This document shows positions 1 to 64,000 of a stretch of DNA of 64,000 bases, piece by piece. Every line of letters begins with the position of its first letter. Position 1 is the first letter of the stretch. The stretch is taken from NCBI GenBank assembly GCA_027624035.1, contig JAQBUI010000010.1, positions 24,289-88,288 on the forward strand, in the 5' to 3' direction. The notes under the pieces are model-generated. The model saw only the letters and a list, made by a program, of their open reading frames with translations. It searched no databases and had not been told where the DNA came from. The position numbers were made by a program, and so were the translations under genes. Origin of the DNA: Pseudomonadota bacterium. Its GTDB lineage: Bacteria > Pseudomonadota > Gammaproteobacteria > Pseudomonadales > Azotimanducaceae.

Positions 1-751
1 ACTGCTCCACGCCGTGGCGGTCGTCAAGGCAGGCGTGTTTACCATACTCAAGGGTACCGTGTACTTGTTCGGGCTGGACAACCTGAGTGATTCAGGCGCG
101 GCAGAGATGCTGCTGCCGGTCGCTGCACTGACGATCATCCTCGGTTCTGTGATCGCGATGCGACAGGACAACCTCAAGGCAAGGCTCGCCTATTCCACCG
201 TCAGCCAGCTGTCATATATTGTGGTCGGGGCGCTGGTGGCCAATACCCTGGGTGTGATTGCGGCCTCGCTGCACATGGTGATGCACGCCTTTGGCAAGAT
301 CACCCTGTTCTTCTGTGCGGGCGGTATCATGGTGGCCTCTCACAAGACAGAGATCTCTACCATGGGTGGCCTGGGAAGGCAGATGCCAATCACCATGGCC
401 GCGTTCACCATCGGCGCAATCGCCATCATCGGATTGCCTCCCATGGGGGTCATCTGGAGCAAGTGGTATCTGATTGCTGGCAGCATCGAAGGTCAGTACT
501 GGTGGCTCATCGGTGTCTTTGCAATCAGTACCCTGCTCAATATCGCCTATCTGTTGCCGATCCCGCTGCAGGGTCTCATGAGCAGCCCCGCGGCAGACGA
601 TCATCCAGGCTGGCATGAGGCTCCAATACCGTGCCTGATCGCCATGGGCATCACGGCAACCGGTTGTGTGGCGCTGTTCTTCTTCGCACCGGCAATCGCC
701 CAGTATCTTTCATCGGGTCTCGCCCCTACAGGCAGCGGGGATCAGCCATGA
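1..751 (+). CDS. Proton-conducting membrane transporter, NuoM/MnhD/MrpD-like antiporter subunit (5' truncated by window edge)
   Basis: Hydrophobic ORF with LKARLAYSTVSQLSYIVVG, HMVMHAFGKITLFFCAGG and GLPPMGVIWSKWYL motifs of the proton-conducting transporter family; the reading frame stays open upstream of the ORF-track start (LLHAVAVVKAGVF). Confidence 0.85.
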   Translation, partial: LLHAVAVVKAGVFTILKGTVYLFGLDNLSDSGAAEMLLPVAALTIILGSVIAMRQDNLKARLAYSTVSQLSYIVVGALVANTLGVIAASLHMVMHAFGKITLFFCAGGIMVASHKTEISTMGGLGRQMPITMAAFTIGAIAIIGLPPMGVIWSKWYLIAGSIEGQYWWLIGVFAISTLLNIAYLLPIPLQGLMSSPAADDHPGWHEAPIPCLIAMGITATGCVALFFFAPAIAQYLSSGLAPTGSGDQP

Positions 752-1008
752 CTGACGGCCAGGATCACAAGCCCCATCCAGGACCCCGGGTACGCCGGGG
801 ACTGCAGGTCTTCTACGGCATCTGCGCCATGTTACTATTGTTGGATATTGCAGGCCTCAGACATGCTGAAAGCGCCATCGATGGCTTCTGGGGCTTCTAC
901 TCTCTGTATGGATTCGTCGCCTGTGTGGTACTCGTACTGATCGCCCGGTGGATGCGGCGATTCCTGATGCGCGACGAAGATTATTATCGGCGGCACGAAC
1001 ATGATTGA
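748..1008 (+). CDS. Small membrane protein in antiporter cluster
   Basis: ATG at 748 overlaps the upstream stop (ATGA); about 86 aa with two hydrophobic segments; next gene starts at 1001. Confidence 0.7.
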   Translation: MTDGQDHKPHPGPRVRRGLQVFYGICAMLLLLDIAGLRHAESAIDGFWGFYSLYGFVACVVLVLIARWMRRFLMRDEDYYRRHEHD

Positions 1009-2692
1009 CCTGCCGCCCTTTCTGCTGTTTTTTGCCGGCGCAGTGGTCGCGGCGGTCAGCCCGGCGATCGTCCGCGGCGCGCTCACCGTCGTCATTCCTC
1101 TGGCGGGCGGCCTGCTGCTGCTGACCATGGATCCCGGCAATCACTACGGTTACCGGATCTTCACGTATCACGGTGAACTGTATCGTCTGGATGAACTCAG
1201 CAGGCTGTTCGGTTATCTGTTCCACATTGCCGCGTTCATCGGCGGCATCTATGCCCTGCATGAGAAAGACCGGGTGCAACAGATCGCGGTCTTCATCTAT
1301 GCCGGCAGCGCCCTCGGGGCTGTGATGGCAGGAGACCTCATCAGCCTGGTCATTTTCTGGGAACTCGCCGCCATCAGTTCCGTTGCGCTGATCTGGGCAA
1401 AACGAACGCCCCGGGCATGGCATGCCGGGATGCGGTATCTGATGATCCAGGTGGCCTCCGGCATGCTGCTGCTCGCTGGCTGCGTCTGGCTGATTGCCGC
1501 CCGGGATGGCGACGCATCATTCGATTTCATCGGCATTGATACCCCGGCGGGTACCATGATCATGCTCGCCCTCGGCATCAAGGCAGCCTTCCCATTCCTG
1601 CACAACTGGTTGACCGATGCCTATCCCGAGGCGACCCCGACCGGGACGGTTTTTTTAAGCGCGTTCACCACCAAGATGGCCATCTATGCCCTTGCCAGAG
1701 GGTTCCCCGGCACCGAGATACTGGTCTACGTGGGGATGACCATGACGGCCTTTCCCATTTTCTATGCCGTCATTGAGAACGACCTGCGCCGGGTACTCGG
1801 CTACAGCATGATCAATCAGCTTGGTTTTATGGTCGTTGGCATTGGCATTGGCACAGAGCTCGCGCTGAACGGCGCGGTAGCCCATGCGTTCAATGACGTG
1901 ATCTTCAAAGGGCTGCTGTTCATGTCCATGGGGGCGGTGCTGCACATGACCGGTAAGATCAACGGCTCTGACCTCGGCGGGCTGTGGCGAAGCATGCCCA
2001 TTACCACCGCCCTGTGCATCATCGGCGCAGCGTCCATCTCCGCCTTTCCGCTCTTTTCCGGGTTCGTCTCCAAGTCCATGGTGATGAGTGCCGCCATCGG
2101 CGAAGGCTACCTGGGGGTCTGGCTGGTACTGCTGTTCGCGTCCGCCGGCGTGTTCCACCATGCCGGCATCAAGATTCCCTACTTCGCGTTCTTCGCCCAT
2201 GACTCTGGCATTCGCACCACAGAGCCCCCCCGCAACATGCTGATCGCCATGGGCATCGCGGCGACACTGTGCGTCGGGATTGGCTGCTTTCCACAGCTCC
2301 TGTACTCGCTTCTGCCCTATGACACCGGCTACTGGCCGTTCGACACGACCCATGTGCTGGCGCAAATACAGGTGCTGTTTTTCTCCGCTCTGGCTTTCGT
2401 ATGGCTGCAGCTTCAGGGCATCTATCCGCCTGAGCTTCGCTCAGTCAACCTGGATGCAGAATGGACCTATCGCCGCGGCCTGCCCCGGCTATGGGCCTCG
2501 CTATCCGAACTCGCCCGTCATCAGGCTGGCAAGGCAAGCGTTCTGGCGTCGACATCGGCAAGGCGGGCCATCGCTGTGGGACTGCACTATTACGACCCCG
2601 TAAGCCGCTATTTGAGGGCCCGCTCAACCGGTGATATGGTCCAGTGGACCACACTCCTGCTGGGTGTTTATCTGCTCTACTACTTCTTCTGA
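1001..2692 (+). CDS. Na+/H+ antiporter subunit D / NADH dehydrogenase subunit 5-like proton-conducting transporter
   Basis: 563 aa polytopic protein with RRVLGYSMINQLGFMVVGIG and HAFNDVIFKGLLFMSMGAV motifs; overlaps the preceding ORF. Confidence 0.85.
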   Translation: MIDLPPFLLFFAGAVVAAVSPAIVRGALTVVIPLAGGLLLLTMDPGNHYGYRIFTYHGELYRLDELSRLFGYLFHIAAFIGGIYALHEKDRVQQIAVFIYAGSALGAVMAGDLISLVIFWELAAISSVALIWAKRTPRAWHAGMRYLMIQVASGMLLLAGCVWLIAARDGDASFDFIGIDTPAGTMIMLALGIKAAFPFLHNWLTDAYPEATPTGTVFLSAFTTKMAIYALARGFPGTEILVYVGMTMTAFPIFYAVIENDLRRVLGYSMINQLGFMVVGIGIGTELALNGAVAHAFNDVIFKGLLFMSMGAVLHMTGKINGSDLGGLWRSMPITTALCIIGAASISAFPLFSGFVSKSMVMSAAIGEGYLGVWLVLLFASAGVFHHAGIKIPYFAFFAHDSGIRTTEPPRNMLIAMGIAATLCVGIGCFPQLLYSLLPYDTGYWPFDTTHVLAQIQVLFFSALAFVWLQLQGIYPPELRSVNLDAEWTYRRGLPRLWASLSELARHQAGKASVLASTSARRAIAVGLHYYDPVSRYLRARSTGDMVQWTTLLLGVYLLYYFF

Positions 2693-2713
2693 ACGACCAC
2701 GCGAGACCAACAC

Positions 2714-2800
2714 CCTTGAGCATGCCCGTGCAGGCATGCCGTAGTCGTGCCCGGAAGTTCTCCGGACGACACAGCTTGCGGCCAGAACTTCTCGAAAGCA
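2714..2800 (+). repeat. Palindromic repeat family, copy A
   Basis: ccttgagCATGCCcgtgcaGGCATGccgtagtcgtgcccggaagttctccggac..ccagaacttctcgaaag; matches copies B-F; lies between convergent genes. Confidence 0.8.
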
Positions 2801-2820
2801 GTAGAACTCATCAATGACGG

Positions 2821-3906
2821 TTACGGCAGTGAATAGGAGAGCTCAAGCTCCCGGGCGGTGCTGTTGAACCAGTCTACTACCTCACGATGATAGGGGATGC
2901 CCTCGCGCCTGCGCTTCTCGACTTCCTCGTGCTCGATCAGGCCGGCGTAGTACACCCGATCATGCCCCTTGGCCGGCTTCATGTTCGCAAGCCGTTCCAG
3001 CAACACGTCGAGGTCTCCCTTGAACTTTGCCGCATCGACAAAGGCTTCGATCTTCATGGCCATGACAAACTGGGCATTGCTGGCTTCGGCCACAAAGCCC
3101 GGACCATTGCCTGACAGCACCCCCGCCATGATGTCCACAATCGTGGCAAAGCCATAGCCCTTGTGACCACCGTTCTCCCGGGTGCCACCGAACGGCAGCA
3201 TGTAGAAACCACCATAGTTCGGAGCATCCACCGGCTCCATGATCGGTGTGCCGTCCAGCGTCGTGATCCAGCCGGGCTCAAGCTGTGAACCGATTCGACG
3301 GGTCAGCATCATCTTGTTGGCGGCCACCTGGGTCGTGGCAACATCAAAAACAAACGGCGGCATCTTGCCGGCCGGTGCGGCCCACGCGATCGGCTGGGTG
3401 CCGTAAACGGGCTCGGACCCGAACACCGGTACCTGCAGTCTGCCACCGGCGGACACCATGCAGATACCAATCATGTCGTGCTCGAGCGCCATCAGGGTGT
3501 AATAGGCGAGCATCCCGAAGTGGCCGCAATTTTGCAGCGTGACCGCCCCCATGCCGGTTGCCTCGGCCTTTTCGATGGCCATGGTCATGGCACGGGGCCC
3601 GACCTGAATGCCGAGGCCTTTGTCCCCGTCGAGGGTTGCACTGACCGGTGACTCCCGCAGCACCTTGACGTCCGGGCGCGGGTTCTGACGCCCGGCCTTG
3701 TACTGCGCGATGTAGTTGCGCAGCATGTTCGACACCCCATGGCTCTCGCAGCCGCGAAGGTCACTGGTGATCAGCACGTCAGTGGACAGGGCAGCATCTT
3801 CACGGCTCATGCCCATCTTCTCGAAGATTTCCTGGGTAGCCGCTCGTGCGGCCTGTTCACTCACCAGAACCTGATCGGCCTCCGGAACAAGAAATCGTTT
3901 CAGCAT
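2821..3906 (-). CDS. Malate/L-lactate dehydrogenase family (Ldh_2) oxidoreductase
   Basis: MLKRFLVPEADQ...GCESHGVSNM...NCGHFGMLAYY...GGHKGYGFATIVDIMAGVLSG; likely ATG at 3906 preceded by GGAGAGG. Confidence 0.88.
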   Translation of the reverse strand: MLKRFLVPEADQVLVSEQAARAATQEIFEKMGMSREDAALSTDVLITSDLRGCESHGVSNMLRNYIAQYKAGRQNPRPDVKVLRESPVSATLDGDKGLGIQVGPRAMTMAIEKAEATGMGAVTLQNCGHFGMLAYYTLMALEHDMIGICMVSAGGRLQVPVFGSEPVYGTQPIAWAAPAGKMPPFVFDVATTQVAANKMMLTRRIGSQLEPGWITTLDGTPIMEPVDAPNYGGFYMLPFGGTRENGGHKGYGFATIVDIMAGVLSGNGPGFVAEASNAQFVMAMKIEAFVDAAKFKGDLDVLLERLANMKPAKGHDRVYYAGLIEHEEVEKRRREGIPYHREVVDWFNSTARELELSYSLP

Positions 3907-4074
3907 GTCATCCCTCTCCTTATTCAGACTGACAACGGGGAAAAGAGCGCAGTGTACCGAATGCGACCGGTCCTGGCACGCACCTGTAACACCCGGGTGA
4001 TGCCCCTTGATGACAGTCTGTTCAAAGCGTGTCATCCTGAACGTTTCAACCGATCCGTGGGCGGGAGCCAACCA

Positions 4075-4509
4075 ATGAAAATCGAAGCACTGGGACACGT
4101 AGTGATCAAAGTCCGGGACCAGCAGCGGGCCGAGGACTTCTACAACGGCCTCCTTGGCATGCCTATCGTGGCACGAAACGAATCACCCCCCATGACGTTT
4201 TTCTCCATGGGCAATCATCACGATTTTGCCATCATGGCCATTGGCAACGATGCCGGAACCCCTCCCGACGGTACCGTTGGTCTTGCTCATGTCGCCTTCA
4301 AGATCGGCAACCAGTTGTCGGAACTGTCCGCCGCAAGGGACATCCTGACAAAAGCCGGAGTGCGCAGCGCGCCAATTGACCATGAAGTCACGAAATCCCT
4401 GTATCTGTCTGACCCGGACGGAAACCAGGTAGAACTCTATATTGATGCCTCCGATGCATGGAAGACCGAACCGCAGAGGGTTGCCCAGGCATCCCCACTT
4501 GAGCTCTGA
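4075..4509 (+). CDS. VOC/glyoxalase family protein
   Basis: MKIEALGHVVIKVRDQQRAEDFYNGLLGMP...YLSDPDGNQVELYID. Confidence 0.88.
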   Translation: MKIEALGHVVIKVRDQQRAEDFYNGLLGMPIVARNESPPMTFFSMGNHHDFAIMAIGNDAGTPPDGTVGLAHVAFKIGNQLSELSAARDILTKAGVRSAPIDHEVTKSLYLSDPDGNQVELYIDASDAWKTEPQRVAQASPLEL

Positions 4510-4583
4510 ACAGGATGCCTCCGATGCATGCAAGACCAAACTCCAAAGGGTTGCCCAGGCATCCCTACTTAAGCTCTAGCCTG
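4444..4583 (+). repeat. 70-bp imperfect tandem duplication of the VOC gene 3' end
   Basis: gatgcctccgatgcatggaagaccgaaccgcagagggttgcccaggcatccccacttgagctctga followed 70 bp later by gatgcctccgatgcatgcaagaccaaactccaaagggttgcccaggcatccctacttaagctctag. Confidence 0.95.
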
Positions 4584-4591
4584 GAACCAAA

Positions 4592-5629
4592 GTGACCGAA
4601 TTTCAACCACCGACGCTGCGGGTTCGGGCGGGCGCCGTCTCGGATTTCGCCCGTGACTATGCGGCCGAGACAGAAAAGCTCGGGCACGTGCACCCTGCCG
4701 TACTCGATGCCATGCAGGAAGCCGGCCTGCCACAACTGCTCAAACCCGGTTCCGCCTATACCATCAAGGAGTTTGTCGACGTCTGCGGCATCCTGGCCGA
4801 GGGCTGCATGTCGTCGGGCTGGTGCAACTTCGTATGGGGAATGCACAGCTATCTGATGTCAGCGTATCCTGCCGAGGTGCAGGAGACCGTCTGGGAAGAC
4901 CCGAAGGCGCTGATCTCGGCCTCGCTCGCGCCTGCGGGCCACACCCCCGGGATAGATCGAGATGGCGCGGTCGTCACTGGCCGATGGCGTTTTAACTCCG
5001 GAGCCGACCATGCCCAGTGGCTGCTGCTGGGCGTGAGCCAGGATGAGGGCGAGCCCCATCTCGGGCTGTTCCACCGCTCTGAATTCGAACTCGATGACAC
5101 CTGGCAGGTGATGGGCCTGCGGGGGACCGGCTCGAAAGATGCCGTCATGGATGGCCAGCACATTCCGGCAGAACGATTGATGCCCTTCTCCCAGGTCTTG
5201 ACGCCTTATGGCGCCATGCTGATCCTGGTGATCGTGGGGCCCGTCATTGGCGGCGCCCAGGCGGCGGTGAATGAGTACGCCAAACAACTGAGCACCAGTC
5301 ACGGGCAGAGCGCCATGATCAGGTTGTCAGAGGCGAGCGCAGAGGTGGACGCCGCACGGTTGGTGGCGCTGAGCGCGGCAGACCTGCTGGACCTGAACCC
5401 CTCACCCAACGGCTTTATCACGGCCCGGATCATCCGGGACACTGCCTATGCCGCCAGGCTGTGTAATCAGGCGACCAGACGGGTTTTCGAGGCCGCCGGG
5501 GGCAGTGCCCTGCACGAATCGCGGCCTATACAGCGCATCTTCCGGGACGTGACCGCCGGCTGTGCTCACGCCAAGCTGCAATGGGATGGCAATGCCCTGC
5601 CTTACGCCAGCATGCTGGTCGGCGAATAA
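4592..5629 (+). CDS. Acyl-CoA dehydrogenase-fold flavin-dependent monooxygenase/dehydrogenase
   Basis: 345 aa; FNSGADHAQWLLLG, WQVMGLRGTGSKDAVMDGQHIPAER; GTG start at 4592. Confidence 0.75.
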   Translation: MTEFQPPTLRVRAGAVSDFARDYAAETEKLGHVHPAVLDAMQEAGLPQLLKPGSAYTIKEFVDVCGILAEGCMSSGWCNFVWGMHSYLMSAYPAEVQETVWEDPKALISASLAPAGHTPGIDRDGAVVTGRWRFNSGADHAQWLLLGVSQDEGEPHLGLFHRSEFELDDTWQVMGLRGTGSKDAVMDGQHIPAERLMPFSQVLTPYGAMLILVIVGPVIGGAQAAVNEYAKQLSTSHGQSAMIRLSEASAEVDAARLVALSAADLLDLNPSPNGFITARIIRDTAYAARLCNQATRRVFEAAGGSALHESRPIQRIFRDVTAGCAHAKLQWDGNALPYASMLVGE

Positions 5630-5666
5630 CGAGTAGAACAGCGAACCATCGCAGGGGCGGGTCATC

Positions 5667-6305
5667 GTGGAACTGGAATCAGAACGAAGGGAATATCAAT
5701 TCGGCCAATTGACCCGTGACAGCCTCGCCGACTCCCCCGTCGATCAATTTGAACAATGGATGACCGATGCAATCCGGTCTGGCGTTCAGGACCCGACCGC
5801 GATGTGCCTCGCCACCGTCGGGCCGAATGGCGCGCCGTCTCAGCGGATAGTGCTGTGCAAGCATTTCGATCAGGAAGGATTTGTGTTCTACACCAATCTT
5901 GAGAGCCGAAAGGCCATGGAGATCGCGGGCAACCCACAGGTCAGCCTTCATTTCCCCTGGCTGCAGATCGACCGGCAGGTTCACGTCGAGGGAACCGTGA
6001 AGAAACTGGGCATCGCGACCGTACTGAAGTACTTCCTGAGCCGGCCCCGGGACAGTCAACTTGCCGCATGGGCATCACAACAGAGCCGACGGATCTCCGG
6101 CAGACAGATTCTGGATGATGAATTTCGACGGCTGCAGAACAAATTTGCAGACGGCGAAATCCCGTTGCCGTCCTTCTGGGGCGGTTTTCGGGTCACCCCC
6201 GCCCGCTGGGAGTTCTGGCAGGGCAGGGAAAACCGCCTTCACGACCGCTTCGAGTACCTGCCATCGGCTGACGGCCAATGGAGCATCGAACGGATGGCAC
6301 CCTGA
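5667..6305 (+). CDS. pdxH: Pyridoxamine 5'-phosphate oxidase
   Basis: Full-length match by eye: PSQRIVLCKHFDQEGFVFYTNLESRKA, FPWLQIDRQVHVEGTV, WGGFRVTPARWEFWQGRENRLHDRFEY. Confidence 0.93.
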   Translation: MELESERREYQFGQLTRDSLADSPVDQFEQWMTDAIRSGVQDPTAMCLATVGPNGAPSQRIVLCKHFDQEGFVFYTNLESRKAMEIAGNPQVSLHFPWLQIDRQVHVEGTVKKLGIATVLKYFLSRPRDSQLAAWASQQSRRISGRQILDDEFRRLQNKFADGEIPLPSFWGGFRVTPARWEFWQGRENRLHDRFEYLPSADGQWSIERMAP

Positions 6306-6344
6306 GCCCGACCGTGGTCAGGGTGCCTGCCGGGGACAACAGGG

Positions 6345-6842
6345 CTAGCTTGGAATACCTGGCTCGACGGCTTTCTTGCCCTCATGGTATTCGGTATAGA
6401 CGTAGACGGGGATGTCCAGGTCTCCCAGCCGGGACTCGACCAGGGGAGATACCTCTGACCAGTCCAGTCCGCCTACACCAGTCGCCAGCTTAGGCAGCGC
6501 CAGAGAAGTAAAGCCCTCTGCTTCCACCAGCTTTGCCAGGGCCCGCAGGCAGTCCCCTACGTATTTCGTGGTCGCCTTGCCGGGCCGGCTGCCGTGGCCG
6601 TATCCGCCCTCCTGGGTCATCAGATTGACAATCCGAAGCTGATCCACCGAGCCCCACATCCAGACGCTACCCGGTTTCGGATGCTGACTGTTACACCAGT
6701 GGTGAAAATCCTTGTGCATGGATGGATAACGCTTGTGCAACGACAGCGCAAGCCCCTGTGTCATCGGATCATTGGCCGCGATGCCATGGGCGATCGCCTG
6801 AGCGCCCGTTAGTAAAATGTCGCCGGATACTTCGTAAATCAT
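6345..6842 (-). CDS. Macro domain protein (ADP-ribose binding/hydrolase-like)
   Basis: MIYEVSGDILLTGAQAIAHGIAANDPM...LALPKLATGVGGLDW. Confidence 0.8.
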   Translation of the reverse strand: MIYEVSGDILLTGAQAIAHGIAANDPMTQGLALSLHKRYPSMHKDFHHWCNSQHPKPGSVWMWGSVDQLRIVNLMTQEGGYGHGSRPGKATTKYVGDCLRALAKLVEAEGFTSLALPKLATGVGGLDWSEVSPLVESRLGDLDIPVYVYTEYHEGKKAVEPGIPS

Positions 6843-6856
6843 CTAATGCTCCCTTA

Positions 6857-7030
6857 CAGCCTTGAGCGTGCCCGGATCAGGCACGCCGTAGTCGTGCAAG
6901 CAAGTTTCCCGGACTGCACGCCATAGAACAGTACTTCCATGAAAGCCTTGAGCGTGCCCGGATCAGGCACCCGTAGTCGTGCCAGAAAGTACTCACTCTG
7001 GCACCTCGTATCGATGGACTTCCGTGAAAG
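6857..7030 (+). repeat. Palindromic repeat family, copies B1 (6857-6945) and B2 (6946-7030), head-to-tail
   Basis: cagccttgagCGTGCCcggatcaGGCACGccgtagtcgtgc...ttcccggac..acttccatgaaag, immediately followed by a second copy. Confidence 0.88.
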
Positions 7031-7131
7031 ATGATTGAAGAGTAATTCGCGGGCTCGATGGTTACCTTGACTTGAATCGTCTTTGGGGCAATTTGCAGCA
7101 ATCAATACACCGGGAATCGATCCCCCTGGGC

Positions 7132-8139
7132 CTACGAGAACGCAATTCCCAGGATGAGTCCACCGAACAGCAGCAGTCCATACCATCGATTGTGCTCAAA
7201 GCAGTACGCCACAAACCACAGCGGCCAGACCGATGCCGGATAGTGCTCGGGCCGATTGCCCGGTTTCGGATGGTCGAACACTCGCCATACCCGAAACGCG
7301 TTCTGCACCGCCAGGATCACAACCAGCGATGCAATGGGCATCCAGTCCATCAGCACAAATACCAGCACTGAAAGATACATGAGGCCAACCAGCCATTGAC
7401 TGACCCGACGGGCGCGCGCTTCGCCGAACCTTACGGGCAACGTCTGAACGCCTTTGTCGCGGTCAAACCCGGCCTTGTCGATGTGTTTGCCGAAGATCAC
7501 CGTTGTGGGCCCGAGACCTGCCAGAAAGGAGACCGCCAATACATGAGGCGTGAGCTCACCAGTCATGGCATAGGCGATCCCACCAACCATAAGGGGCCCC
7601 CAGGCAAGCCAGACCGCCACTTCACCAAGACCCCACTTCTTCAGCGGCCAGGTATAGAACAGCACCAGCAGCCCCCCGCACAGAGCTGGCACGATAACGC
7701 CGGCAGTGGTCAGCAATACCACGGCAGCCCCGCACACGAGCGCACCCCCGCCCGTTGCAAGCAACCCCAGCAGGACCTGGCGCTGGCTCATCAGGCGGTC
7801 TTCAAGAACGTGGGTGCCGTACTGCAGCCGGTAGTAGTTGCCGCTGTCAACGCCGAGTCGAAAGTCCACGAGATCGTTCAGCAGGTTATTGGTGGCGTGG
7901 GCCAATACCACACCGACCGTACACAACACCCAGACCAGCAGATTGAACTCGCCCTGGGGCCACACAGCCACCGCAGCGAACAAGGCCGAAAACAACGTCA
8001 TCAGGAGTACCGATGCCCTGGCAGCCAGAAGCCAGCGCACAGCCCAGTGGGAACCAGACCACTGCTCCCGGGTGATTCGCGGCACGCTCCCCAGCGTGGC
8101 CAGAACGGTAACGCGATTGTCTTCAATGCCGGTCTGCAA
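7132..8139 (-). CDS. UbiA-family prenyltransferase (MenA/UbiA-like)
   Basis: NNLLNDLVDFRLGVDSGN and GKHIDKAGFDRDKGVQTLPVRFGE, polytopic; start uncertain (TTG at 8139 suggested because the longer ORF to 8316 runs through repeat DNA). Confidence 0.82.
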   Translation of the reverse strand: MQTGIEDNRVTVLATLGSVPRITREQWSGSHWAVRWLLAARASVLLMTLFSALFAAVAVWPQGEFNLLVWVLCTVGVVLAHATNNLLNDLVDFRLGVDSGNYYRLQYGTHVLEDRLMSQRQVLLGLLATGGGALVCGAAVVLLTTAGVIVPALCGGLLVLFYTWPLKKWGLGEVAVWLAWGPLMVGGIAYAMTGELTPHVLAVSFLAGLGPTTVIFGKHIDKAGFDRDKGVQTLPVRFGEARARRVSQWLVGLMYLSVLVFVLMDWMPIASLVVILAVQNAFRVWRVFDHPKPGNRPEHYPASVWPLWFVAYCFEHNRWYGLLLFGGLILGIAFS

Positions 8140-8161
8140 TGTTCCGATCCTCTTGTCTAAC

Positions 8162-8233
8162 AGCCCTGAGCCCGTCAAAAGCCCTGAGCCCGTCAAAAGC
8201 CCTGAGCCTGTCAAAAGCCCTGAGCCTGTCAAA
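8162..8233 (+). repeat. Four tandem copies of an 18-bp unit agccctgagcc(c/t)gtcaaa
   Basis: Direct reading; abuts palindromic repeat copy C1. Confidence 0.95.
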
Positions 8234-8505
8234 GCCCTGAACGTGCCCGTATCAGGCACGCTGTAGTCGTCCTGGGAAGTTTCCGACGGCACAGCGTCCA
8301 GCCAGAACGCCATCAAAGCCCTGAGCGTGCCATTCTGGCACGCCGGAGTCGTGCAAGAAGGTATTCAGCTGGCGCCTCGTAAACAGTGAACTTCCATGAA
8401 CGCCATGAACCCAAGAGCATGTACAGCCCTCAGCGTATCCGGGTCAGGACGCCGTTGTCCTGCTGGAAAGTTGACCGATCATAAAGTGAGCGCCCGGAAC
8501 TTCAG
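8234..8505 (+). repeat. Palindromic repeat family, copies C1 (8234-8317), C2 (8318-8406) and C3 (8424-8505)
   Basis: gccctgaaCGTGCCcgtatcaGGCACGctgtagtcgt...; gccctgagCGTGCCAttcTGGCACGccggagtcgtgc...cttccatgaacg; cagccctcagcgtatccgggtcaggacgccgttgtcctgc. Confidence 0.82.
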
Positions 8506-8592
8506 TATAACGCGCCATGGTAAGGACTGCGGTTCTTGAATCAATGCTGCAGATCAGTAACACTCCCTGCGGTTGCCACCAAAGGTTCTGAC

Positions 8593-9471
8593 ATGCGAGT
8601 TCTGATCACCAACGACGACGGCGTTGACAGCCCCGGCATTCACGAACTTGCACGCCAGGTGAGTGCTGCCGGCTACGAAGTGATCGTGATTGCGCCGGAT
8701 CACGACGCGTCCGGTACCGGTGCGTCACTGGGAAGAATCTCTGCGGATCACCCGATCGCGGTCAAAGAGGTGCAAATCAATGATCTCGATGTGCCGGTAT
8801 ACGCCATCGCCGGGCCACCGGCACTGTGCGTGGTCACGGCGTATCTTGAAGCCTTCGGCCCGGCGCCCGATGTGGTCGTATCCGGAATCAATGCCGGGTT
8901 GAATACCGGGCGGTCCGCATTGCACAGCGGGACGATCGGCGCCGCCCTCGCGGGGCAGAACTTCGGGCTTCGATCCCTCGCGGTCAGCCTTGCCGGTGCT
9001 GCCCAGTGGTATTGGCCTACCGCGGCCCAGGTCGCCGTGGAAGTCTTGCCCACGGTCATTGAAGGCCCGGATCGCGGGGCCCTGAATCTGAACGTCCCGG
9101 GTATTCCCCGGGATCAGGTCAAGGGCATCCGCTGGGCAGAACTCGCGCACTACAATGCGGTAAAAAGCGCCATCCATCGTGTCGAGGATGGACACATTCA
9201 TTTCCACATGGTGGAGTCCGGCTTTGAACCCCATCAACACTCTGACCTTGCCACCGTGCAGGCGGGCTACGCCGCCCTCACATCGCTACACGGCACAGCC
9301 GAGGTGTGGGCACCCGGCAGTCTGCCGGGCGTTCACTTCGACGCCGCCCTGGGCGTTCACGGTGCCACAGCAGGACATGAACTGCGGGCGTCGAAGGCGT
9401 TCCGGGAAGCCGTGGCGGACGTTCTGGATCAGGCGTTGAGCGCAGACCGGCCCTCCCAGGGAGACAGCTGA
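8593..9471 (+). CDS. surE: 5'/3'-nucleotidase SurE
   Basis: MRVLITNDDGVDSPGIHELARQV...APDHDASGTGASLG...VVSGINAGLNTG...HSGTIGAALAG. Confidence 0.92.
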   Translation: MRVLITNDDGVDSPGIHELARQVSAAGYEVIVIAPDHDASGTGASLGRISADHPIAVKEVQINDLDVPVYAIAGPPALCVVTAYLEAFGPAPDVVVSGINAGLNTGRSALHSGTIGAALAGQNFGLRSLAVSLAGAAQWYWPTAAQVAVEVLPTVIEGPDRGALNLNVPGIPRDQVKGIRWAELAHYNAVKSAIHRVEDGHIHFHMVESGFEPHQHSDLATVQAGYAALTSLHGTAEVWAPGSLPGVHFDAALGVHGATAGHELRASKAFREAVADVLDQALSADRPSQGDS

Positions 9472-10511
9472 CCCTCATAGACACCGGCACCTTTGCGGAA
9501 ATGCGCGGCCTCGTCCAGGGTCTCCACAAACGGCATGTCTCGCGGATACAGGTCCTTGCCGCGGGGACGAGGGCCGGCCTTGGAAATATGCCCCCACAGG
9601 GGATGGCCAACGACTTCCTCGGCGATGGCAGCCGCTTCGATCAGCTTATCCAGGTTATAACCGGTTTCGATCCCGATCTCGTGACAGAGATCGACAAAAT
9701 CCTCCGTGGGGACATGCCCCGCCGCACGACCATTGCCGCAGTATGGGCAGCCCCCCATTCCTCCGATAGAAGTATCAAATGAATCCACGCCGAGCTTCAG
9801 GGCCTCGTAGTAGCTGGCCATGGTCACGCCCCGGGTATTGTGCAGATGCATGTGAAAGCTGGTAATTTCCGGCCAGCGTTCCATGATCTCCTGCAGAGTC
9901 TGTTCCACGGTATGGGGCATGTTCCAGCCCATGGCCTCAACAAAGGAGCACCGCGTTACTGGAATATCCGCCTCGTGCCAGGCGTCGATCATCAGTTCCA
10001 GCAGGTCCATACGCTGGGCGAGGGTGAACTCACCTTCGTAGTTCGAACCAAACGGATTTCCCAGGGTCACGCCCCCACTTTCAGCCCCCGCTTTCTTCGC
10101 GGCAGACACCGTGCCCGCAATGCCTGCAATCTGCTGGGCCTGGGTGCGGTTATAGTTGCGCCGGGCAAACGTATCGCACAACTCCACGTGGACCGACGGT
10201 CTGCCACGACGCCGCACGTCGACCTTGGGATAGTAGGCATCCGCCCGATCAAAGCCCTTCTTGTTGAACACCGCGGCGGTATAGGTGATGCCCGGCTTCG
10301 GCACAAACTGCTCGGCAATCTCGTCAATACAGGCCATCTGCGGTGTCCACTTGGGGTGAGCAAAGGAGCCGATTGAAATCACCTTCGCGCCGGTTTCCCC
10401 GAGGGCATCCAGCAGGCGCAGTTTTTCGGAAACAGGGATGTCCGCGCGCTCAATCTGCAGACCCTCGCGCATGGTGTCGTCGGTAATGGTGACAGATTTG
10501 GGAAATGCCAT
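9429..10511 (-). CDS. HMG-CoA lyase-like / pyruvate carboxyltransferase (DRE-TIM) family enzyme
   Basis: TITDDTMREGLQIE..., HMHLHNTRGVTMASYYEALKLGVDSFDTSIGGMGGCPY; converges on and overlaps the surE 3' end. Confidence 0.82.
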   Translation of the reverse strand: MAFPKSVTITDDTMREGLQIERADIPVSEKLRLLDALGETGAKVISIGSFAHPKWTPQMACIDEIAEQFVPKPGITYTAAVFNKKGFDRADAYYPKVDVRRRGRPSVHVELCDTFARRNYNRTQAQQIAGIAGTVSAAKKAGAESGGVTLGNPFGSNYEGEFTLAQRMDLLELMIDAWHEADIPVTRCSFVEAMGWNMPHTVEQTLQEIMERWPEITSFHMHLHNTRGVTMASYYEALKLGVDSFDTSIGGMGGCPYCGNGRAAGHVPTEDFVDLCHEIGIETGYNLDKLIEAAAIAEEVVGHPLWGHISKAGPRPRGKDLYPRDMPFVETLDEAAHFRKGAGVYEGQLSPWEGRSALNA

Positions 10512-10554
10512 GGTGCCTAGCCTCTTTAAGTGAATCTCAATCGGTCGGTTAAGT

Positions 10555-10604
10555 CAGCGTCATCAGACGTAGAGTGTGGCGAGCCAGCGGCATCAGACGT
10601 TGAG
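10555..10604. promoter_or_regulatory. Two 20-bp direct repeats CAGCG(T/G)CATCAGACGT(A/T)GAG, 30 bp apart, upstream of the HMGL-like gene
   Basis: cagcgtcatcagacgtagag / cagcggcatcagacgttgag. Confidence 0.45.
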
Positions 10605-10652
10605 AACGCTGGGAATAGAGTAATGCAGCACTCGCCAACTTGGCAAATTTGC

Positions 10653-11354
10653 CTACATCGCCAGATCGTGGGCCGCGTCATCCGTCAGCTCACTGATTAC
10701 CGGCGGCGTCGATGTGATCACGATGCCCTCCCGGGCGAGCCCACGGGTCACGCCGGGTAGTATCTGCTCAAGATATGGCAACAGCCGGGGATTGTCGACA
10801 GGGTCGAAGTCATACCGCTGCATCTCCGCGAAGGCCGTGGCCGGCGCGACCTCGCCAATGAGCGTTTCGTATAGAAACAGCACCCCACCTGTGCGCTGGG
10901 TTCCGGCTGCACAGTGCACCAGAACGCGACGCCCCTGGTCCAGCTCCGCATCGATCTTTTTGATGGCCCCGATATAGCTCACCATGTCCCCGGTGCCGTC
11001 CCCGGCAAGGGGAAAGCGGGCAATCTCGATGCCGAGTTCATCGGCTATGGCTCGCTCGGCCGTCTGGAATTCATGCCCCTCGACCTCAACTGTCAGGGTA
11101 ACGATGGTGTCGATACGGTGCTTCTCGAGCACGGATTTGAGAAGGTCCGGATGGATTCGCCCACTTCGATACAGGCTGTCCTCAATCACCACGCCGAAGC
11201 GCTTTGGAAAAATCCTGGGTTTCACGAACTCGTTGAACGCGGCAGCCACGAGGATGACTGCCATGACCACTGCAGTGGCAATGAATATCCGTCGACGCAG
11301 CGAGGGCACGGCGACAGGCTCATTGGGCACGAGGCTGGATGAGGTCATCGCCAA
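10653..11354 (-). CDS. Membrane-anchored protein tyrosine/dual-specificity phosphatase-like protein
   Basis: CX5R signature HCAAGTQRTGG; N-terminal hydrophobic segment. Confidence 0.78.
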   Translation of the reverse strand: MAMTSSSLVPNEPVAVPSLRRRIFIATAVVMAVILVAAAFNEFVKPRIFPKRFGVVIEDSLYRSGRIHPDLLKSVLEKHRIDTIVTLTVEVEGHEFQTAERAIADELGIEIARFPLAGDGTGDMVSYIGAIKKIDAELDQGRRVLVHCAAGTQRTGGVLFLYETLIGEVAPATAFAEMQRYDFDPVDNPRLLPYLEQILPGVTRGLAREGIVITSTPPVISELTDDAAHDLAM

Positions 11355-11357
11355 TTC

Positions 11358-12110
11358 CTACCGGAAGGTCTCGTTCAAGACCCGCGCGAGGCGTACACCC
11401 GCCTGCAACAACCGTTGTTTGACCACGGGCAGATTGTGGTAAGAGTACTCATAAGGGTTTCCCGGCACGGTATAGACCGTTTCCCGCAGGGCGATGGACT
11501 CATTGGCCCAGTCAATGACCCCGGCGTCCTGCCAGATTTGAATCTCCGCAGGGGTCGCCTGGTCGGTAAAATCAGCAAGCTCTGTGTAGCTGAGGCCGGT
11601 CGATTCAATGATTTTGCTATCCCAGATGGCGTGCAGGTTGGTGGGCTCGCCAAACCAGACGGCGGCTATGCCATTACCGCCACGGTCCGGGCCACGCCCG
11701 ACATGCAGTGGCTGATGGATATCGCCAATAAGATGCACCAGCCATCGAAGGGCGATTTCTCTGTCCTGTCTGGACGCGTCCGGGTCGCGCAACTGCCTGA
11801 TGAACAGCCGAATCCTGGCAATCACATCGCCCCTGTCCGACTTTCTGCTTTGATCATAGGTCTCGCCATCCTCGATGGTCACCCAGTGCCAGGTGGAGGC
11901 ATGGTCCCATGCATCATCAGAGCGAATCTCGTCCGCCCAGGTCGACACCTGCGCCAGGGATTCCCTGCCAAGCAGGTCCTGCACGCCAGCCCGGGCCGAG
12001 TCAGTCAGATGATTCTCCGCAATCTGGCCGACCACCCGGTGCCCGGTCGCGCCGAATCCCGACGCGAGGCCGCAGTACACACTCAAAATCATCGCGAGAA
12101 TCGTTCTCAC
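11358..12110 (-). CDS. S1/P1-type nuclease
   Basis: FGATGHRVVGQIAENHL, WADEIRSD, HWVTIEDG, LVHLIGDIHQPLHVG, GGNGIAAVWFG, NLHAIWDSKII; signal-like N terminus from GTG at 12110. Confidence 0.88.
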   Translation of the reverse strand: MRTILAMILSVYCGLASGFGATGHRVVGQIAENHLTDSARAGVQDLLGRESLAQVSTWADEIRSDDAWDHASTWHWVTIEDGETYDQSRKSDRGDVIARIRLFIRQLRDPDASRQDREIALRWLVHLIGDIHQPLHVGRGPDRGGNGIAAVWFGEPTNLHAIWDSKIIESTGLSYTELADFTDQATPAEIQIWQDAGVIDWANESIALRETVYTVPGNPYEYSYHNLPVVKQRLLQAGVRLARVLNETFR

Positions 12111-12338
12111 ACCCTTTCCTCCATCCGGATCCAATGGTGATCTTACCGTTCCCCCGGGTTCAATACAGCCGTTCCGGCGGCGAATCCACGAGCAGGAGTT
12201 CCGCCCGGATCTCTCCAGACAGATAGGCGAACACACGGCATCCCTGATTCCTGTGGTTTGCGCCTGGGCACGGACCCGGTTGAGGGCGTTGACCCAGGCT
12301 GATATAACTGTCCGTCCGCCCTGCGAGGAACCCATCAG

Positions 12339-13796
12339 ATGAAGGCCATCTTTGTATTGCTCGACAGCCTGAACCGGAACTATCTGCCAGTGTATGGAAA
12401 CGACTGGGTGAAAGCGCCAAATATCCAGACGCTGTCCAATGACGGGGTGACCATGGATAACCACTGGCTGGGTTCTGCCCCCTGTATGCCGGCACGACGG
12501 GATATTCTTACCGGCCGGCTGAATTTTCTTGAACGAGGCTGGGGAGCAATGGAGCCCTATGACATTCCCTTTACCCGGCTGCTGCGCAGAGGCGGCGTTC
12601 GGTCACACATGGAAACAGACCACTATCACTACTTTCACGTGGGCGGGGAGAACTACCACACCCAGTTCGACACCTACGGTTTCCATCGCGGCCAGGAACA
12701 GGACCCCTGGCAATCCCGGACGCACCCTCCGGAAGAACCGGAACATCTTGGCATGTGGAGCGCCCAGTACTACACCAACACCCTCAAGTTCGATTCGGCC
12801 GACGCATTTCCCACGCCGAAGACTTTCCTTGGCGCCATCGACTGGCTGAAGAACAACGAGGGTGCTGATGACTATATGCTCTGGATCGAAGGCTTTGACC
12901 CCCATGAACCCTTTGACTGTCCCGACGAGTACGTCAAGGCCTATGGGGATGACTGGACCGGCCCCTTGAACGAGTGGACCGGGTACCGCACCTTCGATGC
13001 CGGCGATGAAGCCCTGACCCATCTGCGGCGTCAGTATGCCGGGACGCTCACGATGGCCGACGAATACCTCGGCAAGTTGCTGGGCGAGTTGAAGCGTCAG
13101 GGGATCTACGAAGAAACCCTGATCATCCTGACGACTGATCACGGCCATCTGATTGGCGAGCACGGCGTAACGGGAAAGAACCGCTGGCACGTATGGAACG
13201 AACTCGGCAACCTGCCCATGATCGCCAAGCTGCCAGGCAACCACAACGCCGGCCAGCGGCGAGACCAGCTCAGCCAGAACATCGACGTCATGCCAACCCT
13301 GCTCGACTACTTCAACATTGAACTGCCCCACGCGATTCACGGTGAATCACTGAAATCCGTGTGGGAGAGTGACGCCCCGGTCGCACGGGAAGCAGCGCTC
13401 TATGGCTGGTTCGGGATGCCCGTCAATATCACTGACGGCCGCCATACCTACATGCGAGCAGCCGCAAATGAACAGAACACGCCACTTTATATGCACTATC
13501 AGATTCCCACAGCTTACAGCTTCCACGACGTGCCAGGGCCACGGATGTTCTTTGACCAGGCCGAACTCGGGGCCTTTCTGCCCTGGGTGCAATCTCCGGT
13601 CATGCGCGCACCATCACCCATGCGCCGGACCAGCATCGTCAAGGACAGCCAGTTGTTCAACATTGAGCAGGACCCGGGGCAGACCCGGAATCTCGTCGGC
13701 CAGCCCATCGAGGCGCACTACATCGAACTGCTCAAGCAAACCATGCACAGTGTCGAGGCGCCGCCCAGTCAGTTCGAGCGGCTCGGGCTGGTATAG
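12339..13796 (+). CDS. Cys-type sulfatase (alkaline phosphatase superfamily)
   Basis: Sulfatase signature CMPARRDILTGR; TTDHGHLIGEHG; 485 aa. Confidence 0.88.
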   Translation: MKAIFVLLDSLNRNYLPVYGNDWVKAPNIQTLSNDGVTMDNHWLGSAPCMPARRDILTGRLNFLERGWGAMEPYDIPFTRLLRRGGVRSHMETDHYHYFHVGGENYHTQFDTYGFHRGQEQDPWQSRTHPPEEPEHLGMWSAQYYTNTLKFDSADAFPTPKTFLGAIDWLKNNEGADDYMLWIEGFDPHEPFDCPDEYVKAYGDDWTGPLNEWTGYRTFDAGDEALTHLRRQYAGTLTMADEYLGKLLGELKRQGIYEETLIILTTDHGHLIGEHGVTGKNRWHVWNELGNLPMIAKLPGNHNAGQRRDQLSQNIDVMPTLLDYFNIELPHAIHGESLKSVWESDAPVAREAALYGWFGMPVNITDGRHTYMRAAANEQNTPLYMHYQIPTAYSFHDVPGPRMFFDQAELGAFLPWVQSPVMRAPSPMRRTSIVKDSQLFNIEQDPGQTRNLVGQPIEAHYIELLKQTMHSVEAPPSQFERLGLV

Positions 13797-13813
13797 CGAC
13801 CGAGAGTGCGACC

Positions 13814-14761
13814 GTGAGTGACTGCTGCCTCCCCCAGCGCCCAACGGGCCGAACCGGGCGCAGCGACAAGCCAGTCAGCACCGGGCAGGCCGTCACCGAC
13901 AGAAGGGGTATGGTCAATCTCTCGGGCGGGTCGTTCGTGATGGGTTCCAATGATCCGGACGCACGCCAGGAAGATGGCGAGGGCCCGACCCGGACCTTTA
14001 CCCTTCGGCCATTCAGTATTGATGTGACCACCGTCACCAACCAGCAGTTTGCAACCTTTATTGACGCGACCCATTACGAGACGGACGCCGAGTCATTCGG
14101 CTGGTCCTACGTCTTCAAGGGGCTGCTGGCCAGGTCCCGCCAGCGCAAACTGAAATCCAGCCATGACGTCAAGGGTATGAACTGGTGGCTGGCGGTTCCC
14201 GGGGCCAGCTGGCGCAGGCCCGAGGGCTCCGGGTCCAATATCAACAAGCGCATGGATCATCCTGTGGTGCACGTCAGCTGGACCGATGCCGCCGCCTATT
14301 GCGACTGGGCAGGCAAACGGCTGCCTACCGAGGCAGAGTGGGAATTTGCCGCCCGGGGCGGGCTCGACGGCAAACGCCTGCCATGGGGCAACGAACTGCG
14401 GCCTGGTGGAAAACATCGCTGCAATATCTGGCAGGGGGACTTCCCGGACCATAACACCGGCGAAGATGGCTATGTGGGCACCGCCCCATCGAGATCATTT
14501 CGACCCAACGAGTTCGGGCTGTACAACATGTCGGGAAACGTCTGGGAATGGTGCGCAGACTGGTACAGCAAAGACTGGCGCGGCCAGGCGCCAGAGCACG
14601 ACCCCACCGGGCCCGATTCCGGCGAACGCAGGGTCTTGAAGGGTGGCTCCTATCTCTGCCACGACAGTTACTGTAACCGTTACCGGGTAGCAGCCCGCTA
14701 TGCCAATACCCCGGATTCTTCATCCGGACATGCCGGGTTTCGTTGTGTTGCGGATATCTGA
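13814..14761 (+). CDS. Formylglycine-generating enzyme family (SUMF1/FGE-like)
   Basis: HPVVHVSWTDAAAYCDWAGKRLPTEAEWEFAARGG, NVWEWCADWY and KGGSYLCHDSYCNRYRVAARYANTPDSSSGHAGFRC, with the two active-site cysteines. Confidence 0.92.
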   Translation: MSDCCLPQRPTGRTGRSDKPVSTGQAVTDRRGMVNLSGGSFVMGSNDPDARQEDGEGPTRTFTLRPFSIDVTTVTNQQFATFIDATHYETDAESFGWSYVFKGLLARSRQRKLKSSHDVKGMNWWLAVPGASWRRPEGSGSNINKRMDHPVVHVSWTDAAAYCDWAGKRLPTEAEWEFAARGGLDGKRLPWGNELRPGGKHRCNIWQGDFPDHNTGEDGYVGTAPSRSFRPNEFGLYNMSGNVWEWCADWYSKDWRGQAPEHDPTGPDSGERRVLKGGSYLCHDSYCNRYRVAARYANTPDSSSGHAGFRCVADI

Positions 14762-14769
14762 CAGCTTCC

Positions 14770-15261
14770 TTAGGTCCGAGACAGAGCCTGTTCGATTCGC
14801 AGCACCTGTTCTGCCACTTGCGCGCCCTGCCCGGTCAGGCTGTACCAGGTGCGGGGCGGATACCCCTCGTCAATGTGACGGTTGACCAGCGCCATCTGTT
14901 CAAGGCCTCGTAGCGCCTGGGTGAGCGCCCGGGGTGTCACGTTCAGGTCCGCCGCGATCACGTTGAACCGGACTGAGGCTTTCAGAATCACCAGCAGGAT
15001 GGGGCAGGACCATTTCCGCCCGAGTATGCCCAGCCCCTCGGAGTGCTCCAGATAGGCCTGGCACGCGGCGGCAACCCGATGCCCCCGGTCGGTCAGGACG
15101 TACTCCGGGCGAAGCGGATGACCATAACCTGGATTTCTGATCACGAGCCCCATGTCCCGCAGCGCCAGCAATGCAGAGCGCAGCGAATCCCGGTTGATGC
15201 CCAGTGTATTGAGCAGCGACACAAACCGGAGCCCCACACCGGACTGATGCAATGCGGCCAA
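14770..15261 (-). CDS. Double winged-helix HxlR-like transcriptional regulator
   Basis: Second half LGRKWSCPILLVILKASVRFNVIAADLNVTPRALTQALRGLEQMALVNR...PPRTWYSLTGQG is HxlR-like; first half looks like a second copy; start may lie further upstream. Confidence 0.7.
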   Translation of the reverse strand: MAALHQSGVGLRFVSLLNTLGINRDSLRSALLALRDMGLVIRNPGYGHPLRPEYVLTDRGHRVAAACQAYLEHSEGLGILGRKWSCPILLVILKASVRFNVIAADLNVTPRALTQALRGLEQMALVNRHIDEGYPPRTWYSLTGQGAQVAEQVLRIEQALSRT

Positions 15262-15319
15262 CGCGTGGACGTTCCAGCGCAGATGAAAAAGGAGCTTGAG
15301 GTCTTCGATCAGATTATAA

Positions 15320-15350
15320 TTGACTGAAAAGTAAAGGTAGTATACTTTTC
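15320..15350 (+). promoter_or_regulatory. Candidate promoter (TTGACT, weak -10) overlapped by inverted repeat GAAAAGTA-N9-TACTTTTC
   Basis: ttgact 15320-15325; perfect 8-bp arms 15326-15333 and 15343-15350; between the divergent regulator and VOC genes. Confidence 0.55.
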
Positions 15351-15376
15351 ATACTTAAGAGAGTACAGCTCAGACT

Positions 15377-15460
15377 TTACATGGAAGTTCCGGTCCAACA
15401 CCGTGCCGTCCGGAGAACTTCCCGGCACGACTGCGAGGACACGGGCGAGCCGACGGCTCT
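15377..15460 (-). repeat. Palindromic repeat family, copy D (inverted)
   Basis: Reverse complement reads gtcgtgccgggaagttctccggacggcacggtgttggaccggaacttccatg. Confidence 0.75.
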
Positions 15461-15515
15461 ATCGCTTCGCCAGGTTTAGTGAGAAACCATCCAAAAAGAT
15501 TCGGGGAGACCACAA

Positions 15516-15890
15516 ATGACAATCAAATTCGACGGCAGCATCACCCTTGCGGCCTCGGTCACCGACATCGACCGATCAATCCAGTGGTTCAAGGATACGC
15601 TGGGCTTTGAAGAGATCTTTCGGGCACCCGAAGCAGGCTGGGCCGAGATCACAACGCCCGCAGAAGGCATCAGCATCGGCCTTGGCCAGACTGAGGAAGT
15701 GGACGGAAAGGGGGGTACCACGCCCGTGTTCGGCGTGGCTGACATCAATGCTGCCAGAGCGGAACTTGAAGCGAGGGACGTGAAGTTTGATGGCGACACC
15801 ATCGAGATTCCCGGCCTCGTCAAGCTGGCGACCTTCTATGATCCGGATGGCAATACCTACATGCTGGCAGAGTCGGCGATGAACCAGTAG
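15516..15890 (+). CDS. VOC/glyoxalase family protein
   Basis: ITLAASVTDIDRSIQWFKDTLGFEE...TFYDPDGNTYMLAE. Confidence 0.88.
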   Translation: MTIKFDGSITLAASVTDIDRSIQWFKDTLGFEEIFRAPEAGWAEITTPAEGISIGLGQTEEVDGKGGTTPVFGVADINAARAELEARDVKFDGDTIEIPGLVKLATFYDPDGNTYMLAESAMNQ

Positions 15891-15977
15891 GCCCCGTTCT
15901 CCGGCCATTTCAGGACTGACCGGCGCACACTCAAGACTCGCTCCAGCGACCGTTTATGCACTGCTTCCAGGGCCAGT

Positions 15978-16817
15978 TCAAGGACTGCAGCAGGGACCAG
16001 AGGCAGTGCGGTCCGCTTTGCCCTGGTACTTCCCGATCACCTCTTCTTGCGCCGAATTCAGCAGGAACCTCTGGGTCAGAACGATGCGCGGATGCCGGGC
16101 AGTATTGGGCGCCAGCGTATGCAGTATCCGCATGTCGGTCAGGTAGACGTCTCCCGGCGCGCCGCACAACTCGACCACCTCTACGGGGATGTCATCGACC
16201 AGCCACCGGGCACCTACCAACTGGTCCCGACCCGGAGTTTCCCTGTTCATCAGCATCTTGAAATACTCAACCCGCTTCAGCCGCCGCTTGACGTCTTTGG
16301 ATGACAGCCATTGCCCCGCCTGATTACAGAACCGATGGGAACCCGCCACGACCAGTGTGCCGCCACCGCCCGCCGGGACGGCATCGACGCAAACAAATGC
16401 CTGCACACCGCTCATTTCACCAGACGACACCCGGGGCATGTCCAGATGCCAGATGTTGTGAGGCACGGTCCAGGTGCTGGCATTGGGCAGGGTAAACAGC
16501 AGTTGCGGTCGGTCCATCATCGAACTGGCCGGCTCACCATCCAGCAGTTGATCGACTGCCGCCAGCAGTTCATCAGTCATCACCTCACGAAAGTGGCGGG
16601 ACTTGCTGACCCGCTTGACGAACTGACTGCCGCTCGTTGGCCAGATCAACTCGCAGGCACGGCCCGGTGCGCCGTCGCCATCTTCATACACGCCGGCTTC
16701 CTGCAGGCAACGCCAGATCACCTGTCGTGAGGCCTCCAGGTGCTGTCCGGGAATCAGGCCCGGCAGATGCAGGATGCCGCGGTCTGCAAACGTCTGTCGC
16801 TGTGAATCCGTGAGCAT
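15978..16817 (-). CDS. Phytanoyl-CoA dioxygenase (PhyH)-like protein
   Basis: WHLDMP (HxD), GGGGTLVVAGSH, RILHTLAPNTARHPRIVLTQRF. Confidence 0.75.
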   Translation of the reverse strand: MLTDSQRQTFADRGILHLPGLIPGQHLEASRQVIWRCLQEAGVYEDGDGAPGRACELIWPTSGSQFVKRVSKSRHFREVMTDELLAAVDQLLDGEPASSMMDRPQLLFTLPNASTWTVPHNIWHLDMPRVSSGEMSGVQAFVCVDAVPAGGGGTLVVAGSHRFCNQAGQWLSSKDVKRRLKRVEYFKMLMNRETPGRDQLVGARWLVDDIPVEVVELCGAPGDVYLTDMRILHTLAPNTARHPRIVLTQRFLLNSAQEEVIGKYQGKADRTASGPCCSP

Positions 16818-16984
16818 GGCCCGATTCTAAACCTTCCAGGGTGTCTTAACAAACCCATCCAGCGCTACCGGGAGCCACCCTGTCCGCCTGCAATCGAGCC
16901 GCACCGACATGCTCGCCTGCTGATCCGGTTGACCGCAGCTCCGCAACCACCTAATTTAATCGCCTCACAACCCACGGTTCTCCA

Positions 16985-19900
16985 ATGCCCAGCAGTGTCG
17001 AGAAAATCTGGAGGTCTTTCGACCGGTCAAGCCCACTCGAGCAGGATATTCTCGTGGTGCTGGCGGTCCACTACGAACCCATCACCCAGACGGACCTCAG
17101 CAACGCATTGAGCGGGCTCGGCAAGCCCGGCTCGTCCATCAACAAGACCTGGCGTGAGAAAATGCTGCAACTGCAGTTGATCGGGATTCACCAGAGTCGC
17201 CTTGTCTGTAACGAACTGCTGAGCAACCAGCTTGCATTCGAGGCCATCAAGAAGGGCAGCTACGAGAAGATCTACGCCATCGGGGATCGAACTGCAGCAT
17301 TCTACAGCCGCTATGACAGCTGGCGGTATGACTACTTTCACTACGATCCCTGGCGATACAAGCGCCTGCTGCGGCATGCGCTTTTGCATCACGACACCCC
17401 TGCCTTCTGCGACCTGATGAAGATCAAGGAGCCTTTCGCGCCGCCACCGCCAGATCGCATGCGCATACTGTTCGAGGTAGCCGCCCCCCGGGACGCCGAC
17501 TGGTTCTATTCAATGACCCCGGCGTTCCAGTACCAGGCTCTGAAATATCCCCTGGACCATTGCCAGCATCATCTGGTGAACGCCCCGGTCCTGTATGACA
17601 TTCTGCTCAACTGTGCCAGCAGTGATCCTGACCCGGACACACCGCTGCGAACCCTGCTGGCCGAGCAGGACCTGTTCCGGCTTGATACTGCGGCATTCAA
17701 GGCGAATTCTGGCATGGCCTCCCCATCGCCCGATCTGACTGCGCTGCACGCCGCACAGCAGTTTCTGGCGGGAGACTATGAGCAGTCCTGCGCCAACTTT
17801 GCGCTGGCGGTTGCTGCCAAAAAGAAAGCCACCAGAAAGCGGAATATCCGTTTCGAAGGACTTGTCGGGCTGATTTATTGCCTTACCCTCGTCAAGGCAG
17901 GAGGCGCTGACAACGAGGCGCTGCTCAAGGGCCAGGCAGCCGCTTCATCGACCAGGGATGTATATGAGCCATTGCGCTTCTGCTTCGAAATGCTGGGTGA
18001 GTTCCGAAAGGTCTGGGATGGCAGACAGGATCAGGGCGAGTTTATCGCCAGACTTGAGTATGGCTACCTCGACTTTGAATATCCTGCCAGTCAACTGGTG
18101 CAGGCCCTGATGTTCCTCTGGCTGGACCAGCCAGTACCGAAGGAACTTCGGACAGCCCTTGAAACGATCGTGGACAAGGCAACTGAAACGCCGTCACTCT
18201 GGCCAGCCGGCGAGGCACCCCTGCTGTTGGCCGCGATCGCCGGCGCGCCGCCCCAGGGCCTCGCCGCCATGATGCCAAAACTCGCCAGCTGGGAACGGGC
18301 CCTCGATGCACTACTGGCGTTGTCCCCGGCGGAGCGGACGACAGCGCACCCGAAGCAGACCGTGGAGAGCCGGCTCATCTGGATGCTGTATCGTGAACAG
18401 GGCCAGCTCCGGCTTGAACCCCGGGAACAGAAACCTCGCAAGAATGGCGGCTGGACCAAGGGGCGCACCGTGTCCCTGACGCGGCTGCTGGAGAACCCGG
18501 ATGAGTTCGCCATGCTGACGCCGGAAGATGAACGCATCTGTCATCACATCCGACCGAATCTGTATGGATACCCCTCGTACCATCTGCCCGTTGGCCATGC
18601 CCTGGCGGCTGCAGCCGGCCATCCCCTGGTATTCTGGAAAGACGCACCCGACCAGCCAGTGGAGGTGACGTCCCGCAGTCCGGAACTGATCGTCAAACAA
18701 GCATCCGACCACGTGACCCTGACGATGTATCCGTCGCCGGACCAGGACAGCGACGACGAGCAGTGGGACCTGGAATCAGCACTGGACACGGAGGTGCTCA
18801 TCGAACGGCCCGGCGCCATCGACGTCTACCACTTTTCTGAACAACACAGGCACATCGCCCGCATCATTGATGGTGAACTCAAGGTGCCCGCCGCCGCGAA
18901 AGACCGAGTCCTGGAAAGTATCATGTCCATCTCGCCACTGATTACAGTGCACTCCGACCTTCCTGGCGTTGACGCCGACATGACGGAAACCGTCGAAGCC
19001 GACGCCACCCTGACCATCAATGTCCAGCCCGAGGGTGACACACTGAGGCTCGACATCGCCGTTACACCCTTTGGACAGGGCCCGCGCTTCCTGCCCGGCG
19101 CGGGCGGCGAAACGGTGTTCGCCGAAATCAACGGCGAGCGCATGCAGACCCGGCGCGACCTGGCCGGGGAAAGCCGAAGACTGCAGGCGCTGCTCGCGTG
19201 CTGCCCGGGTCTGCAGCAGCAGCGCGCCGGCATCTGGCTGTTCGATGATCTGGAACAGTCACTGGAAGGGCTCATGGCCATTTCTGAGATGGACGATGCC
19301 CCGGTGCTGGCATGGCCGGAAGGCAAACAGATCAGGCTTCATGAAACGGCCGGTGTAAGCGCCGTATCACTGTCCATTCGCAAGCAAAACAGCTGGTTTG
19401 ATGTGGATGGCGAGCTTCAGATCGGCGAGGCCGATGTGTTGAATATGGGCAAGCTCCTGACCTTGATTGGCGACTCTGCGGGCAGATTTGTCCGGCTGGG
19501 CGACAATGAATTCATGGCACTCACCGATGAGCTTCGAAAGCGGCTGGAGCAGTTGCGGGCCATCTCGAGCAACGGACGGGTGCATGGCCTCGCCGGGATT
19601 CACCTGGAGGAGGCCACTGAGGGAATGTCCCTGGATGCTGATGATCACTGGCAATCATTCCGGGACCGCCTGCAGACCGCACGAGACTTTGAACCAGCGA
19701 TCCCCACTACCCTGGAGGCCGACCTGCGGGACTACCAGCAGGATGGATTCCGCTGGCTGGCGCGGCTGTCGGCCTGGGGGGCAGGGGCCTGTCTGGCTGA
19801 CGACATGGGCCTCGGGAAAACCCTGCAGTCCCTTGCCCTCGTCCTGACCCGGGCCAGGACAGGGCCGACGCTGGTGCTGGCCCCCACATCCGTCTGTGCG

Positions 19901-21103
19901 AACTGGGTCGAGGAGATTCACCGGTTTGCCCCAACCCTGAACGCCCTCGTCTTTGGTGATGGAGACCGGGAAAGCGTTCTGGCCACCCTTGGCCCGTTCG
20001 ACGTACTCATCGTGAGCTACGGTCTGCTGGCCTCGGAATCAGAACGCCTGACAGACGTTGACTGGTGCACCATCATCGCGGACGAGGCCCAGGCATTCAA
20101 GAACGCCAACACCCTGCGCTCCAAGGCGGTCATGAAGCTGAGCGCGCCCTTTAAGATGATCACTACCGGGACGCCCATCGAGAATCACCTGGGGGAATTG
20201 TGGAACCTTTTCAACTTCATCAATCCGGGCCTGCTGGGCAGTCTGGATCAGTTCGCCACCCGCTTTGCGCGGCCCATTGAGAATGGCGATGCTGACGCGA
20301 GGGCCGCGCTTCGAAACCTGTTGCAGCCATTTATCCTTCGACGCCTGAAAAACGACGTCTTGTCCGAGCTGCCACCCCGTACAGACATCACATTGCTGGT
20401 GGAACTCAGCCGTGAGGAAGCAGCCCTGTACGAAGCGCTCCGGCGCGAGGCCGCGGCATCGGTGATGAGTGCGGAGTCCGACCAGCAGCAGCGGATGATC
20501 GCCCTGGCCCACATTACGCGATTGCGACAGGTCGTGTGCAACCCTGCCCTCGTGATGCCCGAGGCCGGCATTACCTCTTCAAAACTCGCCATGTTTGCTT
20601 CGGTAATCGACGAACTGCGGGAGAATCGACACAAGGTGCTGGTCTTCAGCCAGTTTGTCCGCCACCTCACGCTGGTACGAACCTATCTGGATGAACAGGC
20701 CATCCCTTACCAGTACCTGGACGGCAGCATGCGACCCGCAGAGCGGAAAAAGGCAGTGGCGGCGTTTCAGGACGGCGAGGGGGACGTGTTCCTGATCAGC
20801 CTCAAGGCGGGCGGTATGGGATTGAATCTGACCGCCGCCAACTATGTGATCCACCTGGACCCATGGTGGAATCCAGCCGTCGAGGACCAGGCAAGCGACC
20901 GCGCTCACCGCCTGGGGCAACAGCGCCCGGTCACCGTTTACCGGCTGGTCGCGGCTGACACCATCGAGCAGAAGATCGTCGAACTGCATCAGCACAAGCG
21001 CGACCTTGCCGAGGGACTGCTCGAAGGAACCGACATGGGTTCACGCATGACATTTGACGACATGCTGGCCCTGATAGGCCAGGGGGCACCTGGATCGGGA
21101 TAG
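16985..21103 (+). CDS. SNF2/HepA-family helicase with long N-terminal region
   Basis: 1372 aa; LADDMGLGKTLQSLAL, IIADEAQAFKN, LKAGGMGLNLTAANYVIHLDPWWNPAVEDQASDRAHRLGQ. Confidence 0.92.
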   Translation: MPSSVEKIWRSFDRSSPLEQDILVVLAVHYEPITQTDLSNALSGLGKPGSSINKTWREKMLQLQLIGIHQSRLVCNELLSNQLAFEAIKKGSYEKIYAIGDRTAAFYSRYDSWRYDYFHYDPWRYKRLLRHALLHHDTPAFCDLMKIKEPFAPPPPDRMRILFEVAAPRDADWFYSMTPAFQYQALKYPLDHCQHHLVNAPVLYDILLNCASSDPDPDTPLRTLLAEQDLFRLDTAAFKANSGMASPSPDLTALHAAQQFLAGDYEQSCANFALAVAAKKKATRKRNIRFEGLVGLIYCLTLVKAGGADNEALLKGQAAASSTRDVYEPLRFCFEMLGEFRKVWDGRQDQGEFIARLEYGYLDFEYPASQLVQALMFLWLDQPVPKELRTALETIVDKATETPSLWPAGEAPLLLAAIAGAPPQGLAAMMPKLASWERALDALLALSPAERTTAHPKQTVESRLIWMLYREQGQLRLEPREQKPRKNGGWTKGRTVSLTRLLENPDEFAMLTPEDERICHHIRPNLYGYPSYHLPVGHALAAAAGHPLVFWKDAPDQPVEVTSRSPELIVKQASDHVTLTMYPSPDQDSDDEQWDLESALDTEVLIERPGAIDVYHFSEQHRHIARIIDGELKVPAAAKDRVLESIMSISPLITVHSDLPGVDADMTETVEADATLTINVQPEGDTLRLDIAVTPFGQGPRFLPGAGGETVFAEINGERMQTRRDLAGESRRLQALLACCPGLQQQRAGIWLFDDLEQSLEGLMAISEMDDAPVLAWPEGKQIRLHETAGVSAVSLSIRKQNSWFDVDGELQIGEADVLNMGKLLTLIGDSAGRFVRLGDNEFMALTDELRKRLEQLRAISSNGRVHGLAGIHLEEATEGMSLDADDHWQSFRDRLQTARDFEPAIPTTLEADLRDYQQDGFRWLARLSAWGAGACLADDMGLGKTLQSLALVLTRARTGPTLVLAPTSVCANWVEEIHRFAPTLNALVFGDGDRESVLATLGPFDVLIVSYGLLASESERLTDVDWCTIIADEAQAFKNANTLRSKAVMKLSAPFKMITTGTPIENHLGELWNLFNFINPGLLGSLDQFATRFARPIENGDADARAALRNLLQPFILRRLKNDVLSELPPRTDITLLVELSREEAALYEALRREAAASVMSAESDQQQRMIALAHITRLRQVVCNPALVMPEAGITSSKLAMFASVIDELRENRHKVLVFSQFVRHLTLVRTYLDEQAIPYQYLDGSMRPAERKKAVAAFQDGEGDVFLISLKAGGMGLNLTAANYVIHLDPWWNPAVEDQASDRAHRLGQQRPVTVYRLVAADTIEQKIVELHQHKRDLAEGLLEGTDMGSRMTFDDMLALIGQGAPGSG

Positions 21104-21182
21104 GCCGCTGCTCTCAGAACTCTCTGCGTGAATCTCCCTGTCATTGTCTGGTACGCTATCGGCACATCACAGATAAACAGGA

Positions 21183-22250
21183 TTGGTCTTGAAAGCGTAC
21201 CAGGTCACCAGATTCGCCGAACCACTACAAGCACGCGACGTACCCACACCGGAGCCAACGGGAACCCAGGTGCTGATCAGAGTCAGCAAGGCAGGGGTCT
21301 GTCATACCGACCTGCATCTTCAGGATGGCTACTACTCACTGGCTGGCGGGGCCAGACTGGATCTGAACGAGCGGGGAATCAAACTTCCCCGGACCCTTGG
21401 CCACGAACTATACGGAGAGATCGCCGCGGCGGGCCCGGACGCTGGCGATGTCACCGTGGGCGAAGGCCGGCTGGTGTACCCATGGATAGGATGCGGTGAG
21501 TGCCCGGTGTGCCTGGCCGGCAATGAGAATATCTGCGCAACACCCCGGTCCATTGGTGTCTTCGTGGATGGCGCCTATGCAGACTACTGCCTGGTGCCGC
21601 ACCCGAAATATCTTCTGGATATCGGCGACCTGGACCCGGTGGTCGCGACCCCATACAGTTGTTCCGGCGTCACGGTTTATAGCGCCCTGTCCAAGGCGCT
21701 GCCGATCCAAGAACAGGAGTGGCTGGTCATCATGGGCGCCGGTGGGCTCGGCCTGAATGCGATCGCGATTGCCAATGGGCGAGGCATCCGCAATGTGCTC
21801 TGCGTCGATATTGATGACACCAAGCTGACAGCGGCCCGGGAAATGGGGGCTACTGCGGTGCTCAACTCGGGGAACCCGGAGGCTCTCGCCCGTCTGCAGG
21901 AACTGACTGGCGGCGGGCCCCGTGCTGTGGTCGACACCGTCGGCGCGGAGGCGACCGCGAACCTGGGGATCGCATCGCTACAGAAAGGTGGGCGCTATGT
22001 GATTGTCGGGCTGTTCGGCGGCGGCGTCACCATCGCCCTGCCCACCTTGCCGTTAAGAGCGATTTCCATACTGGGGTCCTATACCGGCAACCTCAGCGAA
22101 CTCAAGGCACTCATCGAACTGGCAAAGAGCGGCAAGGTCAAGCCCCTGCCTGTGGCGACCCGGCCCATGGCGGAACTGACAGACACTCTGGATGCGCTTC
22201 GCAGCGGCAATATCGTCGGGCGCGTGGTGATGTCAAACGAAAGCCATTAA
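21183..22250 (+). CDS. Zinc-dependent alcohol dehydrogenase (MDR family)
   Basis: GVCHTDLHLQDG, LGHELYGEI, CGECPVCLAGNENIC, GAGGLGLNAIAIA. Confidence 0.88.
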   Translation: MVLKAYQVTRFAEPLQARDVPTPEPTGTQVLIRVSKAGVCHTDLHLQDGYYSLAGGARLDLNERGIKLPRTLGHELYGEIAAAGPDAGDVTVGEGRLVYPWIGCGECPVCLAGNENICATPRSIGVFVDGAYADYCLVPHPKYLLDIGDLDPVVATPYSCSGVTVYSALSKALPIQEQEWLVIMGAGGLGLNAIAIANGRGIRNVLCVDIDDTKLTAAREMGATAVLNSGNPEALARLQELTGGGPRAVVDTVGAEATANLGIASLQKGGRYVIVGLFGGGVTIALPTLPLRAISILGSYTGNLSELKALIELAKSGKVKPLPVATRPMAELTDTLDALRSGNIVGRVVMSNESH

Positions 22251-22300
22251 TCTGCCCGGACTCAACTGCCTGCCAGAGGGGAGACTGGTCGTAGCCCCTC

Positions 22301-22504
22301 TCAAAGAAGGAACCGGCCAGTCATCGGTTTTCGGTCTTCGATTCTCTCTTTCGAGAACTTGCTGGCCCAGGTGAGAAAGGCCAGGTACTCGGCCGGCGTC
22401 AGCGAGGTCCCCGGGTTGGCCAGCTTCCTGAAGTCGCGTTGCAGGTCTTCCGATGCGGCGTCGGCCAGCATCTCCTTCTTTTCCAGGTCATTCAGTCTGG
22501 TCAT
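22301..22504 (-). CDS. Small hypothetical protein (67 aa)
   Basis: MTRLNDLEKKEMLADAASEDLQRDFRKLANPGTSLTPAEYLAFLTWASKFSKERIEDRKPMTGRFLL; not overlapped by a better ORF. Confidence 0.6.
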   Translation of the reverse strand: MTRLNDLEKKEMLADAASEDLQRDFRKLANPGTSLTPAEYLAFLTWASKFSKERIEDRKPMTGRFLL

Positions 22505-22593
22505 ACTTCCTCTTCAACTGATGCAGCAGATCGGTTGCTGAATAACCGCTCAGTAACAATCTATGGACGCATGAGCTGTGGGAGGTCCACCAT

Positions 22594-23667
22594 TCAGGAC
22601 CCGTCAATCCCGACCCAGGTCCGGTCCCGTACGGAGCGCTCGACTGCCTCCAGGATCACCTGGTTATGCAATCCATCGGCGAAACCCGGTGACATCTGTT
22701 CGCCCTTGCGGATCGCGTCAATGAAGTTCATCACATTCCGCTGCAGATAGTCTTCGGCTGTCCGTTTGAACCTGGCCGGAATCGGCACTGACAGCATCTG
22801 GTTCTCCCGTGCAAACCTGCCGATGGAGGCCCGGACAGTCATCTGGTCGTTGAAGTCCATGATGAGGGCACCCTTGTCACCGTATATCTCCAGCCGCTGG
22901 TCCATTCCCTCACTGATCACATTGCGGGAACTGGTCAGACTGCCCATGGCGCCGTTGCCAAACCGCACCAGGAGTGACGCGGCGTCATCCACCTCAACCC
23001 GTCCGGAACCGCTGCCATCCGGCAACGGCCGCTCGGGTGTGAATGTGGTGGTATCGGCTACCACTGAAGTGATCTGCTCGCCGCTCACCCATTCCGCCAG
23101 ATCAATGATGTGGGCACCGATGTCGCCAAGACAGCCAGACCCGGTCTTCTCCTTGCGCAGACGCCACACCAGGGGCACGGCCGGATTGATCAGCCATCCC
23201 TGATGGAAACAGCCATTGATATGGAAGATCCGGCCCAATTCGCCCTGACTGACCAGATGACGGGCATACACTGCCGCAGAAGGATGTCTCCAGGTGAAGT
23301 TGATGCCGGTCACCACACCCGCCGCATCCGCCGCCGCTTTCATTCGGCGCGCTTCGTCCACATTCATGGCCATGGGCTTTTCACAGATGACATGCTTGCC
23401 GGCAGCCAGCGCCGCGATGGCGATCTCCGCATGAGAGTCGTTCGGAGTGACGATGGCGATGGCATCCACATCGGGCCTGGCCAGCAATTCGTCCACGTCA
23501 CCGACCGCATCGGCAACGTCATATCGATCGGCCATGCGCCGGGCGCTCTCGATGTTGGGATTACACACCGCCACCGCGCGGGCGCCAGGATGGCGCTGAC
23601 TGGCCGCAACAAAATGTCCGGCCCACATTCCCGAACCGATCACACCTACTCCGATTTGCTGTTCCAC
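22594..23667 (-). CDS. Gfo/Idh/MocA family oxidoreductase
   Basis: GVIGSGMWAGHFVAASQRHPGARAVAVC, VTPNDSHAEIAIAALAAGKHVICEKPMAMNVDEA. Confidence 0.9.
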   Translation of the reverse strand: MEQQIGVGVIGSGMWAGHFVAASQRHPGARAVAVCNPNIESARRMADRYDVADAVGDVDELLARPDVDAIAIVTPNDSHAEIAIAALAAGKHVICEKPMAMNVDEARRMKAAADAAGVVTGINFTWRHPSAAVYARHLVSQGELGRIFHINGCFHQGWLINPAVPLVWRLRKEKTGSGCLGDIGAHIIDLAEWVSGEQITSVVADTTTFTPERPLPDGSGSGRVEVDDAASLLVRFGNGAMGSLTSSRNVISEGMDQRLEIYGDKGALIMDFNDQMTVRASIGRFARENQMLSVPIPARFKRTAEDYLQRNVMNFIDAIRKGEQMSPGFADGLHNQVILEAVERSVRDRTWVGIDGS

Positions 23668-23720
23668 TGATGCCCCTGTTGCTGTTTATTTCCGGCAGTT
23701 TACCTGAATCTGAAAATTGA

Positions 23721-24782
23721 TCAGGATGTGCGGGCGGCCATTTCCTGGCGATAGCGCTCCGCATCCCAGTCAAGCAGCCCGGCCACCTCCCGGGCATCCA
23801 GGGTGCGCAAGGGTTCGGACGGAAGCTGCCGGGACAGCACCTCGTGGTAACACTGCAGCTGCAGCTGGTGGGCCAGCCCGAATGCGCTACTGACAAAGAC
23901 GCCCCTGCCCGCCAGGAAGAAGAACAAGGGGACTGAATTCATTTCCGCGACCGCCGCCGGGTCATCCACGCAGAGAGGCGACGGCCCGAGAAAAACCACA
24001 TGATCGGGGTACAATGCCCAGTCCCTGGCCAGCCGGGAATACAGTGCCGGATCCGTTGCAAGCCCGTGAACCCCGCGTTGGAGCAGCGGCGTGAATTCCG
24101 TCCCGTTCAGAATCAACGGTTCATGCGCCAGGGGCGCCGATGGCGCTCGCGTCGAGGCTCCTGTTGAAGAGGATCTTGAAGACGGTCTCGAAGAAGCCGG
24201 CGAAACGGTACCGATCACCGGTGCCGCAAAGCGCCGCAGCAGCGCATCCAGTCTGGCCTGAAGTGATTCCATGTCATCCGCTCCCACCACCACGCCATGG
24301 TTGGCGAGCAGCAGGCTGTGGACCTCGCCGGACCCGGCGAGCGCTTTGGCCACGGCACCGGCGAGTTCAGCACCTGGTGTGGCATAAGGTACGAGCGCGA
24401 GGCCTTCCATATCGCTATCGCTCACATCCGGCAGGCGCCTGCGGACCAGGTGTGCCAGCGGTTCAACCGCATGCAGGTGGGCGACGAAACGATGGGGCAT
24501 CAGCCCGTGCAGCAGCGTCTCGATCGAGGGGCGCAGGTCACTTCCGGGCATGGTCTGAGGCTTGTACGACAGCGCACCGGCGGCCAGCGCCTGACGGATG
24601 GCATTAAGGTCCACCGGCGCAAAGACGTCACGGTCTGCTGCATCGGCGAGCCACATCCCCGAGCCCTTGATCCATAAAACACCCTGCTCTTTCCAGGACA
24701 CATTGCCGCCGCCTGCCTGCACCAGCAACGGATCAGACCCGACCTGCACGCAGAATCGCGTCACCGACTCACGCAGGCTCAT
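23721..24782 (-). CDS. Class II aldolase/adducin family protein with C-terminal extension
   Basis: VQAGGGNVSWKE, HRFVAHLHAVEPLAHLVRR, LLLANHGVVVGADD. Confidence 0.85.
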   Translation of the reverse strand: MSLRESVTRFCVQVGSDPLLVQAGGGNVSWKEQGVLWIKGSGMWLADAADRDVFAPVDLNAIRQALAAGALSYKPQTMPGSDLRPSIETLLHGLMPHRFVAHLHAVEPLAHLVRRRLPDVSDSDMEGLALVPYATPGAELAGAVAKALAGSGEVHSLLLANHGVVVGADDMESLQARLDALLRRFAAPVIGTVSPASSRPSSRSSSTGASTRAPSAPLAHEPLILNGTEFTPLLQRGVHGLATDPALYSRLARDWALYPDHVVFLGPSPLCVDDPAAVAEMNSVPLFFFLAGRGVFVSSAFGLAHQLQLQCYHEVLSRQLPSEPLRTLDAREVAGLLDWDAERYRQEMAARTS

Positions 24783-25537
24783 GGGGTCCGCCTGTGAGCT
24801 GCCAGCCTGCCAAGCAGCTGGCTCAATTCCGAAAATGTCTCGAAGCTGGCGTCCGGCTGGTGTTCGCCGGAACCAACTTTGACCCCCTCATGCAGCTTCT
24901 GCAGTGTGATCGCGCTGATCTTGTCCCGCGCCCCACTGATGTCGTTGATGGGATTGTCTCCAATCATCCAGATCCGGTCTCCTTCGGGGCGCAGCTTGTC
25001 AACGGCGATCCGAAACGGCGCCTCATGGGGCTTGTCGAACCCGGCCTCCTCACTGGTTACGATGTAGTCAAAATACTGGTCCAGCCCGAAGTACACGATC
25101 TTTCTGAACTGGATCTGTGCCGTCAGGTCCGTCACCACCGCCGTAGGAATGCCCAGCAGACGGATCTCATCGAGCAGATTTTTGACCCCGTCGAACAGGG
25201 TCGCATGGCTGAGAAAGGTGCGCCAGTAGGTCTGTTCGAAATCCAGCGCCAGCAGCACCTGGGAGCCCAGCCCCATGATCTCCAGCATGCGCTGCAGGTA
25301 CAGCAGACGGTTGTGGGACGATGCCGTGGCGCCAAGCCGGGTCTTGATCTGCTGGCGCGCATCAGAATACGCTCGATCGAAATCGTCACCGGATACCGAC
25401 AGGGTGCGGGTGATCTTGGCCCGCACGGCTTTGCGCGCCGCCAGATGGGCCGGGTCGTAGTGATAGAGCGTATTGTCGGTGTCAAACAGGATGCCGTGGG
25501 GCAGTTGGGTCAGCCTGTCCTGGTTGAAGATCTTCAT
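24779..25537 (-). CDS. HAD-superfamily hydrolase
   Basis: GILFDTDNTLYHY, VVTDLTAQIQ, MIGDNPINDISGARD; ATG at 25537 overlaps the preceding stop (TGATG). Confidence 0.88.
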   Translation of the reverse strand: MKIFNQDRLTQLPHGILFDTDNTLYHYDPAHLAARKAVRAKITRTLSVSGDDFDRAYSDARQQIKTRLGATASSHNRLLYLQRMLEIMGLGSQVLLALDFEQTYWRTFLSHATLFDGVKNLLDEIRLLGIPTAVVTDLTAQIQFRKIVYFGLDQYFDYIVTSEEAGFDKPHEAPFRIAVDKLRPEGDRIWMIGDNPINDISGARDKISAITLQKLHEGVKVGSGEHQPDASFETFSELSQLLGRLAAHRRTP

Positions 25538-27567
25538 CAGATAAATCGCCTGGTGAGCGCCTGGTTGATGTGTGACAGCGTGATCAGTTGCATCAGACCC
25601 AGCACACCGCTCTCCCACCCCGGCGCTACGTCCAGAAAGTCGATGAGCCGGGGGCAGAGCATGGCGGCTGCCATGGCGACGTCTTCGGCATCGACGTCAC
25701 CCTCCATGGTGATCTCTACCATGCCGTCATCCTCGATGACGTTCAGGTCCACATGCAGCCCGCAGACGCCTACCAGCACCCGCTGCAGGGAGCGCTCGTT
25801 CAGTTCCTGGCGGGTTCGCACCACCAGCTTGAACCTGGGCGCTTCAGCGGCAACCGGGTCCTGGATCATCGCCGGGTGGATCGGCTGGAGTGAGAAAATC
25901 AGGTCTGCGTGCTCTGCCTGGGGACGGATGAACCGGTCCGAGTCCGGTTCCCGGGCAGCGAAGGCCTCGGCCACTTCCCCGGCCGTATGGCCACGCTCAC
26001 CTACGTCCCGACGAAACTTGAAATAGCGGCGCAAACCTTCGTCAATGTCCAGATAGACGCGCAAATGGTAGCAGGCCCTCAGAATGGGCAGATACAGCGC
26101 ATGCAAGCCGTTGGCGATGATGAAGTCATTACTCGGCACGCGCCGGGCGCTGCTCATTCTGCCCGACTCGTGATCGTATTCCTTCGCGGTAATGGTCTTG
26201 CCGTCTGCCAGGGCCACGAGGTCACTGCTGAAGGCCTCGATATCATTGGCCATGGGATTCAGATGAGTCATCACCTGCCACATGGGTTTCTGACGATCCC
26301 ACAGATGGTAGTTGTCCCCGGACAGCATGACCACGGAGTGCCATCCAAACAGACCCGCGACGGCCCTGCAGAAAGTATCCTTGCCTGACCCCGAATCACC
26401 CGCCACGCCCATCACAAACGGGCTGCGGCTGAGGCGGAAGTAATCGTTGCGGCTGACCGTCTCCCGCCACATTCTGACGGCCAGAACGATTCCCGTGGCC
26501 ACCAGAGCCGTTTGCAGCAATGAGACGGCCCGGGCATCGACCCAGGCTGACAGGGCGAGCGTCATCCCCGGCAGCACCAGCGGATGGACCAGTGCGGCAG
26601 ACAGCACATAGAACGCGGAGAACACGGCCGTCAGCGCGACGGCCATGCGGTCGCTGCTGGCCTGATAGAACACCAGGAAAGGAATCGCCCAGATGAACCA
26701 GCCCGGCGCCGCGTGCGTCATGAGCACCACACCCAGAAAAGCGACCCCGAGGGTAGCCTGCAGCAGTTCATAGTTGAGGCGCCGGACGCGCCACACGCTG
26801 TAGAGCAGTACCAGATAGAGCAGTGGCAACAGATAGATCCTGACCTCCGGGGCCAGTTCGATCGCCAGCCGATACACCTTGTCCATTTCGGGATTGCCAA
26901 ACAACATGAACATGCCGGCCCGGGACAGCAGGAACGGTACCGCAAAAATCAAGGCACCCACGGCCGCACCAAATACAAACCGGGTCCAGAGCTGTCTGAC
27001 GGCGCGGTTGTTCAGGAAATAGATCACAAAGAACGGCAATGCGATCACCATGCTGAGTTTGCCGGACACCGCCGCAATGCACAGGAACCCTGCGGCCTCA
27101 AGACGCCGCTCCCGCACCAGATAGAGCGAACCTACCAGCAGCACAATCGGCAGCAGATCGTTGAAACCCAGCCCATAGCTCGCAAAGATCACGATGGGCG
27201 AAAGCCAGTACACTGCCAGCACCAGCGTCCGCTTGAGGGGAAACAGCCGCAGCAGCATCAGCAGCAGCGCGAGGTCCGCCACGAACAGGGTCGCCATGTA
27301 TCCGACCAGCAGCGGCACGCCGGTCCATTGACAGACCGCGGCCAGTGGTAGAAACGCCAGCCACATCGCGTAACCATAGGGGAATGCCGCCGGGTCGCCT
27401 GAGGCGGCCAGCCAGCTGCCCCAGGGGTTGACCGTCAGCATTGAGGTGGTGAGTTCCAGAAACGGTACATACCACTGCGTTACCGCCGCCGGGACCACCA
27501 GCATCACCAGCAATAGCCGGAGCAGTGTCCCGAGGACGAACAGCGGATGCAGTGCCAGCGCCTTCAA
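25537..27567 (-). CDS. Fusion of N-terminal polytopic membrane domain and C-terminal uridine kinase/phosphoribulokinase-like P-loop kinase
   Basis: N-terminal part strongly hydrophobic; C-terminal part has GVAGDSGSGKDTFCRAVAGLF, LSGDNYHLWDR, KEYDHESGRMS, FIIANGLHALYLP, FKFRRDVGERG. Confidence 0.82.
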   Translation of the reverse strand: MKALALHPLFVLGTLLRLLLVMLVVPAAVTQWYVPFLELTTSMLTVNPWGSWLAASGDPAAFPYGYAMWLAFLPLAAVCQWTGVPLLVGYMATLFVADLALLLMLLRLFPLKRTLVLAVYWLSPIVIFASYGLGFNDLLPIVLLVGSLYLVRERRLEAAGFLCIAAVSGKLSMVIALPFFVIYFLNNRAVRQLWTRFVFGAAVGALIFAVPFLLSRAGMFMLFGNPEMDKVYRLAIELAPEVRIYLLPLLYLVLLYSVWRVRRLNYELLQATLGVAFLGVVLMTHAAPGWFIWAIPFLVFYQASSDRMAVALTAVFSAFYVLSAALVHPLVLPGMTLALSAWVDARAVSLLQTALVATGIVLAVRMWRETVSRNDYFRLSRSPFVMGVAGDSGSGKDTFCRAVAGLFGWHSVVMLSGDNYHLWDRQKPMWQVMTHLNPMANDIEAFSSDLVALADGKTITAKEYDHESGRMSSARRVPSNDFIIANGLHALYLPILRACYHLRVYLDIDEGLRRYFKFRRDVGERGHTAGEVAEAFAAREPDSDRFIRPQAEHADLIFSLQPIHPAMIQDPVAAEAPRFKLVVRTRQELNERSLQRVLVGVCGLHVDLNVIEDDGMVEITMEGDVDAEDVAMAAAMLCPRLIDFLDVAPGWESGVLGLMQLITLSHINQALTRRFI

Positions 27568-28157
27568 GAATCCGCCCAGAGGTCCGCGCGTTTGGTACAG
27601 ACGGCTTCGGCCACGATCCCCAGCTCTGCCAGCAGCCTGCGCAGCGCCGGGACTTGCTGGTCTGCATCACGACCCTGCAATTCCGGCGACACCAGGCACA
27701 ACCGAAAACCTGCTGACGTGAGGCGCCTCGCCTCGTCACCGGTGAGTGGAAATCGAGTGAAGCAGTCGACCCACACCCAATCGACCTTTCCCGCAAGCGT
27801 CAGCGCCGTGTCGATGGATTCGAACTCGGATGCCCGGACTGCAGCCCGCGGCTCCCCAAGATTGGCCCATTTCACGAGAAACGGAAACGACTGGTCCAGA
27901 AAGAAGAAATCATCGATCCCATGGGCGGCCATGCTGTCCAGCAGGGCTCGCTCCAGCCCCTCCTCCTTGACGTTCAGAATCAGGGTGCCGTGACGATAGT
28001 GTTCGATCCACTCGTCAAAGGACGTCCCCGGGGCAAAAGGATCATGATGGATGATCAGGGCATCGCCTCTCGAACGGATATCCACCTCAACGCCGTACTG
28101 CACCGGTGACGCGTCCAGTTCCGCGATGGTATTCAATCGATGCATGATGATCTTCAT
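27564..28157 (-). CDS. Glycerophosphodiester phosphodiesterase-like (PI-PLC/GDPD fold) protein
   Basis: MKIIMHRLNTIAEL...YGVEVDIRSRGDALIIHHDPF...GTLILNVKEEGLE. Confidence 0.65.
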   Translation of the reverse strand: MKIIMHRLNTIAELDASPVQYGVEVDIRSRGDALIIHHDPFAPGTSFDEWIEHYRHGTLILNVKEEGLERALLDSMAAHGIDDFFFLDQSFPFLVKWANLGEPRAAVRASEFESIDTALTLAGKVDWVWVDCFTRFPLTGDEARRLTSAGFRLCLVSPELQGRDADQQVPALRRLLAELGIVAEAVCTKRADLWADS

Positions 28158-29926
28158 GGTGGCACACAACCCTTGAGCGAGTCGACATTGAACACCCGGT
28201 ACTTTTGAGATGTAAAGGCGGTTTCACAGGAATCAAACCCCATCGTCGCACGGCGGTTGACCACCACCCAGTCCAGACGAGCCGATGCCGCCATCGACAG
28301 AAAGTCTGCCGGGTCGTGGGCGTCATAGAATCTGCTGTATTTTTGACCAATCCAGCTTCCCGGCACCGCTGCGAGCGAATCGCTATCGCCATCCACAAGG
28401 GACAGTCGCCGGTCATATTCCAGGAAATGATCTTCCGTAAACGGGAACCCGTTGCCAAAGAAAACGCCCCTGCCGGAGAGGATCGGCAGGGCATAGCGGA
28501 TGTTGCCGAACGGCAGGATGAATACCTCGTCCGGGGCCGTGTGCTCGATCGCAAAGGCAATGAGTTCCCGGTCCAGCTGATCGATTCCACCCAGCCTGTT
28601 GGCCCGACTGTTGTACCCGACTGCCAGCCACGCGACCAGTGCTATCAGGGGCAGGACGGTCCAGACCGGAATCGATCCAAGGAGGCGGGCCGCTGCCAGC
28701 AGCCATGAGCGTGCCCGGGTCCACCGCTCCGTAGTCGTGCCGGGAAGTTTCCCGGACCACACAGCGTGGGGCCGGAACTTCCATGAAGGTACCGGCTCCA
28801 GCCTCGGCGCCGATGTCCTCACCATCATCCGTGCAAGCGGCGACAACAACAGCACCAGCGTGAAGGCTGCCAGAAACCAGGGCCCAAAGGTCATGAATCG
28901 TGCGGGCCCGAGCGCCACCACCGCCTTGACGGGCATGATCTCGACGAACACATACTGCATCAGCAGCGCGCCGGCATACGCCAACAATGCCAGCAATGCG
29001 TTTATCCAGCAGGGGTTACGGGCCCGCCACAGACTGACGGTCAACGCCATGAGCCCCACCATCACCGAACCGAACGACACCCACCAGGGGTAGCTTGTCA
29101 GGGTACCGAACGCGGCGGGCAGGTAGTGGGATGGATGACCCTCGACCACATAGATCCGCACGAATTCGGCGCTGCTGACCGGCTCCGCGGGACTGAACAC
29201 CAGGGCGACCAGCGCCGCTGCAGCAAGTGACGGGGCGAGGCCGGACAGAACCAGCCTGATATTGGGCCGCGGCGCCAAGCCCCTTACTAACAGCACAATG
29301 GCTGCTGCGCTCGTCAACAACCCCATGGCGGGATGAAAAACCGTGCCTGTGAACACCAGCATGCCGCCCACGGCGGCGAAGCGGTGCAGCAGGCAGAAAC
29401 CTGCCAGGGTCAGCAACATACCCAGATTATGGGGCGTTGGATCAAAACCAAGCGGCCGCCACCACGCGACGCTCAGCCAGGCGCCGGCATCGCCCTGCAT
29501 CAGCACCATGGCAGCCAGCGCCAGCAGGCAACCGGGCAGCGCCAGCAGCGGGGCGTCCGGCAGATGCACGCGGGTCACCCGCACCAGGAACAGGACCGCC
29601 ACCATGGGCATCAGCACCAGCATCAGTGACTTCATGATGGTCAGGCCGCCACCGAGGTCCGTCCCTGACCACAATGTCAGTTGGGCAATCAGATAGATGT
29701 AGGGCAGCCGAGGATTCGGGGTCACGCTGGTGCTCGCCAGGAAATCGTTGGCCAGGCAATCCGGGGCCAGCAGCCGACAGACCGCGGGCAGGTTGTCCAC
29801 TGCCGGCCAGGTGAGCGCTGGCGTCAGGGCGTGCTGCGCCAGTACATACAGGGATGCCGACACGGCCACCAGAGGCAGCGCCCGGTTCAACGCGGCTGAC
29901 TCTGTACCGGACAGTGCAACGTTCAC
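28154..29926 (-). CDS. Polytopic membrane protein (glycosyltransferase-like, uncharacterised)
   Basis: Many hydrophobic segments plus soluble C-terminal part; GTG at 29926 overlaps the upstream GT2 stop (GTGA); contains repeat copy E. Confidence 0.7.
   Translation of the reverse strand: MNVALSGTESAALNRALPLVAVSASLYVLAQHALTPALTWPAVDNLPAVCRLLAPDCLANDFLASTSVTPNPRLPYIYLIAQLTLWSGTDLGGGLTIMKSLMLVLMPMVAVLFLVRVTRVHLPDAPLLALPGCLLALAAMVLMQGDAGAWLSVAWWRPLGFDPTPHNLGMLLTLAGFCLLHRFAAVGGMLVFTGTVFHPAMGLLTSAAAIVLLVRGLAPRPNIRLVLSGLAPSLAAAALVALVFSPAEPVSSAEFVRIYVVEGHPSHYLPAAFGTLTSYPWWVSFGSVMVGLMALTVSLWRARNPCWINALLALLAYAGALLMQYVFVEIMPVKAVVALGPARFMTFGPWFLAAFTLVLLLSPLARMMVRTSAPRLEPVPSWKFRPHAVWSGKLPGTTTERWTRARSWLLAAARLLGSIPVWTVLPLIALVAWLAVGYNSRANRLGGIDQLDRELIAFAIEHTAPDEVFILPFGNIRYALPILSGRGVFFGNGFPFTEDHFLEYDRRLSLVDGDSDSLAAVPGSWIGQKYSRFYDAHDPADFLSMAASARLDWVVVNRRATMGFDSCETAFTSQKYRVFNVDSLKGCVPP
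28701..28788 (+). repeat. Palindromic repeat family, copy E, inside a coding sequence
   Basis: agccatgagcgtgcccgggtccaccgctccgtagtcgtgCCGGGAAgtTTCCCGGaccacacagcgtggggccggaacttccatgaagg. Confidence 0.88.
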
Positions 29927-30615
29927 AGCCGCTGCCGAAGCCGGAAGCTGAAGCTCACAGTCCGGCTGATGAACCGCCATTTTCCGCGCCAGTCAACATT
30001 CCAGTGAGACTCGCCGTGGGCCCGGTCCGCGAACAATACCGGGAAGCGATGCACCGCGAGACCAGACCGCTTTGCCAGGCAGTAGAAAAAGAGATCAAGC
30101 GAAAAGTCATCGGGTGGATCTTCGAGGGACTCATAAAAACGTCGGGGAAAGAGGTTTGGCTGGGCATTGATGTCCCATAGTGGCGTCAGCAACAGGATCG
30201 TCTCGAACAGACTCATTCCGACGGTGAACACCACATCTCCAGGCGGCCGACCGTATCGACGCCCCTTCACAAAGATGTTTTCGCCGTGAGTTTCAAACAG
30301 ATGGCATCCTGTAATGACATCAGCAGGGTCGGTCTGCAGATCAGCATGGGTCCAGCCCAGAATCTCTCCCCTCGCCGCCCCGAGGCCAGCTTTGATGCCG
30401 TGGCCATAGCCGCGGTTCTCCACCACCCGGACCAAGCGACAGCCGGGATGCTCGGGCAGCAGACGATCGAGCACCGCGCTCGTGTCATCGGTGGAGCCGT
30501 TGTCCACGATGATGACCTCTGCGTCCATGGCACCGGTTACCTCATCACATCGGGCCAGCAGCCCCGGCAGACTGGCGGCCTCGTTGTAGCAGGGAATGAC
30601 CAGCGATAACCTCAC
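29923..30615 (-). CDS. Glycosyltransferase family 2
   Basis: VRLSLVIPCYNEAASLPGLL...IIVDNGSTDDT...GWTHADLQTDP; GTG at 30615 overlaps the GtrA stop. Confidence 0.88.
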   Translation of the reverse strand: MRLSLVIPCYNEAASLPGLLARCDEVTGAMDAEVIIVDNGSTDDTSAVLDRLLPEHPGCRLVRVVENRGYGHGIKAGLGAARGEILGWTHADLQTDPADVITGCHLFETHGENIFVKGRRYGRPPGDVVFTVGMSLFETILLLTPLWDINAQPNLFPRRFYESLEDPPDDFSLDLFFYCLAKRSGLAVHRFPVLFADRAHGESHWNVDWRGKWRFISRTVSFSFRLRQRL

Positions 30616-31163
30616 GCAGCCTCCCGGAATACGAACCATTTCATGCCCGCAAAATTCAGCGTGGCGGACACCCCAGTGGCCGCAATGAAGGCCGCGGCGA
30701 CCGCCACGTCCTGGCCGATGCTGGCCAGCACAACAAGGCCCACGCCATTGATGAGGACATTGACCGCCAGCGTACCGGCATACAGCGCAATGAACCTGAC
30801 GGCACTACCCCGGGCATGCTGCCGGCCTCCAAAGGTCCAGAATCGATTGACGAAATACGCAAACACTGTGCCGGCGACAAAACCTGCCCCTTTGGCAAGG
30901 TCCACATCCGCAGCCAGCCCGATGACCAGACCACGGTAGATCATGAAGTCCACGATGACCGTCAGCGTGCCCACAATGAGAAAGATGCCCAGCTCTTTTT
31001 TCGGCAGCCTTGAGCGTGCTCGTATCAGGGGGGCCGCTGCCTGCGGCCAGAAGTTGCGTGACAGCCTTGAGCGTGCCCGCATCATGACACGCCATAGTCG
31101 TGCTGGCAGGCCTCCCGGACCGCGCGCCATGGAACAGAACTGATATGACAGCCTTCGTATCAT
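30612..31163 (-). CDS. GtrA-like membrane protein with repeat-derived N-terminal extension
   Basis: FLIVGTLTVIVDFMIYRGLV...GFVAGTVFAYFVNRFWTF...ATGVSATLNFAGMKWFVF; ATG at 31163 overlaps the upstream stop; the first ~50 codons lie in repeat copies F1/F2. Confidence 0.8.
   Translation of the reverse strand: MIRRLSYQFCSMARGPGGLPARLWRVMMRARSRLSRNFWPQAAAPLIRARSRLPKKELGIFLIVGTLTVIVDFMIYRGLVIGLAADVDLAKGAGFVAGTVFAYFVNRFWTFGGRQHARGSAVRFIALYAGTLAVNVLINGVGLVVLASIGQDVAVAAAFIAATGVSATLNFAGMKWFVFREAA
31005..31146 (+). repeat. Palindromic repeat family, copies F1 (partial, 31005-31061) and F2 (31062-31146)
   Basis: cagccttgagcgtgctcgtatcagg... and cagccttgagcgtgcccgcatcatgacacgccatagtcgtgctggcaggcctcccggaccgcgcgcc. 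Confidence 0.8.
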
Positions 31164-32830
31164 CGCGCTTTCGCCGGCAACCCGGGAACCATCGCCACGT
31201 ATCTGTGTTCAAGGTCAGCCAGTCCCGCTACAGCCAGCCGCACGTCCTGATCCAGACGATAGGGATGGCCGGCCCACTTATGAAAGCAGGACTGCCAGTA
31301 TTCGAAGGTTCGCAGTTCGTCCGGCGTACCCCAGCAGAGATAGTGTTCCACCTCGAACAGGCGGCAGCGCAAGCCGAGTGCGATCGCATCATTGATGCTG
31401 CTGTCGAGATAGAACTCACCATTGACCCTGCCATTGCGTTGCATCAGCCGGTTCACACAACGACGCAAATCCTCGCCCCTGCGAAACGTAAACGTGCCTA
31501 TGATCACCGGGTCTGACTCCGGTTCCGACAGGGGCTGCTTCACCGACACACTACGCACAACATCCCCGTTCACCACATCAATCCAGCCGTAGGACTCCGG
31601 TTTCCTTGCTGCCGCCCCATGGCCCCGCACGCCCCAGACGATCACATCCACGTCCTCATCGGACATGAGTGCCGCGAGCGCCTCCCGGTCATACAGCGCG
31701 CCGTTGTCACAGGCGCCGACGGTCACCGGACCCTCGACCCGCGAGCCCCCTGACATCAGTGCGTCCAGACCCAGCAGCGCCGTACAGGCCTGCCCCTCGG
31801 TGAGCTCGTCGATCCTTTCAACCAGCGCGCCCGGGTATCGGCTTGCCAGGATCCGGGCCACCGATTCGACACCTGGCATGTCCCTGCGTACCACAAATAC
31901 CTGGTGGTCAGCCGCGGGAAGGTCTGCAACCGCCTGCAGAATCATCGGTTCACCGGACACGGGAATCGCTGGCTTGGCCTCGGCATACCCCTCGTCCACG
32001 AACCGCTGGCCCAGACCCGCCATGGGCACGATCACGGCACCGGACGAAGGCGGCAGACGGTCCGGCGCCATGAACTTTCGAAACACGTCGGACCAGCCCC
32101 GGTATTCAGCAAGGTCCTGGGGCGTACCCCACTGCATGAAGTGCTGCAGTGGATAAACCGCAACGGGCATTTCATCGGTGAGCAGCGGCTTGTAGGCGAG
32201 GCTGACGTAGTACTCCCCGTTCACGTCCCGGCCTTCATCGATCATTCGATCGAACGCCTGCGCCATGACGCGGCCGTTCGCAAAGTAGTAGGTCCCGCTG
32301 GAAGCATACTCCGACAGGCGGTCATGGGTGAACGGCTGTTTCTCCTGGATATCCGACACCCAGCCGTCGGACTCGCGCAGGTAGGCATAGTTTGTGGTCC
32401 CGAGCGAATGAGGATGGAAACCCCTGTAGGCCGGGATGGCGCCCATACACCCACACTCAGCCACAAACGAAACAAAGTGATGCCAGTCCCAGAAGCAGGT
32501 GAAGTCGCAGTAATTCACCACCACCGGGCGGTCCTGATCGATCTGACCCATTACCTGTTGTACCGCATGCACCGGCCCCAGCTTGTGCGGCGCAATGCCC
32601 ACCACCTTGCCCGTGGGGCAGTATTGGCCCAGAACATCCGCCATTTGGTATTCCGGCGCCGCAAGATGATCGGCATTGCAGATGAACGTGAAGTCGGTCT
32701 CACCGGGAAACAGATCAATCACATGGGCGATGATGGGCTTGCCGTCCACTTCGATGAGCGGCTTGGGGACATCGTACCCGGCGCGGCGAAACCGCTCACC
32801 GAAGCCGGACATGGGGATCACAATCTGCAC
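31160..32830 (-). CDS. Tandem double-domain sugar nucleotidyltransferase
   Basis: Two N-terminal-type motifs: IVIPMSGFGERFRRAGYDVPKPLIEVDGKPII and VIVPMAGLGQRFVDEGYAEAKPAIPVSGEPMI; both halves end in (Q/C)WGTP(Q/D). Confidence 0.85.
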   Translation of the reverse strand: MQIVIPMSGFGERFRRAGYDVPKPLIEVDGKPIIAHVIDLFPGETDFTFICNADHLAAPEYQMADVLGQYCPTGKVVGIAPHKLGPVHAVQQVMGQIDQDRPVVVNYCDFTCFWDWHHFVSFVAECGCMGAIPAYRGFHPHSLGTTNYAYLRESDGWVSDIQEKQPFTHDRLSEYASSGTYYFANGRVMAQAFDRMIDEGRDVNGEYYVSLAYKPLLTDEMPVAVYPLQHFMQWGTPQDLAEYRGWSDVFRKFMAPDRLPPSSGAVIVPMAGLGQRFVDEGYAEAKPAIPVSGEPMILQAVADLPAADHQVFVVRRDMPGVESVARILASRYPGALVERIDELTEGQACTALLGLDALMSGGSRVEGPVTVGACDNGALYDREALAALMSDEDVDVIVWGVRGHGAAARKPESYGWIDVVNGDVVRSVSVKQPLSEPESDPVIIGTFTFRRGEDLRRCVNRLMQRNGRVNGEFYLDSSINDAIALGLRCRLFEVEHYLCWGTPDELRTFEYWQSCFHKWAGHPYRLDQDVRLAVAGLADLEHRYVAMVPGLPAKAR

Positions 32831-33089
32831 AATTTCTGCCGTTGTCTGAATCTGGTGACACGAGTCTAAACGATAATGGCTGCACTGGCGTCCGAACGGG
32901 CCGACCAGTGGACTTCATCAGATGCATGGCACCCGGCCGGCGTTTTCATGAAATTCCCGGTCTACACTTTGCACTCCTCCGGTACAACAAACGGCGTACC
33001 TGACACGGGCCGCTGCTGGCATTCAGGGCTCGGATTGGCGCCGGAGCATATAACTAATAGAATCGGCGTCCTACGGGAGGGAGTACAAC

Positions 33090-34268
33090 ATGGCGGATCT
33101 GCAGGCATTCAAACGGGACACGCGGGCATGGCTCGAGGAACACTGTCCACCGGGTGCCAGAGGCCCCGGGCAGGTTCATACCGGCAGCCGCAAGATCCCA
33201 CTGTCCCATCCCGACCTGCAGGTCTGGCTCGACCGCATGGCGGAGAAAGGGTGGACCACCCCCACCTGGGCACCCGAATATGGCGGTGCCGGCCTGTCCC
33301 CCGTTGAATACGTGGCGCTGCTGGAAGAAATGAAGGCGATTGGCGCACGCCCGCCGCTTATCAATCGAGGCACGCAGATGGTGGGCCCGACGATTCTTGA
33401 ATTCGGCAACGAGGAACAGAAGCGCCGCATACTGCCCATGATCGCCCGTGGCGAGGGGGCCTGGTGCCAGGGATACAGTGAACCCGGCGCAGGTTCTGAC
33501 CTTGCAAGCCTGCGCACCACGGCCGTGGAAGATGGTGACCGATATCTCATCAACGGCCAGAAGATCTGGACCTCGGACGGGCACACCTCGGAATGGATGT
33601 TCATCCTGGTCCGCACCGACCCGGACGCACCGAAACACGATGGCATCAGCTTCTTCATTCTCAGTATGGACCAGCCCGGCGTCGATCCACGGCCCATTCA
33701 ACTGATCAATGGCGGCTCACACTTCTGCGAGACGTTCTTTGACAACGCGGTCGCAGACAAGCGGGACCTGATCGGCGAACTGAACAAGGGCTGGACGGTC
33801 GGCAAACGATTGCTGCAGCACGAGCGGTCCGGCATGGAGATGCTGGTCTCCGGTGGCACAGGAAAGCGTCAGACTGGCGTGGTTGATGTGGCACGGGCTT
33901 ACTGCGGGGATGATGCCGGAGGCATCAACAGCCTCTGGCGAGACCAGGTCGCCAGCTATGAAATGAACGCCCATGCGCTGAAGCTCACCCAGAGACGGGT
34001 CGTGGAGGAGTCCACGGATGGTCAGACGCCCGGGCCCGCCACTTCCATCATGAAGGTGGTGAGCACCGACCTTGAGAAGATACAGACCGAGCTGATTGCC
34101 TCACTGCGCGGCAGCAACGGCTACGGCTGGGAAGGCGACGGATTCACCCAGGGGGAACTCGACAGCACCCGGCGCTTCCTGTCAGCCCGGGCGGCATCAA
34201 TCTACAGCGGCAGCAACGAGATTCAGCGTAACATTATCGCCAAGCGGGTACTGGGGCTTCCGGACTAG
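33090..34268 (+). CDS. Acyl-CoA dehydrogenase
   Basis: QGYSEPGAGSDLASLRTTA, INGQKIWTSDGHTSEWMFILVRTD, YSGSNEIQRNIIAKRVLGLP. Confidence 0.92.
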   Translation: MADLQAFKRDTRAWLEEHCPPGARGPGQVHTGSRKIPLSHPDLQVWLDRMAEKGWTTPTWAPEYGGAGLSPVEYVALLEEMKAIGARPPLINRGTQMVGPTILEFGNEEQKRRILPMIARGEGAWCQGYSEPGAGSDLASLRTTAVEDGDRYLINGQKIWTSDGHTSEWMFILVRTDPDAPKHDGISFFILSMDQPGVDPRPIQLINGGSHFCETFFDNAVADKRDLIGELNKGWTVGKRLLQHERSGMEMLVSGGTGKRQTGVVDVARAYCGDDAGGINSLWRDQVASYEMNAHALKLTQRRVVEESTDGQTPGPATSIMKVVSTDLEKIQTELIASLRGSNGYGWEGDGFTQGELDSTRRFLSARAASIYSGSNEIQRNIIAKRVLGLPD

Positions 34269-34325
34269 CCCGAACCATAGGTCATGACATCAGGGTGTTT
34301 GCGAGTCCGGACCACTGTGATTTGC

Positions 34326-35327
34326 TCAATGGTCCACGCACCGATTCACCTCTACCGTGGCGTGAACGATGTTGATCGAGGGTGACATCTTCTGCCGGTA
34401 AGCATCCGGGGACAGCGGATACTCGCTGACGATGGCGACATCGGCAGCATAGATGCCGTGCCCGATACGCCAGACATGCAGGTCCTCCGCCACCCGGTCG
34501 GTGCTGTCTGCTTCGATGGCGTCCCTGATCGAGGCAAGCTCGTCCACACTCACCTGGGTATCCAGCAATACCCGGGCCGAATCCCTGATCAGCGTAAACG
34601 ACCACCTCGAAACCAGCACGGCACCGACGATACCCATGGCGGGGTCCAGCCATGCCGCGCCCAGAAACTTGCCCGCCAGCAGGGCAACAATGGCCAGCAA
34701 AGACGTGAGTGCATCGGCCAGCACATGCAGGTAGGCGCCCCTCAGGTTGTGATCATGGCCGTGATCGTGATGGTCGTGATGGTCGTGATGGTCGTGATGG
34801 TCGTGATGGTCGTCAACATGCTGATGGCCATGGGACTCGTGGGGCGTCGATGCCAGTACCCAGGCACTGACCGCATTGACCACAAGACCCAGCACCGCCA
34901 CGATCAATGCCTGGTCAAACGCAATCGCCATCGGGCTGATCAGGCGCCCTACACTTTCGGTCGCCATCATCACGGCGAACCCGAGCAGCAACACGGCGCT
35001 GCCGAAACCCGCCAGGCTATTGATCTTGCCGACCCCAAAGGCAAAGCGCTCGTCTGCGGCAAGGCGCCGGGACAGTACATAGGCCAGCACCGCAATCCCC
35101 AGCGCGGTGGCATGGGACGCCATATGCAGGCCGTCAGCCAGCAGTGCCATTGACCCGGAAATCAGCCCGGTTGTGATTTCAACCACCATCATGATGGCGG
35201 TCAGAATCACGATCAGCAACGTTCGATTCTCTCCGGCCCGTTTCCTGTCCTGATCGAATACGTGGTTGTGAGTCCACTCGCTCAGTTGATCTGTATGCAC
35301 CGGGACAGTTCCCTCGTTGATTCGCAA
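34326..35327 (-). CDS. Cation diffusion facilitator (CDF) transporter
   Basis: ALLADGLHMASHATALG, His-rich loop DDHHDHHDHHDHHDHHDHGHDH, HVLADALTSLLAI. Confidence 0.92.
   Translation of the reverse strand: MRINEGTVPVHTDQLSEWTHNHVFDQDRKRAGENRTLLIVILTAIMMVVEITTGLISGSMALLADGLHMASHATALGIAVLAYVLSRRLAADERFAFGVGKINSLAGFGSAVLLLGFAVMMATESVGRLISPMAIAFDQALIVAVLGLVVNAVSAWVLASTPHESHGHQHVDDHHDHHDHHDHHDHHDHGHDHNLRGAYLHVLADALTSLLAIVALLAGKFLGAAWLDPAMGIVGAVLVSRWSFTLIRDSARVLLDTQVSVDELASIRDAIEADSTDRVAEDLHVWRIGHGIYAADVAIVSEYPLSPDAYRQKMSPSINIVHATVEVNRCVDH
34767..34811 (+). repeat. 9-bp microsatellite (gtgatggtc)x5 within the CDF gene, encoding the His/Asp loop
   Basis: Five perfect units read directly. Confidence 0.95.
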
Positions 35328-35473
35328 CGATTCTGAATAAACACACGCCGCCGGTCAATCAAACGATTGTGTCGGTATCCGGAACCGGCGCCGCGTCTTG
35401 ATGGACCGGGACGGGGGCGGATAGCGTATAATCACCCCGCGAACCCTGCAATCACCCATCCGAACTGTCCCTG

Positions 35474-36543
35474 ATGACCATCCAACCAATCCGCTGGCAC
35501 TATTGCGCCACCGTTATGCTGACTGTGTCCCTGCTGGCAATCACGCCGCCACTCCAGGCGGCCCGGGATCAGACACAGGACTGGACCCTTAACCTGTACT
35601 TCGAGAACGATCTTTTTTCGGAGACCGATCAGGACTACACCAGCGGCATTCGTGCCTCCTGGGTTTCACCGGATATCGCCGACTACCTGGATGACCCGGC
35701 GCTCCCGAAGTGGATCGAATCGGTCAACAAACGGCTGGTGTTCTTCCATCAGCGCAAGGAGGGCTTGCAGCGCAACCTCACGTTCTCACTTGGACAGACG
35801 ATCTACACGCCCAGGGACATGACCCGCACCGACCTCATTGCCGACGATCGTCCTTATGCCGCGTGGTTGTTCGCCAGCCTCGGCTATCAGACTCGAAACG
35901 ATGATCAGCTCGATCCCCTGGAAGCCCGCTTCGGCGTGGTCGGTCCGGCGGCACGGGGCAAGCAGGCCCAGGACTTCATCCACGATATACGGGGTTTTGA
36001 GAAATTCCAGGGCTGGGATCACCAGCTTCGCAATGAACCCGGGCCATCTTTATCTGGGAACACAAGCGCAAACGAACCCACCTGTACAACCCGAACTCCC
36101 GCTTTGGGTTCGACGCGATCGGCCACGCGGGCCTGGCCCTCGGGAACGTACGGACCTATCTGAACGCTGGCGCGGAACTCCGGCTGGGCTGGTCCATACC
36201 GAGCGACTTTGGCACCTCCGCGCTCCGACCCGGGGGCGATAACAGTACGCCCGCGGCGATCTGGGATCCGCGGGCCCACACGGGCCGAAGATGGGGTGCA
36301 CATGGGTTCATCGCCTTCGATGTGCGGCTGATCGGACGAGACATCTTCCTGGATGGAAACACCATCCGGGACAGCCACAGCGTGGCCAAAAAGCCCGTCA
36401 TCGCGGATGCCGCCGTGGGCTTCAGCTTCATCTATGGCGGCGCCAAGTTCTCCTATGCACAGATCTTTCGTACCAGGGAGTTCGACCTTCAGGCGCACTC
36501 TCACTCCTACGGATCATTGGCGTTCTCGTATACCTTTCGCTAG
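35474..36543 (+). pseudogene. LpxR-like (DUF2219) outer-membrane lipid A deacylase homologue, frameshifted near 36041-36046
   Basis: Frame 2: signal peptide then LNLYFENDLFSETDQDYTSGIR...WDHQLRNEPG; continues in frame 1 as IFIWEHKRKRTHLYNPNSRFGFDAIGHAGLALGNVRTYLNAGAELRLGW...FSYAQIFRTREFDLQAHSHSYGSLAFSYTF. Confidence 0.85.
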
Positions 36544-36586
36544 GGAACCTCAGAGGTTCCCCGGCACTGGCACCAGAGCGGGCTGA

Positions 36587-37378
36587 CTAACGGCCCTTGA
36601 AGTTCGCACTGCGTTTCTCCATAAACGCTGCCACACCTTCCTTGTGATCTTCCGTCTGGGCGCAGCGCAGGTGAGAAACCGCTTCCTTATCCAGCATCGT
36701 CCTGAACTCCACATGAGACGACTGATTGAGGTTTTCCTTCATCCAGCGATAGCTGACGAGGGGCCCGTTGGCAATGCGTTCCGCGATTTCGCACACCTGG
36801 TCCATGAACCCTTCCGCCGGCAGCACCCGATTGACAAGCCCGATTCGCAGCGCCTCATCGGCATCGATGATGTCTGTCAGAAAGAACAGTTCCTTCGCCT
36901 TGGATTCCCCCAGCAGCCGATTCAGTTGCCAGGTCGTGCCAAAGTCCCCGCCCAGGCCAACATTCGCAAACGCCGTACCAAACTTGCCCTTCTCTGAAGC
37001 CAGGCGAAGGTCGCAGGATGCAGCAAGGCCGAGGCCTGCCCCCATCGCATGCCCGTTGACGGCGGCAATGGTCACCTTTGGCATGCTGTGCAGCAACAGC
37101 GGAAACTCATGCCGCATCCGCTGATGTTCGACATTCTCCTCGTAGGTCATCGGCACACTGGCTCCAGCGCCACCCATGTTGGAGACATCCCCACCGGCAC
37201 AGAACGCCCTGCCGGCACCGGTCAGGACGACACAGCCTACCGCGGGGTCGGTTACGGCTTCCTTCAGACGCTCGATGGCGGGGATGCTCATGGTATCGCC
37301 GATCGGATTCAGTTTATCTGGCTTGTTGAGGGTGATGGTCAGCACCTTGTTGTGGAGGTCGAACAGAATGTCGCTCAT
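36587..37378 (-). CDS. Enoyl-CoA hydratase/isomerase family
   Basis: VVLTGAGRAFCAGGDVSNM, AAVNGHAMGAGLGLAASCDLRLAS. Confidence 0.92.
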   Translation of the reverse strand: MSDILFDLHNKVLTITLNKPDKLNPIGDTMSIPAIERLKEAVTDPAVGCVVLTGAGRAFCAGGDVSNMGGAGASVPMTYEENVEHQRMRHEFPLLLHSMPKVTIAAVNGHAMGAGLGLAASCDLRLASEKGKFGTAFANVGLGGDFGTTWQLNRLLGESKAKELFFLTDIIDADEALRIGLVNRVLPAEGFMDQVCEIAERIANGPLVSYRWMKENLNQSSHVEFRTMLDKEAVSHLRCAQTEDHKEGVAAFMEKRSANFKGR

Positions 37379-37578
37379 GCTTGGGGTCCGCTTGCTTGTG
37401 AAAGACGCCATGACATCACAGTTCTGCGGCTATGTGAATCGCGGCCACATTGTCTCTGAATTGTCTCTGGATAGTCATCTGGATCAGACACTGGGTGGCA
37501 CTGGGCGAGTCTTGACTCGCGTCAAGGCCCCCGAGGTGATGTTGCCGGTATTCTATTCATGGATCATGGGAGACCAAT

Positions 37579-37974
37579 ATGCGAACCGTAGCCGAGATCA
37601 TGACTGCACGCCCCTACTGCGTGAATGTCGAGGACCCACTTGAAGAAGCGTGGCAGGTGATGCGCCACAAGCACATCCGCCATGTGCCGGTCATCAAGCG
37701 TGACGGCACCCTGGTCGGCCTCATTACCCACAGAAACCTGCTGGTGAACGCCCAGGATGTCAGCCATCTGACGCTCCCGGTCGCCGAGATCATGGAAACC
37801 GATGTCGAGACAGTGACCGAACAGGATGATCTGAAAGACGTTGCCGTCCGGCTGTACGACCGCCGGGTGGGATGCCTGCCGGTGTTGCGCGGTACGGAAC
37901 TCGTCGGGATTGTCACCAGCGCGGACTTTCTCGCCCTCACCAAACGACTGCTGGAAGAGATTGAAGAGCAGTAG
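37579..37974 (+). CDS. CBS-domain pair protein
   Basis: MRTVAEIMTARPYCVNVEDPLEEAWQVMRHKHIRHVPVIKRDGTLVGLITHRNLL plus second CBS. Confidence 0.9.
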   Translation: MRTVAEIMTARPYCVNVEDPLEEAWQVMRHKHIRHVPVIKRDGTLVGLITHRNLLVNAQDVSHLTLPVAEIMETDVETVTEQDDLKDVAVRLYDRRVGCLPVLRGTELVGIVTSADFLALTKRLLEEIEEQ

Positions 37975-38030
37975 AGATCTGTTCTGACCCTCGGCTCTGA
38001 CCCCGATCCCGGGTTCAGATATAATGCGGA

Positions 38031-38579
38031 TTGTTGTGTAAACCGGACCAGGCGTTGGATCACATCATCTTTACGTTCATTGGTGACGACAGACCGGGCA
38101 TTGTCGAGAAGATTGCAGGGGTGGTCGAGCGCCACCAGGCCAACTGGTTGGAAAGTCGGCTCAGTCAACTGGCGGGCAAGTTTGCCGGGATCATTCAGGT
38201 GGAGATTGACCCGAGTCACATCGACGCGCTCACCGAGGAACTCCGGAACCTCACCAGTGCCGGCCTGACGGTCGTCGCCGAACGCTCATCGCCCCGGGAA
38301 GCGGCGCCCACAACTCATACCCTGTCCCTGATCGGCCTGGACCGGCCGGGCATCATCCGGGACATTTCCGGTGCGCTCGCCGAGCAGAACATCAACGTGC
38401 TGGAACTGAACACCCGGATCATCAAGGCCGCCATGACCGGCGAACCCATGTTTGAGGCCCGCGCCGTGGTCGCCTACGCCAGCGACAGTGATCTCGTGGA
38501 ACTGAGCGAGGAACTCGACCGCATTTCCACGGAACTGGGCGTAGACATCGACCTCAGCGAAGAGGATGAAACCGTCTGA
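38031..38579 (+). CDS. ACT-domain regulatory protein (GcvR-like)
   Basis: IIFTFIGDDRPGIVEKIAGVVERHQANWLESRLSQLAGKFAGII...SLIGLDRPGIIRDISGALAEQNINVLELNT. Confidence 0.82.
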   Translation: MLCKPDQALDHIIFTFIGDDRPGIVEKIAGVVERHQANWLESRLSQLAGKFAGIIQVEIDPSHIDALTEELRNLTSAGLTVVAERSSPREAAPTTHTLSLIGLDRPGIIRDISGALAEQNINVLELNTRIIKAAMTGEPMFEARAVVAYASDSDLVELSEELDRISTELGVDIDLSEEDETV

Positions 38580-38591
38580 CCCAGGCAGGGC

Positions 38592-40157
38592 TCAGGCTGA
38601 CTCCGCCTCGCCAAAGAGATCATCCAGATGGCTCTGTGGCAGGGGCGCGGTGAATTTCGACACGCCATAGGTCACGATGACCGAAACGATCTCCCCCAGC
38701 CCGGCGCAGGAATACGGATTCGGCGCCTCGCCGGCTAGCCAGGCAACGGCTGCAAACAGGGGCGTGCCTTCGACCCATGCGGGGTCCAGCACACCACCGT
38801 GCAGAATCAGGAAGGCGCCCATTCCACTGATGAGCCCGGCATAGGCACCTGCCCGGGTCACCCCGTGCCACAAGGCTCCCATCACCAGTGGGCCGGCAAA
38901 CGCGGCCATCATGCCACCGGTTCCGATCATGATGATGAGCGCAATATTCTTGTCCACCAGCAACCAGGCAAGCCCGGTACAGATCACCAGAACCACCCCG
39001 GTGCTGACACGACTGATCAGCAGCACTCGCCGGTCGACTTCGGCGCTGTCCAGATGGCGCCGGAACTTCGGAACAAAGGTCCTCCGATACAGATCATTGG
39101 CAATCACCTGGGATGAGGACACCACAAGACCATCGGCAGTGGACATGATGGCCGCCAGCACACCGACCCCGATCAGGGCAGCCAGCCAGGTGGGAAAGAG
39201 CTCGATAAAGAGCCGCGGCAGCGCCTGATTTGCGCTCATCCCCTCCGCCAGCAACTCATCGCCGAGGATTGCCCGGGCCAGCAGGCCCCCTAGCCCCATA
39301 CAGGCCATCAGCAGACCGGCAACAAAGGCGTATTGCACGAATCGAAAGCGGTCCCGGTCATGCTCAAGGGCCCAGATCTTGTTGCCTATATGAGGCAGCA
39401 GGCCAAGCGGCACCAGCGCCATGGTCCAGGAAAACATCGACCACCAGGAGTGATATAGCGGCGTGGTCGTGTTCAGCACGCCCACGAGATTCGGGTCCTG
39501 GGCGCGCAGATTGTCGATGACACCACCCACACCGCCCTCTACACCCACCCCATTGAAGAACAGAAACAGAATAATGATCGCGAGAATGAGCATGATCATC
39601 CCCTGCACACCATCGGTCAGGATGTCCGCATGGGCGCCTCCCATGGTGACGTACAGCAACAGCACGACTGTGGTGATGATCAGCGCCCACTGAGGCGACA
39701 AGCCCAGCATGATCTCGAACATCACGAGGCCAGACACAAGCTGCCCGGCCAGGTAGAAAAAGAGCACCAGTGAGAAGATGGCGACCAGCACCCGGATACC
39801 GTCCGAACCATATCGATCTCCCAGAAACTCCGGAATGGATCGATCCGCGAATCGATCGCCCGCCCGGGCGACCAGCCGCATACAGATCAACAGGCCAAGG
39901 TAAACGCCGCATGGGTAGAGCACGGTCCAGATCACCGCTGTGCCGTAGGTATAGGCAAGGCCAGGGCCACCCAGAAACGTGGCACCACTGGCAGTGGTGG
40001 CCGCAAACGCCATGGCAAGGAAAAACGGCCCGTAGCTGTGTCGCGCCGTCGCGTAGCCGTCAGCATCCTTGACCCGCTTGGTGGCAATATAGCCGATGAC
40101 AAGCATGCCACCAATGTATGCAATCAGAAAGAACCAGGACCAGCTGATCAGGGACAT
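38592..40157 (-). CDS. Sodium:solute symporter (SSF) family
   Basis: 13-TM-like hydrophobic pattern; SIPEFLGDRYGSDGIR, GGAHADILTDGVQGMIM. Confidence 0.88.
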   Translation of the reverse strand: MSLISWSWFFLIAYIGGMLVIGYIATKRVKDADGYATARHSYGPFFLAMAFAATTASGATFLGGPGLAYTYGTAVIWTVLYPCGVYLGLLICMRLVARAGDRFADRSIPEFLGDRYGSDGIRVLVAIFSLVLFFYLAGQLVSGLVMFEIMLGLSPQWALIITTVVLLLYVTMGGAHADILTDGVQGMIMLILAIIILFLFFNGVGVEGGVGGVIDNLRAQDPNLVGVLNTTTPLYHSWWSMFSWTMALVPLGLLPHIGNKIWALEHDRDRFRFVQYAFVAGLLMACMGLGGLLARAILGDELLAEGMSANQALPRLFIELFPTWLAALIGVGVLAAIMSTADGLVVSSSQVIANDLYRRTFVPKFRRHLDSAEVDRRVLLISRVSTGVVLVICTGLAWLLVDKNIALIIMIGTGGMMAAFAGPLVMGALWHGVTRAGAYAGLISGMGAFLILHGGVLDPAWVEGTPLFAAVAWLAGEAPNPYSCAGLGEIVSVIVTYGVSKFTAPLPQSHLDDLFGEAESA

Positions 40158-40226
40158 ATTCGATACACCTTTTGTTATTTTTCACCTGGTACCGTCTTGG
40201 CAGGTACCATCGCGGGACTGACCGAG

Positions 40227-41009
40227 CTATAGCTCTCTGAAGTTCGGCTCCCGTTTTTCAATGAAGGCCTGCACCGCCTCTTTGTGTTCCGCCGAAACGT
40301 AGCATTCCGCCAGCGCCTCCCCCTCCCGGCGTTGAACCTCAGTCAGGTCCCCCTCGCTGCCGTTAGCACTCAACAGGGATTTCACCATCCGGAGCTGACG
40401 GGACGGATTGGCCGCGATGGCTCTGGCGATCTTCTTTGCTGCGGGCATCAGTTCTTCAGGGTTCACCACATAATTGGTCAGCCCTTTCTCATGGGCCTCA
40501 AAGGCGGAGTACAGGCGACCCGTCAGGCACATCTCACTCGCGTTTCCAAAACCAACCCGCTGGACCAGGAAGTGGCTGGACGCGAGTTCAGGCACCACAC
40601 CCATCTTGACGAAGGCGAGGCCAAACCGGGCCAGTTCGGATGCAACGATGACATCGAACGGTAGCATCAGGGTCACGCCCACGCCCACCGCCACGCCGTT
40701 GACCGCTGCCACGATTGGCTTGCTGTCCCGGACAAAGTTCACATAGTTGACCGCAGGTCCCTTTCGCTCGCCGCCGGCGCCGTCGATATTGGCCTTGAAA
40801 TTGTCCTTGATGTCAGCCCCTGCACAGAAGCCCCGCCCTGCACCGGTGACCACGATGGCCCCAATGTCCTTGTCCTCGTTGGCATCCCGGATGGCATCGA
40901 CGATATCCATGTTCATCTGAGTGGTCCAGGCGTTCAGACGCTCCGGCCGATTCAATGTGATGATTGCGATCGAATCTTCTTTTGCAAAGGTAATGGTTTC
41001 GTAGGTCAT
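40227..41009 (-). CDS. Enoyl-CoA hydratase/isomerase family
   Basis: VVTGAGRGFCAGADIKDNF, AAVNGVAVGVGVTLMLPFDVIVAS. Confidence 0.92.
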   Translation of the reverse strand: MTYETITFAKEDSIAIITLNRPERLNAWTTQMNMDIVDAIRDANEDKDIGAIVVTGAGRGFCAGADIKDNFKANIDGAGGERKGPAVNYVNFVRDSKPIVAAVNGVAVGVGVTLMLPFDVIVASELARFGLAFVKMGVVPELASSHFLVQRVGFGNASEMCLTGRLYSAFEAHEKGLTNYVVNPEELMPAAKKIARAIAANPSRQLRMVKSLLSANGSEGDLTEVQRREGEALAECYVSAEHKEAVQAFIEKREPNFREL

Positions 41010-41114
41010 GGCAGCGGTCCCCCCATTTGTTTGGTTCGAGGATACCCCAAGCTGCAGGGCGGCACCACGTGTCGTGGGTCGTTGGGTATTCCACGCCTAT
41101 GATAGGATAGCGAC

Positions 41115-41540
41115 ATGAGCGAAACCTATGAAACCATGAATCTGAACGGCCCGGAGCGAAACGTCGAACGCCTCGGTGCACTGACTGCCTGGCTGATTTC
41201 AAACCATCTGCTGGATGCTCACCTGGAGCGCGACCAGGGCAGGAAAATCGCGAGGGTACGGATGCAGGACATGACTGGCCCGGAATTCCTGACCACGGTG
41301 CTCCATGGCGACCTCAAGGCCACCCACCTGAATGATGTCGGCAGGGACTTTGTGGAGGCCTACCTCAAATCCGGCAGATATCTAGATGACTACGCCCGCT
41401 GCCGGTACCAGGGCGAAAACGAGTGGCATCGATACGACGAGATCGGGCCCATGATCACTGCAGCATTTCGACAGCACACCAAACCAGCGCCAACCATGAC
41501 GGCCAGGATTCTGAAATTTCCGTTTGGCAGGAAGAAGTAA
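41115..41540 (+). CDS. Hypothetical protein (141 aa)
   Basis: Intact ORF between the enoyl-CoA hydratase promoter side and M20 peptidase; no recognised motif. Confidence 0.6.
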   Translation: MSETYETMNLNGPERNVERLGALTAWLISNHLLDAHLERDQGRKIARVRMQDMTGPEFLTTVLHGDLKATHLNDVGRDFVEAYLKSGRYLDDYARCRYQGENEWHRYDEIGPMITAAFRQHTKPAPTMTARILKFPFGRKK

Positions 41541-41563
41541 ACAGCCAACCCCCAGGGAGTCCT

Positions 41564-42811
41564 ATGACTGATCTCAAGACCAGAGTATGTGATGCGATTG
41601 ATGCCAACGCAGCGGCATTGCTCGAGAACAGCCATGCCATTCACCGCGTCCCTGAACTGGCGTTTCAGGAGCACGAGGCAGCGGCCAGACTCGTCCATGA
41701 CGTTGAACGCGCAGGACTGACCGTGACTCGCGGTGCCTACGGTCTTGAAACTGCCTACGAGAGCGAGATCGGCACCGACGGCCCACGGGTGGCGATCCTG
41801 TCCGAGTATGACGCGCTGCCCGGCATCGGCCATGCCTGCGGGCATAATATTATTGCGGTGGCAGGGCTCGGGCCGTCGCTGGCACTGGCCTCGCTTGGGC
41901 GTGATCTTCCGGGCCGGATTCGTTACCTGGGCACGCCGGCAGAAGAACGCGGGGGCGGCAAGGAACTGATGGCCCAGGAAGGGGCGTTCGACGGTGTGGA
42001 TGCGGCCATGATGATTCATCCCGCGGGCGTGAACCTCGCCACCATGCCGTGTATCTGCGTCTCCGAGGTCGAGGTGACCTATCGCGGCCGAAGCGCCCAT
42101 GCCTCGGCAATGCCCCACGCCGGCCTGAACGCGCTCGACGCGCTGGTAACCGCCTACCAGACGGTCGCCCAGCTTCGCCAGCACATCAAAGCCACCGAGC
42201 GGATTCACGGGATCTTCACCCATGCCGGTGATGCGCCGAACATCGTACCGGACCGGGCAACGGGCATTTTCTACGTGCGTGCCGCCACCGCCGAGGACCT
42301 GGCGCCGCTCAAGGAGCGGGTCAAACGCTGCTTCGAGGCAGGCGCGCTATCCTCCGGATGCGAGGTAGAGATCAACTGGGCCAGGGCAGACTATCTGGAC
42401 ATGAACACCAGTTGGCCGCTCGCGAAGGAATTTCAGCAAAACGCAGAGGCTCTCGGCCGACGTTTTATTCCCATGGAGAAAGTTTCCGGCAGCGCTGCCG
42501 GCAGCACTGATATGGGCAACATCAGCCATCGGGTTCCGTCCATCCATCCCATGCTGGCCTCGGCACCCCGGGATGTGGTCATCCACAACCCCGAATTCAC
42601 AAAGTGGGCGGCCTCGGAGATGGGGGATCGGGCCTGCATCGACGGGGCCAAGTCTCTTGCCATGACCGCGATCGACTATCTGACCAGGCGAGACCTGCAG
42701 GAGGCGGCGGCAGCGGCATTCGCGGCGGGCGCCGAGGTATCCGCAAGGGCGGTCGGTGCGGCCTACCATGTTGACGGCGCCGCCCATCTTGGCGGCTGTG
42801 GCTGCCGTTGA
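41564..42811 (+). CDS. M20 family amidohydrolase/peptidase
   Basis: HRVPELAFQEHEAA, EYDALPGIGHACGHNIIA, GTPAEERGGGK. Confidence 0.92.
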   Translation: MTDLKTRVCDAIDANAAALLENSHAIHRVPELAFQEHEAAARLVHDVERAGLTVTRGAYGLETAYESEIGTDGPRVAILSEYDALPGIGHACGHNIIAVAGLGPSLALASLGRDLPGRIRYLGTPAEERGGGKELMAQEGAFDGVDAAMMIHPAGVNLATMPCICVSEVEVTYRGRSAHASAMPHAGLNALDALVTAYQTVAQLRQHIKATERIHGIFTHAGDAPNIVPDRATGIFYVRAATAEDLAPLKERVKRCFEAGALSSGCEVEINWARADYLDMNTSWPLAKEFQQNAEALGRRFIPMEKVSGSAAGSTDMGNISHRVPSIHPMLASAPRDVVIHNPEFTKWAASEMGDRACIDGAKSLAMTAIDYLTRRDLQEAAAAAFAAGAEVSARAVGAAYHVDGAAHLGGCGCR

Positions 42812-42814
42812 CCC

Positions 42815-43825
42815 CTAAGGATCGTGCCCGGGGGCTATGCCGGTCGCCGCTGGATGCCACGCCTCACCCTTGTGGCAACGCCGCTCCCGGATGACGTAGG
42901 GCCGGGTCCCGGTGGCCTCATAGTAGGTTCGGGTCAGGAACTCCGCCAGAATCCCCGTACAGAAGAACTGAATCGCCATGATCACCAGCAACACCCCCAC
43001 CAGCAGCAATGGTCGGCCACCGATATCTTCCCCCAGCAGCTTGACTGCCAGCAGGTAAACAAGAATAAGGCCGCCAATGCCCCCCGAGGCAAAGCCAATC
43101 CGACCAAAAAAGTGCGCCGGCCGTCCCATGAACGACATGAAGAAGTGCACTGAGAGCAGGTCCAGCAGCACCCGGAAGGTCCTTGAAATACCGTACTTGC
43201 TATAGCCGAACTCCCGGGCACGATGCGCCACCACATGCTCCTTGATACGCGAGGTCGCCGTATAGGTTGCCATCAACGCCGGGATGAAACGGTGCATCTC
43301 GCCGTATAGCCGTACGGAACGAAACACGTCCGCACGATAGATCTTGAGGGAACAGCCATAGTCATTCAGGCGCACCCCGGACATCCACCCGATCAGCCAG
43401 TTGGCGATCTTCGATGGCACCTTGCGCATGACGTAGTTGTCCTTACGGTCCTTGCGCCATCCCACCAGCAGGTCGAGGTCTTCATCCAGCAGACGGCGCA
43501 CCATGGCGGGAATGTCTGCCGGGTCATTCTGCAGATCGCCGTCCAGAGTGACCAGCACCTCGCCCCTGGCGGCATCGAGCCCGGCCTGCATCGCGGCGGT
43601 CTGGCCGAAATTCCGCTGCAGTTCAATCACACTGACATAGTCACCAAGTGACTCCCGGGCCTCTGCCAGGCGCTCCCGGGTGCCATCACTGCTGCCGTCA
43701 TCGACCAGGATGACTTCCCAGGGATGGTCAAAGGTGGACAGTGAACCCGCCAGTGCCGCTGCCAGTGGACCCACGCTGTCCTCCTCGTTGTAAAGGGGGA
43801 TGATGATCGAGATTGTTTCTTTCAT
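42815..43825 (-). CDS. Glycosyltransferase family 2, polyprenyl-phosphate sugar transferase type (ArnC/DPM1/GtrB-like)
   Basis: ISIIIPLYNEEDSVGPL, VDDGSSDGT, QRNFGQTAAMQAGLDAARGEVLVTLDGDLQNDPADIP; two C-terminal TM segments. Confidence 0.88.
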   Translation of the reverse strand: MKETISIIIPLYNEEDSVGPLAAALAGSLSTFDHPWEVILVDDGSSDGTRERLAEARESLGDYVSVIELQRNFGQTAAMQAGLDAARGEVLVTLDGDLQNDPADIPAMVRRLLDEDLDLLVGWRKDRKDNYVMRKVPSKIANWLIGWMSGVRLNDYGCSLKIYRADVFRSVRLYGEMHRFIPALMATYTATSRIKEHVVAHRAREFGYSKYGISRTFRVLLDLLSVHFFMSFMGRPAHFFGRIGFASGGIGGLILVYLLAVKLLGEDIGGRPLLLVGVLLVIMAIQFFCTGILAEFLTRTYYEATGTRPYVIRERRCHKGEAWHPAATGIAPGHDP

Positions 43826-43851
43826 ATCTTCAGGTCGCTTTCATGGCGGTG

Positions 43852-44802
43852 TCAGTTGGCGGCAGGAGGTTGGCGGTTCCCAGGCGACGGCAGGAAATGG
43901 CTGCCAATACCGGTCACCAATGTGATGGACAAGAGAAACAAATGCAAGTTGACGCCCGCTGCCAGCGCAACCGCCACATCAACCTCGACGCCGCGAAGCA
44001 GCAGCACGATGCCCGCTTCGTAGGTACCCGCCCCGGCAACGCCGTGCACCGGCAGCACACTGGTCAGTTCGCCGCCGATGGCGCCCACTATGCCGACGGT
44101 CAAGCTGGTATCGGCAAATAGCATCAGAATGTAACCGAATGCCGGCAGCTTGATCAGCCAGTTGGCAAGCGACCAGCCAAGACAGCGCCATTGTCTTGGG
44201 GTGGCGAAATACAGCGTATCGATCAGTTCCTGACTCCAGCCAGCGGTGGACGCTGGCAGTGCCTGGCGCCAGCGTGCTGGCACCACTTGCAGCGCCAGGT
44301 TCACCAGCAGCGGCATCAGCCGGGTCAGCAGCGGGCCGAGTGCCATGAGCGCGGCCACAAACATCAGTACCGCGATGGGCATCACCACCATCTGGCCCGT
44401 CAGCCAGGCCCAGGTAAGTACCAGGATCAGTACGATGCACCACAAGTCAAGCACCCGAAACCAGGCCAGCGCCATGATGGAGCGGGCAGCCGGGATGTCG
44501 AGATAAGCGAACAGCAGCAGCGGAAAGCTGAGTTCACCACTGCGCATGGGCAGCAGGTTGTTCCAGAGGTTGTGTTGCAGCATCACCTTTACGGCCGGTA
44601 CCGGTCGCACTGGATGAAACCAGTCCATCAGCCGGGCCACCCTGAGGCCATAGCTCAATAGCACCAGCAGCACCGCTGCCAGCACATCCGTCATGGAAAC
44701 CGCGGCCCACGGTGCCAATAGCGCCTGCCAGCCGACGAGATACTGCACTGCAATGATGAGCGCGATGGTCAGCGCGGCGCTGATGAAATGCTTGGCCGAC
44801 AA
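43852..44802 (-). CDS. Lysylphosphatidylglycerol synthase TM-region/UPF0104-like flippase-domain membrane protein
   Basis: Polytopic; HNLWNNLLPMRSGELSFPLLL; LTSVLPVHGVAGAGTYEAGIVLLL. Confidence 0.68.
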   Translation of the reverse strand: MSAKHFISAALTIALIIAVQYLVGWQALLAPWAAVSMTDVLAAVLLVLLSYGLRVARLMDWFHPVRPVPAVKVMLQHNLWNNLLPMRSGELSFPLLLFAYLDIPAARSIMALAWFRVLDLWCIVLILVLTWAWLTGQMVVMPIAVLMFVAALMALGPLLTRLMPLLVNLALQVVPARWRQALPASTAGWSQELIDTLYFATPRQWRCLGWSLANWLIKLPAFGYILMLFADTSLTVGIVGAIGGELTSVLPVHGVAGAGTYEAGIVLLLRGVEVDVAVALAAGVNLHLFLLSITLVTGIGSHFLPSPGNRQPPAAN

Positions 44803-44954
44803 TGGGCTTCCTGCGGGGTGTAAATGCGAACTCTACCGGGCGCGAACGGGTTCTGCCAGAGCAGCGCCCGGGGTACTGACAGAAAGCACTGCGAAAAATG
44901 CAGCGCAAAAAAAATCGCTGCCTGATCACCATGATTTTCTGGCATCATCGGGCC

Positions 44955-46547
44955 ATGACATCCACTACCCGGACGACAGCAGCGCTCTTCGGCATGAGTG
45001 TTCTGCTGACGGCACTGCTGTACCTGCCGTACCTCGGAACCCTGCAGATGCGCCATGAGGAACCGCGCCGCGCCCTCGTGGCAGAAGCGATGGTGCAACG
45101 GGGTGACTACCTGGTGCCAGTGTTCATGGACCGGATCTATACCGCCAAGCCACCCCTGTACAACTGGCTGATTGCGGCCGTCAGCAGTCCGTTTGGCGGG
45201 ATCAGCGAATGGACCGTTCGCTTTGCCTCGCTGCTCTGTCTGCTGGCGCTGACGGGTTCCATGCTGTGGCTGCTGCGCCACCGACTGGACCGCGGTGGCC
45301 TGCTGCTGCTCACCCTCGGCCTGACCCTCGCCCCCGAGATGATGCGCAAGGGTACCCTGGGCGAGATCGACATGTGCTTCGCGCTGCTGGTGAATCTGGC
45401 ACTCTGGGTCTGGTTCCATCTGGACCAGAGCCAGCGCCGGGGGCTGCACCTGTGGCTCCTGCCGGGCGTCATCATTGCGCTGGCGTTTCTGGCGAAACGG
45501 GAACCGGCCTTTGCATTTTACTATCTGGGACTCGCTGCCTGGCTGATCTACCAGCGACGCTTGCTGGAGCTGTTTCGGCCTGCACACCTGATCAGCGCCG
45601 CCATCACACTGGCCATCGTAGGGCTCTGGATTGGCAACATGATCGCCACCCTCGGCATCGAGGCGATGCTGGGCAGCACCATGGATGAGGTCGTCAACAG
45701 GGGTATGGAGGGTGCCGTCTGGGGCACCCTGGTGCATATGCTGTCCTACCCCTTTGAAGTCCTGCTGGCGATGTTTCCATTCTCGCTGCTGCTGCTGCTG
45801 GCGCTCAATCGCCGCTGCCGGGAGATCGCGGTCAGCCAGCACCGGGACGTGATGGGTTTCGCCATCGTGATCGTGATCGCAAACTTTCCACTTTACTGGG
45901 TGCTGCGCTCGGCGGAGGTCAGATACTTCCTGCCGATGATGCCATCGATTCTGGTGATCTGCGCCATACTCGGGCAGTCCGCGCTGAAAGCCGGTATCCC
46001 TGCTGTACGCTGGCTCTGCACTGGTCTTACACTTTTCTGCCTGACCTTGTCCGTACTGCTGGTCATGTTCGTGTTGCAGTGGCCGGTGCCTTTCGGCGAG
46101 CACCATCCGGCACCATTTTCCGATCAGGTCAGAATCGGGCTTGCGCTGGCTGGCCTCGGTTACTCGCTGTGGTTGGTGCAGGTCAACTGGCGCCATCATC
46201 CGTTCGCCCTGGCACTCACGCTGACCGGGGTCCTGATCGTGTATCGAATGGTGTATCTTGATCTGCTGTTGCCCAGGGAAATGCATCAGGACACCCACGA
46301 GCGGGATGTGCGGTCCTTCATCAGCACCCTCTACGACCAGGTGCCCTCCGGCGCACTTCCGGTGGGGTCTGTCGGCCTCGTACCCCATGAGATCTGGTGG
46401 TACATGCAATACGGTGACATCACCGCCGCGACGCGCCCCTACCTCGTCACCGCGCTGCCGCCCGCCAGCGGCCAGCAGGCCATCGCCCGGATGGATTTCC
46501 GCGGCCGTGACATCTATCTCGTGAAGAGCTTCTCCGATGACCCATAA
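44955..46547 (+). CDS. Glycosyltransferase family 39/ArnT-like membrane protein
   Basis: MRHEEPRRALVAEAMVQRGDYLVPVFMDRIYTAKPPLYNWLIA (DE/PP motifs); alternative start 44898. Confidence 0.85.
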   Translation: MTSTTRTTAALFGMSVLLTALLYLPYLGTLQMRHEEPRRALVAEAMVQRGDYLVPVFMDRIYTAKPPLYNWLIAAVSSPFGGISEWTVRFASLLCLLALTGSMLWLLRHRLDRGGLLLLTLGLTLAPEMMRKGTLGEIDMCFALLVNLALWVWFHLDQSQRRGLHLWLLPGVIIALAFLAKREPAFAFYYLGLAAWLIYQRRLLELFRPAHLISAAITLAIVGLWIGNMIATLGIEAMLGSTMDEVVNRGMEGAVWGTLVHMLSYPFEVLLAMFPFSLLLLLALNRRCREIAVSQHRDVMGFAIVIVIANFPLYWVLRSAEVRYFLPMMPSILVICAILGQSALKAGIPAVRWLCTGLTLFCLTLSVLLVMFVLQWPVPFGEHHPAPFSDQVRIGLALAGLGYSLWLVQVNWRHHPFALALTLTGVLIVYRMVYLDLLLPREMHQDTHERDVRSFISTLYDQVPSGALPVGSVGLVPHEIWWYMQYGDITAATRPYLVTALPPASGQQAIARMDFRGRDIYLVKSFSDDP

Positions 46548-46639
46548 ACCCGGTTGCCGCGACCACACGGGCGGTTGCCGGAGCGGGCGATCTACATTAC
46601 ATTCTGAACCAGTTTTGACACGATTGAAGAGGACTGACC

Positions 46640-47749
46640 ATGGCAACGAGTTGCCTGACACTGGACCAAAAACAAACCCTGTATCGTGATGGTTACGTTG
46701 TGGTTAAAGGCGCCATCGCACCGGACCTGGTCGAAGCCGCACGACGCCGGATTCGCGAAGCGAAACAAGGTGAATTCATCGGCGGCACCGAGGAGATGAC
46801 CAACCTGATCAATGCCTCCAGCGTCACGCCCATCCTGAATGAGGCGATGGGAAAGTTTGACCCGCCCAGTCTGTGCCAGGTCGGTATTCTGAAACGACGT
46901 GATCCGGGCGATTACTTCAACAACCTGGGCTATCGGGACCGTGACTTCCCGTACTATGGCGCCGAGTCCCACATGGACGGGCTCTGTACCATCGGCGTTC
47001 CCCAGGAGCTGCAACAGGGTACCCCGGAGGAGATCTACTACCGCTACATCGCCTCCGGCCCGAAGGGCGACCTTGGACGCAGCCCGGACGTCATGGGTCA
47101 CAACTTCGTTCCGCTGTTTGAAGACCCGGAGATGACCCTCGGCATGGGCAGTTTCACCGCGTTTGTGTTCGCCTGCCTCAGTGACCAGACCGAGCCGGGC
47201 TGTGGCCAGACGGCCCTGATCAAGGGGGCACATCACGCCACCGAACAGTTCTTTCGCTGGCAGCGTGACCAGAACAATCATCTTGGGCCAGAGGGCCCCG
47301 GGTGGCCCCGCCTGGACCACAATGCGCCCAATCGCTGCGGCCTCGTCTACCTGCCGGAGATGATCCGGGAGCAGTTCATTGATGAGACGTCCGAGAGCAC
47401 GCCGGATGGACGCAAGTGGCCGCGACCCACCCAAATCCTGATGGAACCCGGCGATGCGTGCATCACACTATTCAACATACCCCACTCCGGCACCCGCAAT
47501 GAACACGGTAAGGAATCACGCAAGAACATCATCTTCCGGATTCGCAACAAATCCCGACAACCCAATCACGTCGCCAACGGCGTATCGGACCATCCGGACC
47601 GCGGCCAACGCGGAGAGTGGCTCGAATACGAGCCTGGCAACGATCCGTGGGAACGTTCCAAGCATGCACTCTGCAACATCTGGGAGGAGTGGGAAGGTAT
47701 GCAGGAGGTAGTCGCTGCCGGGCAGGCAAAGGCACAGGCAGCGCGATAG
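46640..47749 (+). CDS. Phytanoyl-CoA dioxygenase (PhyH)-like protein
   Basis: LYRDGYVVVKGAIAPDLVEAARRRI, SHMDG, TEPGCGQTALIKGAHH, NIPHSGTRNEHGKESRKNIIFRI. Confidence 0.7.
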   Translation: MATSCLTLDQKQTLYRDGYVVVKGAIAPDLVEAARRRIREAKQGEFIGGTEEMTNLINASSVTPILNEAMGKFDPPSLCQVGILKRRDPGDYFNNLGYRDRDFPYYGAESHMDGLCTIGVPQELQQGTPEEIYYRYIASGPKGDLGRSPDVMGHNFVPLFEDPEMTLGMGSFTAFVFACLSDQTEPGCGQTALIKGAHHATEQFFRWQRDQNNHLGPEGPGWPRLDHNAPNRCGLVYLPEMIREQFIDETSESTPDGRKWPRPTQILMEPGDACITLFNIPHSGTRNEHGKESRKNIIFRIRNKSRQPNHVANGVSDHPDRGQRGEWLEYEPGNDPWERSKHALCNIWEEWEGMQEVVAAGQAKAQAAR

Positions 47750-47777
47750 CCCGATAACGTTTGGAACAGGAGACCCC

Positions 47778-48800
47778 ATGACCCTCAAGATCGGCATCAT
47801 TGGCGCGGGCGGCAACACCCGAAGCCGCCATATCCCTGGATTCCAGGCCATCGACGACGTCGAGGTCACCGCGGTCTGCAACCGTTCAGCGGAATCCGGG
47901 CAACGTGTGGCCGATGAATTCGGCATCCCACGGGTAGCGACGGCGCCCGAAGACATCATCCATGGCGACGATGTGGATGCGGTCTGCGTGGGAACCTGGC
48001 CTTATATGCACCACCCCCTGACGCTCGCAACGCTGGCCGCCGGCAAGCACATACTGACCGAGGCCAGGATGGCCATGAACCTTCAGGAAGCAAGAGAGAT
48101 GCACGCGGCGGCCGAGGCCAGCGCCGCCGTCAGCATGATCGTCCCCTCGCCCTTCTATCTCAAGTTCGAGCCCACCCTGCTGGAGATGCTGGATGCCGGC
48201 ACCTTTGGGGACCTCAAGGAGATTCACGTCCGGGGAATGGGTGGCCGGTATATGCCTGACGCGCCGCTCGCGTGGCGTCAAACCCGGGAACTGTCCGGCA
48301 ATAACATCATGTCCATGGGTATCCTCAATGAGGCAGTCCGCCGTTACGCTGGCCACGAGAAGTCGGTGATGGCGCACGGCAAGATATTCACGACCCGGAG
48401 AACCAGCACGGAGACCGGCCAACTGGAAAATGCCGACGTCCCGGAGAGCCTCGGAATCGTCTGCGAGATGGCGTCCGGCGCCACTGCGGTGTATCACGTC
48501 AGCACCGTCGCCCACCTCGGGGCCAACGGTGCCCTCGAGTTCTACGGCACCAGGGGGTCTTTCAAGCTGGAAAACAACGAGGCCTTCGTGGCCAGCCTGT
48601 CGGACCGTGCCTGGCAGCCACTGTCAGTTGCACCGGAAAAGGAAGGGGGCTGGCGAGTGGAACAGGACTTCGTCGACGCCATCCGGGATGGCGCACCGGT
48701 GACGCACACCAGTTTTGCCGACGGTGTGCGCTACATGGAATTTACCGAGGCGGTGACGCTCAGCCTGCGTGAGGGGCGGCGAGTTGACCTGCCCCTCTGA
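47778..48800 (+). CDS. Gfo/Idh/MocA family oxidoreductase
   Basis: IGIIGAGGNTRSRHIPGFQAIDDVEVTAVCNRS; GTWPYMHHPLTLATLAAGKHILTEARMAMN. Confidence 0.9.
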   Translation: MTLKIGIIGAGGNTRSRHIPGFQAIDDVEVTAVCNRSAESGQRVADEFGIPRVATAPEDIIHGDDVDAVCVGTWPYMHHPLTLATLAAGKHILTEARMAMNLQEAREMHAAAEASAAVSMIVPSPFYLKFEPTLLEMLDAGTFGDLKEIHVRGMGGRYMPDAPLAWRQTRELSGNNIMSMGILNEAVRRYAGHEKSVMAHGKIFTTRRTSTETGQLENADVPESLGIVCEMASGATAVYHVSTVAHLGANGALEFYGTRGSFKLENNEAFVASLSDRAWQPLSVAPEKEGGWRVEQDFVDAIRDGAPVTHTSFADGVRYMEFTEAVTLSLREGRRVDLPL

Positions 48801-48822
48801 CCGCCCCTTCCCTGCGCGCGCC

Positions 48823-50076
48823 CTACAGGACCCCGAAATCCCAGGTCATACCCTGGTGGTAGTGCTTGAGCACATTCTTGGCAATCAGGATCTTGTGCAC
48901 CTCATCAGGACCGTCTGCAATACGCAGGGTACGTGCGCCCTGGTACATCCCGGCGAGCGGAGTATCACCTGAAACGCCCATGGCCCCGTGTACCTGAATG
49001 GCACGGTCCACGACCCGGTGCAGTGCGTTCGGCACAAAGATCTTGATGGCGGAGATCTCGGTCCGGGGATCGTTCCCGGAGTCGATCACCTCTGCGCAGT
49101 TGATGGTCATCAGGCGCGACGCCTGAATGTCCATGTATGAGTCCGCGATGAAGCCCTGTATGAACTGCTTGTCCTCCAGCATGCCACCGTGCACCTTGCG
49201 CTCTGTCGCCCGCTTGACCATCAGGTCAAACGCCCGCCACATCTGACCGACACAGTTCATGCAGTGATACACGCGGCCGGCGCCAAGCCTGTCCTGGGCG
49301 GCCTGATGGCCGGAGCCTCGTGAGCCAAGCTGGTTTTCCAGCGGCACCCGGACATTCTTGTAGGTAATTTCACAATGATCGCCGCCAACATGCCCCCACA
49401 CCGGAACAGAACGCTCGATGGTAAAGCCCGGGGTGTCGGTGGGTACGATGATCTGCGTCATCTTCTCGTTGACGCCGCCCGTGCCGTCGTCCTCCTCAGT
49501 CCGGCACATGACCAGCGCCCAGGACGCATTGCGGCCGTTGGAAGTGAACCATTTTCGACCGTTGATCACCCACTCGTCGCCATCGCGCACCGCTGTGGTC
49601 GTCAGAGACCGTGGGTCGGAGCCTGCATTGTCCGGTTCGGTCATGGAGAAACAGGAACTCTGCTCACCGCGAATCGTCGGCTCCAGGAATTTCTTCTTCT
49701 GCTCCTCGGTGCCGTACTTGATCAGCACGCTCTGGTTGCCGGAGGTGGGCGCCTCGACCCCGAAGATATAGTTGGAATAAGGACTCCATGCCAGGATTTC
49801 ATTCATATAGGCGTGGCCGAGAAAACCGATCCCCATGCCACCGTATTCTTTGGGCAGATGCGGTGCCCACAGGTTGGAATCCTTGACGAAGTTGCGCAGT
49901 TCAGTCACCAGTTGCTGGCGTTCTTCCGCAACAGCCCCCCCGCCCAGCTTGCCTTCGTTGGGGATGACGTGTTCGGCAACGATCCGGGCCGTGTCCAGGC
50001 GGATCTGATTGATCTCATCAGACAGGTTGGGGATCGGGGCGACTGACAGGGTGTTCAAACTCGGTATGGCCATCAT
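48823..50076 (-). CDS. Acyl-CoA dehydrogenase
   Basis: SSCFSMTEPDNAGSDPRSL, INGRKWFTSNGRNASWALVM, QVHGAMGVSGDTPLAGMYQGARTLRIADGPDEVH. Confidence 0.92.
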   Translation of the reverse strand: MMAIPSLNTLSVAPIPNLSDEINQIRLDTARIVAEHVIPNEGKLGGGAVAEERQQLVTELRNFVKDSNLWAPHLPKEYGGMGIGFLGHAYMNEILAWSPYSNYIFGVEAPTSGNQSVLIKYGTEEQKKKFLEPTIRGEQSSCFSMTEPDNAGSDPRSLTTTAVRDGDEWVINGRKWFTSNGRNASWALVMCRTEEDDGTGGVNEKMTQIIVPTDTPGFTIERSVPVWGHVGGDHCEITYKNVRVPLENQLGSRGSGHQAAQDRLGAGRVYHCMNCVGQMWRAFDLMVKRATERKVHGGMLEDKQFIQGFIADSYMDIQASRLMTINCAEVIDSGNDPRTEISAIKIFVPNALHRVVDRAIQVHGAMGVSGDTPLAGMYQGARTLRIADGPDEVHKILIAKNVLKHYHQGMTWDFGVL

Positions 50077-50225
50077 GTTCTCCTGATTGAGGGTTCTTGC
50101 ACAAGGACACTACGGTAACATCTATCGCAAATCCAGCCGTGACCCGCATCAAACTTGTGCATCGTGGGTAGGCGATGTTCCTTGTGGTAGGCTTGCCCAC
50201 TTCGATGAGTTGACGGGGAAATGGC

Positions 50226-50999
50226 GTGCGGATTGCCACCTGGAACGTGAACGGCCTCCGGGCAAGACTGGACTTTATCAAGCTGTGGCTGGATGCCAGG
50301 GCGCCGGATGTTGTGGGTATGCAGGAGGTCAAGGTCGCGGAGGAAGAGTTCCCGTTCGATGAGTTCCGGGAACTTGGCTATGAGGTCGCCATTCACAGCC
50401 AGAAGGGGTGGAATGGCGTCGGCATCTTGAGTAAACATCCGGTTCGCGTAGTGGGCAAGGGCTTGCCGGGCCAGGATGAAATGGGTGCCCGGCTGATCAC
50501 CGCCGAACTGGAAGACCTGTCGTTCACCACTGTCTACGTCCCCAATGGCAAGGCGCTGGACCACGACGACTTTCCAGGCAAACTGGCGTGGCTGGACTCG
50601 ATGGCGAGCCACTGGCCCAGTATCGCCGCACCGGACCAGCAGGCCATTTTGTGCGGTGACTTCAATGTCGTCCCTGAACCCATCGATAGCTGGCGCGGCG
50701 AGAAAGCCGATGGCCGGATCTTCCACACCACCGAGGAACGACGACGAATGGCGGCACTCACCCAGACGGGCCTGGTTGACCTGTTTCGGGACCGGTATCC
50801 AGAAGAACAGCGATTCTCCTGGTGGGACTACCGCGGCGGTGCGTTCCATCGGGGCCAGGGGCTCAGAATTGACTTCGTCCTGGGCACACCGGCCGTTGCG
50901 GCGCGGGTGAGGGAGGTCACCATCGACCGGGACTTCCGCAAGAAGCAGGACGGGCTCACCGCCTCGGACCATGCACCGGTCATCGTTGATCTCGATTGA
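50226..50999 (+). CDS. xthA: Exodeoxyribonuclease III
   Basis: MRIATWNVNGLRARLDFIKLWL, QEVKVAEEEFP, CGDFNVVPEPID, GLRIDFVLGT, SDHAPVIVDLD. Confidence 0.93.
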   Translation: MRIATWNVNGLRARLDFIKLWLDARAPDVVGMQEVKVAEEEFPFDEFRELGYEVAIHSQKGWNGVGILSKHPVRVVGKGLPGQDEMGARLITAELEDLSFTTVYVPNGKALDHDDFPGKLAWLDSMASHWPSIAAPDQQAILCGDFNVVPEPIDSWRGEKADGRIFHTTEERRRMAALTQTGLVDLFRDRYPEEQRFSWWDYRGGAFHRGQGLRIDFVLGTPAVAARVREVTIDRDFRKKQDGLTASDHAPVIVDLD

Positions 51000-51080
51000 A
51001 TAGGGGCCACGACCGGTAAGTAAACGCTTACTGCTATGTTACTGGCAGTGGCTGGCCGTTACTGGCCAGTTACCGACTAG

Positions 51081-51419
51081 TCAGTGGCTATTGAGCACCA
51101 GAGTGACGCGACGTCCGTCCACATGATCAGGATAGTCAGAGGCCAGCCACTCCCGCTCCAGGCCCGGGTTATCTTTCAGTTCCGTCGCGAGGCCGCGCAC
51201 CAGCAGACCAATCCAGTGATCGGCATCAGACGATTCCCTGGTCTGACGTGCATGCCCGGCACTCATCTGAAACGTATAGAAGCGGCTTCGCGCCATCTCG
51301 GAAAAGTGCTTCTGGTCACGGCGAGACAGCCGCTCACCGCGGCAGCCCTGCAGCCAGATCTCGTTCGGTGATAGTCGGTCGTTATTGTGCATGCAATGGC
51401 TTGTCGGTAGCGTCCACAA
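51081..51419 (-). CDS. Hypothetical small protein (112 aa)
   Basis: Intact ORF NEIWLQGCRGERLSRRDQKHFSEMARSRFYTFQMSAGHARQT...; convergent with xthA. Confidence 0.55.
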   Translation of the reverse strand: MWTLPTSHCMHNNDRLSPNEIWLQGCRGERLSRRDQKHFSEMARSRFYTFQMSAGHARQTRESSDADHWIGLLVRGLATELKDNPGLEREWLASDYPDHVDGRRVTLVLNSH

Positions 51420-51571
51420 ACAGGAAGACTCTGATCAGGTGGCTTTTCGGGAGCGTGCAGCTACCGAAGGCGCTCCATCTCAGGTTCCCCAGTGTACCCA
51501 AGTTGCCTCCAGGTTGTGGGTTCGGGTTAAGATTGAGCCATCATAGACGATGTCATGGGAGCCATCAGCGA

Positions 51572-52339
51572 ATGCCCGACATTCATGAAGTCATCCAGAC
51601 CATCTGCCTGTCTCTGCCGGAGGCAGAGGCCACGACCTCCCACGGCTCGCCGGACTATCGGGTGCGGGGCAAGACCTTTGCCACGTTCACGGTCAATCAC
51701 CACCGCGATGGCAGGCTCGCGCTGATACTGAACGCCTCCCGGGAAACCCAGGCCATGTACGTCGATGCGGCGCCGAAGATATTCTTTGTGCCGTCCTACG
51801 TGGGCCCAAGGGGCTGGTTCGGCATTGACCTGGCTGCCGGACTGCGATGGCAGCGGGTTGCGGAACTGGTTCGGGATGCCTACGTTCGTGTTGCACCAGC
51901 ATCGCTCGCAGACCAGGCCGTACCGCTGTCGCCGGTGCCCGAACCCGATACCGTGGACATTACCAGGATTGATCCCTTCTTTGCGCCGGCGAATCAGGCG
52001 CTGCTCGAATCACTGCGCGCCATTTGTCTGGCATTGCCCGAGACCTCGGAGGGCGCTTCTTTTGGTTGTCCGGCCTTCAAAGCAGGCAAGAAGACGTTTT
52101 GTGAATTCAGTTGCCGTGGCGGTCTGCCGAACGCGCTCATCTGGGTGGGCACCGACCGGCAGGCCGGCTTCATGCTCGACCCCAGGTTTGAGATCCCGGC
52201 CTATATGGGACACAACGGCTGGATCAGGCTGCGCTTCGATAATCGGTTCGACCCTGCCGAGGTGTCCCGACTGGTTGAGGACAGCTATCGGCATTTTGCA
52301 CTCAAGAGAATGCTCAAGGCCCTGGACGACGCGGCCTGA
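51572..52339 (+). CDS. Tandem-duplicated MmcQ/YjbR-like (DUF419-type) protein
   Basis: First half CLSLPEAEATTSHGSPDYRVRGKTFATF..YVGPRGWFGIDL; second half CLALPETSEGASFGCPAFKAGKKTFCEF..YMGHNGWIRLRF. Confidence 0.8.
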   Translation: MPDIHEVIQTICLSLPEAEATTSHGSPDYRVRGKTFATFTVNHHRDGRLALILNASRETQAMYVDAAPKIFFVPSYVGPRGWFGIDLAAGLRWQRVAELVRDAYVRVAPASLADQAVPLSPVPEPDTVDITRIDPFFAPANQALLESLRAICLALPETSEGASFGCPAFKAGKKTFCEFSCRGGLPNALIWVGTDRQAGFMLDPRFEIPAYMGHNGWIRLRFDNRFDPAEVSRLVEDSYRHFALKRMLKALDDAA

Positions 52340-52342
52340 CGC

Positions 52343-54373
52343 TCACCCGGAACGGGTCTGCAGATTAACGAAGTTCCGGTAGTGGCCGCCCTCCCGTGCC
52401 ATCAGCTCCCTGTGGCTGCCCTGCTCCATGATGTGGCCCTCTTCCAGGAATACGATCTTGTCCGCGTGCGAGATGGTCGACAGCCGATGCGCGATGATGA
52501 TCACCAGCCGGTCCCGCGCCGCTTCATGCAGTGAACTGACCAGGAACTCCTCGGTTTCCGGATCAAGTGCCGAGGTGGGCTCATCCAGAATCAGGATTCT
52601 GGAATCCCGCAGCAGGCCCCTGGCAATCGCGATCCTTTGTTTCTGGCCGACCGAAAGCTTGCTGCTGGTGGTGCCGAGTTTGGTGTCATAGCCGTCCGGC
52701 AGCTTCGACACGAAATCATGGGCGCCTGCGATCCGGGCCACTTTCTGGACTTCCTCCAGGGTTGCTTCCGGCTTGCCGAACCGGATGTTGTCAAAGATGG
52801 AATCCGAGAACAGCTGGGTTTCCTGAAACACATAGGTCACCTGACTGCGCAGGCTGGACATGGTCACATCGTTGACATCGACGTCATCAATCAGTACCTC
52901 GCCCTCACTGGCTACCCGAAAGCGCGGGATCAGATAGGCGAGACTCGTTTTGCCGGCACCGGTCGGGCCGACCAGCGCCACGATCTGGCCCACGTTCGCC
53001 TCAAGGTTAATCTCCGTCAGCGCCCGGCGTCCGTCCGGATAGACCAGACCCACGCCACGCATGGAAACCCCGCGCTGAATATAGGGTAACTCGCGGCTGC
53101 CCATGTCCTCTTCCGACGGCAGATCCATCAGTGCAAACACCCGCCGCATCCCGGCCACGTTTTCCTGCAACTCGATCCACAGCCTGGAGAAACTGGTCGC
53201 CGGGCCGCGCATCCAGGCGAAGTAGAAGAACAACGCGCCGTAATCACCCGGCGTCATTTCACCCGTGATCACCTTGCTGGAGATGAAGAAAAACACCGCC
53301 GTGATGATCAGGGTGTGGGCCAGCCCCATCAGCTGACCAATGACGATGTACACCAGCACCACGTGCCGGTAACGGGTAAAGGAATCACCGGAGTCGGCAT
53401 CAAAGCGCTCACTTTCCTGCTTGTTGCCACCCAGGCTCTGGACCGCAAGTACGTTGTCCATGCCCTCTTCGATGGTGCTGGTGGTAATGGTCCCCGCTGC
53501 CCGGCTGGCCTGGCCCCGACGGCGCATGATCCTGGAAAACGGCAGGGTCAGGACGAAGTAAACCGGAAACAGCGCGAACGCAAACCAGACCACTTCCGGC
53601 GCGTTGGGATAGGCGCTCAGCATGGTGAACATGGCCATCAGGAATACCGTGGTGGACATCAGCGGCCGGTTGATGACCTCATAGAAGATGTAGTTGATCG
53701 ACGGGGTGTCGTACATCACCCGGTATACCGCATCACCGATTCGCTGGTCTTCCAGGGTGGTCACCGGCAGCGACTTGATCTTCTCGAACAGTTGCGCGCG
53801 CAGCGTATGATTGACGGACTGGGTCAGGCGCATGTTCAGCAAAAACTCGAAATAGCCCCAGATGCCGCCGGCAAAACTGTGGCCACCATGCACCTTGTTG
53901 TCGGTCTTGGTGGCAACGTCGTGCCCCTCTTCCATGCCGGCTTCCACCGTATCGTTGGATTCGGGTGCGAAGGCGCCGATGGTGATCACCATGAAGACGG
54001 CGATCCCCACCAGGGTGACCAGGATCTCCCAGGGCGTATAGCCGTACATATACTCGATCAGTGGCCGGATGAAGACCGGGTAGTTCTTCGCCTCCTCCAG
54101 GGGTTTATCGAGCACCACGTGATCGATGATGATCTTTACCGGCCACGGCAACAGCATGACCGGCGCCGCGAGCGCACCCCACATCATGATGTACTTGATG
54201 GTAAAGCGGCCCCAGAAGTAGCGCAGCAACTTCATGCCACGGCCGATGATGCGAATGGACTCGCGGGTATCAATATCCGTCGACTGGTCCAGCAGGCTGG
54301 CCCGTGCGTCGAGCTCCGCCTCCTGCTGTCGCAGATTCTTCTTTCCGGGTGCGTCGATCGAGATTTCAGCCAT
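52343..54373 (-). CDS. ABC exporter (fused permease-ATPase)
   Basis: GPTGAGKTSLAYLIPRF, LSVGQKQRIAIARGLLRDSRILILDEPTSALD. Confidence 0.93.
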   Translation of the reverse strand: MAEISIDAPGKKNLRQQEAELDARASLLDQSTDIDTRESIRIIGRGMKLLRYFWGRFTIKYIMMWGALAAPVMLLPWPVKIIIDHVVLDKPLEEAKNYPVFIRPLIEYMYGYTPWEILVTLVGIAVFMVITIGAFAPESNDTVEAGMEEGHDVATKTDNKVHGGHSFAGGIWGYFEFLLNMRLTQSVNHTLRAQLFEKIKSLPVTTLEDQRIGDAVYRVMYDTPSINYIFYEVINRPLMSTTVFLMAMFTMLSAYPNAPEVVWFAFALFPVYFVLTLPFSRIMRRRGQASRAAGTITTSTIEEGMDNVLAVQSLGGNKQESERFDADSGDSFTRYRHVVLVYIVIGQLMGLAHTLIITAVFFFISSKVITGEMTPGDYGALFFYFAWMRGPATSFSRLWIELQENVAGMRRVFALMDLPSEEDMGSRELPYIQRGVSMRGVGLVYPDGRRALTEINLEANVGQIVALVGPTGAGKTSLAYLIPRFRVASEGEVLIDDVDVNDVTMSSLRSQVTYVFQETQLFSDSIFDNIRFGKPEATLEEVQKVARIAGAHDFVSKLPDGYDTKLGTTSSKLSVGQKQRIAIARGLLRDSRILILDEPTSALDPETEEFLVSSLHEAARDRLVIIIAHRLSTISHADKIVFLEEGHIMEQGSHRELMAREGGHYRNFVNLQTRSG

Positions 54374-54375
54374 GA

Positions 54376-56783
54376 CTATGCCTCCCCTTCATCGTGGTGG
54401 GAGAGGTGTGATTCCGCCTCCACAAACGACCGATATCGACCGCCTTCAATCTGCATCAACGCTTCATGAGAACCGTTCTCAATGATCGTGCCCTGGTCCA
54501 GATAGACAATGTTGTCTGCCTGACGGATGGTGGAGATACGGTGGGTGATCAGGAAGATCGCCCGGTTCTTGCCCCACTCCGACAGATTCTGCATCACCTG
54601 ATGCTCTGTCGCCGCGTCCAGCGCGGCGGTGGGTTCATCCAGAATCAGCAGGGGGGTATCGCGAACCACTGCCCGGGCAATAGACAGCCTTTGCCGCTGC
54701 CCGGTAGACAGCCGACCACCGCGATCACCCAGCATGGTGTCAAGGCCCTGGGGCAGGCCGGCCACATAATCCTCCATGCCGGCCACCCGGACGGCCTCCC
54801 TGACCTGCGCATCAGTCGCCCCGGGGGCGACATAACGGATATTGTCCCGCACCGACATGGCAAACAGTACATTCTCCTGCAGGGCGATGGCGATGTTCTT
54901 GCGCAGTGACTCGACCTGATATTTTCTGAGGTCAACCCCGTCGATCGTGATGCTGCCCTCCACCGGATCATAGAGCCGCAGCAACATACCCATGAGTGAA
55001 CTCTTGCCCGACCCGGTGGGGCCCACGATGGCGGTGATGGTGCTCGGCTCGGCTGTCAGGCTGACGCCCTCCAGCACGGGCCGGTCCGGCTCGTAGGCGA
55101 AATGCACGTTGTCGAAGCGGATGCCCTGCTGCAGGCCATCGAACGGGATCGCATCGGTGTCGTCCTGCACATCCGGTTCGATGTCCAGAATGTCGAATAC
55201 CCGCTGCAGGCCCATGGCGATATCCTGTGCGGTCAGCCACTGCCGCATCAGGCCGCGCACATCATTGGTGGCCTCTACGAACTGGGCCTTGGTCCAGTTG
55301 AAGGCCGCCAGGTTCCAGACCACGAAACTCACACCCACCAGCGCGATCAGATCCTTGGCAAACGTCTCGTCACCCTGATTGGCCCACCAGGCCATCATGA
55401 ACTCGCCCGTCAGCAGGAACGCCGCCGAAATGGTGTACATGACAATGGTCACGAGGGCAACGAGGCGTCGTACCCGATAGGCGGCATTGAAGGCGACGAT
55501 GGAATCATCCTCAAATACATTCTGGGTGCGTTGTTCCGCCCCATAGGCCTTGATGACCCGGATGGCCGCGAAACACTCCTGAACCCGGGAGGTCACATCG
55601 GACGTGGCGGCCCGATAGACGAGGGACCGGGTGCGCATCCGGGGCATCGCCCAGCGGGCCCAGAGCAGCGCCGGAATGACGATCGAAATGGCCACCAGAC
55701 CGAGCCATGGCGACAGCAGGGTGACAAATACCGCACAGGTAAAATAGCTGATCAACGTGATGGTGACCCCCATGAGGCGGTCGATCACGGCCGTCACCTG
55801 GGCAGAATCCTGATACACCCGAAAGATGGAATCACCAACGCGATGGTCACTGTGATACTGCAGTGAAAGCTTGTGCCAGCGCTCTACGAGGGCAATGCGC
55901 AACCGCTGGTTGATCTGCTGCATGATCCACACCCGATAATACGGCTGGATGATGTTGATGGGCACCTGCACCGCCCACAGCGTCAGCGAGATCTTCACGT
56001 AGAGCCACTGCACCTCGTAGCGCTGCGCCTCGCTTAAGGTAGCCAGTTCCTCCCGGCTCCAGGATGGCAGACCCGCCATCGCCGCCACTGTGGGCATCAG
56101 GGGTTCGGCCTGCAGGATCGACTGATTCAGCAGGTCCGCCAGCACCAGACCAAACACGAGCCCGATGATCCGCTGCAGCCAGACAATGGCGTAGAAGTAG
56201 ACCAGATGCGCCGCGACCCGGATACGAAAGTTCACCCGACCGTCCGTGACCCGATACTGCACCATCCAGCCGAACACACAGGCAAGGGTCACCAGCGCCG
56301 TATAGACGCCATCCTGCCAGCCAGTGACAACAAACGACGCCACCACATTGGCGATGATCCCCGCCGTCACCAGCGCCAGTGCGGACCAGGTCTGCTGCTC
56401 ACCGGTGGTGAATGCCACCGGCCACGAGGCAATCACCATGATCGCGACAGTGCCGTACAGAATGGACATGGGGAATTCGATCCCGCCCGGTACCCAGCCG
56501 AGGATTGGTGTCAACGCCACGAGGGTAATCAGGAAGGGCGCATAGCCGAAACGATATCCGCCCCCGGCGACGTTCTCGGCAATGCGATCTTCGATGCCCT
56601 CACCGGGAATGAACCAGCGCCCCATGATCAGGGGGCGAATGTACGGCCAGGCCCGCAGGAAAAGCTTCAGGATGACGGTGAAACTGTGGCTGTCGTCTGC
56701 TACCGACCGGTCCCGATCAGCCGGGATCGGGCCGTCACCGATGATCGGCAGGGCGTGGGCGCGTGCGTTGGCGGTATCGCTCA
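54376..56783 (-). CDS. ABC exporter (fused permease-ATPase) with extended N-terminal membrane region
   Basis: GPTGSGKSSLMGMLLRLYDP, LSTGQRQRLSIARAVVRDTPLLILDEPTAALD; about 800 aa; 2-nt gap to the partner gene. Confidence 0.93.
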
Positions 56784-57077
56784 TGGCTGTCGGACCTCTT
56801 GTTATTGACCGGTCGTTCATTTCCCGGCGTTTATTGGTTGCGTCTGGGCGATCGAGACACTATACACATGGCTATAGAGCAGATAATGCCGACATCCGGA
56901 CGAAAAACACAGTCTTCGGCACATCTTTACGTTCGGGATTTGTAAGCCATTCTCTAAACCAGTTTGTAAGCCATCTTTTGAGCAATCCTGTGACCGGTTC
57001 CTGTTCCCCTCGCGGCCGCCATTTGACGCCGCCGTCATCAACTGGTTTAGTCGCCCCAAATCAACTGGAGAGACAAC

Positions 57078-57860
57078 ATGGCATTTGCACCTTTCGATCT
57101 CGGCGGCAAGGTCGCACTCATCACCGGCGGCAACGGCGGCATTGGCCTGGGCTTTGGCAAGGGCGTTGCCGCGGCGGGTGCGGACGTGGTGATCTGGGGC
57201 ACCAATGAGGCCAAGAACGCCGCGGCGGTAAAGGAACTGGAAGGCTTCGGAACCCGGGTGACGGCCATGCGCTGCGACGTCTCCGACCCGGATGCGGTGA
57301 ACGCCAGCTTCGATACCGTGGTGGCGGACTTTGGGCGGGTCGATGCCTGTTTTGCCAACGCCGGCATCCCCGGGGGAGGACCGAATTTCGATGAAATGGA
57401 CAACGACAACTGGCGCCGCATGATGTCGGTCAACCTGGACGGTGTCTTTTATACCTTCCGAAAGGCCGCGGGGCATATGCGACAACGCGCTGAAAACGGT
57501 GACCCGGGTGGACGCCTGATCGGCACCACCAGCCTGTCTGCGTTTTCCGGAGCGCCCCGCAGCGCCCACTATGCCTCCACCAAGGGCGCCATGAACTCGA
57601 TGATCCGGTCGCTTGCAGTGGGTTATGCGCGCTGGGGCGTCACGGCACACACGGTGATGCCCGGCTGGATAGAAACCGCCATGACCGAAGGCTCCTTCGA
57701 CAACGAACGGTTTGTCGACAACGTGCTCAAGCGGGTACCCATGCGCCGCTGGGGCACCCCCGAGGACTTCTCCGGGCTCGCCGTTTACCTTATGAGTGAC
57801 GCCAGTGCCTACCACACCGGGGATAACTTCCTGATTGACGGCGGCTACTGGATCTTCTGA
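57078..57860 (+). CDS. Short-chain dehydrogenase/reductase
   Basis: KVALITGGNGGIGLGFGKGVAAAGADVVIWG, YASTKGAMNSMIRSLA, C-terminal YHTGDNFLIDGGYWIF. Confidence 0.92.
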   Translation: MAFAPFDLGGKVALITGGNGGIGLGFGKGVAAAGADVVIWGTNEAKNAAAVKELEGFGTRVTAMRCDVSDPDAVNASFDTVVADFGRVDACFANAGIPGGGPNFDEMDNDNWRRMMSVNLDGVFYTFRKAAGHMRQRAENGDPGGRLIGTTSLSAFSGAPRSAHYASTKGAMNSMIRSLAVGYARWGVTAHTVMPGWIETAMTEGSFDNERFVDNVLKRVPMRRWGTPEDFSGLAVYLMSDASAYHTGDNFLIDGGYWIF

Positions 57861-57879
57861 CACCGGCAGGCATCAGCCA

Positions 57880-59595
57880 TCAGGAGGCAAGGGTGTAGGC
57901 CTTGTACCAGCTCTGGTCTGCGCCCGCCCCCACATTGGTGATGTGTACATCCAGCAGATAAGGCTCGCCCGCGGCCTGAACCTCGCGGGCGCGCTTGAGC
58001 GCGCCGTCCAGTTCACCGGGCTCGTGGACATGCTGGCCCTCAATGCCCTGGGCTTTCGCCAGCAGCACGTAATCGATCGCCGGGTCACCCAGGTAGGTCT
58101 CGGGGTATTTGTTCTGCTCCTTCATGTTGCCGCCCCAGCGGGCGAAATTCACGCGCACGGTCTGGTACTGCATGTTGTTCCAGACCACCGTGATGATCGG
58201 CAGGCCATAGCGTGCCATGGTCCAGAAACCGGAGGATGAATACATCACCGAGCCATCGCCAATGCTGAGCACGCCCGGCCGGTCCGGGGTCGCCAACTGG
58301 GCGCCCACCGCACTGCCCACGCCGTAGCCAAGGCTGCCTCCGTAGGTCCGCACATAGCGCCAGTCGTCCTTGCCATAGCCGAAGGGCATCAGGTGATCGG
58401 CTGCCATGAAGTTTTCAGACACGACCTGGGTGTTCGGCGCGAGACACTCGGCCATGCGATGGCCCAGGAAATTGGGATGAATCGGGTTGTCACCGGAGTG
58501 GGACAGGGCTTCTTCGCTCTGCTGGGCGAGCCGGGCTTCAGATTGTTTTTTCAGGTCACCGCGTCGCTGGGACAGGTGGTGCAGATTCGCATCCGCCGGA
58601 TTCCAGCGGGCATTGATGGCCGCCAGCGCATGCTTGACGTTGGACAGAATGCCAACGTCCAGTGCAAAGGTATTGCCCAGTTGCCCCGCGTCCTGGCCGA
58701 TGCCAATCTTGAAGGCATTGGGGAAGCGGTCATCCGTTGGATTGGCGCGGGTATTGGGCCGGTAGCCCACGCAGCAGACCACGTCATATTCATCATCGCG
58801 CATCGCGTCCACCAGACCGACAAAGTTCGGATGGGACCGTGGGAACGAGCCGAAGTCAAAAAAGCCGATCGCCACTGGCAGGGCATAGTTGTCCGCCAGT
58901 TCCAGGATTTCCTGGTGGGCACCGGCGTTGGGCACATCCGGCCCGACCACCAGTAGCGGTTTTTTGGCATTGAGGAGCGCATCGGTTATCTGGTCCAGGG
59001 CCGAATCACCCGGCACATGAGCCGTCTCCACCGGATGCCCGGTTGCGATGGTTGCCTCCACGTCCTTGGCGTCCAGCGCACCGGCGGCGTAGGCCACGTA
59101 GACCGGGCCGGTCGGCATGGTAGTGGCTTCCTTGAATGCGCGCCGGGTCGCCATGGGAATACCGCGAGGGTCACGCACTTCCCAGCGCTTCTTGGTCACA
59201 TCCTGCACGGTACTGATCTGGGAGAACCCGGCACTGACGGCCAGCGTGCCATGATCCCCAAATGAACCGGTATCACCCATCCCCGAGGTCACCACCATGG
59301 GGGTGCCGTCGAAATAAGCGTTATACAACTGCCCGGAGCCCTGGCGGGTTCCAGCAGCCAGGTGCACATTGACGAACGCGGGCTTGCGCGCGGCGCGGGC
59401 GTAGCCATCAGCCGCAGACAACACCAGGGACTCGTTCAGCAGCAGGATGGGCTGCACCCCCGGGACAGTCAGGAACGCATCGAAAAAACCGGCCTCGGCA
59501 CTGCCCGTGTTGGTAAACGCATATTCCACGTCCTGGGCCACGAGCTGATGCATCAGCAATTCGCCCCCTGTTCCTTTCACCTTTTGTCCGCTCAT
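57880..59595 (-). CDS. Thiamine pyrophosphate-dependent enzyme (acetolactate synthase/benzoylformate decarboxylase-like)
   Basis: LLNESLVLSAADGYARAARKPAFVNVH; IGDGSVMYSSSGFWTMARYGLPIITVVWNN (TPP motif). Confidence 0.88.
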   Translation of the reverse strand: MSGQKVKGTGGELLMHQLVAQDVEYAFTNTGSAEAGFFDAFLTVPGVQPILLLNESLVLSAADGYARAARKPAFVNVHLAAGTRQGSGQLYNAYFDGTPMVVTSGMGDTGSFGDHGTLAVSAGFSQISTVQDVTKKRWEVRDPRGIPMATRRAFKEATTMPTGPVYVAYAAGALDAKDVEATIATGHPVETAHVPGDSALDQITDALLNAKKPLLVVGPDVPNAGAHQEILELADNYALPVAIGFFDFGSFPRSHPNFVGLVDAMRDDEYDVVCCVGYRPNTRANPTDDRFPNAFKIGIGQDAGQLGNTFALDVGILSNVKHALAAINARWNPADANLHHLSQRRGDLKKQSEARLAQQSEEALSHSGDNPIHPNFLGHRMAECLAPNTQVVSENFMAADHLMPFGYGKDDWRYVRTYGGSLGYGVGSAVGAQLATPDRPGVLSIGDGSVMYSSSGFWTMARYGLPIITVVWNNMQYQTVRVNFARWGGNMKEQNKYPETYLGDPAIDYVLLAKAQGIEGQHVHEPGELDGALKRAREVQAAGEPYLLDVHITNVGAGADQSWYKAYTLAS

Positions 59596-59821
59596 GAATG
59601 TTCTCTTCCTGCTGAATCAGAGCCACGCATGGTAAGTCGGTCCACGCGCCAAAAGCAAACCACGTGGCCGCGGTTGTCCCGCCCTGCCGGTCACGCTACT
59701 ATTGGTCACTACCGCACCGCAGCCAGATCAAGCGAATCCAATGATAGAGATTGCCACACACTCCTGAGATTTCCGGTCCGTCGTCTCACGAACGACCCAT
59801 GAAACCTATCGAGGTGAAGCA

Positions 59822-61336
59822 ATGCCTGCTGCACAATTTGTCGCCCTTCGCGACATGACCTTTTCTTACGACAGTTCCCCCGATCCACTCTTTATCGGGC
59901 TGAATGCACACTTTGACATCGGCTTCACCGGGGTGATCGGAGCCAATGGTGCTGGCAAGACCACGCTGATGAAGATCGTCTGTGGACTGCTGGTGCCGGA
60001 CAGCGGCTCGATTCAGGGCGCCGACCATGCCATCTATTGCGCCCAGCGCACGGACCGGCCCCCCGCCGGGCTGGACGAGTTTCTGCTGGACTACGATGGA
60101 GATGCCTGCACGGTTCGGGGGCGCCTCGGTATCGAGCACGACTTTGGCCAGCGCTGGGACTCACTCAGCCACGGCGAACGGAAGCGAACCCAGATTGGCT
60201 GCGCGCTGTGGCAGCAGCCGAGCCTGCTCGCCATCGACGAGCCAACCAACCACATTGACGCCGGGGCGCGGCTGATGCTCATCGACAGCCTCAGGGCCTT
60301 TCGAGGCATCGGGCTGATCGTCAGTCATGACCGGGACCTGCTGGACGAACTCTGCCAGCAATGTGTCTGGCTGACGCCCCCTTCTGCCCGGACATTCCCC
60401 GGTGGCTACAGCCTCGCCAGCAAACAGCGACAACTCGACCGGGAGACCACACAGCGGGAACATGACCAGGCCGCCAGGGAAAATAACCTGCTGCAACAGG
60501 AGCGGATCAAGCGACGGGAACTGGCATCCCGGGCCCATGCCGATCGGTCCAAGCGGGGCCTCGGCCGCAAGGACCACGATGCAAAGGCGAAAATTGATGC
60601 AGCCATCGTCTCCGGCAAGGATGGCCAGGCGGGCCGCCTGCTGCGCCAACTCGACGGCAGAGCCGAAAGGGCGCAAGAGCGTCTGGCGGACGCTCGGGTA
60701 GACAAGGAATACGAAATCGGGATCTGGTTGCCCGGGTCGGTATCACGCAGGCACCATCTGCTGCACCTCGCGCCGGACAAAATCCCACTCGGTGGTGACC
60801 GTACCCTCAGTTTTCCCCAGCTGCACATCGGCCCGGCTGACCGGATTGCCATCACCGGCGCCAACGGCCTCGGCAAATCCACACTGGTTCGCCACATCAT
60901 GACCTGCGCCAACGTGCCGCCGCAGCACCTGACCATCATGCCCCAGGAAGTCGATGCAGAGCTCAGCCGGCAGATACTGGACCAGGCAAGAGCCCTGCCG
61001 AAAGAATCACTCGGCCAGGTCATGAATATCGTCAGCCGCCTGGGCTCACGCCCACAGCGCCTGCTGGACAGCCGCGAGCCCAGCCCCGGCGAGGTCCGCA
61101 AACTGCTGCTGGCGCTGGGCATGGCACGTCTGCCCCATCTCATCGTCATGGACGAACCTACCAACCATCTGGACCTGCCTTCAATTGAGGCGCTGGAAGC
61201 GGCGCTCATGGACTGCCCCTGCGGCCTATTGTTAGTCAGCCACGATGAACGGTTTCTGTCCGGTCTGACGGGGCAGCGCTGGCGGATCTCGTCTGCCCGC
61301 GACGGCAATTCCGAACTGAACATCGAGCTCGAGTAA
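59822..61336 (+). CDS. ABC-F family ATPase
   Basis: GANGAGKTTLMKIVCG, LSHGERKRTQIGCALWQQPSLLAIDEPTNHID; GANGLGKSTLVRHI, PSPGEVRKLLLALGMARLPHLIVMDEPTNHLD. Confidence 0.9.
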   Translation: MPAAQFVALRDMTFSYDSSPDPLFIGLNAHFDIGFTGVIGANGAGKTTLMKIVCGLLVPDSGSIQGADHAIYCAQRTDRPPAGLDEFLLDYDGDACTVRGRLGIEHDFGQRWDSLSHGERKRTQIGCALWQQPSLLAIDEPTNHIDAGARLMLIDSLRAFRGIGLIVSHDRDLLDELCQQCVWLTPPSARTFPGGYSLASKQRQLDRETTQREHDQAARENNLLQQERIKRRELASRAHADRSKRGLGRKDHDAKAKIDAAIVSGKDGQAGRLLRQLDGRAERAQERLADARVDKEYEIGIWLPGSVSRRHHLLHLAPDKIPLGGDRTLSFPQLHIGPADRIAITGANGLGKSTLVRHIMTCANVPPQHLTIMPQEVDAELSRQILDQARALPKESLGQVMNIVSRLGSRPQRLLDSREPSPGEVRKLLLALGMARLPHLIVMDEPTNHLDLPSIEALEAALMDCPCGLLLVSHDERFLSGLTGQRWRISSARDGNSELNIELE

Positions 61337-61342
61337 CGGCAG

Positions 61343-63103
61343 ATGAGCATCCTGCTGCACGCCCAGGGCCTCAGCCACGCCGCCGGTACCAGGCCGCTAT
61401 TTCGGGATGTGGATGTCAGCATCAACGAGGGTGACCGGATAGCACTGGTCGGCCACAATGGCTGCGGCAAGTCTACGCTGCTGTCCCTTCTGGATGGAAC
61501 CGTGATGCCTGACAAGGGTGAGATGGTGCGCGCCAGGGGACTTGTACTGGAAACCGTCGAGCAGTTCATCAGTGAGCAACTGCTGCACGACACCCTGTTC
61601 GACGCACTGGCGCGCAAGCTTCCGGCCGATGCCCGCTACACCAGCGAATACCAGGCCGAGCGCCTGCTCGCGAGCCTCGGGTTCAGGGAAGATGAGTGGC
61701 AGCACCAGGTCCGCGACCTGAGCGGTGGCCAGCAGAACCGCCTGATGTTTGCAAGGGCAGTGATCAACTCGCCGGACCTTATCCTGTTCGATGAGCCGAC
61801 CAATCACCTTGATCTCAGGACGTTGATGATCTTTGAGGATCATCTGCAACAAATGGACTGTGCCTTTCTGGTCATTTCCCATGATCGGGAATTCCTGGAC
61901 GCCGTCACCGACCGGACCCTGTTTCTGCGCGACCAGCAGATCTACAGCTTTGCCATGCCATTCTCCCGTGCCCAGCAGGCATTGGCCGAACACGATGTCG
62001 CCGCCGCCAGGGCCAGGGATGCAGAGGAAAAGAAACTGCACCAGCTACGGGAGAGTGCCAGGCGGCTGGCACTGTGGGGCAAGGTCTACGACAACAAGAA
62101 GCTGGCGCGAAAGGCCAAGACCATGGAGAAACGCGCCGAGAAGCTGGAGGCGGACAAGACGTTCGTCACCAGCGGCTCCGGTCTTGACCTGAAGCTCGAC
62201 GTGGCCCATAGCCGCGCCCGCCAGATGATGCGGATCGAGCATCAGGACATCCTCGCACCTGGGCATGGCGAACATCAGGGCATCCTCTCCCCAGGGAGTC
62301 ATCAGACCCTGGTGCATATCGATGATTTCCTGATCCGCCCCGGGGACCGGGCCGCGCTGCTGGGCCACAACGGCGTGGGCAAGACGACGTTGATCAAGGC
62401 GATCATGGCGGCCTATCAGCAACGTGAGCAACAGCACCTGATCAACTTCAACCCCCAGTGCAGGATTGGCTACTACGATCAGGAACTGGAGAACCTGACG
62501 CCCGACCACTCCATGCTGGAAACCCTGCGCCAACTCTGCAGCGGGACCGAAGCGATCTATCGATCGGAGCTGATTCGGGCGGGGTTTGCCTATGCCGATC
62601 ACGACAAGACCGTGGCGGTACTCAGTGGCGGTGAGCGCGCCCGGTTGATGTTCAGCGTGATCCGTCTGAACCAGCCCAACTTTCTGATCCTGGACGAGCC
62701 AACCAACCACATTGACATCGAGGGCAGGCAGGAACTCGAAGAACAGTTGCTGGCAGCGAACGCCACCATCCTGATGACGTCCCACGACCGTCGGTTTATT
62801 GACACCGTAGCGGACAGCTTCTGGCGGATCGACCAGGGGCAGCTCAGGCAGGTCGACGATCCGGACGATTTCTACGCCTCCGATGGGCGCACCAGCACGG
62901 TGGTTAGCGCAGCGACCGGTACATCCGAAACGTCACCGGCCATCACCGGGGAAGATGACCTGCTGGAGCGAATCATAGAACTCGAGCGCCTGCTGAGCGA
63001 AGACCGGGCGCGCAAACCGAAGTTTCAGAAACCTGCGCGACAGGCGGCCTGGGAGGAAGAACTGATCCAGTTGAGCCGGCAATTGGGGCCATCAACAGAC
63101 TGA
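61343..63103 (+). CDS. ABC-F family ATPase (Uup/EttA-like)
   Basis: GHNGCGKSTLLSLLDG, LSGGQQNRLMFARAVINSPDLILFDEPTNHLD; GHNGVGKTTLIKAI, LSGGERARLMFSVIRLNQPNFLILDEPTNHID. Confidence 0.92.
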   Translation: MSILLHAQGLSHAAGTRPLFRDVDVSINEGDRIALVGHNGCGKSTLLSLLDGTVMPDKGEMVRARGLVLETVEQFISEQLLHDTLFDALARKLPADARYTSEYQAERLLASLGFREDEWQHQVRDLSGGQQNRLMFARAVINSPDLILFDEPTNHLDLRTLMIFEDHLQQMDCAFLVISHDREFLDAVTDRTLFLRDQQIYSFAMPFSRAQQALAEHDVAAARARDAEEKKLHQLRESARRLALWGKVYDNKKLARKAKTMEKRAEKLEADKTFVTSGSGLDLKLDVAHSRARQMMRIEHQDILAPGHGEHQGILSPGSHQTLVHIDDFLIRPGDRAALLGHNGVGKTTLIKAIMAAYQQREQQHLINFNPQCRIGYYDQELENLTPDHSMLETLRQLCSGTEAIYRSELIRAGFAYADHDKTVAVLSGGERARLMFSVIRLNQPNFLILDEPTNHIDIEGRQELEEQLLAANATILMTSHDRRFIDTVADSFWRIDQGQLRQVDDPDDFYASDGRTSTVVSAATGTSETSPAITGEDDLLERIIELERLLSEDRARKPKFQKPARQAAWEEELIQLSRQLGPSTD

Positions 63104-63256
63104 AAACGGTACCTCAGACTCAATCCTTGATAGCCCAAATATTGTTGTTGGTAATGCAAAAAAAGGTTGTGCCTCATCCCATTGTACGGCCCACAATTCA
63201 GCGTAACATTGCCATTGCTTCATGTCTGATGAAGTGTACAAACTGGAGAACCATAG

Positions 63257-63355
63257 ATGGACAAACGCAGCAAACCTGCACCCAAATCTTCCAAGCCAAG
63301 CTCAACCAAACAAGCCGCTCCCGCGGCGAAATCTGGACAGAAGCCCAAAAGATAA
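63257..63355 (+). CDS. Candidate small basic protein (32 aa)
   Basis: MDKRSKPAPKSSKPSSTKQAAPAAKSGQKPKR*; GGAGA 7 nt upstream of the ATG; below the ORF-track length cutoff. Confidence 0.4.
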   Translation: MDKRSKPAPKSSKPSSTKQAAPAAKSGQKPKR

Positions 63356-63807
63356 GACGAGCCGGTAGTCGGGGTTCCAATGAATTCCGGCTACCGTCAA
63401 ATCCGGTGGCCACGGTCATCCGGTTCCAGCCTGCCATTCTCCTGACCAGAATTTACTACCTCCAGCCACATCGGCTTTTCAAGCGCACCCGGCTTGCAGC
63501 ACCAGAAGCATGACCCACCCGTGCGGAAACAGATGATCGAACGCCTTCGTCGCTCCAAACCCCTTGCGGCAGTCGCATTACCTCGGACGGCGGTAGTTCG
63601 CCACAGAGGAAGGTCGATCAGCGTCTGGGACCACCCAGTCGACCGGCTACATTTCCTGACTCCACAAAGTATTCAACCCGACCGCTTCAGTGACTGTCAC
63701 TCGGGTGCAGTACCCGCACCTTGTCAGGGCCACTGATGAAAAAGTGTCTTCAGGGTGACAACATCTATATTAATTTCAGTACGTTAAGCGTGTTTTGACG
63801 GACATAA

Positions 63808-63823
63808 CTGTATATAATTACAG
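63808..63823 (+). promoter_or_regulatory. LexA (SOS) box-like operator CTGTATATAATTACAG
   Basis: Matches CTGT-N8-ACAG with AT-rich core; flanked as aaCTGTATATAATTACAGtc; overlaps TATAAT; 24 bp upstream of the ATG at 63848. Confidence 0.72.
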
Positions 63824-63847
63824 TCTTTTTTCTCAGGACATCATCAT

Positions 63848-64000
63848 GCAAATCCGCTCCTTCGAACGCTCCATCAATCAGCTCGAAACAGAGCTCATCA
63901 CCGCCGCAGAACGCTGCAACGCCTCCGAATACGAACTGCTCAAACTCATCGCGGAATTCGAACTCCGCCAGGGCTTTCGGCTGTGGCTGATGAACAGCAC
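63848..64000 (+). CDS. 5' end of a protein, possibly DUF222/HNH endonuclease-like (truncated by window edge)
   Basis: MQIRSFERSINQLETELITAAERCNASEYELLKLIAEFELRQGFRLWLMNS; open to window end. Confidence 0.5.

Follow-up and report, generated by a model that had tools for sequence, protein, structure and literature searches.

The window, i.e., the whole 64,000-nt stretch of DNA that was analysed, carries on its minus strand a gene for a 608-aa polytopic membrane protein (28154..29980), delineated by its ORF and by homologues in two genomes (G049 and G078) aligned over its length. A codon-based start was placed at 29926 instead of 29980, in agreement with the sequence-only reading. The protein alone gave no significant Pfam match, and weak matches to DUF6798 were obtained for two members of the four-protein family alignment. 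Inside this gene lies copy E (28701..28788, plus strand; HMM boundaries 28702-28787), which is antisense to the host gene and was assigned by BLAST and HMM to subfamily A of a dispersed palindromic repeat of about 87 nt. As the sequence-only reading had proposed, copy E falls wholly within an intact minus-strand ORF and leaves its frame unbroken: the ORF reads VPSWKFRPHAVWSGKLPGTTTERWTRARSWLL through the repeat, which encodes residues 398-427 (SWKFRPHAVWSGKLPGTTTERWTRARSW). The segment is part of a loop of 40 residues, including eight basic and two acidic ones, that is flanked by two hydrophobic stretches. By the positive-inside rule, this loop would face the cytoplasm.

About 10 other copies are present in the window. 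Using nhmmer, single copies were located at 2714..2791 (plus strand) and 15378..15456 (minus strand), two tandem copies at 6859..7028 and three at 8234..8504 (both plus strand), and a degenerate copy at 32945..33020 (minus strand). A subfamily C-like copy (31064..31148, plus strand; HMM and sequence) occupies the 5′ end of a GtrA gene. It is adjoined by a shortened tandem copy inside the GtrA reading frame (31007..31063, plus strand), recognised from a match of its 5′ part at 31007-31039, from sequence and from the direct repeat families D1 and D2. Two repetitive tracts of another kind were also seen. A tandem array of the 18-nt unit AAAGCCCTGAGCCTGTCA (8159-8230) adjoins the copies at 8234-8504, and the interval 4444-4577 contains two 64-nt copies, 89% identical and 70 nt apart, that are unrelated to the ~87-nt repeat.

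The source genome is a 4.8 Mb draft of 171 contigs. A BLAST search with copy E as query reported 59 places in it, and a 19-nt pattern for the 3′ end of the repeat occurred at 164 places versus 10 for the reversed control. Based on these matches and counts, the similarity of copy E to the repeat is not due to chance. The HMM recognised 212 copies in 878 kb fetched around known copies and 35 further copies in 768 kb sampled without regard to copies; the copy number in the genome is in the hundreds. Both ends are fixed across the aligned copies and coincide with the limits of the segment in the host gene. The repeat stands alone at 88 of 138 sites, the remainder being head-to-tail arrays of up to five copies, with 87 nt as the commonest tandem spacing. 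Three subfamilies are alike over the initial ~40 nt and at the 3′ end and differ in the middle. More than 93% identity to one reference copy was found for 69 of the 151 aligned copies, which points to a recent burst. In several contigs (e.g., C39, C83, C125, C37, C31, C53 and C115), one end lies no more than about 110 nt from a copy, so the repeat family appears to cause breaks in the draft assembly.

The repeat unit consists of two hairpin-forming halves and corresponds to 29 codons. The consensus of the young copies, GAGCCCTCAGCGTGCCCGGGTCGGGCACGCCGTTGTCGTGCCGGGAAGTTTTCCGGACGGCACAGCGTGCGGCCAGAACTTCCATGAAAG, folds into two hairpins, the first strong and the second longer and imperfect, and single copies fold with z-scores of about -1.2 to -2.8. 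RNAalifold gave no consensus structure for 45 diverse copies, which lends no support to a conserved role as RNA. Four of the six frames are open in the young consensus, and among full-length copies a given frame is open in 22-80%, depending on the frame. The repeat had no match in Rfam, and no earlier description was found there or in the literature searched by repeat length, which is weak evidence of absence.

The position of the copies relative to genes was assessed with a purpose-written gene caller based on codon usage. Of the 212 copies, 186 (88%) lay outside predicted genes, even though such genes made up 87.7% of the sequence sampled. The earlier statement that the repeat is intergenic elsewhere is therefore right as a rule. 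Most of the non-intergenic copies touch no more than the end of a predicted gene or a questionable extension at the N-terminus, and only two copies, copy E and one in contig C138, have flanks that both show a clear coding signal in one frame. Six further in-ORF candidates (L036, L067, L042, L108, L102 and L045) were not counted, as they resemble N-terminal over-extensions or have a weak coding signal. Orientation relative to co-directional genes was even (46 antisense, 41 same sense), and no enrichment of sites between convergent genes was seen. Among 59 relatives searched, six congeners included and the source genome counted apart, 58 had no match to the repeat. The sole match, in G011, is 26 nt long and gave no hit with the repeat HMM.

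In contig C138 (L046), the repeat is found at 3073-3158 inside an ORF of 1093 aa with PHP, polymerase, finger, HHH and OB domains, which identify it as the error-prone polymerase DnaE2. This copy is close to the consensus and is read in a different frame from that of copy E. A search of the relatives with DnaE2 gave a match in 39 of 39 genomes, although many of these matches are probably the ordinary replicative DnaE. DnaE2 homologues were aligned (24 sequences, among them four congeners at 72-79% identity), and the repeat-encoded segment GRPGAFHGSSGRTLCRPENFPARQRRDRPGHAEGSHRAGAN, located after LWIP, was absent from all 23 that span the site. A short stretch alone occurs at this position in 21 of them; the other two, L112 and L133, carry an unrelated insert and a shorter one, respectively. 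The dnaE2 gene thus passes the homologue comparison cleanly: the repeat was inserted in frame. Relative to one congener, the extra segment comprises about 47 residues, of which ~29 are encoded by the repeat; being longer than the repeat, it is not a bare insertion. The L112 insert, in DnaE2 of G007, occupies the same site, is about 30 residues long and is rich in His, Ser and Asn. It was rejected as a member of a repeat family because the surrounding DNA occurs once in G007, so insertions of more than one origin are tolerated at this DnaE2 site. At the start of C138, another repeat copy comes after the dnaE2 stop codon, and beyond it a second partial dnaE2, ~97% identical in DNA, begins just past its own repeat (1-301 and 2881-3240 of C138). 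The repeats may have mediated a tandem duplication here; alternatively, the assembly may have been misjoined at this contig end.

The GtrA-family membrane protein gene of the window (30612..31163, minus strand) was identified by a Pfam match to PF04138 at residues 61-179. From the upstream gene to the GtrA domain, ATG starts occur only in the repeat copy 31064-31148, where an ATG pair is located at about 31080-31085. No ATG, GTG or TTG codon is present between the repeat-borne ATG and the domain at residue 61, so, barring a non-standard start codon, translation must begin within the repeat or ahead of it. With that exception, the predicted N-terminus must be repeat-encoded over about 30-45 residues, at least about 30, both adjoining copies contributing to it.

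Homologues of the host protein were sought in the 59 relatives and in draws of 369 (class), 392 (order) and 399 (phylum) genomes. Three proteins in two genomes (L010; L070 and L071) and one weak fragment were found. Single-genome searches around G078 and G049 gave no further homologue, and none was present in the plasmids and viral contigs searched. The homologues are 18-22% identical to the host protein over the alignment, and invariant family residues lie on both sides of the copy E insert. The distance between the invariant residues 362 and 474 is 112 aa in the host, 107 in L010, 78 in L070 and 76 in L071. Subtraction of 29-30 residues from the host value gives 82-83, near those of L070 and L071. 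The sequence-only reading had named as support a lack of some 30 residues here in homologues. This is seen in L070 and L071, which are 34-36 residues shorter at the loop, but not in L010, whose loop is unrelated to that of the host and similar to it in length. The converse finding, the peptide of copy E in homologues, did not occur in any of the three, distant as they are. Because loop length varies and the relatives are distant, the comparison favours insertion yet is not conclusive, and given 18-22% identity and the similar-length loop of L010, an empty site is not proven for the host gene.

Based on the above results, we suggest that copy E, a small palindrome from a dispersed non-coding repeat family, was very probably inserted into a membrane-protein gene that already existed, and that the host protein, with the copy E peptide in it, is presumably made and working. 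The foreign character of the segment is also evident from codon usage: the score is +0.21 before copy E, -0.14 within it and +0.19 after it, and values of -0.14 or less were found in only 0.19% of 3147 29-codon windows from long predicted genes. It is improbable that the host gene is instead a decaying pseudogene with a frame that is open through the repeat by luck. An open frame is indeed not rare in the repeat, as the frame counts given above indicate. However, the 1.8 kb ORF is uninterrupted, has coding-like codon usage on both sides of copy E, overlaps with the start of the next gene and retains conserved family residues upstream and downstream.

The opposite direction of transfer, in which an ancestral coding segment of the host gene was copied out and spread through the genome, would agree with a segment lying in frame in an intact gene and with the loop of similar length in L010. 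We consider it very unlikely. The copy E peptide is found in no homologue, all copies have the same two ends, which coincide with the segment limits, and the codon usage of copy E is foreign to the host gene. In addition, copy E differs from the majority sequence at 13 positions, four of them rare substitutions, and is at most 88-89% identical to the other genome copies over 87 nt (E 5e-26), whereas 69 of 151 copies exceed 93% identity to one reference; dnaE2 moreover carries the repeat in another frame. The common ends of hundreds of copies, the differences of copy E, the foreign codon usage and the absence of the peptide from homologues support the host gene as the target of the repeat and not its source. 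An assembly artefact joining sequences from different places at the repeat is equally hard to credit, since, for all the contig ends that fall on the repeat in this draft and the possible join of this kind at the start of C138 (dnaE2 end, repeat, second partial dnaE2), copy E and the internal dnaE2 copy are each flanked on both sides by one gene in a single frame, an arrangement that would not arise from a chance join, and copy E is diverged and unique in sequence.

For the insertion of copy E, we propose the following scenario. Because the unit comprises 29 codons and the frame in use is open in copy E, the reading frame would have been kept, and the host gene would have stayed intact while gaining ~30 residues. 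The gained residues would sit in a basic loop of variable length between two hydrophobic segments. Most insertions into genes may be removed by purifying selection, and the few that survive would preserve the frame and be located in tolerant loops or at N-termini. Since an 87-nt unit keeps the frame and frames are open in 22-80% of copies, survival in a tolerant loop would require no special device.

As for the mode of movement, no target-site duplication was detected in 26 single copies (flank-to-flank common substring of 4.19 versus 4.11 in shuffled pairs), and no terminal inverted repeats were seen by eye in the aligned ends; neither of these MITE features was thus detected in the repeat. 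No transposase linked to the repeat was found. Three Y1_Tnp genes were identified; two have no repeat within ~1.5 kb, and the third is flanked by an unrelated palindrome, with a partial repeat copy ~180 nt away. A RAYT link is not supported by these surroundings. Among the Y1 transposase genes, L137 (C117, about 1155-2025) is RAYT-like and has on both sides its own palindrome, TTACTCCGGCACTTTACTCCGACCCC, which is unrelated to the present repeat. Our best guess is that the repeat may move in a REP-like manner, in trans, by means of a separate enzyme.

Among known systems, Coxiella MITEs QMITE1 and QMITE2 include some in-frame insertions in ORFs (PMC5896051). The present repeat is like them in being small, non-autonomous, mostly intergenic and in some cases in frame, and unlike them in the target-site duplications and terminal inverted repeats considered above. 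GTAG- and CGTC-tagged REPs have been found in frame inside ORFs of several non-rickettsial species, with DnaE2 named as a host (Di Nocera et al. 2013, PMC3733652). The same survey warns that N-terminal intragenic cases may be start-codon errors. REPs (PMC3733652) and the present repeat are both high-copy dispersed palindromes that are mostly intergenic, with a few in-frame copies (20-30 aa for REP dimers), DnaE2 hosts and many apparent N-terminal insertions, and both are often clustered. However, REPs are single hairpins of 20-40 bp with a GTAG or CGTC tag at the end, whereas the present unit is ~87 nt long with two hairpins, has GTAG only internally, in older copies, and mostly ends in GGAG, AGAG or TGAG. 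REP dimers are mainly in opposite orientation and not head to tail, and GTAG-type REPs are linked to flanking RAYT genes, a link not demonstrated here.

The RPEs of Rickettsia, reportedly described by Ogata and colleagues in 2000 and 2002 and cited in PMC5896051 and PMC3733652, are said to be palindromic selfish DNA in frame in unrelated proteins. The present repeat can be likened to them by description, as palindromic DNA inserted in frame in unrelated proteins over ~30-50 residues. In-frame insertion into an otherwise conserved protein is seen in the dnaE2 alignment and, in part, in the membrane-protein gene of the window. Unlike RPEs, the repeat is mostly intergenic, its intragenic copies are rare, and its frame differs between the two internal cases. 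The comparison with RPEs made in the sequence-only reading is apt, but the event is less unusual than was implied there, because in-frame REP insertions outside Rickettsia have already been published (PMC3733652). As far as checked, the repeat family is new, and in-frame insertion itself is already known. A broader proposal would treat the repeat as a new class of mobile palindrome, tolerable in coding sequence through its 87-nt, 29-codon unit, head-to-tail tandem growth and several open frames. As such, it would keep supplying new protein segments (in dnaE2, at the N-terminus of GtrA and in the membrane protein) and would also give rise to rearrangements, for example the partial duplication of dnaE2 between two copies. 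We regard this proposal as doubtful.

An independent, lineage-specific family thus joins the short list of palindromic repeats that lie in frame within intact protein genes. Such an insertion is again found in DnaE2, an error-prone polymerase that had been noted before as a repeated host (PMC3733652), and this recurrence may reflect either a tolerant loop in the PHP domain or insertions being favoured there.
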